Both the position numbers and the translations under genes were made by a program. From contig JAKAPQ010000003.1 of NCBI GenBank assembly GCA_021806945.1, positions 1-44,506 on the forward strand: a stretch of DNA of 44,506 nucleotides, written 5' to 3'. Below, one piece after another: positions 1-44,506 of the stretch (the first letter of the stretch is position 1; each line of letters opens with the position of its first letter). The stretch comes from a bacterium. GTDB taxonomy: Bacteria; Vulcanimicrobiota; Vulcanimicrobiia; Vulcanimicrobiales; Vulcanimicrobiaceae. The notes under the pieces were generated by a model that saw nothing but the letters and a program-made list of their open reading frames with translations, had not been told where the DNA came from and did not search any database.

Positions 1-2
1 TC

Positions 3-119
3 GTACGCGCACTCGTCAAGCGTCGGCCCGCCGATCCGACGAGTTTGCGCATCCAGCAGTTGATCGACGAAGCCAACACGCTCCTCAAGACGCTTGACGA
101 TCAGAAGAGCACTGGGTAA
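3..119 (+). CDS. C-terminal end of an upstream CDS (truncated by window), product unknown
   Basis: Open frame from the window edge reading ...VRALVKRRPADPTSLRIQQLIDEANTLLKTLDDQKSTG*; overlaps the start of the next gene. Confidence 0.5.
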   Translation, partial: VRALVKRRPADPTSLRIQQLIDEANTLLKTLDDQKSTG

Positions 120-1599
120 GCCGCCCGGCCCCGCCGCACTACGGGTCGGGACCGACGTCGAACTTGGATTCAGCGACCTGCTCGCGAATGGGCAGGCCGT
201 CGGCCGTGCCGACGGTTTGGTGATCTTCTGCTTCGGTCCGCTGCCGCAGGAGCGTGCCCGCGTGCGCGTCACGGCCGTCAAACCCAAGTATGCCGTAGCC
301 GAGATGAGCGAGATTACGCTGGCCTCGCCGCTACGCGCACAGCCGTTCTGTGGGGTCTTCGGAGCCTGCGGCGGCTGCCAGGTGCAGCACCTGGCCTATG
401 CCGGTCAACTTGCGTGGAAGCGCGATGTCGTGCGCGGCGCCTTGGCGCGAATCGGCGGCCTCGCGCACGCGGAAGTACGGGATGCCATCGGCATGGCCGA
501 TCCGCGCGGATACCGCAACAAGATGTCGCTGGTGATCGAACAGCGCTTCGGGAGGCCGCAGATCGGCTTCTATCAGCAGCGCTCGCACGATATCGTGCCG
601 ATCGACGCCTGTCCCGTCGTCACGCCGCAACTCAACGCGCATATCGAGCGGCTGAACGCCGCCTGCGACGATCCGGCCACGGCGCCGGCGTTCGCTCGGG
701 CGCTGCACGTCGTCGCGCGCAGCGCCCGAGCCACCGGCCAGAGCGTGGTCTCCTTTACGACGGCCCTTCCAGACGAAGACCTGGGCCGCGTGGCCGCCGC
801 GCTACTCGAACGCCTGCCCGGCGCGGTCGGCCTGACCAACTCGTACGATCCGTCTAGCGCGAATGCGGTCGTCGGCCGCAACGAGCGGCTCCTTGCCGGG
901 CAGCCGCAGATCGAGGAGGAGATCGCCGGCGTGCGCTACCGCGTCTCCGGCGGCTCGTTCTTTCAGATCAACGTCGAGATCCTCGAGCGCATCTTCGAAT
1001 TCATGAAGCCCGGGCTGACCGTCCCGCGGAGGATCGTCGATCTCTACTGCGGCGCCGGGACCTTCGCCCTCTACTTCGCTCGGCACGGCAACGACGTACT
1101 CGGGATCGAGGAGAGCCCGAGTGCGATCGCCGAAGCGAATGAGAACGCCCAGCTCAACGGCTTAGCCGAGCGCGTTGCCTTCCATCCAGGACGAGTCGAA
1201 GACCGGGTACGCGAGCGCGAGGGGCGCGAGGCGCTTCGCGCCGCGCAGATCGTCTTTTTGGATCCGCCGCGCAAGGGCTGCGACGAAACGGTCCTCGAAG
1301 CGATTGCAGTGGCCGGAACGCCCAACGTATGGTACCTCTCCTGCGATCCGGCGACGCTCGCCCGGGATTTAAAGTTTCTGGCCGCCAAAGGATACGCCCT
1401 CGGGGTCGTTCAGCCGTTCGACATGTTCCCCTACACCGGGCACGTCGAGACGTTCGTAACCCTCTATCGAGAACGGCCCGCGAGCGCCACGCGGGTGGAG
1501 GAAGCCTTCGAGAACGTGCCGGTCCCGCAATGGCCGGCCGACGACGATCTTACTCGCAGCCGGAGCGCATCGGAGTATCCAGAGTTTGTCATCCGATAA
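94..1599 (+). CDS. rlmD: 23S rRNA (uracil-5-)-methyltransferase, RlmD/RumA/TrmA family
   Basis: TRAM-like N-terminus, Cys-rich CGVFGACGGCQVQH cluster, SAM motif DLYCGAGTFAL, FLDPPRKGC and YLSCDPATLARDL motifs; TTG start. Confidence 0.9.
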   Translation: MTIRRALGKPPGPAALRVGTDVELGFSDLLANGQAVGRADGLVIFCFGPLPQERARVRVTAVKPKYAVAEMSEITLASPLRAQPFCGVFGACGGCQVQHLAYAGQLAWKRDVVRGALARIGGLAHAEVRDAIGMADPRGYRNKMSLVIEQRFGRPQIGFYQQRSHDIVPIDACPVVTPQLNAHIERLNAACDDPATAPAFARALHVVARSARATGQSVVSFTTALPDEDLGRVAAALLERLPGAVGLTNSYDPSSANAVVGRNERLLAGQPQIEEEIAGVRYRVSGGSFFQINVEILERIFEFMKPGLTVPRRIVDLYCGAGTFALYFARHGNDVLGIEESPSAIAEANENAQLNGLAERVAFHPGRVEDRVREREGREALRAAQIVFLDPPRKGCDETVLEAIAVAGTPNVWYLSCDPATLARDLKFLAAKGYALGVVQPFDMFPYTGHVETFVTLYRERPASATRVEEAFENVPVPQWPADDDLTRSRSASEYPEFVIR

Positions 1600-1882
1600 T
1601 ATCGATATCCGCTATGTTGCGAAGTTGGCCCGCATCGAGCTCACCGACGATGAAGTGGAGCGGTTCGGCCGGCAGCTCGCCGATCTGCTCGAGCACGCAA
1701 AAACGCTGCACGAGCTCGACACCGCCGCAGTGCCCGCCACGGCGCAAGTAGTCGAATCCCGCAACGTCGCGCGCGCCGACGCGGTCGGCCGATGCCTGGA
1801 GCACGAAACCGTGATGCAGATGGCGCCGCAGCGCCAAGGTGCGTTTTTCCGCGTGCCTCGCATAATCTCCGAGGAAAGTTGA
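1586..1882 (+). CDS. gatC: Asp-tRNA(Asn)/Glu-tRNA(Gln) amidotransferase subunit C
   Basis: Small protein VAKLARIELTDDEVERFGRQLADLLEHAKTLHELDT; immediately upstream of gatA and gatB. Confidence 0.92.
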   Translation: MSSDNIDIRYVAKLARIELTDDEVERFGRQLADLLEHAKTLHELDTAAVPATAQVVESRNVARADAVGRCLEHETVMQMAPQRQGAFFRVPRIISEES

Positions 1883-1901
1883 AAGTGCGGCACGACCGGA
1901 G

Positions 1902-3380
1902 ATGAGCGAGACGATGGAACTGAGCGCCGTAGAGATCGCGCGTCGCGTCAATGCCGGCGAGAACTCGGCACGCGAAGTCACCGATGCCGTGCTCGCGCAG
2001 ATCGATGTCGTAGACGACCGGCTCGGCGCATATCTCACGCGGCTGCACGATTTAGCGCGCGTATCTGCCGGCCGGGTCGACGCGCGCATCAGAGCCGGCG
2101 AGCATCTGCCGCTAGCGGGCGTGCCGGTAGCCGTGAAGGACAACATGTGCCTTGCGGGCACGCGCACGACGTGCGGTTCCAAGATGCTGGAAGGCTGGGT
2201 AGCGCCGTATACCGCCACCGCCGTTGCGCGGCTGCTCGATGCCGGGGCGGTCCCCGTCGGCAAGGCGAATATGGACGAGTTTGCGATGGGCAGCTCGTGC
2301 GAGAACAGCGCGCTCGGGCAGACGCGCAATCCCTACGATTTGGAGCGCGTACCGGGCGGCAGCTCCGGCGGTTCGGCCGCTGCGGTCGCGGCCTACGAAG
2401 CGGCAATAGGCATGGGCAGCGATACCGGCGGCTCCATTCGCGAGCCGGCCGCCTTCTGCAATCTGGTGGGCTTCAAGCCTACGTACGGGCGCGTCTCGCG
2501 CTACGGCCTCATCGCGTTTGCATCGAGCCTCGATCAGATCGGTCCGCTCGCGCGCTCGGTGGAAGACGCCGCACTCGCATACGACGTGATGGCGGGCAAG
2601 GACCCGATGGATTCCACCAGCGTCGATCGCCCGGTTGAACCGGCTGCCACGGCGCTACGCTCCGATCTGCGGGGCGTTCGCGTCGGTATCGTCAAGGAGT
2701 TCGGCACGCAAGGGCTCGGTCCGGAGATCGACAGCCTCTACCGGCGCGCCTACCTCGATTTGGAAAAGCTTGGGGCGACGCTGGTCGACGTGGAACTCCC
2801 GACCGCCGATTATGGATTGGCGACGTATTATCTCATCGCCCCGGCCGAATGTTCGAGTAACCTCGCGCGCTTCGACGGCGTCCGCTACGGCTTGCGCGTC
2901 GACGGCGAGGATGTCGGCCGGATGTACGAACGGACGCGTGCCGAGGGGTTCGGGCCCGAAGTGAAGCGGCGCATTCTCATCGGCACCTACGCGCTCTCCA
3001 GCGGTTACTACGACGCCTATTACGTGAAAGCGCAGAAGGCTCGCACGATGTTCGGGGCCGACTTCAAGCGCGCGTTCGAGCGCTGCGATCTGATCGCCTC
3101 GCCCGCCGCGAGTTCGCCGGCGTTCGCATTTCACGCCAAGAGCGACCCATATAGCATGTATATGATGGACTACTACACGATTCCCATGTCGCTCGCAGGG
3201 CTGCCCGCGCTCTCGGTGCCATGCGGTTACGTCCTGCCCGAAGGATCGAGCCGGCCGATGCCGATGGGTTTGCAGCTCGCTGCGCCGCTCTTCGGCGAAG
3301 CGCAACTGCTGGCGGCGGCAAACGCCTACGAATGCGCGACGCAGCACGCGCGCCAACAGCGCCCGGAAGGTGCGTTATGA
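1902..3380 (+). CDS. gatA: Asp/Glu-tRNA amidotransferase subunit A
   Basis: Amidase signature: GVPVAVKDNMCLAGTRTTCGSKML, VPGGSSGGSAAAVAA, GSDTGGSIREPAAFCNLVGFKPTYGRVSRYGLIAFASSLDQIGP. Confidence 0.97.
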   Translation: MSETMELSAVEIARRVNAGENSAREVTDAVLAQIDVVDDRLGAYLTRLHDLARVSAGRVDARIRAGEHLPLAGVPVAVKDNMCLAGTRTTCGSKMLEGWVAPYTATAVARLLDAGAVPVGKANMDEFAMGSSCENSALGQTRNPYDLERVPGGSSGGSAAAVAAYEAAIGMGSDTGGSIREPAAFCNLVGFKPTYGRVSRYGLIAFASSLDQIGPLARSVEDAALAYDVMAGKDPMDSTSVDRPVEPAATALRSDLRGVRVGIVKEFGTQGLGPEIDSLYRRAYLDLEKLGATLVDVELPTADYGLATYYLIAPAECSSNLARFDGVRYGLRVDGEDVGRMYERTRAEGFGPEVKRRILIGTYALSSGYYDAYYVKAQKARTMFGADFKRAFERCDLIASPAASSPAFAFHAKSDPYSMYMMDYYTIPMSLAGLPALSVPCGYVLPEGSSRPMPMGLQLAAPLFGEAQLLAAANAYECATQHARQQRPEGAL

Positions 3381-4831
3381 CGCAGTACGAGGCCGTGATC
3401 GGCATCGAATGTCACGTGGAACTCAAGACGAAGAGCAAGATGTTCTGCGCCTGTCCAAACCGCTTCGGGGGCGAACCGAACGCTCACGTATGCCCGGTCT
3501 GCCTGGCGTTGCCGGGCGCTCTGCCGGTCGCGAACGAGGAAGCGATCCTGCAGGTGATTCGTGCGGGGCTTGCGTTTGGCGCGGAGATTCCCGTTTTCTC
3601 GAAGTTCGACCGGAAGAACTACTTCTATCCCGACATGCCTAAGGATTATCAGATCTCGCAGTACGACATGCCGCTCGCGCAAGGCGGTGTCGTGCGTTAC
3701 TGGCTCGAGGACGGCACCACGAAGCAGTGCCGGCTCACGCGCATCCATCTGGAGGAAGACACCGGGAAGTCTACGCACGCTGGCAGCGGCGACGGCCGCA
3801 TCGCGCACAGCAGCTACTCGCTGGTGGATTTCAACCGCGCCGGAGTACCGCTCATGGAGTGCGTCTCGGAGCCTGATATCCGCAGCGCTGAGGAGGCGGT
3901 CGGCTTTCTCGAGGCGCTCAAGCGCACCTTCGTGCAGATCGGCGTGAGCGATGTCAAAATGGAGGAAGGCTCGCTGCGCTGCGACGCCAACGTCTCCATC
4001 CGTCCGGTCGGATCGAAGGATCTCGGCACGAAGGCGGAGATCAAGAACATGAACTCGTTTCGTTCGGTCTACCGTGCGATCGAGAGCGAGATCGCACGGC
4101 AGATTGCGGTCGTCGCGGCGGGCGGACGGGTCGTGCAGGAGACCCGCGGTTGGGACGAACTAGCCGGCACGACGCACTCGATGCGCAGCAAGGAAGAGGC
4201 GCATGACTATCGCTACTTTCCCGATCCCGATCTCGTGCCGATCGAGGTGGATCGTACCGCGGTAGAGCGCCTTCGCAGCCTGATGGCGGAACTGCCGATC
4301 GCGCGCTTCGAGCGTTACCGCGGAACCTACGGTTTCGGCGTCGCGCAAGCGACACAACTTGTCGATACGCCGCAGCTAGCCGAGTACTTCGACTCCTGCG
4401 TCAGCGCCGGCGCCGGCGGGCAGCAGGCCGTAAATTTTGTGCTCGGCGATCTCTCTCGCCTGGCCAACGAGACGCAGACGCCCGTATGGGAGTCCTCGGT
4501 CGCGCCGCGGGATCTCGCCGAATTGATCGGCTTAGTGGAGAGCAAGACGATCAACTCCAAGATCGCCAAAGATCTGCTTTTGCGCATGTGGAACGGCGGA
4601 GGCTCGCCGAAGGCTCTCGTCGAGCACGAAGGCCTCGCGCAGACGAGCGATCCGGGCGCCGTCGAGCGCTTCGTCGACGAGGTGCTCGCCGCGCATCCAA
4701 AGGTGATCGCCGACTATAAGGCGGGTAAGACGAACGTGATGGGATTCCTCGTCGGCCAGGTGATGAAGCAGAGCCGGGGCAAGGCTAATCCCGCGCTTGC
4801 CGGAGAGCTTCTCGCACAGAAACTGGGATAG
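3377..4831 (+). CDS. gatB: Asp/Glu-tRNA amidotransferase subunit B
   Basis: YEAVIGIECHVELKTKSKMFC, PNAHVCPVCLALPGALPV, YFYPDMPKDYQISQYD; ATGA overlap with gatA; the ORF-track start at 3221 is too early. Confidence 0.97.
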   Translation: MTQYEAVIGIECHVELKTKSKMFCACPNRFGGEPNAHVCPVCLALPGALPVANEEAILQVIRAGLAFGAEIPVFSKFDRKNYFYPDMPKDYQISQYDMPLAQGGVVRYWLEDGTTKQCRLTRIHLEEDTGKSTHAGSGDGRIAHSSYSLVDFNRAGVPLMECVSEPDIRSAEEAVGFLEALKRTFVQIGVSDVKMEEGSLRCDANVSIRPVGSKDLGTKAEIKNMNSFRSVYRAIESEIARQIAVVAAGGRVVQETRGWDELAGTTHSMRSKEEAHDYRYFPDPDLVPIEVDRTAVERLRSLMAELPIARFERYRGTYGFGVAQATQLVDTPQLAEYFDSCVSAGAGGQQAVNFVLGDLSRLANETQTPVWESSVAPRDLAELIGLVESKTINSKIAKDLLLRMWNGGGSPKALVEHEGLAQTSDPGAVERFVDEVLAAHPKVIADYKAGKTNVMGFLVGQVMKQSRGKANPALAGELLAQKLG

Positions 4832-4835
4832 GGAC

Positions 4836-7217
4836 GTGGACGCTGCTCCGAGCGTTGCCGGGTGCGCCGACGAGCGCACTCTCGAGATGCTGGACTTCCA
4901 GACGATTCGCGAACGCGCCGCCGCCGGCACGCATACGCAGCGCGGGCGCCGTATCGCCGGGGAATTGACGCCGCTCGGCGATTTCTCTCGCGTGCGCTTC
5001 GAACAGCGCGCCACCGCCGAGATGCGCGAGCTGATTTCGGGAGCGGATTTCTACGCGCTCCCGGCGATCGACACCGCGGATGCGACGGCGGCTGCCGAGG
5101 CGGGGACGGCTCTGCCGGCTGCGGATCTGCGCTCGGTGGCCGATGCGATCTCGGCGGCGGCCGCCGCCTTCAAGAAGACGCGCGAACGGCCGAGCGAAAC
5201 GATCGCATCGCTGACTGCCTCCTATCGCGCGTTGCCGGATCTGCACCGCGCGCTCGTCGACGCTATCGACGAACGCGCTAACGTGCTCGATCGCGCTTCG
5301 CCCGCGCTTGCGCGCGTTCGCAAAAACCTAAAGCAGGCGAATGCCGATGCGCGCGAGCGCGTGGCATCGCTGTTGCGCTCGGCCGCGTACGCCAAGGCGA
5401 TCCAGGATACCGTCGTCACGATCCGCGAAGGCCGCTTCGTGGTACCGGTCAAGGCCGAGTTCTCCGGCGCGGTTCCGGGGATCGTACACGACACCAGCTC
5501 CAGCGGGCAGACGCTCTTTATCGAGCCACTCGCGGCGCTCGAGGCCAACAACCGGCTGCGCGCCCTCCGCGTGGCCGAAGAGCGGGAGGTCACACGCGTT
5601 CTCGAGGAACTCTCGCGCAGGGTCGGCGCCGCCGCGGCGCAGATCGAAGCGAACGCCGAGATGCTCGCGCGGCTGGACGTGCTCGCGGCGAAAGCGCTCC
5701 TCGCCTTAGCGATGGACGCCGTCGCGCCGGAGCTGGTCGACGAGCCGGTCATCGCACTTTGCGAGGGCCGCCATCCATTGCTCGGCGCGCGTGCGGTTCC
5801 GCAGTCCTTCGCGCTCGACGAGCGGACGCGTTTGATCGCGATTAGCGGGCCCAACATGGGCGGCAAGACGGTCGCGCTGAAGATGGCCGGGCTCTTTGTC
5901 GCCATGGCCTATGCGGGCATGCAGCTGCCGGCTGCGAGCGGTACGCGGATCGGGCGCTTCACCCGGATATTCACCGATATCGGCGACGAGCAATCCATCC
6001 TCGAGAATACCTCGACGTTCTCCGCACACCTCGGGCGCATCCGCGAGATCGTAGACGCCGCCGACGACCGTTCGCTCGTCCTCATCGACGAGATCGGCGG
6101 CGGTACGGAACCGGCCGGTGGCGCGGCGCTGGCTATTGCGATACTGGAGCGGCTGCTTGCGGTACGAGCCTGCGGTATCGTTACGACGCACGCGACGGAG
6201 CTCAAACTCTTCGCGCATGCGACGCCTGGCGTGGTCAACGCTGGAGTGCGTTTCGATCCCCAGACATTCGCGCCGACCTACCAGTTAGACGTCGGCATGC
6301 CGGGCCTGTCCCTAGCCTTTCCTTTGGCGCGGTCGCTCGGCATTCCAGCGGAACTCGTCGCGCGCGCGGAGTCTTTGATCGGTACCCGCGAGCGCGAGTA
6401 CGAAAATGCGTTAGCGGAGCTCTCCGAAACGAACGCGGCGCTTCACGCGGAGCGCGACGGGCTGGTTCGCGAACGCGTCGATTTGGAGCGTCAATCCGAG
6501 GAGCTCCGCCTGCGCCGAGAGGCACTCGCCGGCGAGAGGCGCGCGTTCGCGGAGGCTGCCGAGCTTCGCATGCAGCAAGCGCTGCGAGAGTTTACGAACG
6601 AACTGCAGCGCCGCGCCGCGCTACGCGAAAACCGGGACGAACGGACCCGGCGCGCCAAGGTCACGTCGGCGCAGAGCGCGCTCCTTTCGCGCACGCTCGA
6701 GCAGATGCGCCGAGATTTGGGCGCCGAGCCCGAGCATAGCGGCGAGCCGCTGCAGGCCGTATACGCGCGCGACGATCGCGTCCGCGTGCTTTCCTTCGGC
6801 CAGGAAGGGACGGTGATTGCCGACAACGGTGAGAACCTCTTGGTGGCGATCGGTCCGATGCGCACGCTCGTCTCTAAAGACGACGTTCGGCTCTGCGGCG
6901 GCGGCGAGCAACGGGTCCGCCTGCGGGCGGATCGCAGCCGCGGCGACGACGCCCGGCTCGACGCTGCGGCTCGTACGACGGCGGAACTCGACGTGCGCGG
7001 CAAACGCTACGCCGAGGCCGAACCGCTGGTGGAGCGCTGGATCGACGACGCGCAGCTTGCCGGCAACGCCTCGCTGCGGCTCATTCACGGCAAGGGCACC
7101 GGCATGCTCGGGCGCGGGCTGCAGGAGTTCCTGCGCGGTCACCCCGCCGTCAAGAACGTCCGCTATGGCGACGAAAACGAGGGAGGCGGAGGCGTCACGG
7201 TCTTCGAACTGTGTTGA
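4836..7217 (+). CDS. mutS2: Endonuclease MutS2 with C-terminal Smr domain
   Basis: Walker A ISGPNMGGKTVALK, SILENTSTFSAHL, LIDEIGGGTEP, C-terminal Smr ELDVRGKRYAEAE...LIHGKGTGMLGRGLQEFL; GTG start 4836 gives the typical ERTLEMLDF N-terminus. Confidence 0.93.
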   Translation: MDAAPSVAGCADERTLEMLDFQTIRERAAAGTHTQRGRRIAGELTPLGDFSRVRFEQRATAEMRELISGADFYALPAIDTADATAAAEAGTALPAADLRSVADAISAAAAAFKKTRERPSETIASLTASYRALPDLHRALVDAIDERANVLDRASPALARVRKNLKQANADARERVASLLRSAAYAKAIQDTVVTIREGRFVVPVKAEFSGAVPGIVHDTSSSGQTLFIEPLAALEANNRLRALRVAEEREVTRVLEELSRRVGAAAAQIEANAEMLARLDVLAAKALLALAMDAVAPELVDEPVIALCEGRHPLLGARAVPQSFALDERTRLIAISGPNMGGKTVALKMAGLFVAMAYAGMQLPAASGTRIGRFTRIFTDIGDEQSILENTSTFSAHLGRIREIVDAADDRSLVLIDEIGGGTEPAGGAALAIAILERLLAVRACGIVTTHATELKLFAHATPGVVNAGVRFDPQTFAPTYQLDVGMPGLSLAFPLARSLGIPAELVARAESLIGTREREYENALAELSETNAALHAERDGLVRERVDLERQSEELRLRREALAGERRAFAEAAELRMQQALREFTNELQRRAALRENRDERTRRAKVTSAQSALLSRTLEQMRRDLGAEPEHSGEPLQAVYARDDRVRVLSFGQEGTVIADNGENLLVAIGPMRTLVSKDDVRLCGGGEQRVRLRADRSRGDDARLDAAARTTAELDVRGKRYAEAEPLVERWIDDAQLAGNASLRLIHGKGTGMLGRGLQEFLRGHPAVKNVRYGDENEGGGGVTVFELC

Positions 7218-8416
7218 ATTCTATGCGCGACCATGCTGAATTGCTGTTGGACGGCTGCGATCGTGTCGAGACGCGCGCGGAGTTTTTGGAACGTATCGCA
7301 GAAGGCAGGCCGCTGGTCGTCAAACTCGGGCTCGATCCGACGTCGCCGGATCTGCACCTTGGGCACGCAGTCGTCTTGCGGAAGATGCAGCAGTTCGTCG
7401 AGTGCGGTCACGACGTCACGCTATTGATCGGAGATTTCACGGCGCGTATCGGCGACCCGTCGGGCCGCAACGAGATGCGGCCCCCGCTGACGCTCGAACA
7501 GATCGAAACGAACATGCGCACGTACACGGAACAGGCCGGTACGTTGCTCGACCTGGCGCGCGTAAAGTTGCGCTACAATTCGGAGTGGCTCGCGGGCCTA
7601 TCGCTGGCGGATCTGCTACGGTTGCTCTCGCGCGTCACGGTCGCGCAGATGCTCGAGCGTAACGATTTTCACGACCGGTACGCGGCGGGGACGCCGATAT
7701 CTCTCCACGAGTTTCTCTATCCGGTTGCACAAGCGTACGATAGCGTCGCGCTGGCTGCAGATGTGGAACTCGGCGGGAACGACCAACTCTTCAACTTGCT
7801 GATGGGCCGGCATTACCAATCGCACGAAAACCGACGGCCGCAAATCTGTATGACGCTACCGCTGCTCGAGGGGCTCGACGGCGTGAAAAAGATGTCGAAG
7901 TCGACCGGCAACTACGTTGGCTTGGCCGAGCCGGCGCACGAGCAGTTCGGCAAGCTCATGCGCATTCCAGACGAGCTGATCCCACGGTACGCGCGCCTGG
8001 CCGCGTTCCGGCCGCAAGCGGACTGCGAGGCGCTCGGTGCAGCGTTGCGAGGCACCAGAGCGCATCCGATGGACGAGAAGAAGCGCCTCGCCGAGGAGAT
8101 CGTCGCCCGCTATCATGGTGCGGATGCGGCTCGGGCGGCGCGCGAGCGTTTCGAGCGCACCGTGCAGCGCAAGGAGCTGCCCGCCGAGGCCCTGCCGGAA
8201 CTACGCCTGGAAGGCGGCCGCCGCGTCGTCGACATCATGCTTGCGGCGGGGTTTGCGGAGAGCAAGCGGGCCGCCGAGCGGCTGATCTCAGGGAGCGGGG
8301 TCAGGGTGGATGGTATACTCGTTACGGATCCGAAGGCGACGTGGAGCGCGTCGAAGGCGGCCATCCTATCGGTCGGGTCGCGGAGATTCGTTCGCGTCGT
8401 GCCAAACGAAAGGTAA
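7211..8416 (+). CDS. tyrS: Tyrosyl-tRNA synthetase
   Basis: Class I motif LGLDPTSPDLHLGHAVVLRKMQQF, QAYDSVALAADVELGGNDQLFNLLMGR, KMSKS, C-terminal S4 domain. Confidence 0.95.
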   Translation: MLNSMRDHAELLLDGCDRVETRAEFLERIAEGRPLVVKLGLDPTSPDLHLGHAVVLRKMQQFVECGHDVTLLIGDFTARIGDPSGRNEMRPPLTLEQIETNMRTYTEQAGTLLDLARVKLRYNSEWLAGLSLADLLRLLSRVTVAQMLERNDFHDRYAAGTPISLHEFLYPVAQAYDSVALAADVELGGNDQLFNLLMGRHYQSHENRRPQICMTLPLLEGLDGVKKMSKSTGNYVGLAEPAHEQFGKLMRIPDELIPRYARLAAFRPQADCEALGAALRGTRAHPMDEKKRLAEEIVARYHGADAARAARERFERTVQRKELPAEALPELRLEGGRRVVDIMLAAGFAESKRAAERLISGSGVRVDGILVTDPKATWSASKAAILSVGSRRFVRVVPNER

Positions 8417-8418
8417 TT

Positions 8419-8649
8419 ATGGCGGATACAGCGGTCACCTATACGTCGTCGTTGCCGCCCGTCGAGGGCAGGGCGTACGTCTGCAAGCGTTGTGGGCGCC
8501 GGTACGCCTATCCGAAACCGGGCGAGCGCCCTATTCGCTGCGAGTGCGGTTGGTGGTACGAGAATCGAGGCGGTTCGCTGAAAGAGGCGTATTGGCAGCG
8601 CATCGAGCCGTATCGCGTGCCTCCGGCTACGCTGTTTCCAGCCGGCTGA
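8419..8649 (+). CDS. Small zinc-ribbon protein (76 aa)
   Basis: CKRCGRRY...RCECGWW gives CxxC...CxC; ATG 8419 directly after tyrS; remainder has no recognised family. Confidence 0.6.
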   Translation: MADTAVTYTSSLPPVEGRAYVCKRCGRRYAYPKPGERPIRCECGWWYENRGGSLKEAYWQRIEPYRVPPATLFPAG

Positions 8650-8698
8650 CCGTCCCGCTTTCCGAGGGCAGGGGCTTCCCCTTCCCGAATTGCGCGGC

Positions 8699-9124
8699 AT
8701 GCGAGTGCTGGTCATACATGGTCCGAACCTCAATCTGCTGGGCGAACGCGAACCCGGCGTTTATGGAACGCAGACGCTCGCGCAGATCGACGCGCTGATC
8801 GAACGAACCGCCTCTAGCCTCGGTGTCGAAGTGCGCATCGAGCAGCACAACGGCGAGGGCGCGATTATCGATGCGATTCACGCGGCGCGTAGGGACTGCG
8901 GGGCGATCGTGATCAACCCGGGCGCGTACGGCCATTATTCCTATGCCATCGCCGATGCCATTGCCGCGGTGGCGCTTCGGACGATAGAAGTCCACCTTTC
9001 TAACGTGTACGCGCGCGAAGCGTTCCGGCGCCAGAGCGTCGTGGCGACGGTCTGCGCCGGGAGCATTGCCGGGTTTGGGCCGCTCTCGTACGTGCTGGCG
9101 CTTCACGCCGCGGCGGCACGATAG
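8699..9124 (+). CDS. aroQ: 3-dehydroquinate dehydratase, type II
   Basis: VLVIHGPNLNLLGEREPGVYG, NPGAYGHYSYAIADAI, EVHLSNVYAREAFR. Confidence 0.95.
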   Translation: MRVLVIHGPNLNLLGEREPGVYGTQTLAQIDALIERTASSLGVEVRIEQHNGEGAIIDAIHAARRDCGAIVINPGAYGHYSYAIADAIAAVALRTIEVHLSNVYAREAFRRQSVVATVCAGSIAGFGPLSYVLALHAAAAR

Positions 9125-9143
9125 TCCTGCAGGGCGGTGCTGC

Positions 9144-9181
9144 GGAAACCCTTGTAGATTAAGGACTTTCCGATGATTTTT
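9144..9181 (+). terminator. Intrinsic terminator-like hairpin after aroQ
   Basis: GGAAA-c-CCTT-gtagatt-AAGG-ac-TTTCC followed by gatgaTTTTT. Confidence 0.5.
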
Positions 9182-9273
9182 GGGAAGGAGCGAGCAGCGC
9201 GTTTGCGTATATCCACTTCCCAGGCGGCCAGCCCACCGATATTGCTTTCACAGAGCCGCTAAGGAGATTTCAT

Positions 9274-9621
9274 TTGACGAAAGCCGATCTAATCGAATCC
9301 GTTGCCGCCGAATCCGAACTATCCAAGCGCCAGGCGGGCGAGATCGTGGACCTTGTCCTGGACGAAATAAAGACGGCCCTCCAGAAAGGCGAGCGCGTTG
9401 CCCTGACTCCCTTTGGCAGTTTTGTCGTCCGTCAGCGCAAGGCACGCGAAGGCCGTAACCCCAAAACGGGCGCGAAGATCAAGATCGCCGCTCGCAAAGT
9501 TCCGGCATTCGTGGCCGGCAAGGGGCTGAAAGAGGCAGTCGGCGGCGTCCGTAAGAGCGCCGGCGCGAAGAAGGCGGCCGCGAAGAAGACCCCTGCTAAA
9601 AAGGGCGGGCGCAAGCGCTGA
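9274..9621 (+). CDS. hup: HU-family DNA-binding protein with Lys/Ala-rich C-terminal tail
   Basis: MTKADLIESVAAESELSKRQAGEIVDLVLDEI..., GRNPKTGAKIKI...; TTG start behind AAGGAG; tail KKAAAKKTPAKKGGRKR. Confidence 0.92.
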   Translation: MTKADLIESVAAESELSKRQAGEIVDLVLDEIKTALQKGERVALTPFGSFVVRQRKAREGRNPKTGAKIKIAARKVPAFVAGKGLKEAVGGVRKSAGAKKAAAKKTPAKKGGRKR

Positions 9622-9651
9622 GCGTCGGTCCGCTCAGACCGGACGAGTTAC

Positions 9652-9683
9652 CGCAAGCTGTTGAAATATTTCAGCTTGCGTTT
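9652..9683 (+). terminator. Strong hairpin with short T run downstream of hup
   Basis: CGCAAGCTG (9652-9660) / CAGCTTGCG (9672-9680), 9 perfect pairs, 11-nt loop, then TTT. Confidence 0.55.
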
Positions 9684-9752
9684 GCGGAAGAACACGCCTC
9701 GCGCTTTCGCGGGCGTGCTCTTCCTGCCGCCTTTGTCGACGTATGGCGGTTC

Positions 9753-10355
9753 TTGCTCAACGTCGAGCCGCAGGGATTTCTTGCAGCGCGCGAAGACGGG
9801 CGCCTTCTCGGGTACGCGATCTTCGTGCGGAGCCTAAGAGCGATCCAGCGCAAGGCCGTGCTCTCCGGGGCGGCGTTGCGCTGGGCGGCTCGGGCGCTCG
9901 GGGGCGCATTCGATCTGCGGCTGCGTTCGATGTGGCGCATCGTGCGAAATAAGGTGCTATTCCTTACGAGCGAACGCCGGTACCGCAGCATCGGCGACGC
10001 TCAGCTGCTGAACGTCGCGGTCCATCCGCAGGCGCAGGGGCGCGGCGTGGCTACGGCGCTCGTAAGCGAGGGGTTACGCATGCTGCGGACCCTGGGCGTG
10101 CCCGAGGTCCGGCTGGAGGTACGGCCGTGGAACGCTGCGGCGCTGGCGGTCTACGCGCGTACGGGCTGGCGCGAGGTAGGCCGGACGCGCGACCTCGAAG
10201 GGGAGTGGGTCGTCATGGTCGCCAATCCGGCGGGCTCGCTTCGCGGCGGAGTCTCCGGCGAGGGTAAAACGTCGGGCTGTAGCGCAGCTTGGTTAGCGCG
10301 CTTGACTGGGGGTCAAGAGGTCGCAGGTTCGAATCCTGTCAGCCCGAAATCGTGA
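9753..10355 (+). CDS. GNAT-family N-acetyltransferase (RimI-like)
   Basis: LLNVAVHPQAQGRGVATALVSEGLRMLRTLGVPEVRLEVRPWNAAALAVYARTGW; coding-like frame extends upstream to ~9618 without a standard start; the ORF runs through the tRNA. Confidence 0.82.
   Translation: MLNVEPQGFLAAREDGRLLGYAIFVRSLRAIQRKAVLSGAALRWAARALGGAFDLRLRSMWRIVRNKVLFLTSERRYRSIGDAQLLNVAVHPQAQGRGVATALVSEGLRMLRTLGVPEVRLEVRPWNAAALAVYARTGWREVGRTRDLEGEWVVMVANPAGSLRGGVSGEGKTSGCSAAWLARLTGGQEVAGSNPVSPKS
10273..10347 (+). tRNA. tRNA-Pro (anticodon GGG)
   Basis: Acceptor CGGGCTG/CAGCCCG, anticodon arm CTTGA-CTGGGGG-TCAAG, T arm GCAGG-TTCGAAT-CCTGT; no encoded CCA. Confidence 0.95.
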
Positions 10356-10370
10356 AACGGCCCGTCAAAT

Positions 10371-10637
10371 CTAGCGTTTGGCGGGCCCGGTTTTCTTCCC
10401 AAGGGGCTTCAATTCGCGCCGGGCGGCAACCTTGGCTGCGGGCTCTTGCATCGATGGAAGGACGTGGGAATAGAGATCGAGCGTGATGCCGATCGAGGCG
10501 TGACCGAGCCGTTCGCTGACGATCTTCGGATGCACGTTCGCGGCAAGCATCAGCGTGGCGGCATACGAACGATATGTTCCACGAACGACGGTCTTTGGTG
10601 CTGGTCGGCTGCCGTTTTGGTCGCGAAATCGCCGCAT
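10371..10637 (-). pseudogene. Tyrosine recombinase/phage integrase, C-terminal remnant
   Basis: HPKIVSERLGHASIGITLDLYSHVLPSMQEPAA: LGH and catalytic Tyr region retained; HxLRH box degenerate (TYRSYAATLML); rest of the protein absent. Confidence 0.85.
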
Positions 10638-10657
10638 CGAGATGGGGGGGGGGGTGC

Positions 10658-11401
10658 TCAGCGACCGCTGTCTCCGCGGTCAATCGCACGGGCCTTACGG
10701 CGGCGTATATCTACGGCTAATTCACTTGCATATGGGTCCCCTGCTCCGATCATCTGAAGCAGAATCCCTTCGGAGATCTCGCGAACGCGCGGGTCCTGTG
10801 CTTCGGTAGCTGCGAATGCGACAATTTCGGGCGTAGCGAAGCGGTCCAGCAAACGCCTTGCTTCCTCGAACGGGCAATGCTTGAGTTGTTCTTGGTACGA
10901 CGCTACAACCTTGCTTTCCAAGTACCGCGTGTCAGCCTCGTCGTGGGGACGCCCGGTATTGATTTTTGTGAGGATTATATCGATCTCGTCGGGCACTCGG
11001 GTCCCGTCTCTTAAAGGTCTTGCGCGTTGCCAGACCTGATTGAAGTCGCCGGCTTCGAAGTTCCTCGGCATACGAAAGACGTCGATGGGGCGATTCGCGC
11101 CGAGGAGTCGCACGAAATGGTCTTCGGCCACGACACGTTCGATCTCGGCTGGTTTGATTGCAGCGAATATGCCGCCTTCCCCAACGACGTGCGCTGCGGT
11201 CAAGCCTTCGAACTCGAGCACTCGTCGGAGAGCCGTTGCCCACGCGTGAGTGTCGTGGAGAGGATCGACCCAAACGTCGACGTCTTGAGTGGCGCGTGGG
11301 AGGCCGTGTGCGATTACGGCAATACCGCCAAGAACCAAGACGCGGTTTTGTTTGGCGAGTCGTTTGATGATCTCGTGGGCGCTTTTCATTTCAAATGCCA
11401 T
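10658..11401 (-). CDS. Nucleotidyltransferase-fold protein (toxin/DUF6036-like, function unknown)
   Basis: VLVLGGIAVIAHGLPRATQDVDVWVDP matches the GG...R-T-D-D NTase pattern; likely start MAFEMKSAHEIIKRL. Confidence 0.65.
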   Translation of the reverse strand: MAFEMKSAHEIIKRLAKQNRVLVLGGIAVIAHGLPRATQDVDVWVDPLHDTHAWATALRRVLEFEGLTAAHVVGEGGIFAAIKPAEIERVVAEDHFVRLLGANRPIDVFRMPRNFEAGDFNQVWQRARPLRDGTRVPDEIDIILTKINTGRPHDEADTRYLESKVVASYQEQLKHCPFEEARRLLDRFATPEIVAFAATEAQDPRVREISEGILLQMIGAGDPYASELAVDIRRRKARAIDRGDSGR

Positions 11402-11631
11402 TCCCTCATCAGCGCTTCGATTTGATCGGAAATGGCAATCGCAGCTTCGACGGAATCTGGTTCTGGCGCCCAAGGTTCGCTGTTATCTTTGAGCGGCGAC
11501 GGGCGTTCGAGTTTGGAATCGCGCATTCGAGCGAGCGCCATCGACATGGATCGACGTCGCTTTTGGTCGCGGACTGAGGGGCGGTACTGTGTCAACCTAC
11601 CTACCTGTGCCGGCACTTTGCGGCGGAACAA
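11386..11631 (-). CDS. Small protein coupled to the NTase gene (putative antitoxin/partner)
   Basis: 81-aa ORF (internal ATG would give ~53 aa) whose 3' end overlaps the NTase start by 16 nt. Confidence 0.45.
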   Translation of the reverse strand: MFRRKVPAQVGRLTQYRPSVRDQKRRRSMSMALARMRDSKLERPSPLKDNSEPWAPEPDSVEAAIAISDQIEALMREWHLK

Positions 11632-11679
11632 TGGCGCGTTGCAGCGGTGGTGATTGTTTCTGATGGTTTGTGCGGCAAT

Positions 11680-11910
11680 CTATTTGAGAAAGAAGATCGC
11701 GAGCATAATCGTCAGCGACGAGCCCAAGATGAGATAGAGCAGGCGGTCGGTCTTCCGATCTGCGGATTCTTGGAAGGAACGGAGATCTGCGCCAAAGGCA
11801 TCTCGGAGGTTGAGTGGGTTGGCGTCGATAGCGCCGAGTCGCTTGTCGAGGCTTTCATAGCGGGTCTCAAATTGCGTGAGGCGTGGCTCCCAAGATTGAG
11901 CGGTCATCAT
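11680..11910 (-). CDS. Small coiled-coil protein with C-terminal transmembrane helix
   Basis: LRSFQESADRKTDRLLYLILGSSLTIMLAIFFLK: polar helix then hydrophobic tail, topology like XhlA-type proteins. Confidence 0.5.
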   Translation of the reverse strand: MMTAQSWEPRLTQFETRYESLDKRLGAIDANPLNLRDAFGADLRSFQESADRKTDRLLYLILGSSLTIMLAIFFLK

Positions 11911-12106
11911 CGTTAGTATACCACGGCGGGAGAGGTGCTGTGCGCCAGGCAGACGACGTGGTCAGGCAGGGGAGTGCGAGTATTCTCGGGTATTTCTTAC
12001 CGGCCAGCCCTGCCGGCTACCAGACGGGGCAGAAGTAGCGAGTCGGGATGGTGGCGTAGGTATAATGCACTAAGCCCGCATTCGCCAGATGACTTCGCAA
12101 AGACTT

Positions 12107-12135
12107 TTGCGTCGTCGCGGTGATTTCGCTATAAT
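12107..12135 (+). promoter_or_regulatory. Sigma70-type promoter upstream of the transposase remnant
   Basis: TTGCGT (12107-12112) - 17 nt - TATAAT (12130-12135). Confidence 0.5.
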
Positions 12136-12169
12136 GACAGTATGTTTTGCATGATCGATCAGGGCTTAC

Positions 12170-12580
12170 ATGACGAACCCGGTGGGTGAAGCGCAAAACG
12201 GGACGCTTCGCGTAGAGTTTGACCGCCGTGTGACGTTGCAGTTCCGCGGCTCAGTTGTAACATCCGATGCGGGTCTGCTCGCCTATCGCGAACTCGATGA
12301 GGCGCTCGGTCTGAGCGCAGCGGCGGGCGATGCACTCGCCGATGCACGCACCGGCAGGAACGGTCGCCATGCGCTCGTCGGCGTGTTGCGCCAAGCAGTG
12401 TTCGGCCGCCTCGCGGGATAGGAGGATGTGAACGACGCTGAGCGCCTACGTCACGATCCAGCGATGCGCTGGATCGTCGGCGGTAACGCGGCTAAGGGCC
12501 GCGCAGCATCGCCGAGCCAGATGGGCCGGTTCGAAACGCAATGGCTCGCAGCACCTGAAAATCTCCGCAAGGGGCCGTAA
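12170..12580 (+). pseudogene. IS1380-family-like transposase, N-terminal remnant with in-frame amber codon
   Basis: RVTLQFRGSVVTSDAGLLAYRELDEALGL...RLAG*EDVNDAERLRHDPAMRWIVGG...LAAPENLRKGP*: same frame continues past TAG at 12419-12421, then the homology ends. Confidence 0.8.
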
Positions 12581-12668
12581 CGCTTTTGTAACGGTCACGT
12601 GATATACTCGTACCGTGCCTAGGCGGCGCTTGGGGTCCCTTGGGGGATTGAGGCTAAGGGGGAATGAC

Positions 12669-13364
12669 GTGACGAGATACATTACGTCGTTTATTCTAGT
12701 GGGTGTGGCATTGCTGAATGTGACAGCGAGCGCACGCGGCGGGCCGGGTACCTTGTCTTCCGCAACGTTGGTCTCAGTGCAAGAATGGGTTGGACCGTAT
12801 TCGTTCACGTACACGGAGCAGGGCAGGAGTTCAGACGGGCGAGTCTTCCACCGGGAAACCGAGATCGCTAGCGGAGAGGCTACCTTTACGATGTACGAGC
12901 CAGGTGGGTATAGAGGAACCGCTCGGGCCTTCGCATCGTACAACGACTCCTCCGCCGGGGGGTGCGATCCCGGTCCCGATCCCACGATCACGAGGTGGGC
13001 TCGTGGAACAGGAACGCCGGCTACGGATTTGGATATCAGCCGCCACTCTTACAATTGGGATGTCCGCGCGTTCAAAGCCGGAGCAGGCGGCAGCGGCACT
13101 TGTGGAAAGCCCAAGAGCCACCGCTATATTGACATATATCCTGGGATCCCTGAGGGCGTCCGTATCCCGCTTCCGTCAACTCTCGTACTGTGCGGCACGC
13201 TGGACGTAGGGAAAAAGTACCGCTTCGGAGGCTTCGCCCATATGACCGGCTCTTGGGCTTTCTACCCCCAAGGACGGCTGCCTAAAGGACAGGTGTTGCG
13301 TCATCTACCTAAGGGATGCGCGCATATCGGGCAAAGCGAAGCGAAGAGATATATCAACTGGTAA
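12669..13364 (+). CDS. Secreted hypothetical protein
   Basis: GTG start, signal peptide TRYITSFILVGVALLNVTASARG, no recognised domain. Confidence 0.55.
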   Translation: MTRYITSFILVGVALLNVTASARGGPGTLSSATLVSVQEWVGPYSFTYTEQGRSSDGRVFHRETEIASGEATFTMYEPGGYRGTARAFASYNDSSAGGCDPGPDPTITRWARGTGTPATDLDISRHSYNWDVRAFKAGAGGSGTCGKPKSHRYIDIYPGIPEGVRIPLPSTLVLCGTLDVGKKYRFGGFAHMTGSWAFYPQGRLPKGQVLRHLPKGCAHIGQSEAKRYINW

Positions 13365-13441
13365 GACAATATGGAAGGGCGGTTCGCGACCGACGAGGCG
13401 CGCAGATCGAATCAATACGGCTTATGACAACGGAGGAGAAG

Positions 13442-14104
13442 ATGACGCATTCCTATCGGTACGTTGCGGCAATCATCGCGACAATCGGGACATTGTTGCT
13501 GGGAACGATGCTCGCGGTTTCTGCGGCGCCTGCGACGAGCCAGTTTGGCCGGAATCTTGTGGTGAACGGCGGTGCGGAGGCAGATGTCGGCGCGTCAAGC
13601 GACACACAAATCGTAAAGCCATCCGGCTGGACGACGACGGGCCAGTTCACCGCGGTGCAGTACGGAATTCCCGGCGGCTTCCCCGATCGGAACTCTCCCG
13701 GACCTAGGCACCGCGGCAAGAATGACTTCGAGGGCGGCAACGCGGCGAGATCGACCGCGACCCAGACGATCTCCCTTCACCCGTCGCTCGCCGCGATCAA
13801 GACCGGAACCGTTCGCTACACGTTTTCCGCCTGGCTCGGCAGTTGGTCGAACCAAGACGACAACGCGACAGCGACGGTCACCTTCCGCGATGCATCCGGC
13901 GCGTCCGTCGGGAGCGCGATGCTCGGTCCCGTCACACCTGCGCAGCGCCGCGATGTCACCGGACTCTGGTATCGGTCGAGATCGGGACGCGTCCCGAAAA
14001 CCGCAACGCGGGCAATCGTGACAATCGTGTTCACGCGCTACGAAGGAACCTATAACGATGGCTCGGCGGACAACATCTCGCTCGTGCTTACAGCGCCAAA
14101 ATAA
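13442..14104 (+). CDS. Secreted protein with carbohydrate-binding-like/jelly-roll fold (NLVVNGGAEAD start)
   Basis: RBS ggagga before ATG, signal peptide, NLVVNGGAEAD...FSAWLGSW...ATVTFRDASGASVG; fold is inference. Confidence 0.6.
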   Translation: MTHSYRYVAAIIATIGTLLLGTMLAVSAAPATSQFGRNLVVNGGAEADVGASSDTQIVKPSGWTTTGQFTAVQYGIPGGFPDRNSPGPRHRGKNDFEGGNAARSTATQTISLHPSLAAIKTGTVRYTFSAWLGSWSNQDDNATATVTFRDASGASVGSAMLGPVTPAQRRDVTGLWYRSRSGRVPKTATRAIVTIVFTRYEGTYNDGSADNISLVLTAPK

Positions 14105-14154
14105 GCGAACGCCGGGCTAAAGCCGGTTGATACCTGTTCAAGGGAGGTTGAACA

Positions 14155-15135
14155 ATGATCCAGTTGCGTCTTGTTTTCATTTCAGTGCTGGTACTTGGCC
14201 TAGCTGCTTGCTCCGGAAGCACGGGCGCACTCTACAATCCGCCGGGCGGCAATCCACCGAGCGGCGGAGGGTCGTACATCTTAGTGCCGAATTACGGGTC
14301 CCCTGAAGGCATCAACGAATGGAATACCACGGCAAACGGCAACGTCGCGCCGCAGTATCAGATCACGGGCGCTTCCACGACGATCGTCAGCCCCTCTGCC
14401 GTCACTACCGACGCCTCTGGTAATCTCTACGTAGCAGACTTCAACGCGAACGCGATCGATGTCTTCGCCGCGGGCAAATACGGCAACGTCGCGCCGGAGC
14501 GCACGATCGTGGGCGCCGCTACCGGCATCAACGGACCGGAGGGCATCGGCGTCGACAGCGCAGGCGAGATCTTCGTAAGCAATCGGAATGGTAACTCCAT
14601 CACAGTCTATGCCGCAGGTGCGAGCGGCAATGCGCCGCCGATCCGCACGTTGACCGGAGGCTCGACCACGCTCAATTCCCCGCAGCAGCTCGTCGTCGAC
14701 TCTGCGGGAGACATCACTGTGGCCGACGGCAGTCCGGGCAGCATTCTCTACTTCGCCGCCGGAGCGAACGGCGGAGCGGCTCCGACCTGGGCGATTTCAG
14801 GCGCGAGCACGAACATCAGTGACGCTGTCGGAGTGGCCATCGACGGCTCGGGCAACGTCTACGAGGAGAATCTCGCCTCATCGGGCGACATCAATGTTTT
14901 CGATGCTGGATCGCATGGAAACGTCGCTCCGAATCGCACGATCACCTCGAGTGCGATTACGTTTGCCGAGGGTATCGCCGTCGATTCCTCCGGGAACATC
15001 TACGAATCGGATTGTGGCGCAACCGGCGCAATCAACGTCTTCGCTTCGACTGCCTACGGCGCGAGCACGCCGATTCGCACGATTTCCGGCAGCAACGCAC
15101 AATTGCGGTGCGCGTTGAAGCCGTGGATATTCTAG
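14155..15135 (+). CDS. Lipoprotein with NHL-like beta-propeller repeats
   Basis: Lipobox LGLAAC; ~50-aa repeats such as GNVAPERTIVGAATGINGPEGIGVDSAGEIFVSNRNGNSITVYAAG. Confidence 0.75.
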   Translation: MIQLRLVFISVLVLGLAACSGSTGALYNPPGGNPPSGGGSYILVPNYGSPEGINEWNTTANGNVAPQYQITGASTTIVSPSAVTTDASGNLYVADFNANAIDVFAAGKYGNVAPERTIVGAATGINGPEGIGVDSAGEIFVSNRNGNSITVYAAGASGNAPPIRTLTGGSTTLNSPQQLVVDSAGDITVADGSPGSILYFAAGANGGAAPTWAISGASTNISDAVGVAIDGSGNVYEENLASSGDINVFDAGSHGNVAPNRTITSSAITFAEGIAVDSSGNIYESDCGATGAINVFASTAYGASTPIRTISGSNAQLRCALKPWIF

Positions 15136-15264
15136 AGCGGAAGATTCGGCGCATAGTTACCGGCACGGTTTGTACGACGGAATCGCCGCGCGTGTTGCGC
15201 GCGCTGACTTTGATCGAATAGGTGCGATTGCGCAAGAAGAAAGGGCAGACGCGGAACGGTGATT

Positions 15265-15516
15265 TAAATTGCATAGATCTTGCATCCCCAGGGCTGCGTG
15301 ATCATTCGATCGCGAATACTGATACAGTTTGGTTTTGCTATGCCGAGTTCTGCGAGGACGTCGATGCCATCAGGGTCGCATAACGGGAGACTTACCCCGA
15401 ACTCATTGGGCGAATTTCAGCGATCGCCGTCACGCTTGGCGTAATTCGTATCGAGGGGGTCTATCCAGGTCGGGTCGCAGACGCGGTAATAGGTGCCGCC
15501 CGCTGGATCCTCTTCA
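15265..15516 (-). pseudogene. RES-domain toxin remnant
   Basis: GGTYYRVCDPTWIDPLDTNYAKRDGDR*NSPNEFGV: typical RES N-terminus with the expected Trp codon replaced by TGA (15417-15419), then probable internal deletion. Confidence 0.6.
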
Positions 15517-15863
15517 TTATTGCGGTGTATACGAGAAGAGCCGTTTGAGGTAGGCGTAAACCGGCTTGACGCCGCACTCGGCGATGATGTCGAGGACAGC
15601 CTTCTTAAGCCCTTGCTAGGCGTACGCACGATTTGAGGGACGCGGGCGTGGATAAACTTGCGCAGAAACACCTCTGCCAGTTCACGGACGCGATCGACGT
15701 CCGCAGCGGACGTGACGGGAATCCCACGTTCGCGCCACTGCGCCACCGCAGGACGGCTGACGTGGAAGAGTGCCGCAAACTCTTCGGTGCTTAGACCAAA
15801 GGCCGAACGAATCTGATCGATTGTTTCGGTCCCTAGGCGAGGGGGGAAGGCAGCGGCAGGCAT
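15517..15863 (-). pseudogene. Xre/MbcA-ParS-like antitoxin, frameshifted
   Basis: HTH ETIDQIRSAFGLSTEEFAALFHVSRPAVAQWRERG; after a frameshift near 15605 the alternative frame gives KAVLDIIAECGVKPVYAYLKRLFSYTPQ*. Confidence 0.65.
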
Positions 15864-16162
15864 GTCGTGAGTGCAAACTACCCGTAAGCAAAATGCAACC
15901 GATCCGAAAGGTCGAAGCCTGGAGTGCCCACGGGTCAACGCTGGCCGCCTGCGTAGCGGCTAGGCGCGGCCTGACGCCATCGCGTTGCGCTCCCAGACCG
16001 GCCGCATGCCTGCCCTCGCAACCGGGTTTTGCCGCGCTTAGCTCGCGTTCGTGAAGGGCGTGACGCGCGCGGGCCGCAGCCGACGGCGAGATAGGTCGCG
16101 TCGCGCAGGTATGCGTCGATTCGAGCCGGCTCGCCGCCGGCCGGGGGCCTGCCGGGAGCGAT

Positions 16163-16816
16163 CTAGCCGACGGTAATCCGGTTATCGACTTTCGTGACGC
16201 CGGGGACCGTCCAGGCCGCCTGCCACGCACGATTACGTTCGAACCATGTCGGGACGCTCCCCGTCAAGGTGACCCTCCCGCCGTCGGTGTGAATCGTGAT
16301 CCGGTTCGCATCAAACTGGGCGAAGCGGTGGAAAGCACGCTGGATGTGCGCTCGGATGTCGCCGGCTGAAACCGACGGCCGCAGTGTCAGCAAATCGATG
16401 ATCTCGCGAACGCCGACCAATCGCCGCACAACCTGCTCGGCCTCGGCGCGCTGATAGTGCCATTCAACGTCGCCGCGCAACGTCACGCGCCCATCTTGGA
16501 CCGTTACCTGGACCGGCGAGGAAAGCGTGGAATCCCACGCGAGCGCCTCGGCGGCGGCGCGAGCAATGTCGGAATCGTCGCGCACGTGCGTTGCCGATAG
16601 ATCTATTTCCATCTCCTGAGCGATACCGCGCACGCCCTTCACGCGCCCCACGGCCTCCTCCGCGGCCCATTTGGCCGAGAGCGTGGGAATCTTGCCGGTC
16701 AATGTCACGATGCCGTCTTGGACCGCAACTCCGATCCTCGAGGAATCAACCTGCGGATCGAGGTCCAGTTCCGCCAAAACGTCATCACGCAGCTCCTCAC
16801 TCGTCAATGTCAGCAT
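16163..16816 (-). CDS. Protein with three BON domains
   Basis: Three repeats with VQDGIVTLTGKIPT / VQDGRVTLRGDVEW / TDGGRVTLTGSVPT cores. Confidence 0.88.
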   Translation of the reverse strand: MLTLTSEELRDDVLAELDLDPQVDSSRIGVAVQDGIVTLTGKIPTLSAKWAAEEAVGRVKGVRGIAQEMEIDLSATHVRDDSDIARAAAEALAWDSTLSSPVQVTVQDGRVTLRGDVEWHYQRAEAEQVVRRLVGVREIIDLLTLRPSVSAGDIRAHIQRAFHRFAQFDANRITIHTDGGRVTLTGSVPTWFERNRAWQAAWTVPGVTKVDNRITVG

Positions 16817-16975
16817 CTCTCTTTTCCTCCTCATGCGCGAGCGCGAGCCCGCGCATTCCGGAGCATACCGGGGAGTGAAGAATCGGCGAGGAAATTCGCC
16901 GTGGCCTGCAGGAAATTTGCTATGGTTCGTCGGCAGAACCTTCCTCCGTTCTTCCCGAAGAAAGACGGCGGATTC

Positions 16976-17443
16976 ATGGTGGCTTCTCGGCCTCCGCCTA
17001 CGCTAGCGCATATGGTCGTGCAAGCGAGCACTCTCTGCTTGTGCCACGGCGCGGACGCGCGCCAGGAGGTCGTCGATCTCCTCGAATCGCGGCCGCTCGC
17101 GCTCGTTCGAGCTACGCCGAAAGCCCCACGGATCAAGCCGGTCGAAACCGTCCTGGAGTTCAGTCTGTTGCGCGCCCGCGACCGCTCGATCGATTTTTCC
17201 TGGTATCACCGCGGTGGTTTTGCCTTTCCCAGCGTCCGCGGGCAAGCTACCGTTCGGCGGCTTGGCACCGTTGTCGGCATCGCGCTGCGCGCTACCTACG
17301 ACGAGCCGACCGAGGCCGCCGTACGCACCTTCGACGAGGTGGTCGGGCGACAGCTCGTGGAAAGCGTTCTCAAGCAGATTCTTCGATCGATCTGCGTCAG
17401 GCTCGGGCGGGTTCCCGCGAAGGTCGCGCTCTTCAAGTCATGA
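16976..17443 (+). CDS. Hypothetical protein upstream of exporter operon
   Basis: ORF ending 18 bp before the HlyD gene; no family recognised; start uncertain. Confidence 0.45.
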   Translation: MVASRPPPTLAHMVVQASTLCLCHGADARQEVVDLLESRPLALVRATPKAPRIKPVETVLEFSLLRARDRSIDFSWYHRGGFAFPSVRGQATVRRLGTVVGIALRATYDEPTEAAVRTFDEVVGRQLVESVLKQILRSICVRLGRVPAKVALFKS

Positions 17444-17461
17444 CAAGGAGTTCCCCAACAG

Positions 17462-18574
17462 ATGCGCCTCGATGCGAAGCGGCTTCGCCCGATACAGATC
17501 GCGGGCGTGGCGCTGCTGGTTCTCATCATCGCCGCCGTGATAGCGCTGCGCCCGCGCACGAGCTCGGTCATTCGGGCATCCGGCATCATCGAGGCGACCG
17601 AAGGCGAAGTATCGCCGAAGGTCGAGGGGCGGCTCATACAACTGCGGGTGCATGACGGCGATCCGGTGAGAGCCGGTGAGATCGTCGGGGTGCTCGGGAG
17701 GCGCGACCTGAGTTTGAGCGTCAACGAGGCTGCGGGGAACGTCGCAGTCGCGCAGGCGCAGGTAGCCGCAGCGCGGGCCGCATACGCACTTCAGCTCGCC
17801 ACCTACGGCACGACGCTAACGCAGGCATTTTCAGGCGAACGTATCGCGCACAACCAAGTCGCCGCGGCGAGGGCGGCACGAGCCGCTGCTCTTGCCACGT
17901 ACGAAAAAGCCCGCATCGACTACGCTCGCGCGCGCAGCCTGGTGGCAACCGGCGACGAGGCGCGCGCCGTGCTCGATGCGGCGCGTGCGGCATACACGAA
18001 TGCTTACGAACAACTGCACGGTGCGGGGTCTTCGGTCAACGTCGCGAGAGAGCAGCGCGCTCAGTCGCAAGCGGCCGTGCAATCCGCGCGGGCGCAAATG
18101 CAGCAGGTTCGGGCGCGGTATGCGGAGGTGCAGGCGGCACAAGGCCAGCTCGCGCAGGCGCGCTCGGCGTTTGGCCTGGCGCAGAGAAACCTCGGTGAAA
18201 CGTTGTTACGGGCTCCGTTCGACGGCTTCGTTCTCTCGCACAACTTCCAGGTGGGCGACCTCGTTCAACCCGGCTCGGCCGTGATGACGATCGGAGATAT
18301 CGTTCACCCGTATCTCTACGTATACGTCAGCGAGTCGGATCTGCCTCGCATCAAGACGGGCATGCTCGCCGACGCCTCGATCGACGGCATGCCGAACCGA
18401 ATCTTCGTAGGGACGGTAACCGAAATCAGCAACACCGCCGAGTTCACACCGGAGAACGTACAGACGAAGGCAGAGCGAATCGAATACTTGGTCTTCCGCG
18501 TCAAGATCCAGTTCACCGATAGGACGCAATCGCTCAAGCCGGGTCTTCCCGCCGATGCCGTCATCCGCGTCTGA
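17462..18574 (+). CDS. HlyD-family membrane fusion protein (YbhG-like)
   Basis: N-terminal TM, IIEATEGEVSPKVEGRLIQLRVHDGDPVRAGEIVG, Ala/Gln-rich coiled coil, LRAPFDGFVLSHNFQVGDLVQPGSAVMTI. Confidence 0.9.
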   Translation: MRLDAKRLRPIQIAGVALLVLIIAAVIALRPRTSSVIRASGIIEATEGEVSPKVEGRLIQLRVHDGDPVRAGEIVGVLGRRDLSLSVNEAAGNVAVAQAQVAAARAAYALQLATYGTTLTQAFSGERIAHNQVAAARAARAAALATYEKARIDYARARSLVATGDEARAVLDAARAAYTNAYEQLHGAGSSVNVAREQRAQSQAAVQSARAQMQQVRARYAEVQAAQGQLAQARSAFGLAQRNLGETLLRAPFDGFVLSHNFQVGDLVQPGSAVMTIGDIVHPYLYVYVSESDLPRIKTGMLADASIDGMPNRIFVGTVTEISNTAEFTPENVQTKAERIEYLVFRVKIQFTDRTQSLKPGLPADAVIRV

Positions 18575-19491
18575 TGGCCGTCGCGATTGAGATAGCCGAG
18601 GTCACGCGGCGCTTCGGCACGACGCTTGCCCTTGATCGCCTGTCGCTCGAGGTGTTCGAAGGAGAGATCTTTGCGCTCGTGGGCCCCGACGGCGCCGGCA
18701 AGACCACGCTGATGAGGTTAGTCTGCGGCGCTCTCTCGCTCGACGGAGGCTCGCTACAGGTTGACGGCGTCGACGTGATGCGGGAGACTTCGCGAGTGCA
18801 GGCGTCGATCGGTTACATGCCGCAGCGCTTTAGCCTCTACCCCGACCTTTCCGTCATGGAAAACCTGCGCTTCTACGGCGACATTTTCGGCGTGCCGGCA
18901 GCGCAGTTCGCGACGCACGCAGCGGAGCTGCTGGAGGAGTTCGCTCTGGCGCCCTTCAGCGCCAGGATCGCCGAAGATCTCTCCGGAGGAATGAAACAGA
19001 AACTTGCGCTGGCGTGTACGCTGATTCATAGGCCATCGACGATCCTGCTCGACGAACCTACGGCCGGTGTCGATCCGGTTTCGCGCGGTGAGTTCTGGCG
19101 CATTCTCTACGATATCAATCGCAACGGCACGACGATCTTCGTGAGCACACCGTATATGGACGAAGCCGAACGCGCGGGCCACGTCGCATTCATCACGCAC
19201 GGTTCGCTCTTGAGTAAAGGCACGCCGGATGAACTGAAGGGGAGCCTCCGGGGGAACGTGGTCGAGGTCCTCTGCGCGCAACGCGGTATCGCCAGGCGTG
19301 CGTTGCGTGAAGAGCCGCTCGTGCGCAGCGTCGAGATATTCGGCGAGACGTTGCATGCACTGGTCGCGTCGGCTTCGCAGGCGATTCCGCGGATACGAAC
19401 GCGACTGCTCGGCGCCGGCATCGGCGATGCGTTGCTCCGTCAGATCCCGCCGTCGCTCGAGGATGCCTTTGTGGCGAAGATGGCGTTGTGA
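18574..19491 (+). CDS. ABC transporter ATP-binding protein
   Basis: Walker A GPDGAGKTT, LSGGMKQKLALACTLIHRP, ILLDEPTAGVDP. Confidence 0.93.
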   Translation: MAVAIEIAEVTRRFGTTLALDRLSLEVFEGEIFALVGPDGAGKTTLMRLVCGALSLDGGSLQVDGVDVMRETSRVQASIGYMPQRFSLYPDLSVMENLRFYGDIFGVPAAQFATHAAELLEEFALAPFSARIAEDLSGGMKQKLALACTLIHRPSTILLDEPTAGVDPVSRGEFWRILYDINRNGTTIFVSTPYMDEAERAGHVAFITHGSLLSKGTPDELKGSLRGNVVEVLCAQRGIARRALREEPLVRSVEIFGETLHALVASASQAIPRIRTRLLGAGIGDALLRQIPPSLEDAFVAKMAL

Positions 19492-20423
19492 TCGGCGTGA
19501 CGACCGTGCGAGCAGAGTCGCTCACGCGGAGGTTTGGAGATTTCATTGCTGTGGACGGCATCTCGTTCGAGATCCGTGCAGGCGAGATATGGGGATTCCT
19601 CGGGCCCAACGGCGCCGGGAAATCGACGACGATCCGCATGCTCTGCGGTGTCTTGAAGCCCTCTGCCGGTCGCGCGGAGGTTCTCGGATACGATGTGGCG
19701 CGCGATCCGGAGGCCGTGAAAATGCGGAGCGGCTATATGTCTCAAGGCTCGACTCTGTGGAGCGACCTGACGGTCGAGGAGCACATGCGCTTTTATGCCG
19801 GGCTCTTTGGGATCTACGGCACGCAGCAGCGCGAGGCCGTCGAGGAATGGATGGAGCGCATCGATCTGGCGCGGCGCCGCACGCAGCTTGCGGGATCCTT
19901 GCCGGGCGGATACCGCAAGCGCCTTGCGTTCGCATGTACCCTGCTGCACCGGCCGCAGATGGTCTTCCTCGACGAGCCGACCTCCGGCGTCGATCCGCTA
20001 TCCCGGCGCGAGTTTTGGGACCTGATCGTGCAGCTTTCAGAAGAGGGCACGACGGTCATGGTCACGACACACTACCTGGATGAAGCCGAGCACTGCGACC
20101 GGCTCGCCTTCATCTACGGCGGGCGCATCATCGCGCTCGGCGCGCCGGCGGAGCTCAAGCGCGCACCTAGTGCGGGCGTCACCGTCGAGATTCTCTCTCG
20201 GGAGAACCTGCGGATTCTCGATGCGGTCGAGGATGCGCCGTTCGTGCGCAGCGCTTCGCTGTACGGATCCTCGCTGCACGTCACGGTCGAGCGCAGCGAC
20301 GATGTCGCACGACTGCAGCGCACGATCGACGAGCGCGGTCTTGGAGTCCAGCAACTCGCGCCGATCACGCCTTCGCTCGAAGACGTCTTCGCGGGCATCG
20401 TGAAGGCGGGGAGATCGGCGTGA
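19488..20423 (+). CDS. ABC transporter ATP-binding protein
   Basis: Walker A GPNGAGKST, degenerate signature LPGGYRKRL, VFLDEPTSGVDPLSRREFW. Confidence 0.93.
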   Translation: MIGVTTVRAESLTRRFGDFIAVDGISFEIRAGEIWGFLGPNGAGKSTTIRMLCGVLKPSAGRAEVLGYDVARDPEAVKMRSGYMSQGSTLWSDLTVEEHMRFYAGLFGIYGTQQREAVEEWMERIDLARRRTQLAGSLPGGYRKRLAFACTLLHRPQMVFLDEPTSGVDPLSRREFWDLIVQLSEEGTTVMVTTHYLDEAEHCDRLAFIYGGRIIALGAPAELKRAPSAGVTVEILSRENLRILDAVEDAPFVRSASLYGSSLHVTVERSDDVARLQRTIDERGLGVQQLAPITPSLEDVFAGIVKAGRSA

Positions 20424-21547
20424 ACTGGAACCGGGTCTGGACGATCGCCGTAAAAGAATACACGCAGTTCTTCCGCGACCGCCGGACGGTCGCCGCAACG
20501 ATGCTCCTGCCGCTGATCCAAGTCGTGCTATACGGCTATCTCTCGACCGACGTCCGGTATCAGCCCACGGTCGTGTGGGACCTCTCCCAAACCGCGGAGA
20601 GCCGTCAACTGCTGCACGCCTTCACGAATTCGGAGTATTTTTCGATCAAATACGTCGCCAAGAGCATGAACGGCGTCATACGGAGAATCGACGGCGGCCA
20701 AGCGCTTGCGGGCATCGTGATCCCGCCGGATTATGCAACGCTGCTCCACCAAAAGAAAATTCCGGAGGTCATGGTTGCGGTCGATGCCTCGGATGCGACG
20801 GCGGCGCGCACCGCTCTCTCCGTCGCTCAGGCAATCGGCTCCAGCGTCACGCAGCGGATGCAGATCAAACAGCTTCAGATGAGCGGGGCTCCCGCTCCCC
20901 AAATCGGCGTCGACATCCGCGCTCGTGCGTGGTACAACCCGGGACTGCGCCAGGAGTTGTTTCTCGTCCCCGGCGTGCTCGCGCTCGTCATGCAGTTCAC
21001 GATGACCTTCTTGAGCATGAGCACGATCGTGCGCGAGCGCGAGCTCGGCACGCTCGAGCAGTTGATCGTCAGCCCGATCCGGTCCTCGGAGCTTCTGCTG
21101 GGCAAGATGATCCCGCTCATGACGATCGGGTACATCAACGTGACGACCATCCTGTTGCTCGCGGTCTTCTGGTTCGGCGTACCGATTGCGGGGAGCGTCC
21201 TGCTGCTCTATTTCACGGTGCTCGTCTTTTTCTTCACGACGCTCGGCCTTGGGACGCTGATCTCGACGATCGCCAAGACCTACATTCAGGCCGTCCAACT
21301 CGTTCAGTTCTTCCTGCTGCCGAGCATGCTGCTCTCGGGATTTATCTTTCCGGTTGCCGCGATGCCGCGCGTCCTGCAATGGTCCTCGTATCTGGTTCCG
21401 CTAACGTACTTCCTGACGATCGTGCGCGGTATCATCGTCAAGGGGGTCGGCATCGGGTACCTCTGGCCGCAGATCCTGCTGCTCATGTTCTTCGGCTTCG
21501 TCGTCTTCGCAACCGCCGTCCTGCGCTTTCGCAAGCGCATCGACTAG
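20420..21547 (+). CDS. ABC-2 type transporter permease (YbhS/YbhR-like)
   Basis: ABC2 fold with FRDRRTVAATMLLPLIQVVLYGY, RERELGTLEQLIVSPIRSSELLLGKMIP; overlaps the ATPase gene. Confidence 0.92.
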   Translation: MNWNRVWTIAVKEYTQFFRDRRTVAATMLLPLIQVVLYGYLSTDVRYQPTVVWDLSQTAESRQLLHAFTNSEYFSIKYVAKSMNGVIRRIDGGQALAGIVIPPDYATLLHQKKIPEVMVAVDASDATAARTALSVAQAIGSSVTQRMQIKQLQMSGAPAPQIGVDIRARAWYNPGLRQELFLVPGVLALVMQFTMTFLSMSTIVRERELGTLEQLIVSPIRSSELLLGKMIPLMTIGYINVTTILLLAVFWFGVPIAGSVLLLYFTVLVFFFTTLGLGTLISTIAKTYIQAVQLVQFFLLPSMLLSGFIFPVAAMPRVLQWSSYLVPLTYFLTIVRGIIVKGVGIGYLWPQILLLMFFGFVVFATAVLRFRKRID

Positions 21548-21573
21548 CCTGTCGCTGGTAATGCTCGTGGGCC

Positions 21574-23056
21574 CTACAAGTCGTTGAAGCGACCGTAGAG
21601 AATAGCGGCGGCGTCGCGTACCGGCCGGGAACACCACGTCGAATAGAACGCACCTTCGCTCGTCCCGGCAAAGGTGTAGCGCAGCGTTGGACCGGGGCGT
21701 ACGCGCGCGAATGCCTGCTCGAGTAGCCGCTCGAATCGGGGCGTGCGCGCGATGGGTAGGAATGTGAGGACGAGCGCGCGCGGCGGAATCCGTCCTGCGT
21801 TCCACATCCGCCACTGCGCGACTTGCGGCGCCGAGCCGACGATCAGCGGCGATAGGCCGTTAAATGCGAGTTCGGAGGCGATCTCGTACTCGTTCGTCAG
21901 CACGGCGGCGCCGTCCGGTGCGACGAGCGACCGCGCCTGAACGGCGAGTGGTTTGTAGACGTAGACCGACGAGTAGAGCGGCCCTTTCAGCCCCTCGTGC
22001 GATGCGCGGAGTATGGAGGCTTGTAGACCTTGGGGAACCACCCAAAAGATGACGGCCGCCAAGCTGTAGGCGACGGGGGGTGTCCAGAGCAGCGCCCACA
22101 GACGGCGCGAGCGTTGCGGCCGGCGCGCGTACGCGATTCCGATTCCGACGCATAGGGAAGCGAGCGGACCGAGCAACCAGTAGGATTCGACGGTCTCGAA
22201 GAATGCGAGGAGGAGGAGCAGCGACGCGAACGGCAGCGCAGTCCAGGCCAGCAGCATGTATTTCGGGCGAATGACCGTGTAATAGGCAACCACCCACAGC
22301 ACTAATCCAACCACGAACGTTCGCAGCGTCGAGTAATAAAAGATACTTCGGATCGAAAACGCATGCGGCATCTGCCGGTTGACGAGCGTGAACGCGAGAT
22401 TGATCCAATCGTGGGTCGCGTTCCAGGCGATGAAGGGGGCGTAGACGATTGCGGCGACCAGCGGTGCGATCCAAAAGCCGCGCCTCCAGAGGCTGCGCTG
22501 CTCGGGCGCGAGCGTATAGGCGACGACACCTGCGAGTAGTGGCCACCCGAAGTAGCGCGAAAGGAGCGCCCCCCCGAGCGCCAACCCTAGCAACACCATC
22601 GTGCGCGGCGTCGGCCACTTGGTCGCGCGAACCGCGAGCCAAAGCGTCAGCGCCCAAAAAAAGAGAAACGGGCCGTCTGGGAGCGCTTCACCGATGAGCA
22701 ATCTCGGCTCGGGCAGTAGCGTGAAGATCGTGACTGCGGCGATCTCGGCGCGCGCATTGCCGGCGAGCAACCTCGCGGTTCGTCCGAGCGCAAGAGCCGC
22801 AAGCGCTTCGAAAACGATGGAGGGCAGCCGAACGGCAAGCGGGCTGCGGCCGAGAAACGACGTAGAAGCGATGGCCCAGGCGATCGCGGGCGGATGGTCT
22901 AGGTAGCCGAACGCGAGATGCCGGCTCCACGTCCAGTAGTAGGCTTCGTCTTCGGTCAGCGGGATTCGCGCTGCCGCGACGAGGCGGAAGAGCGTCGCCA
23001 GGGCGACGATTAGCAACGCCGCTCCGGGAACCTTGGAATCGCCGTCCTTTCGCACG
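21574..23056 (-). CDS. Glycosyltransferase family 39/ArnT-like membrane protein
   Basis: RLVAAARIPLTEDEAYYWTWSRHLAFGYLDHPPAIAWAIA, many TM segments; probable GTG start 23056. Confidence 0.85.
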
Positions 23057-23123
23057 GCCGCGTAACTTCGCCCTAGGTTGGCAAGCTCATGCGGCGCCGC
23101 GATAAAGGGGCGGCTCCGCGGTC

Positions 23124-23495
23124 CTAGGCGGTACTGGAAGCGGCTTGCGCCGCGCGTTTTGTTTGGGCGATGATGACGTGCCGCCAGAAAGTTGGGGCTT
23201 CGCCGTCCTTTAGCCAGATGAGCGACGGATCTATCGCGCGCAGAAGCGCGCGGACGGTACGCGAGGTGGAGAGTAGGACGACGCGGCCCGAGGCGCGCTG
23301 CTTCGCGCACAGATCGGCAAGCGCCAGCAAGGCATTCCAGCGCGTTCCCTGCGCCCGCTTGAGCGACACGACAACTGCGGCGTCGCCGATCTCGGCAACC
23401 GCCGTGCCTATGGCGTCAACGCTTCGCCTTTCGAGTTCGCCGATCAGTTCGATATAGACCGTCTTGGCCTCGAGGGCCCGGTGTTGCTGTTCCAT
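23124..23495 (-). CDS. STAS-like domain protein (putative)
   Basis: KTVYIELIGELERRSVDAIGTAVAEIGDAAVVVSLKRAQGTRWNALLALADLCAKQRASGRVVLLSTS resembles an anti-sigma antagonist fold; weak. Confidence 0.4.
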   Translation of the reverse strand: MEQQHRALEAKTVYIELIGELERRSVDAIGTAVAEIGDAAVVVSLKRAQGTRWNALLALADLCAKQRASGRVVLLSTSRTVRALLRAIDPSLIWLKDGEAPTFWRHVIIAQTKRAAQAASSTA

Positions 23496-23579
23496 GATCG
23501 TATGCTCGCACGCCCGGCTGTGGGAAGGCTTGGAACTGCCACGCATCCCTGAGCCGTTGGCGCGCGTCTTAAGAAAGTG

Positions 23580-23990
23580 ATGAAAACGCCCGAAGGCAAC
23601 CCCGAAATCGTCAGGAGCGAAGAGCGATGGCTACGCGACCTTGGCCCCGAACGCTATCGGATCTTGCGAGGGGCGTCGACCGAACCCCCGAACACGGGGG
23701 CGCTGCTGCACAACGCCGAGACCGGCGCCTACCGCTGTGGGGGTTGCGGAGCGCCGCTCTTCGCCTCGGAGGCGAAGTTCGAGTCCCACTGCGGCTGGCC
23801 GAGCTTTACGCATCCGGAGCAGATTGAGAACGTCTGGTTGCTGGAAGATCGCAGCCACGGAATGATTCGCACCGAGGTGCGCTGCCGGAAGTGCGACTCG
23901 CATCTGGGCCACGTCTTCGACGACGGTCCCGGGCCGGAAGGGACGCGCTACTGCATCAACTCGCTAGCGCTCGACTTCGAGAAGCGGTAA
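23580..23990 (+). CDS. msrB: Peptide-methionine (R)-S-oxide reductase
   Basis: AYRCGGCGAPLF, FESHCGWPSF, EVRCRKCDSHLGHVFDDGPGPEGTRYCINSLALDF. Confidence 0.96.
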   Translation: MKTPEGNPEIVRSEERWLRDLGPERYRILRGASTEPPNTGALLHNAETGAYRCGGCGAPLFASEAKFESHCGWPSFTHPEQIENVWLLEDRSHGMIRTEVRCRKCDSHLGHVFDDGPGPEGTRYCINSLALDFEKR

Positions 23991-24464
23991 ATGCGCACAG
24001 CCGCCGAACTGTCGGCGGCGATGGGATCGTCCTCCGCTTCGGCGCCGCCTGAAGCTACGCTCTTCGCCGACGGCGGCTCGCGGGGTAATCCCGGCCCAGC
24101 TGCCGGCGGTGCGGTCCTCTTTGCCGCCGATGGCACCGTGCTCCTCGAGGTGGGCCGGTATCTCGGCATTGCGACCAACAACGTCGCCGAGTGGACGGGG
24201 CTCCTGGCCGGGCTGGAGGCGGCGCGCGATCTGGGGCTGCACTCCCTCGCGATTCGGCTGGACAGCGAGCTGGTGGTCAAACAATTGCGCGGCGAGTACC
24301 GCGTGAAGCATCCGGGCCTGCAACCCCTCTACCAGCGCGTCAAGGCGGTGCTGCGGGCTTTCTCACACATCGACGTTCGGCACGTGCCGCGCAACCAAAA
24401 CAAGCACGCCGACGCCATCGTAAACCGGGTCCTCGATCAGGCGGCCCGCTCTGCCGGAAAGTGA
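23991..24464 (+). CDS. Ribonuclease HI-family protein
   Basis: LFADGGSRGNPGPAAGGAVL, NNVAEWTGLLAGLEAA, LDSELVVKQLRGEY, RNQNKHADAIVN. Confidence 0.9.
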   Translation: MRTAAELSAAMGSSSASAPPEATLFADGGSRGNPGPAAGGAVLFAADGTVLLEVGRYLGIATNNVAEWTGLLAGLEAARDLGLHSLAIRLDSELVVKQLRGEYRVKHPGLQPLYQRVKAVLRAFSHIDVRHVPRNQNKHADAIVNRVLDQAARSAGK

Positions 24465-24473
24465 GTTGCTTCG

Positions 24474-25124
24474 ATGCGCCGTAGTCTGTTTTCGTTTCTC
24501 GTCGCCGCCTTCATCATCGTCGGCGTCATCGCGGTGCTCTTTCACCTTCATGGGTTCGAGCTCGCTCGGAGCGGTCGCGTCGCGCGGATCGTCAACGCGC
24601 CCAGCGCCATCTATCTCGGCTTGACGGTACGGTACGACAAGCCACCGATCTACGAAGAGCGCTGGCAGATGCAGGACGTCAACGGCATCTCGACTTCGCA
24701 GTACCGGATTACCGGTTACAGTGGTAAGGTGGTTACCATCACGGCGCCGCCCGACAAGGTCTACACCGTTTCATTTTTCTTTGGCCGGCTCGTGCAAGAC
24801 GGCATCTGGAAGATTACGAACAGACCGCCACGCGGCAATACGAGCGTCCACTACACGGTCTACGTCAAACAGATCGTTCAGAAGCAGATGGGCTCGCGAA
24901 TGGTTACCTTCACGGACCCGCATTGGTGGGCGGTAAATGCGGGCCGGCAGTACCAGATCACGCTGAGTAAGAATCAGCCCGTGCCGAATCTGCTCAGACT
25001 TCAGAGCACCGCGCTGGCCGATCCGCGCTACGAAAAAATCGTCGCTGCGTTCCGCAGCTTTGGTCCGCCATCGTTTCGCCGGGAAGTCCAGCAGGCTCGC
25101 GCGCTGGTTGAGGCGAGTCATTGA
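24474..25124 (+). CDS. Membrane-anchored hypothetical protein
   Basis: N-terminal TM helix; overlaps the next gene (ATTGAG junction). Confidence 0.6.
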   Translation: MRRSLFSFLVAAFIIVGVIAVLFHLHGFELARSGRVARIVNAPSAIYLGLTVRYDKPPIYEERWQMQDVNGISTSQYRITGYSGKVVTITAPPDKVYTVSFFFGRLVQDGIWKITNRPPRGNTSVHYTVYVKQIVQKQMGSRMVTFTDPHWWAVNAGRQYQITLSKNQPVPNLLRLQSTALADPRYEKIVAAFRSFGPPSFRREVQQARALVEASH

Positions 25125-25924
25125 GTCATCGCCGGCTGCCGCGGCTGCTCTTGCGTACCGTGGTCGGGGTCGTCATCCTGGCGCTCGCGATCGTCGGAGG
25201 CTACGAGTTATTCGAGCAGCCCACGAGCCAGATCTGGGGGCGCACCTTCGTCCATGGCCCGCCAAACCAAAAGGTCGTGGCCCTGACCTACGACGACGGG
25301 CCGAACCCCCCGTACACCGATCGGATTATCGACGTGCTCGAACGCGAGCGCGTGCATGCGACGTTTTTCGTGGTGGGCCGCGCCGTGGCCGCATACCCCT
25401 GGGAGGTACGCCGTGAAGTTCGGGACGGCGATGCGATCGGCAATCACACGTGGGGTCATCACCACCTCATCATGATGACGCGTGCCGAGATCCGCCGTTC
25501 GCTGCAGCGTACTGCCGATGCCATCTATGCGGCCGCAGGCATTCACACGCACTTGATGCGCCCGCCCTTCGGTGCGCGCGATTGGCTCGTGCTGCACGTC
25601 GTGCATAGCATGGGCTATACGGTGGTGATGTGGTCGGTCCCGCTCGCCAAAGACTGGGAGTACCCGCCGGCGCCGGTTATTGCCAAACGCATCCTGCGGT
25701 ACGTCGGCGACGGCTCGATCATCGTGTTGCACGACGGAAACCGGGGGCGGTTATGTGGGCCAAAGCACCTCAATCCCCACATCTGCGACCGCACGCAGGA
25801 TATTGCGGCGACAAAAATCATCGTCGGCACGCTCAAGCGCGAAGGGTACCGTTTCGTAACGGTACCCGAGCTCATCAAACTCGGGAAAGGTGCTACGCAT
25901 ACACCCGCCCCCGGTGGAGAATGA
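25121..25924 (+). CDS. Polysaccharide deacetylase (NodB domain)
   Basis: VVALTYDDGPNPPYTDRIIDVLERERVHATFFVVG, IGNHTWGHHHL, MRPPFGARDW. Confidence 0.93.
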   Translation: MSHRRLPRLLLRTVVGVVILALAIVGGYELFEQPTSQIWGRTFVHGPPNQKVVALTYDDGPNPPYTDRIIDVLERERVHATFFVVGRAVAAYPWEVRREVRDGDAIGNHTWGHHHLIMMTRAEIRRSLQRTADAIYAAAGIHTHLMRPPFGARDWLVLHVVHSMGYTVVMWSVPLAKDWEYPPAPVIAKRILRYVGDGSIIVLHDGNRGRLCGPKHLNPHICDRTQDIAATKIIVGTLKREGYRFVTVPELIKLGKGATHTPAPGGE

Positions 25925-26219
25925 AACCGTTTACGTGCGTGCCTTCGGGGTCGTGATGCGTCCAGTGCACGACGGGCGGCCGGCCGGGATCGTGAACCAT
26001 CTCGCCGCGGACCTCGATGCGATCGCCGGGTGAGACCGGGACGCGAGGCGCGATCGAGACGTTGTCGACGATCTTCACCTCTCCGGCGGCCGTAGAGGCA
26101 TCGAATGCTTCGTGCGTCGCGTGCGAGTAGCGGCCTTGGAAGAAATGCGGCACCGACGTGACGACGGCGCCGAAGGTGACTTCCGACGGGTTCGAGCCGG
26201 CGTAGGCAGTTCGAAAATC
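25893..26219 (-). CDS. DUF3465 family protein
   Basis: GDRIEVRGEMVHDPGRPPVVHWTHHDPEGTHVNGFILHRGRVYA. Confidence 0.8.
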   Translation of the reverse strand, partial: DFRTAYAGSNPSEVTFGAVVTSVPHFFQGRYSHATHEAFDASTAAGEVKIVDNVSIAPRVPVSPGDRIEVRGEMVHDPGRPPVVHWTHHDPEGTHVNGFILHRGRVYA

Positions 26220-26313
26220 CATGCGCGTACCTCCCACCGCATCCTTCACGCTGCGAAGGCGCGGCCGCTAGTACAGGACCCCGGGAGCGTGGTAGACTTA
26301 TGAGACGCAGTCT

Positions 26314-26892
26314 ATGAGAACGCTTCGAACGCCGCGCCTCCGCCTGGTCCCCGTGACGCAGCGCAACGCCGCCGAGCTATGGCATGTGCTGCAGCAGCCG
26401 GATCTGCGCGCATATCAAGATCTGCCCAGCGTCGGCGTGGCCGCGTTCGAAGGTATGGTTGGAAGGCGCCCGCCGCGCCTGATCGAAGGGGCCGCGGGCC
26501 GCTTCGAATGGCTGGTGTACATGCACCGGTCCCGCAGGGCGTTGGGCTGGGTATCATTGCGCGTCTCCGCAGGCGAGCCAGGCGCCGCCGAGATTGGGTA
26601 TAGCGTCGTGCGCGAATTTCGTGCGCGCCGCATTGCAACCGAAGCGGTCTCCGCGCTTATCGACGAAGGGTTCACCTCCGCCGGCCTATCGCTGGTTCGC
26701 GCGTATTGCGTGCCGGAGAACGACGCTTCGCGGCGCGTACTCGAACGGCTGGGGTTCACGCGCGAGAGCGTCTTGCCGCGCGGTGCATCGGTAAGCGGGC
26801 GGCCGGTCGACGTGCTGTCTTACGTGCTGGCGCAGGAACGTTGGGACCGAAACGCCGAGATCGATCCGACCGCCGCCACAGCGCACTCCTAG
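26314..26892 (+). CDS. GNAT acetyltransferase (RimJ/RimL-like)
   Basis: RTPRLRLVPVTQRNAAEL, IGYSVVREFRARRIATEAVSALIDEGF, CVPENDASRRVLERLGFTRE. Confidence 0.9.
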   Translation: MRTLRTPRLRLVPVTQRNAAELWHVLQQPDLRAYQDLPSVGVAAFEGMVGRRPPRLIEGAAGRFEWLVYMHRSRRALGWVSLRVSAGEPGAAEIGYSVVREFRARRIATEAVSALIDEGFTSAGLSLVRAYCVPENDASRRVLERLGFTRESVLPRGASVSGRPVDVLSYVLAQERWDRNAEIDPTAATAHS

Positions 26893-27320
26893 CGAACGAC
26901 GCCGAAACCGCCGGCGGCCAGCACGGCCATTGAAACCGTAGCGAGGCCGCCGATCCACCCGATGCCGCGCGCGTAGCGCTGTCCGCTCCAGGTGCATAAG
27001 AAGCCTAGCAGGGCGATCGAGAGATGATCGCCGACGTGTGCCATCGGGTGCGCGTCGAGATATGCGTACGAGGAAGGCCACATCAGAAACATGACGAGCA
27101 GCGGCGAGCCTACGACCGCGATCAGCCATGCGCCGTTACGGTCTCCCGCGGTATCTGGGCTCGCGAGCAACGCGGTCGTAACGGCTCCTGCGAGCAGCAG
27201 GGCGTGCAACAGATGATGTTCGGGAATCGAGACGTCTTCGTTACTTACCAGCGGTGCGAGCGCTGCCGCCAGGGTCAGCGCGCCGATCAGGTAGGCGGCG
27301 ATCCTCCGCGACGAGCTCAC
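26889..27320 (-). CDS. Small His-containing integral membrane protein, last gene of the oxidase-like operon
   Basis: GTG start overlapping the subunit I stop; VSIPEHHLLHALLLAG, YLDAHPMAHVGDHLSIALLGF; about four TM segments. Confidence 0.6.
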   Translation of the reverse strand: MSSSRRIAAYLIGALTLAAALAPLVSNEDVSIPEHHLLHALLLAGAVTTALLASPDTAGDRNGAWLIAVVGSPLLVMFLMWPSSYAYLDAHPMAHVGDHLSIALLGFLCTWSGQRYARGIGWIGGLATVSMAVLAAGGFGVVR

Positions 27321-28750
27321 GCCGGGTCCTGCGCAGGTAGTCGTGCAAGCCGAATCGCCTCGATCAAAACAACGATCAAGCCGAGCAGGAGCAGCAACGC
27401 TCCTACGGTAGCCCACGAGGCCGTTAGCGGTCCGGGCGACGGTTCGATCGCGTAACGGCGAGGGACGCCGTTCGCGCCGGCCACGTAGAAACCGAGTAAG
27501 AACACGGTCATACCGCCGAACGTGGTGAGCCCGATTATCCAACGCAGAAGCGGCGGCGAACATCTGCCGGAGCGCTCTTCGAGTTGCATGTAGATTAGGC
27601 CGAGCGCGAACAGAAAGACGCCGCCGAGCAGATAGGTGTGAAAGTGCGCGGGCACCCATAGCGTGTTATGCAGGTCGAAGTTCAGCGGAATCGAGGCATC
27701 CAAGAGGGCACCGATGCCGCCGACCACCCAGCCGACGAGCCCCGTGAAGAGGAAGATCGATCCTAGCGTCCACCGCATCCGCGACCGGTAGACCAGGAGC
27801 ATCGAGCCCCAGACGGAGACCGCCGTCGCCGGTATCGCCGAGAGGTACGAAGCGATCTCCCCGACGTATTGCAGCGGGCGGTACTGTACGAAGTCCATAT
27901 AGAGGTGGTGGAAATACGCAATCGCGACGAAGACCAGCGTCGCCCACCACGCGATCGCCAAAATCTTTGTCGTGTGATACTCGCGCCCGGTGTATCGCGC
28001 CATGCCGACGTAGACCCAGCCAAGTGCCATGTAGATGGTCAGATTCGCGAACGCATGGCCGAAGAAGAAGGTAACGTTCTTTGCCCACAGCGGGTCGACG
28101 AGCACCGACGGGCTGAGCCAGTGCGCGATCAGCGCGACCCCGATCGTCATGCCGGCCATTCCGGTGAGGACACCGTCGACCGCCACGACGAAGGCTGCGA
28201 TGGATTGTGGCGGCGGCGCCTCGTGCGGCTCTGCATCGCGCTTGAAGACGAGATTCCATCCCGACGCGCCGGCCCAGCCGCCGTAACGCGTAAGCGTAAA
28301 AGCAAGCATCTGAAAGCACCATGCCGTCCAGCCGAGGCTCACGAGCATGATGCCGATCAAGAACGTGCCGGTGGCCCAAGATGGCCACGTGGCCCCGACG
28401 AACGGCAGCGGATACAAAAACGTCCATCCGGCCGCGAAGCCTCCCGGGAAGACACTCAGCAGCACGGCGACGACGCCCAGTACGACGAGCGCGTAGGCGA
28501 CCAGCGCCGCGCCCGCGCTCAGCTCGCCTTCCTGCCGCATCAGATACCAGAGACCGCCCATGCCGCAAAGCGCGACCGAAGTGATCATGCCGGCTCCGTG
28601 CAGCGTCAGCATCGCATAGAAGATTTGGGGACCGAAAGCGACCCAGCGCGCCTGTTCGGCGCGCATCGCGATGCCGAGAAGCATCATCAGCGTGAAGACG
28701 GCAATGCCCGTGAGGAGATAGGTCCAGAGAACGCGTCGCGCCGCAGTCAT
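27317..28750 (-). CDS. Heme-copper oxidase superfamily subunit I, B-family-like, probable NO reductase-type (Tyr of HPEVY replaced)
   Basis: Ligand motifs TLHGAGM, FFFGHAFANLTIY, AYFHHLYMD, DLHNTLWVPAHFH; start ATG 28750 overlaps the subunit II stop. Confidence 0.9.
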   Translation of the reverse strand: MTAARRVLWTYLLTGIAVFTLMMLLGIAMRAEQARWVAFGPQIFYAMLTLHGAGMITSVALCGMGGLWYLMRQEGELSAGAALVAYALVVLGVVAVLLSVFPGGFAAGWTFLYPLPFVGATWPSWATGTFLIGIMLVSLGWTAWCFQMLAFTLTRYGGWAGASGWNLVFKRDAEPHEAPPPQSIAAFVVAVDGVLTGMAGMTIGVALIAHWLSPSVLVDPLWAKNVTFFFGHAFANLTIYMALGWVYVGMARYTGREYHTTKILAIAWWATLVFVAIAYFHHLYMDFVQYRPLQYVGEIASYLSAIPATAVSVWGSMLLVYRSRMRWTLGSIFLFTGLVGWVVGGIGALLDASIPLNFDLHNTLWVPAHFHTYLLGGVFLFALGLIYMQLEERSGRCSPPLLRWIIGLTTFGGMTVFLLGFYVAGANGVPRRYAIEPSPGPLTASWATVGALLLLLGLIVVLIEAIRLARLPAQDPA

Positions 28751-29280
28751 CGTACGTCGAAGCCCCCTTGCATAGAGGCGTGCCCGATGCCGCAGTATTC
28801 CAGGCAGCGGACCGTGTAGTGCCCGGCCCTGGTGAACGTCACCGGCAAGTGGTTTATGTAATCCGGCATCGCTTGCACCTGCGCGACGATCTGCCCGCGC
28901 GGATCGTAGATGCCGAAGCCGTGGTTCACGTCGAGCGACGTTACTTCGAAGACGATACGCCGGTCGAGCGGGAGCACGGAGGGCGTCGTGAAGGCGTACT
29001 GTTGCGCGATGACCTTCACGTAGAGCGTACCGTTTTTCGTCGCGTGGGCCGCGGCGCGGAGCGGCGGATAGGGAAACCACGGCAACGTCACGGCAAAGAT
29101 GGCTACAAGTCCCAGGCTCAGTATGACGAACCACCATCGCCGGAGCTTGTAGCCTTCCGGCTGCACTTGCGAATACGGAAGCGGCGAGAGCCGCGTCGAG
29201 AGCGCGACGAGCAACAGTACCGCCATCGCGGCTGCGGCAAGCACGAGGAAGGCGGGCAGTACGAGCGGTCCTTTAGCCAT
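28747..29280 (-). CDS. CuA-containing subunit II of the heme-copper enzyme
   Basis: One N-terminal TM plus a second; DVNHGFGIY and CuA motif CLEYCGIGHASM. Confidence 0.9.
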   Translation of the reverse strand: MAKGPLVLPAFLVLAAAAMAVLLLVALSTRLSPLPYSQVQPEGYKLRRWWFVILSLGLVAIFAVTLPWFPYPPLRAAAHATKNGTLYVKVIAQQYAFTTPSVLPLDRRIVFEVTSLDVNHGFGIYDPRGQIVAQVQAMPDYINHLPVTFTRAGHYTVRCLEYCGIGHASMQGGFDVR

Positions 29281-29344
29281 CTGTTCGATTCTCTCAAAGG
29301 GACGGGCGACATGCGATGACGGCGGTCACCGACGCGCCGCTGGT

Positions 29345-29647
29345 TTACCGCCCGAGCAGAGCTCTCCCCTGCGGGCTGAGCCTCTCGGGGCTCCAAGGCG
29401 GCTCGAAGACCAGGTGCACGCGCACCTCGCGCGGCCAGGATAAGCCGCGGACTGCCGACTCCACGTCCCGGGTGATGGTGGCGTGCATGGGGCAACCCGG
29501 CACCGTCAAGGTCATCGCGATATCGACGTCGCTCTCCTCGACGCCGATGCTGTAGACCAGGCCGAGGTTAACGATGTCGATCCCGAGCTCTGGATCGATC
29601 ACGCCGCCAAGCGCTTCGCGCACCTCCTCTTCCCGTGCGGCGCTCAC
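29345..29647 (-). CDS. DUF59/MIP18-family iron-sulfur assembly-like protein
   Basis: VREALGGVIDPELGIDIVNLGLVYSIGVEESDVDIAMTLTVPGCPMHATITRDV. Confidence 0.92.
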   Translation of the reverse strand: MSAAREEEVREALGGVIDPELGIDIVNLGLVYSIGVEESDVDIAMTLTVPGCPMHATITRDVESAVRGLSWPREVRVHLVFEPPWSPERLSPQGRALLGR

Positions 29648-29859
29648 CGGTAGCGTACCCGGAGCGTATAGCTGCCGTCGTCGTTACGCGAGCAGTCGTA
29701 GGCGAGTTCGCGGTCGTCCAATTCCGGATAGAGAAAGAGCGGTTCGCGGTCGAGCAGCGCCCGCATTTCGTCGCCGCGCGCCAAGGTGTCGAGCGCTTCG
29801 AGAATGTGCATCATGGGCTCGGGCGGTGGCAGTCCCCGGTTGTCGAGATCGACGATCAT
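29644..29859 (-). CDS. DUF2249 protein (stand-alone)
   Basis: IVDLDNRGLPPPEPMMHILEALDTLARGDEMRALLDREPLFLYPELDDRELAYDCSRNDDGSYTLRVRY; 4-bp overlaps on both sides. Confidence 0.75.
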   Translation of the reverse strand: MIVDLDNRGLPPPEPMMHILEALDTLARGDEMRALLDREPLFLYPELDDRELAYDCSRNDDGSYTLRVRYR

Positions 29860-31052
29860 CGCGTACCTCCGACGTACGGCTGCGCCAGCCGTGCGTACGA
29901 AACGAAGACGGCGATCGCGCCGCCGGCATATGGCACGAAGGCCCAGCGCACGTATGCGGGAGCGACGGCGAGCGCCGACGCGGTCGCGAGCGTTCCGGTG
30001 GTAAGCAAGAGAAGGCCTGCAACAGCGCACCGCTCGGGGACGGCTGCGCTCAAGGTGGGCAATACGACCCCGGGCCTGCGCTCCCGTGCGAACTGCCAGG
30101 CGAGGAATCCGGCAATCTTATACCCATAACCGACGATCGTGATGTTCGCCCATCCGAGCACTGCCAGAGTGACGGCGGCATATGCGGCGGGCGGCCACCA
30201 GGTCGCGCCCAGGGCCGCGGCGACGGCCAGTATCGCGCAGATCCAGGCGACGCCCGCATAGCGCAAGCTGATGTCGAGATGCTTGCGAAGCCGAACGCGA
30301 AGTTCGTGCAGATGGCCCGATCCGGCGATGGCGAGCGCGCCCAGCATCGCTACCAGCGCTGCTCGTAGCGCGTTCGGATGGTCGAAGCACGCAGCGGCGA
30401 ACGCGGCGGCCCCGACGAACGTCCACCGCGCGATGGCTTGACGGCGGTCGCCGACGAGATGGGCAAGTGCGAACATTGGAACGAAGCGAACGGAGATGGC
30501 GAGGATTGCCGTGCTCGCGAACGCGGCCAGCGCGAGCAGCGCGTGCAGCGGTGCGAGTGTCAGTACGCGCAGCCCGATGCGGCCGGCCAAGGCGCAGGCC
30601 ATCGCCGCGCCGATCGCTGCGGCCGCAACAAGGGCTGCCGCAGCGAAGCCGATCATGCCGGCGATCGAGCGCTCGAGCGGGGCGCCCAGGAGACGCGAGA
30701 TCGTCCACCCGCTCCAGCCCACTGCGCCGAGCAGCAGCAGCGCACCCGCAGCGCCGAAGAGCGGCGCACCGAGAAAGGATGCGACCAGCAGCGCGAAACC
30801 GGCTGCCAGCGGCGCGGCGGCGAGGAGTACCGAGCGGGGCGCGCTCACCGGAGCGCCGGTCAAGACGGGAATCAGTTGGTTGCTTGCTGCCACGAACGCG
30901 AGGACGATGAAAGCGGCGAAGGCATGGAGCGCGGCGAGCGATGCACCGGTCGCCAGCACGAGCACGCAGCCCGCTGCAAAGAACGTCAGCGCAAGCGTCA
31001 GTACGCCGCCGCTGCCGCGCGGGTCGCTGACGCTCGCGTCGATAGCTTGCAC
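29856..31052 (-). CDS. Polytopic membrane protein, NnrS/heme-protein-like
   Basis: About 12 hydrophobic segments; LHAFAAFIVLAFVAASNQLIPVLTG and GHLHELRVRLRKHLDISLRYA; family call is inference. Confidence 0.55.
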   Translation of the reverse strand: MQAIDASVSDPRGSGGVLTLALTFFAAGCVLVLATGASLAALHAFAAFIVLAFVAASNQLIPVLTGAPVSAPRSVLLAAAPLAAGFALLVASFLGAPLFGAAGALLLLGAVGWSGWTISRLLGAPLERSIAGMIGFAAAALVAAAAIGAAMACALAGRIGLRVLTLAPLHALLALAAFASTAILAISVRFVPMFALAHLVGDRRQAIARWTFVGAAAFAAACFDHPNALRAALVAMLGALAIAGSGHLHELRVRLRKHLDISLRYAGVAWICAILAVAAALGATWWPPAAYAAVTLAVLGWANITIVGYGYKIAGFLAWQFARERRPGVVLPTLSAAVPERCAVAGLLLLTTGTLATASALAVAPAYVRWAFVPYAGGAIAVFVSYARLAQPYVGGTR

Positions 31053-31055
31053 GGC

Positions 31056-31280
31056 CTACGCGCGCGCGAACAACACGTGATACTCGTCGGGCCCGACCTG
31101 CCGGCATTCGTTCGTGAAGCCTTTGCGTTCCATCACACGGAAGAGCGGCTTCGGCTCGAACGACGCAATCAGGAGCAGGCGTTCGCCTTCGCGCAACGCG
31201 CTCACCGCGTTCATGATCTCGTCGAAAGGTTCTCCGCCGCGTGCGAGAATCGGGCGCACGTCGAGCGTGACATCCGTCAT
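31056..31280 (-). CDS. DUF2249 protein (stand-alone)
   Basis: TLDVRPILARGGEPFDEIMNAVSALREGERLLLIASFEPKPLFRVMERKGF...EYHVLFAR. Confidence 0.85.
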   Translation of the reverse strand: MTDVTLDVRPILARGGEPFDEIMNAVSALREGERLLLIASFEPKPLFRVMERKGFTNECRQVGPDEYHVLFARA

Positions 31281-31507
31281 GCGCGCGTAATGTCTACGCG
31301 CCAGAGTTCCGGCCCGCTTTCAACGTAGCTCCAGGCGAAGACGCCCGGATGATCGTGGTCGATTTCGAAACGTAACGGGCGCGGGTCGTGGTCGTTGACG
31401 ATCTGCAGGGTTTCGCCGGCGGCCAGCGCCTCCAAGCGCGAGTGGATGGTCGGGTGCTTGTAGCGGGGCTCGATCGCCCGTACGTCGAGTTCGTTCGATG
31501 TGGTCAT
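31277..31507 (-). CDS. DUF2249 protein (stand-alone)
   Basis: ELDVRAIEPRYKHPTIHSRLEALAAGETLQIVNDHDPRPLRFEIDHDHPGVFAWSYVESGPELWRVDI. Confidence 0.88.
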   Translation of the reverse strand: MTTSNELDVRAIEPRYKHPTIHSRLEALAAGETLQIVNDHDPRPLRFEIDHDHPGVFAWSYVESGPELWRVDITRA

Positions 31508-31551
31508 GCCGGTATCGTAAGGGCCACCGGCCGGCGGCGCATTGACCGGCA

Positions 31552-32472
31552 TCACCGGTTGGCGATCTCGGTGAGCAGCGAGCGATCCAACCGCACGACG
31601 TGGCCCTCGGCCCGAACGATCGCGCGTTCGCGTTCGAGTTCGGCGAGCGCGCGATTGACGACTTCCTTGACGGTGCCGGCACTCGCTGCCAGTTGGCTTT
31701 GGCTCAGCCCGCGCAGCCCCGCAAGTGCGGGCGTTAGGCCTGCCTCCGGCGCCGCGTATGGCAGCAGCGCGGCAGCAACGCGCGAAACCGTCGGTTGCGA
31801 GAGGTGGGCGGTGAAGCGTTCCGCTATCGAGCGCGCCGTCTGCGCCGACGCCACCGCCAGCGTGCGTGCAAAGCCGGGGTCGCGGCCGGCTGCGGCGCGC
31901 ACCGCATCGGCGGGAAAGAGCGCGACGCGCACGCCTTTGGAGGGCGCCACGAAGCGAGCGATAGCCACGCCGCCGTCGAGCAGCCAGGTGTGCCCGAACG
32001 GCTCGCCGGCCACGATGTCGTAGAGCGCTTGCTCGCGCCCGAGCGGGGTCGTCACCAAAGCTTGCAGGGTCCCCGCGAGCACGACCCCGAGATGCGGCCA
32101 GGCTGCGCCTTGCTCGACAAGCGCGTGGCGCTCGCGTGGGAGCCTTACGGCTGCGACCGTGGCCAAGCGGTGCAGCGTCGCTTCATCCGCATCGGCGAAG
32201 ACTGCCAGGCGCGCCAGCTCGTCCTCGATGCATCGCTCGGCCGCGCCGCCGGTGGAGATGCGGCGTATCTGCACGAGCCAGTCGCCGTTGCCCAGCATGC
32301 GCTGAATCCAGAGGTATTGACCGCCGCGTTGCTCGCCGAACTGCACGCGCAGCGGCCGCGGTTCGTGATCGGTGCGCAGTTCCAGTTCGTCGCCCTCCGC
32401 GAGCGCGTCGAAAGCCGCGAAGATCCGCGGATGCCGTTGCCACGTCGGGATCGTGCGGACGTCGATGATCAC
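31552..32472 (-). CDS. CRP/FNR-family regulator with N-terminal DUF2249 domain
   Basis: DUF2249 module IIDVRTIPTWQRHPRIFAAFDALAEGDELELRTDHEPRPLRVQF, then cNMP-binding-like beta barrel and HTH LSQSQLAASAGTVKEVVNRALAELERERAI. Confidence 0.88.
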   Translation of the reverse strand: MIIDVRTIPTWQRHPRIFAAFDALAEGDELELRTDHEPRPLRVQFGEQRGGQYLWIQRMLGNGDWLVQIRRISTGGAAERCIEDELARLAVFADADEATLHRLATVAAVRLPRERHALVEQGAAWPHLGVVLAGTLQALVTTPLGREQALYDIVAGEPFGHTWLLDGGVAIARFVAPSKGVRVALFPADAVRAAAGRDPGFARTLAVASAQTARSIAERFTAHLSQPTVSRVAAALLPYAAPEAGLTPALAGLRGLSQSQLAASAGTVKEVVNRALAELERERAIVRAEGHVVRLDRSLLTEIANR

Positions 32473-32491
32473 GCAGGCGGCCTCACGCGGC

Positions 32492-33013
32492 TCAGCCTCC
32501 GAAATAGCCGGGGACGATTCGCTCGCTGCTGGTCGGCGGGTTGCTCTTGGGCAGAGCCGGATCCGTCGTGACGATGATATAGCCGGCCATCGATCCTAAC
32601 CCATCCGCGCCGGGCTTATGCGCGGGCTGGACCGCGTGGTCGAAGGTCTTGAGGAGCACGGCGTGCACCGAGCAGTAGTACGCGTAGACGCCTGGCTTGG
32701 CCAATCGCACGGTGTAGGTCGGGAGCCGATGCCCCGCCCCGGGCGTTCCAACAACCATCCCGTCGATCGCCGTTTCCGGCGCTCCGGTCAGCGGGTCGTA
32801 GCCGACGATGGTGTGCATCCCGGTGTCCTGGTTGACGAAGACGACGGGTTCGCCGGGCCGCACGGCGACGACGGGTTCCAGAAAATCGTTCGAGCCGTTC
32901 ATGTGCACGTAGACGGGCGCGTTCGCGATCGCGCGGGCCTGCGCGCACCCCGCGAGAAGGCATAACGCGGCTATGACGCCTGCTAGCCGGAGACCGGCGA
33001 AGGGACGGTGCAT
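32492..33013 (-). CDS. Cupredoxin-like lipoprotein
   Basis: Lipobox LCLLAGCAQA; NQDTGMHTIVGY, KPGVYAYYCSVH...GSMAGYIIV type-1 copper-like pattern. Confidence 0.8.
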   Translation of the reverse strand: MHRPFAGLRLAGVIAALCLLAGCAQARAIANAPVYVHMNGSNDFLEPVVAVRPGEPVVFVNQDTGMHTIVGYDPLTGAPETAIDGMVVGTPGAGHRLPTYTVRLAKPGVYAYYCSVHAVLLKTFDHAVQPAHKPGADGLGSMAGYIIVTTDPALPKSNPPTSSERIVPGYFGG

Positions 33014-33075
33014 GGGATGGTACTCCTCTCAACAGAGGTGAACGAAGTGCGCTGCGGACCGGTTCCTCTCGCCGG

Positions 33076-33582
33076 TTATTTCGTGCATTCGGGCCATTGT
33101 ATCGTGATGCCCGCGTCCGGGTAGCCGGTGTAACGATCTCGGTTCTCTCCGCGCAAGTAAGCGAGCAAGGGGTCGCGTACGACCGGCACGGCGATGCGCG
33201 CCTCGAGTTCGCCGATGGGCACCCAGGCGACGTCGACGACATGATCGGTGCCGCGGTCGGGCGGCCGCGGTTCGCCGTCGGCCTCGATTCGAAACGTAAA
33301 GTTCGTGAACCGCAGCTCGCCGTCGTAAGATTCGCTCACGTAGAGCAACTCGCGCACGCGCGCGTGCAGTCCGGTCTCCTCGAAGGTTTCGCGAGCGAGA
33401 GTGTCGCGCAAGAGTTCGTGCCGTTGCTGGCGGCCGCCAGGCAGATTCCATAGCGGTTGCGCAAGATTTGCGTAGACGGAGGCTACCAACAAGATGCTGT
33501 CGTTCCGTCGAAGGAGCCCGGTGCAGAGATGCACGCACTCGGCTTTAGCAGGGCCGCGGCGCGCTCCTGCGCCTAGCCGCAT
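33076..33582 (-). CDS. NUDIX hydrolase
   Basis: Nudix box GGRQQRHELLRDTLARETFEETGL. Confidence 0.9.
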   Translation of the reverse strand: MRLGAGARRGPAKAECVHLCTGLLRRNDSILLVASVYANLAQPLWNLPGGRQQRHELLRDTLARETFEETGLHARVRELLYVSESYDGELRFTNFTFRIEADGEPRPPDRGTDHVVDVAWVPIGELEARIAVPVVRDPLLAYLRGENRDRYTGYPDAGITIQWPECTK

Positions 33583-33626
33583 CCCGCGGGGCTGAGACGG
33601 CAGAATCAACGGCGAATGGCCGCGCA

Positions 33627-34661
33627 ATGCACCTCGCGGTCGACGCCGGCAACCTTCTCACCGATCGGCGCGGAATCGGCGTCTACGTGCGCGCGGTCCT
33701 CGAGCGCCTCCTCGACCGCGACGACGTGGATATCACGCTACTCGTGGAGCATCCGCCGGCGATCTTGGCGATGTTATCGAAGGCGGCGCTCGTTCGCGAA
33801 CTCGGGGGGCGTTCGAACTTTCGCGTAGGGTCGCGCCTTCCGCGAGGGGCCGACGTAGCCTGGCATCCGTGGAATGGTACCTTCTTTCGGCCGCGGCCGG
33901 GCACGCCGAACGTCGCGACCGTCCACGACGTAGCGCCGTTTGCCTTCCCCTCGGCTGACGTAGCGCAGCGCCGGTCGCAGCAAGAGCCGTTCGAGCGCAC
34001 CGCACGAACGGCGGCGCGCATCGTGGCCGACTCGGTGTTCACGAAAACGGAGATCGTACGGTATCTCGGCGTCGTGCCCGAGCACATCGCCGTCGTGCCG
34101 CTTGCCGCCGACGCGCGCTACACGCCGGGCGAACCGCAGTTCGCATCTGCCGCCCTGCGCGGGCGGCCATACGTTGCGTGTGTCGGCGCGATCGAGTCGC
34201 GAAAGAACGTAGCCACGCTCGTAGATGCGTGGCGTGAGGCTTTCCCGATGCGCGAGGTCGCGCTCGCAATCGTCACTCCAGATGCTGTCCCCGGCGACGT
34301 CGTCCACTTGAGCCGTCTCGGCATTGACGAGTTGCGCGACGTGTACCGCGGGGCTCTCTGCCTTGCGGCTCCCTCGATCTACGAGGGCTTCGGCCTTCCG
34401 CCGCTTGAGGCACTCGCCTGCGGGACGCCGGTCGTTGCGTCGCGAGCATCGTCGCTGCCGGAGGTGTGCGGCGACGCGGCGCTCTATGTAGAACGCCCCG
34501 GCAGCGTGGAAGAGTGGACTGCCGCGCTGCGGCGTATCGCGTCGGAAGAGAGCCTGCGCGCGGCTCTGCGCGAGCGCGGTCTACGGCGCGCGGCGTCGTT
34601 TTCGTGGGATCGGACCGCGAGGGGAGTCGTGGAGGTTCTGCGAGCTGCGATGCAGGCCTAG
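33627..34661 (+). CDS. Glycosyltransferase family 1/GT4-like
   Basis: DRRGIGVYVRAVLERL, YVACVGAIESRKNVATLVDAW, PSIYEGFGLPPLEALACGTPVVASRASSLPEVCGDAA. Confidence 0.93.
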   Translation: MHLAVDAGNLLTDRRGIGVYVRAVLERLLDRDDVDITLLVEHPPAILAMLSKAALVRELGGRSNFRVGSRLPRGADVAWHPWNGTFFRPRPGTPNVATVHDVAPFAFPSADVAQRRSQQEPFERTARTAARIVADSVFTKTEIVRYLGVVPEHIAVVPLAADARYTPGEPQFASAALRGRPYVACVGAIESRKNVATLVDAWREAFPMREVALAIVTPDAVPGDVVHLSRLGIDELRDVYRGALCLAAPSIYEGFGLPPLEALACGTPVVASRASSLPEVCGDAALYVERPGSVEEWTAALRRIASEESLRAALRERGLRRAASFSWDRTARGVVEVLRAAMQA

Positions 34662-34673
34662 CAATCTGCTAGG
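34657..34673 (+). repeat. Palindrome CCTAGCAATCTGCTAGG containing the stop codon of the GT gene
   Basis: 7-bp perfect stem, 3-nt loop; near-identical copy at 40626-40640. Confidence 0.6.
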
Positions 34674-34707
34674 AGCGAGCCGCGGGGCCCGTGTCGAAAC
34701 AACGCGC

Positions 34708-35595
34708 ATGCTCGACGTCGCCGCGCACCTCATCCTCGGACCGCGCGACGAGCCCTTCCTGGGTCCGTTGCTCGATTCGCTGGTCGGTGCGGTCGACCGG
34801 CTCATCGTCAACGACAACGCGCCCGACCCCTCTCCGCACGCAGAGACTTTGAATGCGAGCTGGTTCGGTCGAAGCGGACAAGTGGCCCTCGACCGTACGC
34901 CGTTCACCGATTTCTCGGCCGCGCGTAATGCCTGCCTGCGCGTGCACGCGGAGCTCGAGGCCGGCACGTGGGTCGCGTTTGTCGACGCCGACGAGGTTCA
35001 CGGTGCGACGATCCGCAACGTCGCCCGCCGCCTTTCGCTGGTTCCTTCGTCCTACGATTTTGTCGACGGCTATACGTGGCACTTCTTCGCGTCGTTCGAT
35101 CTTTACACGTCGATCGAGCGGCGGATGGCGTTCTTCCGCTTCAAGCCGGATCTGCGCTGGCGCGGTCGCGTCCACGAGCATCTCGCCGGACTAGGCGGTA
35201 AACGGTTGGCGCTTCCGTACGTGTACGCACACTACGGCCACGTGCTCTCCGCGCGCCGTCACGCCGAGAAGGGCCGGCAATACTCAAGCCTTGGGCAAGC
35301 CGGTGCGATCGTTGCACGGGAGGAACTCGACCGCCTCGACGTAGCCGATTATTTTCGGACGATCTGGCCGACACTGCTGCCGTTTCGCGGAAAACATCCG
35401 CCGGCGGCCGCCCGCGCCATAGCGCTCTTGCGCGAACGGTATCGCGCCGACCAGTTGCGCGCGCTCGAGCTCGTACGCGAGGCGCAGCGTTCGCCGTGGA
35501 TCCGCGCTCGCAACGCCCTCCTGGCGGCCAACTACGAGCAGCGGTGGCGGGCTCGGGCGCTCGACCCGCTCGCGCGGCGCCTCATCGCCGACTAA
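34708..35595 (+). CDS. Glycosyltransferase family 2-like protein
   Basis: DFSAARNACLRVHAELEAGTWVAFVDADEVHG, LRWRGRVHEHL. Confidence 0.82.
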   Translation: MLDVAAHLILGPRDEPFLGPLLDSLVGAVDRLIVNDNAPDPSPHAETLNASWFGRSGQVALDRTPFTDFSAARNACLRVHAELEAGTWVAFVDADEVHGATIRNVARRLSLVPSSYDFVDGYTWHFFASFDLYTSIERRMAFFRFKPDLRWRGRVHEHLAGLGGKRLALPYVYAHYGHVLSARRHAEKGRQYSSLGQAGAIVAREELDRLDVADYFRTIWPTLLPFRGKHPPAAARAIALLRERYRADQLRALELVREAQRSPWIRARNALLAANYEQRWRARALDPLARRLIAD

Positions 35596-35734
35596 ATCTG
35601 CCGGCCGCCGGAAGCCGCTTCCCGAGATGTTCTCTACAACGAAAGAATCAGGGGCACGGATAGCCCGCCGATGTGGAGCTTTGGGCGCGATGTTCTCTAG
35701 CGTTTCCCTCCTCCGGCGTAGGATACGATCCATA

Positions 35735-36265
35735 ATGCACGTACTCGAACGGCTGCGGGTCCGTTGTCCGTACCACCGTGCGCGGGGCTACCTCGAGCGG
35801 GCGATGCAAGACGCATCGGAGTGCGGCTGGAGCAAGGCGATCGCCTTGAAGGTGCCGATTGCCGTGCATGCTTTCGGAGCCGGCCTCGCGCGAGAACTCT
35901 TGGTTTCCTACGATGCGGAGCGCGCACCGGGCCAGTTCGACCGCCCTTGGGCGGTGCGTTGGTCGCCTTCGACCGATGGTGTCTACCCCGATTTCGTGGG
36001 CACCCTCGCGCTCGTGGCCGACGAGGACTATACGAAAGCCGTCCTCGAACTCGAAGGTGATTACGAGCCCCCGGTGGGCTCGGCGAGCCAGATGCTCGAC
36101 GTGATCTCGGGTGCGCGCGTGGCATCGATGACGGGACGCGAACTTCTGCGCACCATCGGCGCGTGCATCGAGGAACGGTATCACGCGGACGAGCCGTTCA
36201 AAGGCTTTTCGCGCGGCCGCTCGTTAAAGTCACGGCGCCGTCCGCCGCGCGTCTCGAAACGCTAG
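35735..36265 (+). CDS. Hypothetical protein, possible SRPBCC/START-like fold
   Basis: ATG 35735; VLELEGDYEPPVGSASQMLDVISGARVASMTGRELLRTIGACIEERY; fold is inference. Confidence 0.5.
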   Translation: MHVLERLRVRCPYHRARGYLERAMQDASECGWSKAIALKVPIAVHAFGAGLARELLVSYDAERAPGQFDRPWAVRWSPSTDGVYPDFVGTLALVADEDYTKAVLELEGDYEPPVGSASQMLDVISGARVASMTGRELLRTIGACIEERYHADEPFKGFSRGRSLKSRRRPPRVSKR

Positions 36266-37302
36266 CGATCGCCTCCGGCGGCGCAGCCGCGCGCTATCGC
36301 GTCGGCAAATCGCGTGACGTCTTCGGGCGTCGTGTCGAAGGAGGTCATCCAGCGGACCTCCGGTAGTGCCTCGTCGAAGACGTGGAAGAAAAATTCGCGC
36401 TGGATCCTTTCGATCGCCGTCCGGTCGAGCGTTGCAAAGACCGCATTGCAGGCGACCGGCCGCGTGATCCGCACGCCCGGGATGCGCCGCGCGCGCTCTT
36501 CCAGGAGCTTGGCCATCGCATTGGCGTGAGCCGCGTATCGTCGCCAGCGATCCTCCGCAAGCAGTGCCTCGAACTGTACGGCGATGTAACGCATCTTCGA
36601 GGCCAACTGTGCTGCTTGCTTGCGTACGAAAGGCGCGGCTCCGGCATGGAGCGCCGGGTCGAAAAAAAGGATCGCCTCGCCGAACATCAAGCCGTTCTTC
36701 GTGCCGCCGAAGGTCAGGACGTCCACGCCCGCGTCGGCGGTAATCTCGCGTGGTTCGACGCCCAGAGCTGCGGCAGCATTGGCGATGCGAGCTCCGTCGC
36801 AGTGAACGAAGATTCCGTGCTCGCGTGCAAAGGCGCTGAGATCGCGAACCTCGTCGCGCGTATAGACGCCGCCGAACTCCGTAGACTGCGAAATCGAAAT
36901 CGCGCGAACTTGTACGTGGTGCTGGTCGCCGGAATGTCCGATAGCCGCAGCGACGTCGGCAACGCGCAGCTTGCCGTCCTCCGTCGCGACGCCGAGGATT
37001 TTGCAGCCCGCGAAGCGTTCGAAGGCGCCGCATTCGTCGGTCTCCAGGTGTGCCGATGCCGGAGTTATCACCGCCTCGTAGGGCTTGAGCAGCGATGCGA
37101 GGGCGACGACGTTGGCTCCCGTTCCGTTGAATACGAAATAGACGTCGGCTCCTTCTCCGAAATGGCGGCGGAACGCCGCGCGCGCGCGGTGCGTGTACTC
37201 GTCGTCGCCGTAGGAGATGGCATCGCCGTGGTTGGCGGCCAGAAGCGCCTCCAGGATCTCCGGCGCTACCGGTGCATTGTTGTCACTTGCGAACGTGCGC
37301 AT
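36262..37302 (-). CDS. Low-specificity L-threonine aldolase/beta-eliminating lyase family
   Basis: FASDNNAPVAPEILEALLAANHGDAISYGDDEYT, FVHCDGARIANAAAALG, DVLTFGGTKNGLMFGEAILF (PLP Lys). Confidence 0.92.
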   Translation of the reverse strand: MRTFASDNNAPVAPEILEALLAANHGDAISYGDDEYTHRARAAFRRHFGEGADVYFVFNGTGANVVALASLLKPYEAVITPASAHLETDECGAFERFAGCKILGVATEDGKLRVADVAAAIGHSGDQHHVQVRAISISQSTEFGGVYTRDEVRDLSAFAREHGIFVHCDGARIANAAAALGVEPREITADAGVDVLTFGGTKNGLMFGEAILFFDPALHAGAAPFVRKQAAQLASKMRYIAVQFEALLAEDRWRRYAAHANAMAKLLEERARRIPGVRITRPVACNAVFATLDRTAIERIQREFFFHVFDEALPEVRWMTSFDTTPEDVTRFADAIARGCAAGGDR

Positions 37303-37366
37303 CCCCGGTTTTACCGCGCGTCGTCCACGGCGGCCTCTCGCCGGCAAGGGGGAGGGGGCGCGCGCC

Positions 37367-38896
37367 TTAGTCGGCGGGGACTGGGATGGGGGCGCCGCCG
37401 CGCCGGCGCGCCGGGCGCATGAAGAATACGATCGGCAGGGCCACGAGAAAAACGATCGCGCAGAGGCGGAAGACGTAGTCGTACGAGATGACCGCCGAGG
37501 CCTGCGCGACCAGGGCCGTCAGCGTCGCGATGGAATAGCCGTGCGTCTGCGTCACGCCGCCGGCGAGGTCGTTCCAGGCTGTCGCCGCACGCCGCGTCAG
37601 CAGCGTCGTGAGGATGGCGATTCCGAAGCTGCCGCCGATCTGGCGCAGCAGCGTTGCCACGCCGGTGGCGCCCGCCAGCGCTTCGCGTGGGACCGCGGCC
37701 AGCATGACGGTAGAGAGCGGCACGAAGAGAAAGCCTAGCCCGAACCCTTGAATGACGCGCGGCCAGAAGATGTTCCAGTATCCGGCGTTTTGGTCTAAGC
37801 CTCCGAGCAGCCACGTAGATAACGCAAAGAGCAGCATGCCGGTGCCGACCAGAATGCGTCCGTCGATCGCGTTGACCAGGCGCCCGACGATCGGCATCGC
37901 GATGGCGGTCGCGATCGCCCCCGGCAAGAGAGCGAGCCCGGTGTCGAAAGCCGTCAGGCCCATGATCGTTTGGAAGAAGAGCGGCATCACCAGGGCCGTT
38001 CCGAAGAGGCCAAAGCCCGTGATGGCGCCGATGATGTTGGCAAAGGTGAACGTACGGAAGCGAAAGACGCCCAGATCCACCAGGGGGTGTTTGTCGCGGA
38101 GCGCTTTGACGACGAACCACGTCAGCGCGACCGCCGCGACGCATGCGAGCGTCGTGATGGTACGCGAACTCCACCAATCGTCGTGCTGGCCGCGTTCGAG
38201 TACGTACTGCAGCGATGCGAGCCCGGCGGAGAGCAAGCTCAAGCCGAACCAATCGACACCGCCCTTGGGCTTCTGATGGAAGGTCGGATTCGGGATGAAC
38301 GCCAGGGTCATGAGAATAGCCGCTATGCCGATGGGAATATTGATGAAAAAGATCAGGGGCCAGCTCGCGTTGTCGACGAGGTAGCCGCCGAGCGTCGGTC
38401 CGATCGCCGGTCCGACCATGGCGCCCAGGCCGAAGATCGCCATCGCGTTGCCGCGCTTCTCCGGTGCGTAGATCTCGAAGAGAATCGCCTGCGCCGTCGG
38501 CTGGAGCGCTCCCCCGCCGAAGCCCTGAATGACGCGGTAAAAGGTGAGCTGCCAGATGCTGTGTGCGGTGCCGCACATGAAGGAGGCGGCCGTGAATATC
38601 GTCAGGCAGCCTGCGTAAAAGCGCTTGCGCCCGAAGTAGGCCGTTAGCCAGCCGTTCAGCGGCATGGTGATGACGCTCGCGAGAATGTACCCGGTCGCCA
38701 CCCACGAGACTTCGTCGATCGACGCTCCGAGGTTGCCGGCAATGTTGTCGAGCGCCACATTCACGATGGTCGAATCGATGATCGCCATGATCGTGCCCAG
38801 CATGACGGTCAACGTTATGAGCGCCACGGGCGCGTTCTGGCGATGGCGGAACGGGTTCTGCATATAACGGGCTAGTAGTTTGTCGGAGTCAAGCAC
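37367..38896 (-). CDS. DHA2 (EmrB/QacA) family MFS drug efflux transporter
   Basis: MAIIDSTIVNVALDNIAGNLGASIDEVSWVATGYILASVITMPLNGWLTAYFGRKR; 14-TM pattern; start may be internal Met. Confidence 0.95.
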   Translation of the reverse strand: MLDSDKLLARYMQNPFRHRQNAPVALITLTVMLGTIMAIIDSTIVNVALDNIAGNLGASIDEVSWVATGYILASVITMPLNGWLTAYFGRKRFYAGCLTIFTAASFMCGTAHSIWQLTFYRVIQGFGGGALQPTAQAILFEIYAPEKRGNAMAIFGLGAMVGPAIGPTLGGYLVDNASWPLIFFINIPIGIAAILMTLAFIPNPTFHQKPKGGVDWFGLSLLSAGLASLQYVLERGQHDDWWSSRTITTLACVAAVALTWFVVKALRDKHPLVDLGVFRFRTFTFANIIGAITGFGLFGTALVMPLFFQTIMGLTAFDTGLALLPGAIATAIAMPIVGRLVNAIDGRILVGTGMLLFALSTWLLGGLDQNAGYWNIFWPRVIQGFGLGFLFVPLSTVMLAAVPREALAGATGVATLLRQIGGSFGIAILTTLLTRRAATAWNDLAGGVTQTHGYSIATLTALVAQASAVISYDYVFRLCAIVFLVALPIVFFMRPARRRGGAPIPVPAD

Positions 38897-39007
38897 GTTT
38901 CCGTCTTTGGGGCGCCCGAAGCTACGGCTTCACTCCTCCTTCGCCCCCCGTCTCCGAACCAAATTCGGCGCCGAATCCGAAAACGGCTCAACTCCGACAA
39001 ACTCCTA
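38873..39007 (-). promoter_or_regulatory. Structured leader of the MFS gene: 17-bp long-range inverted repeat plus 14-bp perfect palindrome
   Basis: TAGTAGTTTGTCGGAGT (38873-38889) vs ACTCCGACAAACTCCTA (38991-39007), 16/17 complementary; ATTCGGCGCCGAAT (38963-38976). Confidence 0.55.
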
Positions 39008-39937
39008 GCGTACGATGTAGGCGGCAGCGCAGCCCGCCGCGGCGAGCGCGAATAGCGAGTTTGCGGGCAACATCATGCGCCGAGCGTCGCCGAAGGCGAG
39101 TGCGTACGCCGCTTTCAGCAAATTATTCGACGATGCGGCGATCAGCACGGCCGCAACCAATCCGGCTACGCCGATCGCCGCAACGCCTTCTTGAGCTATG
39201 CTGAGGACGAATGGGTCGATGTCCGTAACGCCGACGACGGCCGCAAGAGCGTAGATGCCCCAGGTGCCGAACGAGCCTTGCACCCAGTTGGAGGCAAGAG
39301 TCACGATGACGACGAGCGCTGCGAACCTCAGGCCAGTTCTTATCTGAAGGTGGTTAGAGGGTGGGGCGAGCCCCGATCCGAGCCGCCAGTTGAAGACGAG
39401 AACGATGGCCAGTACGCGGAGGTACATGAGACCGGTTGCGAGCACGATGCCCGTGCTGAGGTCTCGCGTGGAACCGCCGTCGCGGCTCTGCCGCGCCAAG
39501 ACAACGGTGGTCGCCGTCGAGGAGTAAAGCCCGCCGAGGGCTGCTGCCAGCAGTGTCGCGTCCTTCGGGCGCACGTAACGCTGCAAGAGGTAGCGTCCGT
39601 AAGAGAGCCAGGAGACGGCTACCACCGCAAGTAGGATATTGTGCGGCGTGATCCCGTTCAAATACGCGATCGGCGTATCGGGGAGCAGCGGCAAGGCGAC
39701 GCCCACGAGCAGCAGGAACTTTTCGGCGGTGAAAAGCTCTCCGATCGGCACGCGGGCCGCAATGCGGTGCAGCTCTCGCCGCCCGGCCAGGAGAAGCGTC
39801 GCGATAACGGTTACCGCCACCAGTGCCCAGGCAGGTCGGGTGAGAGGCAGAGCGCCCAGGGTGTAGGCCAAAATATTGCAGACCGGAACGACAAACTCGC
39901 CCTCGGATGCGGCCCATTCAAGTGCTGCCGCGCTCAC
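39005..39937 (-). CDS. DUF4010 membrane protein (C-terminal half of MgtC/SapB-DUF4010 proteins)
   Basis: LTAEKFLLLVGVALPLLPD-type region, NGITPHNILLAVVAVSWLSYGRYLLQRY, LGGLYSSTATTVVLARQSRD. Confidence 0.8.
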   Translation of the reverse strand: MSAAALEWAASEGEFVVPVCNILAYTLGALPLTRPAWALVAVTVIATLLLAGRRELHRIAARVPIGELFTAEKFLLLVGVALPLLPDTPIAYLNGITPHNILLAVVAVSWLSYGRYLLQRYVRPKDATLLAAALGGLYSSTATTVVLARQSRDGGSTRDLSTGIVLATGLMYLRVLAIVLVFNWRLGSGLAPPSNHLQIRTGLRFAALVVIVTLASNWVQGSFGTWGIYALAAVVGVTDIDPFVLSIAQEGVAAIGVAGLVAAVLIAASSNNLLKAAYALAFGDARRMMLPANSLFALAAAGCAAAYIVR

Positions 39938-40170
39938 CGGCGATAATAAGCATAGATCCAGGTTCCGAGGACGCCGAGGCCAGCGATGAAGGCCAGTGCG
40001 CGGGTGGGCTCGACGGCGTAGAGGGCGGCTCCGGCCAGCGCCAGAAGGGGGAACGTCCGGACGCCGCCGGGGCGGTTGGGGATATCTTGCGCGTAAAACT
40101 CTTCGAACGCGAGTCCGAAGAAGAGCGACATCGCCGGCAGCAAGGCGATCGCGGGAGGCGTGACCCGCAT
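39934..40170 (-). CDS. Short MgtC/SapB-like N-terminal domain protein
   Basis: FFGLAFEEFYAQDIPNRPGGVRTFPLLALAGAALYAV; 4-bp overlap with the DUF4010 gene. Confidence 0.65.
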   Translation of the reverse strand: MRVTPPAIALLPAMSLFFGLAFEEFYAQDIPNRPGGVRTFPLLALAGAALYAVEPTRALAFIAGLGVLGTWIYAYYRR

Positions 40171-40385
40171 CTCCTCACCTTGCGTGCCGGCCGCGGCCAA
40201 CCATGCGGGCGTACGGGTCGTCCGTCGGGTGTCATTTTATAACGCGCGCGCAAAGCTCGTGTAAGGGTTCGGCAAAGTTCGGCGGCGGACGCAAGCGAAC
40301 GTCCGATACTATGAGCGTCGGATCCGTAGCGGCCGATCGGCGGGTGCGCCGAGGCTAACGCGCGCGGAGGATTTGGGGTAAGGAC

Positions 40386-40628
40386 GTGTCTAGCAGCACC
40401 ACGAGCAGCCAGCATTTCGTCTGGTTTCACGGTGACAGGGATGGAAGCACGCTGCGCAGTGTTCGTATCGACTCCGCAACGCTGAAGGCGTTGCAAAAGC
40501 AACTCGACGACCCGCACGCAGAACAGATCGTCGTTGCGGAATGGCACTCGCGCGACCTGATGCCGCAGCGCCGGGCGATTCCAAAGAAGCGCTTCGTCGG
40601 TATCGAGATCCGGCTCACCGAGAACTAG
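40386..40628 (+). CDS. Hypothetical 80-aa protein
   Basis: Compact ORF SSSTTSSQHFVWFHGDRDGSTLRSVRIDSATLKALQKQLDDPHAEQIVVAEWHSRDLMPQRRAIPKKRFVGIEIRLTEN; no family recognised. Confidence 0.5.
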   Translation: MSSSTTSSQHFVWFHGDRDGSTLRSVRIDSATLKALQKQLDDPHAEQIVVAEWHSRDLMPQRRAIPKKRFVGIEIRLTEN

Positions 40629-40640
40629 CAACCTGCTAGA
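40626..40640 (+). repeat. Palindrome CTAGCAACCTGCTAG overlapping a stop codon
   Basis: 6-bp stem, 3-nt loop; differs by one loop base from 34658-34672. Confidence 0.6.
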
Positions 40641-40697
40641 TGGTTGCGGCCGGATTCCCAGCCGGAGTGGTCGAACGAGGGGAAAAGGAGTTCCGAG

Positions 40698-41546
40698 ATG
40701 CCGGTTGCCATCGTCAGCGACAGCACGTGTGATTTACGTCCGCCGGAGGCGCTCTCGCAGGGGATCGATCTCGTTCCGATTCTGGTGCGCTTCGGTGCCG
40801 CCGAGTACCGAGACGGCGTCGACCTGGAACTGGCGGACTTTTACCGGAGGCTCGATCCGACGGGCGAGTTACCGACCACGGCTCCTCCGCCGGCCGATGC
40901 GTTCGCGAGCGCCTTCAAGAGCCGTGTGGATGCCGGGCAAGAAGTCATCTGCCTGACCGTCTCCTCGAAAATCTCACAAACATATGCCAACGCCGAGACG
41001 GCGGCCGCCGGCTTCTCGGGGAAGGTTCACGTGATCGACACGAAATCGCTGTCGGGCGGCGCCGCTCTGCTGGCGACCGGCGCGGCACGGCTAGCTCGCG
41101 GCGGCGCGCACGCTTCGGCGATTCGGGCGTCGATCGCGCGCTGGATTGCCTCCCAGCACGGGTTCGCTGCGTATCCGGATCTGCAGTTTCTTGCCAAGAG
41201 CGGGCGCATCAACAAAGCGCAGTTACTGCTCGGCCAGATGATGCACGTCGTTCCGATCGTGCGCCTGGACGCTGATGGAACGCTGAAGGCCGAAGCCAAC
41301 GTCAAGACGTTCGAACTTGCCAAGGCGATGGTCGTAGATATAGCCGTTCGCAGACTAGAGTACCCGAATCGGGCGCGCATTATCGTCGTGCATTCGCACG
41401 ATCCTGCCCTGGCCGCCTACGTCGAGGCGGAGCTGCGCAAGAAACTTGGCGCGACTCCAAAGGAGTTGACGATCCACGAGGCCGGACCCACGATTGCAGC
41501 CAACAGCGGTCCCGGAGGTATCGCGATCTTCACCATCGAGGAGTAA
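40698..41546 (+). CDS. DegV family (fatty-acid binding) protein
   Basis: MPVAIVSDSTCDLRPPEALSQGIDLVPILVRFG, TTAPPPADAFASAF, DTKSLSGGAALLATGAARLA, LQFLAKSGRINKAQLLLGQ. Confidence 0.93.
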   Translation: MPVAIVSDSTCDLRPPEALSQGIDLVPILVRFGAAEYRDGVDLELADFYRRLDPTGELPTTAPPPADAFASAFKSRVDAGQEVICLTVSSKISQTYANAETAAAGFSGKVHVIDTKSLSGGAALLATGAARLARGGAHASAIRASIARWIASQHGFAAYPDLQFLAKSGRINKAQLLLGQMMHVVPIVRLDADGTLKAEANVKTFELAKAMVVDIAVRRLEYPNRARIIVVHSHDPALAAYVEAELRKKLGATPKELTIHEAGPTIAANSGPGGIAIFTIEE

Positions 41547-41580
41547 CCTCGGAGGCAATTGGGGCGTCTCCCTTGCGCAT

Positions 41581-41609
41581 TTGACGCTCTGGGGAGCGGG
41601 TGCTATACT
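41581..41609 (+). promoter_or_regulatory. Strong sigma70-type promoter for rpoB
   Basis: TTGACG (41581-41586) - 17 nt - TATACT (41604-41609), with extended -10 TG. Confidence 0.75.
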
Positions 41610-41633
41610 ACTTGCCTATGCCCCGCGGCTTCT

Positions 41634-41689
41634 AAGGACCACACGAGAGGACGAGCGCATTGACCCCGGTGGATGGCTCGGTCCTTTTT
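41634..41689 (+). promoter_or_regulatory. Attenuator-like structure in the rpoB leader
   Basis: AAGGACC (41634-41640) complementary to GGTCCTT (41680-41686) leading into a T run (41685-41689); alternative pairing GACC 41662-41665/GGTC 41680-41683. Confidence 0.5.
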
Positions 41690-41774
41690 GGTGTGCCCGC
41701 GAACCGACCGGTCGCGAGGAGCCGGGCGCATACGACAAAGCGCGCTTCCTTATAAACGGTGCGAGAGAGAACGA

Positions 41775-44506
41775 ATGGCAAAAACGACGGCTCCCAAGTC
41801 CCCCGCGAAGAGATCCGCGGGTGCCAAGAGCAGGTCGAAGCGAGGCGGGGCCGAGGCTTCGAGCGCTGCGTCTACGGTCATGCCGACGACGTTCCCTATG
41901 CCGACCGGTGCGTTTACGGTCGCGCAGCCGCCCGAGCCGGGGTCAAAGCGGGAACGCTACTCCTTCGCGAAGATTCCGCACGTACTCGAGGTTCCCAACC
42001 TCATCGAGCTGCAAAAGGCGAGCTTCGACTGGTTCAAGACCGAGGGTCTGGCCGAGGCCTTCGCCTCGATCTCGCCGATCAAGGATTTTACGGGAAACCT
42101 GGTGCTGGAGTTCGGCGAACACAGCCTCGGCGAACCGAAGTACTCGGTCGAGGAATGCCGCGAGCGCGACATGACCTACAGCGCGCCGCTGCGCGTACGC
42201 GTGCGGCTGATCACGGCCGAGTCGGGCGAGATCAAAGGCATCCCAGACCAGGAGATCTTCATGGGCGACTTCCCGCTCATGACCGACAAAGGCACCTTCA
42301 TGATCAACGGTGCCGAGCGCGTGATCGTCAGCCAACTCGTTCGGTCCCCGGGCGTTTACTATAATCAGGACGTCGATACGAACAGCCGCTCGACGTACAA
42401 TGCCACGATCATTCCCAACCGCGGCGCCTGGATCGAGTTCGAGACAGACAACGGCACGAAGAACGACGAGACGGAAGGCACGATCGGCGTTCGTATCGAC
42501 AAGAATCGTAAGATCTACGTTTCGACGTTCGTTCGCGCGCTTTCGCGACCGGATCTGGAGTGCGACTGGGAGAGTGACGAAGCGATCCTCAAATTGTTCG
42601 ACGGCAGCCCGCTCGTGCAGAATTCGATCGATAAAGATAAAGATATCAAGACGCGCGAAGACGCGCTCAAAGAGATCTACAAGAAGCTGCGTCCGGGCGA
42701 ACCGGAAAACGCGGAAAACGCCGAAAAACTCCTCGAGTCGCTCTTTTTCGACGACAAGCGTTACGATCTCGCCGGCGTCGGCCGTTACAAGTTGAGCGGC
42801 AAGTTCCACTATCGAATCGAGAACCCCGACCCCGAGAAACGAGGCGCGCAGCCGTACGTCACCATCGACGAGTACGGCGACGCAAGCCTGGCCATGCCGC
42901 CGATCGACAAGCGGTGCCTCACGCGCGCAGACATGATCGCGGTCATTCGCCGCCTGATCAAAGTTGCCACGAACGTCATTGAGAAAGACGACATCGACCA
43001 CCTTGGCAACCGGCGTATCCGTTCGGTTGGCGAGCTGCTGCAGAACCAGTTTCGCGTCGGCTTGCTGCGCCTCGAGCGCGTCGTGCGTGAGCGCATGACC
43101 GTTCAGGATATCGAGACGGTCACGCCGCAGGCGCTGATCAACATCCGCCCGGTCGTGGCCGCTATCAAGGAGTTCTTCGGCAGTTCGCAACTCTCGCAGT
43201 TCATGGATCAGACCAACTCGCTGGCGGAGCTCACGCACAAGCGGCGACTCTCGGCCCTGGGACCGGGCGGTCTCTCGCGCGAGCGCGCGGGCTTTGAGGT
43301 GCGCGACGTGCATCACTCGCACTACGGCCGCATCTGCCCGATCGAAACGCCGGAAGGACCGAACATCGGCTTGATCGGTTCTTTGGCCACCTTCGCTCGC
43401 GTCAACCGGTTTGGATTCATCGAGACGCCATACCGCGTGGTGACGGGCGGGCGGGTCACCGATGAGATCGTCTACCTTACGGCGGACAAAGAAGACGAAT
43501 ACATCATCGCCCAGGCCAACACGCCGGTCGACGCGTCGGGAAAGATCACGACCGATTCGGTCGTCTGCCGCTACGCGGAAGAGTATATCGAAGAGCCGGC
43601 AGCCAAGGTCCAATTGATGGACGTTTCGCCGAAGCAGATCGTTTCGGTCGCGACGGCATTGATTCCGTTCCTCGAACACGACGATGCAAACCGAGCCCTG
43701 ATGGGTGCCAACATGCAGCGCCAGGCCGTGCCGCTGCTGCGCCCGCAGTCGCCGATCGTCGGCACCGGTATGGAGTACCGCTCGGCCAAGGACTCCGGCG
43801 GCTGTATCGTGGCCGCCGAGAGCGGAGAGGTCGTCGCGGTCGACTCGAAGTCGCTCGCGGTGCGCAACCGGCAGGGTGTCGAGAAGGTCTACGACTTGCT
43901 GAAGTTTACGCGCAGCAACGCCGGTACGTGCATCAACCAGCGCCCGATCGTCACGATCGGCGAGCAGGTCGTCGCCGGGCAGATACTCGCGGACGGCCCG
44001 TCGTCGGAGGAAGGCGAGCTCGCCCTTGGCCAAAACGTGATGGTCGCGTTCATGCCTTGGGAGGGCTATAACTACGAAGACGCGATCCTCATCAGCGAGC
44101 GGATGGTGAAGGACGACCGCTTCACCTCGATTCATATCGAAGAGTACGAATGCGAGGCGCGCGATACCAAGCTCGGGCCCGAAGAGATCACGCGTGACAT
44201 TCCCAACGTCGGCGAGGACTCGCTCAAGGATCTCGACGAACGCGGCATCATCCGCATCGGCGCGGAAGTTCGCCCGGAAGACATTCTGGTGGGTAAAGTT
44301 ACGCCCAAGGGCGAGACCGAGCTGACCGCGGAAGAGCGGCTCCTGCGCGCCATCTTCGGAGAAAAGTCCCGCGAAGTCCGCGATACGTCGCTGAAAGTTC
44401 CGCACGGCGAAAAGGGCAAGATCATCGACGTCAAGGTCTTCTCGCGCGAGAACAACGACGAACTTTCGCCGGGCGTGAACCACCTGGTGCGCGTCTACGT
44501 CGCGCA
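41775..44506 (+). CDS. rpoB: DNA-directed RNA polymerase subunit beta (3' end beyond window)
   Basis: [32 protein letters not shown], ...[63 protein letters not shown]...; frame open to the window end and therefore absent from the ORF track. Confidence 0.98.

Follow-up and report, generated by a model that had tools for sequence, protein, structure and literature searches.

The locus considered here raises the question of whether a pair of adjacent genes that automatic annotation would assign to a cytochrome c oxidase encodes, instead, a nitric oxide reductase. The pair lies on the minus strand of the window (the whole analysed stretch of 44,506 nucleotides, from a member of the Vulcanimicrobiaceae) and comprises a NorY-like heme-copper catalytic subunit (subunit I, 477 aa, positions 27317-28750; Pfam COX1, E 5e-48) and a NorS-like subunit with a CuA site (subunit II, 177 aa, positions 28747-29280; Pfam COX2, E 3e-8). 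The ATG of subunit I overlaps the stop codon of subunit II, the two genes sharing 4 bp. The original prediction anticipated the oxidase label, and this is what we observed: CtaD/CoxA was the top NCBIfam match of subunit I, and its homologues carry the annotation “cbb3-type cytochrome c oxidase subunit I”. The CtaD/CoxA score was only 79 bits, where the cut-off is 671, and subunit I is therefore not an ordinary cytochrome c oxidase. Our analysis predicts that the gene pair probably encodes an sNOR-type (NorSY) heme-copper NO reductase of the Eremiobacterota/Vulcanimicrobiota, the group in which its closest named relatives place the source MAG.

The metal-binding residues of subunit I are those of a complete heme-copper site. 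The claim that all metal-ligand histidines are intact was upheld for the six residues concerned, which are found in the motifs TLHGAGM (H51), FFFGHAFAN (H232, together with N236), YFHHLYMD (H281 and H282) and HNTLWVPAHFH (H369 and H371); these heme/CuB ligands were invariant in an alignment of homologues (48/48). The homologues represent ten phyla: Eremiobacterota, Planctomycetota, Verrucomicrobiota, Methylomirabilota, Deinococcota, Bacillota, Actinomycetota, Bacteroidota, Acidobacteriota and Pseudomonadota. A structural model of subunit I derived from these 48 sequences (mean pLDDT 88.8) contained 12 long predicted TM helices, and the nearest solved folds were oxidase subunits I (TM-score about 0.85). 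At the sequence level, the nearest solved structures were remote oxidases, with a profile match to the Thermus ba3 enzyme at an E value of about 2e-21.

In O2 reductases a tyrosine is cross-linked to a CuB histidine, and this residue is located on helix VI in the A- and B-families and on helix VII in the C-family. N236 of subunit I (codon at positions 28043-28045, minus strand) aligned exactly with the tyrosine of the GHPEVY/GHPLVY motif of A- and B-family oxidases, and this position was occupied by Asn in 48/48 homologues. The motif HAFAN had thus been read correctly as carrying Asn in place of the cross-linking tyrosine and, judged from the sequences compared, the change is real and old. In some relatives the Asn seemed to be missing (GHYGALW, GHFGALW), but these were false motif matches further upstream, and the alignment gives Asn throughout. 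A proton channel is lacking in sNOR as this family is described. With regard to the K proton path, the equivalent of ba3 Tyr244 is lost and that of Tyr248 is kept, a one-residue gap making the alignment ambiguous here, and the position of ba3 T312 was Thr or Ser in 48/48 sequences under one alignment. Asn236 differs from the residue at the tyrosine position of eNOR (Gln) and of gNOR (Asp, by which the latter family is defined; PMC8756737), as well as from the active-site Glu of cNOR/qNOR. Asn at the position of the cross-linking tyrosine is the signature of sNOR and bNOR (PMC8756737 Table A4; PMC3475470).

The CuA site of subunit II is also complete (DVNH and CLEYCGIGHASM), which agrees with the full CuA motif claimed for it previously. 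Two hydrophobic N-terminal TM segments were read from its sequence. A subunit II homologue was present upstream of subunit I in 80/80 genome loci, as well as in three plasmid records. The presence of CuA is, however, no proof of quinol independence: the CuA NOR purified from Bacillus azotoformans takes electrons from both menaquinol and cytochrome c (PMC3475470). The description of the enzyme as “quinol-independent” was therefore not established.

The affiliation of subunit I was examined in a maximum-likelihood tree of 64 proteins. It was placed in a 42-member clade (support 100/100) containing proteins of Ruegeria pomeroyi (formerly placed in Silicibacter) and Thermomicrobium roseum, the long stem of this clade and the long branches of both references being flagged by the program. 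This clade was separate from the A-, B- and C-family oxidases, from Gln-bearing eNOR-like sequences (those of Thermus and Defluviimonas plasmids among them) and from one cNOR. The NorY-like protein of R. pomeroyi is 38% identical to subunit I over 464 residues, and its locus (SPO_RS20760-20745) has the order subunit II, subunit I, SCO, orf, which is the norSY-senC-orf1 order of the sNOR operon of nitrifiers (Nitrosomonas; PMC4940428). The published sNOR entry has Asn at the tyrosine position and names Silicibacter among the holders (PMC8756737 Table A4); from the motif and the operon, we infer that the R. pomeroyi gene is the one listed. As the sNOR family has already been named (Murali et al. 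2024, who define eNOR, sNOR, gNOR and nNOR according to the papers citing them; PMC11388526, PMC12569097), the gene pair extends an established kind, sNOR (NorSY), by one member and does not constitute a new class. What it usefully adds to the knowledge of sNOR is the spread over phyla and a putative third subunit. The assignment to an NO reductase family in the original prediction thus gained support from the 100/100 clade and the Asn signature; the evidence that sNOR enzymes act on NO is itself indirect, and we know of no published purification of an sNOR.

Comparison with named systems revealed both common and distinguishing features. The window shares with sNOR/NorSY of Nitrosomonas and R. 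pomeroyi the Asn, the six histidines, a CuA subunit II encoded directly upstream, and full-length homology. Unlike in the sNOR operon, no SCO/SenC gene was found in the window, which is a point against the proposed identity; SCO and orf1 adjoin the R. pomeroyi homologue and several of those from Bacteroidota/Verrucomicrobiota, and are frequent in sNOR operons but do not strictly define them. In the window, subunit I is followed instead by a gene for a small membrane protein rich in His, and genes for DUF2249, DUF2249-CRP, DUF59 and cupredoxin proteins are located upstream. Its layout matches, as far as can be likened by description, the “qCuANOR type II” of Bacillus azotoformans/Geobacillus, in which the Asn goes together with 12 TM segments in subunit I, two in subunit II and a linked protein of 4-5 TM (PMC3475470), although the SenC/SCO gene linked to the latter system has no counterpart found in the window. 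The fold, the six histidines and the CuA subunit are common to A- and B-family O2 reductases, from which the protein is distinguished by the replacement of the GHPxVY tyrosine with Asn and by its separate clade. In contrast to cNOR/qNOR, a CuA subunit is present.

Several other explanations of these data have to be weighed. The missing tyrosine, taken by itself, could be the mark of a degenerate or inactive oxidase which had lost this residue by drift. We consider this very improbable and reject it on the basis of dN/dS and conservation: the reading frame is intact, the orthologues in two same-genus genomes are 95-97% identical and carry the same Asn, dN/dS values of 0.08-0.14 against these genomes indicate purifying selection, and the Asn is invariant across ten phyla. 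It is also possible, though quite unlikely, that the enzyme belongs to bNOR (CuANOR) or to the proposed nNOR instead of sNOR, in which case it would still be an NO reductase. bNOR of B. azotoformans, a purified NO reductase, shares both the Asn and CuA (PMC8756737, PMC3475470), and the 64 proteins of the tree included neither a bNOR nor an nNOR reference; when 200 Bacillota genomes were searched for bNOR, only Tyr-bearing oxidases were obtained besides the known sNOR. Against such an affiliation, bNOR has a 13-TM subunit I and a one-TM subunit II (PMC3475470), compared with 12 and two TM segments here, and subunit I groups with the R. pomeroyi protein at 100/100. bNOR also has an extra subunit of 46 aa and is closer to B-family oxidases (PMC3475470, PMC11388526).

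The remaining alternative concerns the substrate. Transcripts of the N. europaea sNOR are induced under O2 limitation, which has been interpreted as pointing to high-affinity O2 reduction (PMC6967387). There is a low but appreciable probability that the sNOR-family protein is, in the same way, mainly a high-affinity O2 reductase, with NO reduction as a side reaction and with another residue replacing the tyrosine. A three-His CuB-type site is indeed kept, Tyr240 and Tyr247 are invariant in the 48 homologues, and residue 279, two positions before the HH pair (Trp in A-family oxidases), is Tyr in 40/48. However, residue 279 is Phe in 5/48 and Trp in 3/48, and at the position of the C-family tyrosine (275) none of the 48 homologues has Tyr (Val, Ile, Thr or Leu being found there). 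Tyr240 and Tyr247 are separated from H232 by about two and four turns of helix, respectively, and a direct cross-link is therefore improbable; a redox-active tyrosine may be located elsewhere, and these two invariant residues are examples of candidates. The tree did not place subunit I among O2 reductases of demonstrated function that carry a compensating tyrosine. Moreover, the genus is already equipped with A- and B-family oxidases, and the purified bNOR, which bears the same Asn, is an NO reductase (PMC3475470).

NO reduction is the best inference for the gene pair, given that purified bNOR shares the Asn and considering the chemistry expected of a site lacking the tyrosine. A cytochrome c or cupredoxin of the periplasm would deliver electrons to CuA, and these would be passed on by the low-spin heme to the heme-CuB centre, at which two molecules of NO would be converted into N2O and water. 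In O2 reductases the tyrosine usually supplies an additional electron and proton for the splitting of O2; a site without it would lack this donor, which the two-electron coupling of NO should not need. The likely role of such an enzyme would be the clearance of NO of extracellular origin, with the DUF2249-CRP protein as the probable regulator.

The genome context fits a stand-alone NO reductase handling NO from outside. The genus is best represented by a 98% complete genome, which contains one A-family and one B-family oxidase, both with the tyrosine, and one copy of the sNOR-type enzyme; the organism should thus have other means of reducing O2. A search of the genus gave no nirK, and for nirS only short Cytochrom_D1 fragments, none of them convincing. 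The source of NO is consequently not evident, which counts against an NO reductase; for the same reason (no dedicated nitrite reductase found in the genus), external NO is the likely source of substrate. Among other carriers of the enzyme, nirK was above the cut-off in 3/11. The enzyme was present in 22 of 98 relatives and nosZ was above the cut-off in five, four of which had both. This co-occurrence gave p 0.009 when counted by genome and p 0.17 when counted by genus, and the association is thus only suggestive. Three genomes (G061, G062 and G063) were found to encode two to three copies each of the sNOR-type subunit I, together with nosZ above the cut-off.

The gene pair forms part of a series of nine minus-strand genes (positions 33013 to 26889), several of which overlap by 4 bp. 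Their order (cupredoxin, DUF2249-CRP regulator, DUF2249, 398-aa membrane protein, DUF2249, DUF59, subunit II, subunit I, 143-aa membrane protein) is identical in two same-genus genomes, and genes for DUF2249, DUF59 and the DUF2249-CRP fusion are also located beside homologues of the enzyme in other lineages. The first gene (32492-33013, minus strand) encodes a plastocyanin-like cupredoxin with a lipoprotein-like signal and only a weak profile match (NCBIfam plastocyanin, E 1e-4; PF00127, E 0.0035, below the cut-off); it is a possible electron donor to CuA. It is followed by the probable regulator of the operon (31552-32472, minus strand), in which an N-terminal DUF2249 domain precedes a CRP-type sensor and an HTH domain (PF10006, PF00027 and PF13545 in one protein). 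This fusion was also observed beside the enzyme in the Eremiobacterota loci L058, L063, L066-L069, L072 and L074. A search for FNR boxes produced 12 near-matches against 6.2 expected, none of which was clearly at the operon promoter. Both DUF2249 proteins (31277-31555, PF10006, E 3e-26; and 29644-29859, PF10006, E 2e-17 on the longer ORF 29647-30030) are encoded on the minus strand, and the ATG of the smaller, at 29859, overlaps the upstream stop codon. The DUF59/FeS_assembly_P (SufT-like) gene (29345-29647, minus strand; PF01883, E 9e-23) precedes that of subunit II. In Haloferax mediterranei, the genes of DUF2249 proteins neighbour nirK and nor, and denitrifying conditions induce these proteins (PMC11218638); the Thermus DUF2249 protein DrpA acts in nitrate respiration (PMC6282519).

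Of the operon context invoked in the original prediction, the CRP and DUF2249 components were confirmed by Pfam, but the “NnrS-like” component found no support in either the profile or the sequence of the protein concerned. This is a polytopic membrane protein of 398 aa (29856-31052, minus strand), with no assigned family, which is kept in the genus and in the Eremiobacterota locus L058. It gave no match in Pfam, NCBIfam or PDB, and its identification as NnrS was rejected (no profile match and no BLAST match to true NnrS; model pLDDT 53). The protein has conserved His and a GYxxKIxGFLAWQFAR motif.

The last gene of the series encodes a 143-aa membrane protein (26889-27320, minus strand), whose GTG start overlaps the subunit I stop codon and which is probably the third subunit of the enzyme. 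In L058 its counterpart, with 46% identity (E 2e-33), forms the membrane half of a fusion protein that ends in a cytochrome c domain. The fusion occurs also in L062, and in both cases is encoded directly after subunit I (L058:5440-6177 and L062:3431-4159). The cytochrome domain is absent from the protein of the window genus and from a homologue in L089. Five histidines are invariant among eight homologues. In these relatives, to judge from the fusion, cytochrome c may be what supplies CuA with electrons, a part that the cupredoxin of the operon could play in the window. The 143-aa protein is not claimed to be the sNOR orf1 product, the hhalign probability being 8%. We put forward only tentatively, as an unlikely reading, that the clade of the window represents a distinct NOR subfamily or nNOR, having a third subunit with a built-in cytochrome c donor in some relatives and a dedicated DUF2249-CRP regulator sensing NO or another nitrogen oxide.

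The cytochrome c oxidase label applied by annotation pipelines hides possible N2O producers among Eremiobacterota, Planctomycetota, Verrucomicrobiota, Methylomirabilota and other phyla. The substrate of sNOR, NO or O2, is disputed in print, and the strict Asn over many phyla, the ordinary oxidases of the genus and the putative third subunit offer targets for resolving this dispute. Four Methylomirabilota loci (L060, L061, L065 and L071), one of them from a carrier labelled Ca. Methylomirabilis oxygeniifera, encode the same enzyme family, with 56-58% identity to the window subunit I. Gln-bearing (GHxxQQ) eNOR-like subunits I, annotated as cytochrome oxidase, were encountered on plasmids of Thermus thermophilus (L128 and L130) and Defluviimonas (L129), and the Thermus copies adjoin Rrf2 and DUF542 genes. 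Finally, the B-type oxidases of plasmids from Burkholderia (L132) and Janthinobacterium (L134) have Leu for Gly before the first CuB histidine (TLHAIVYF) and retain the tyrosine.
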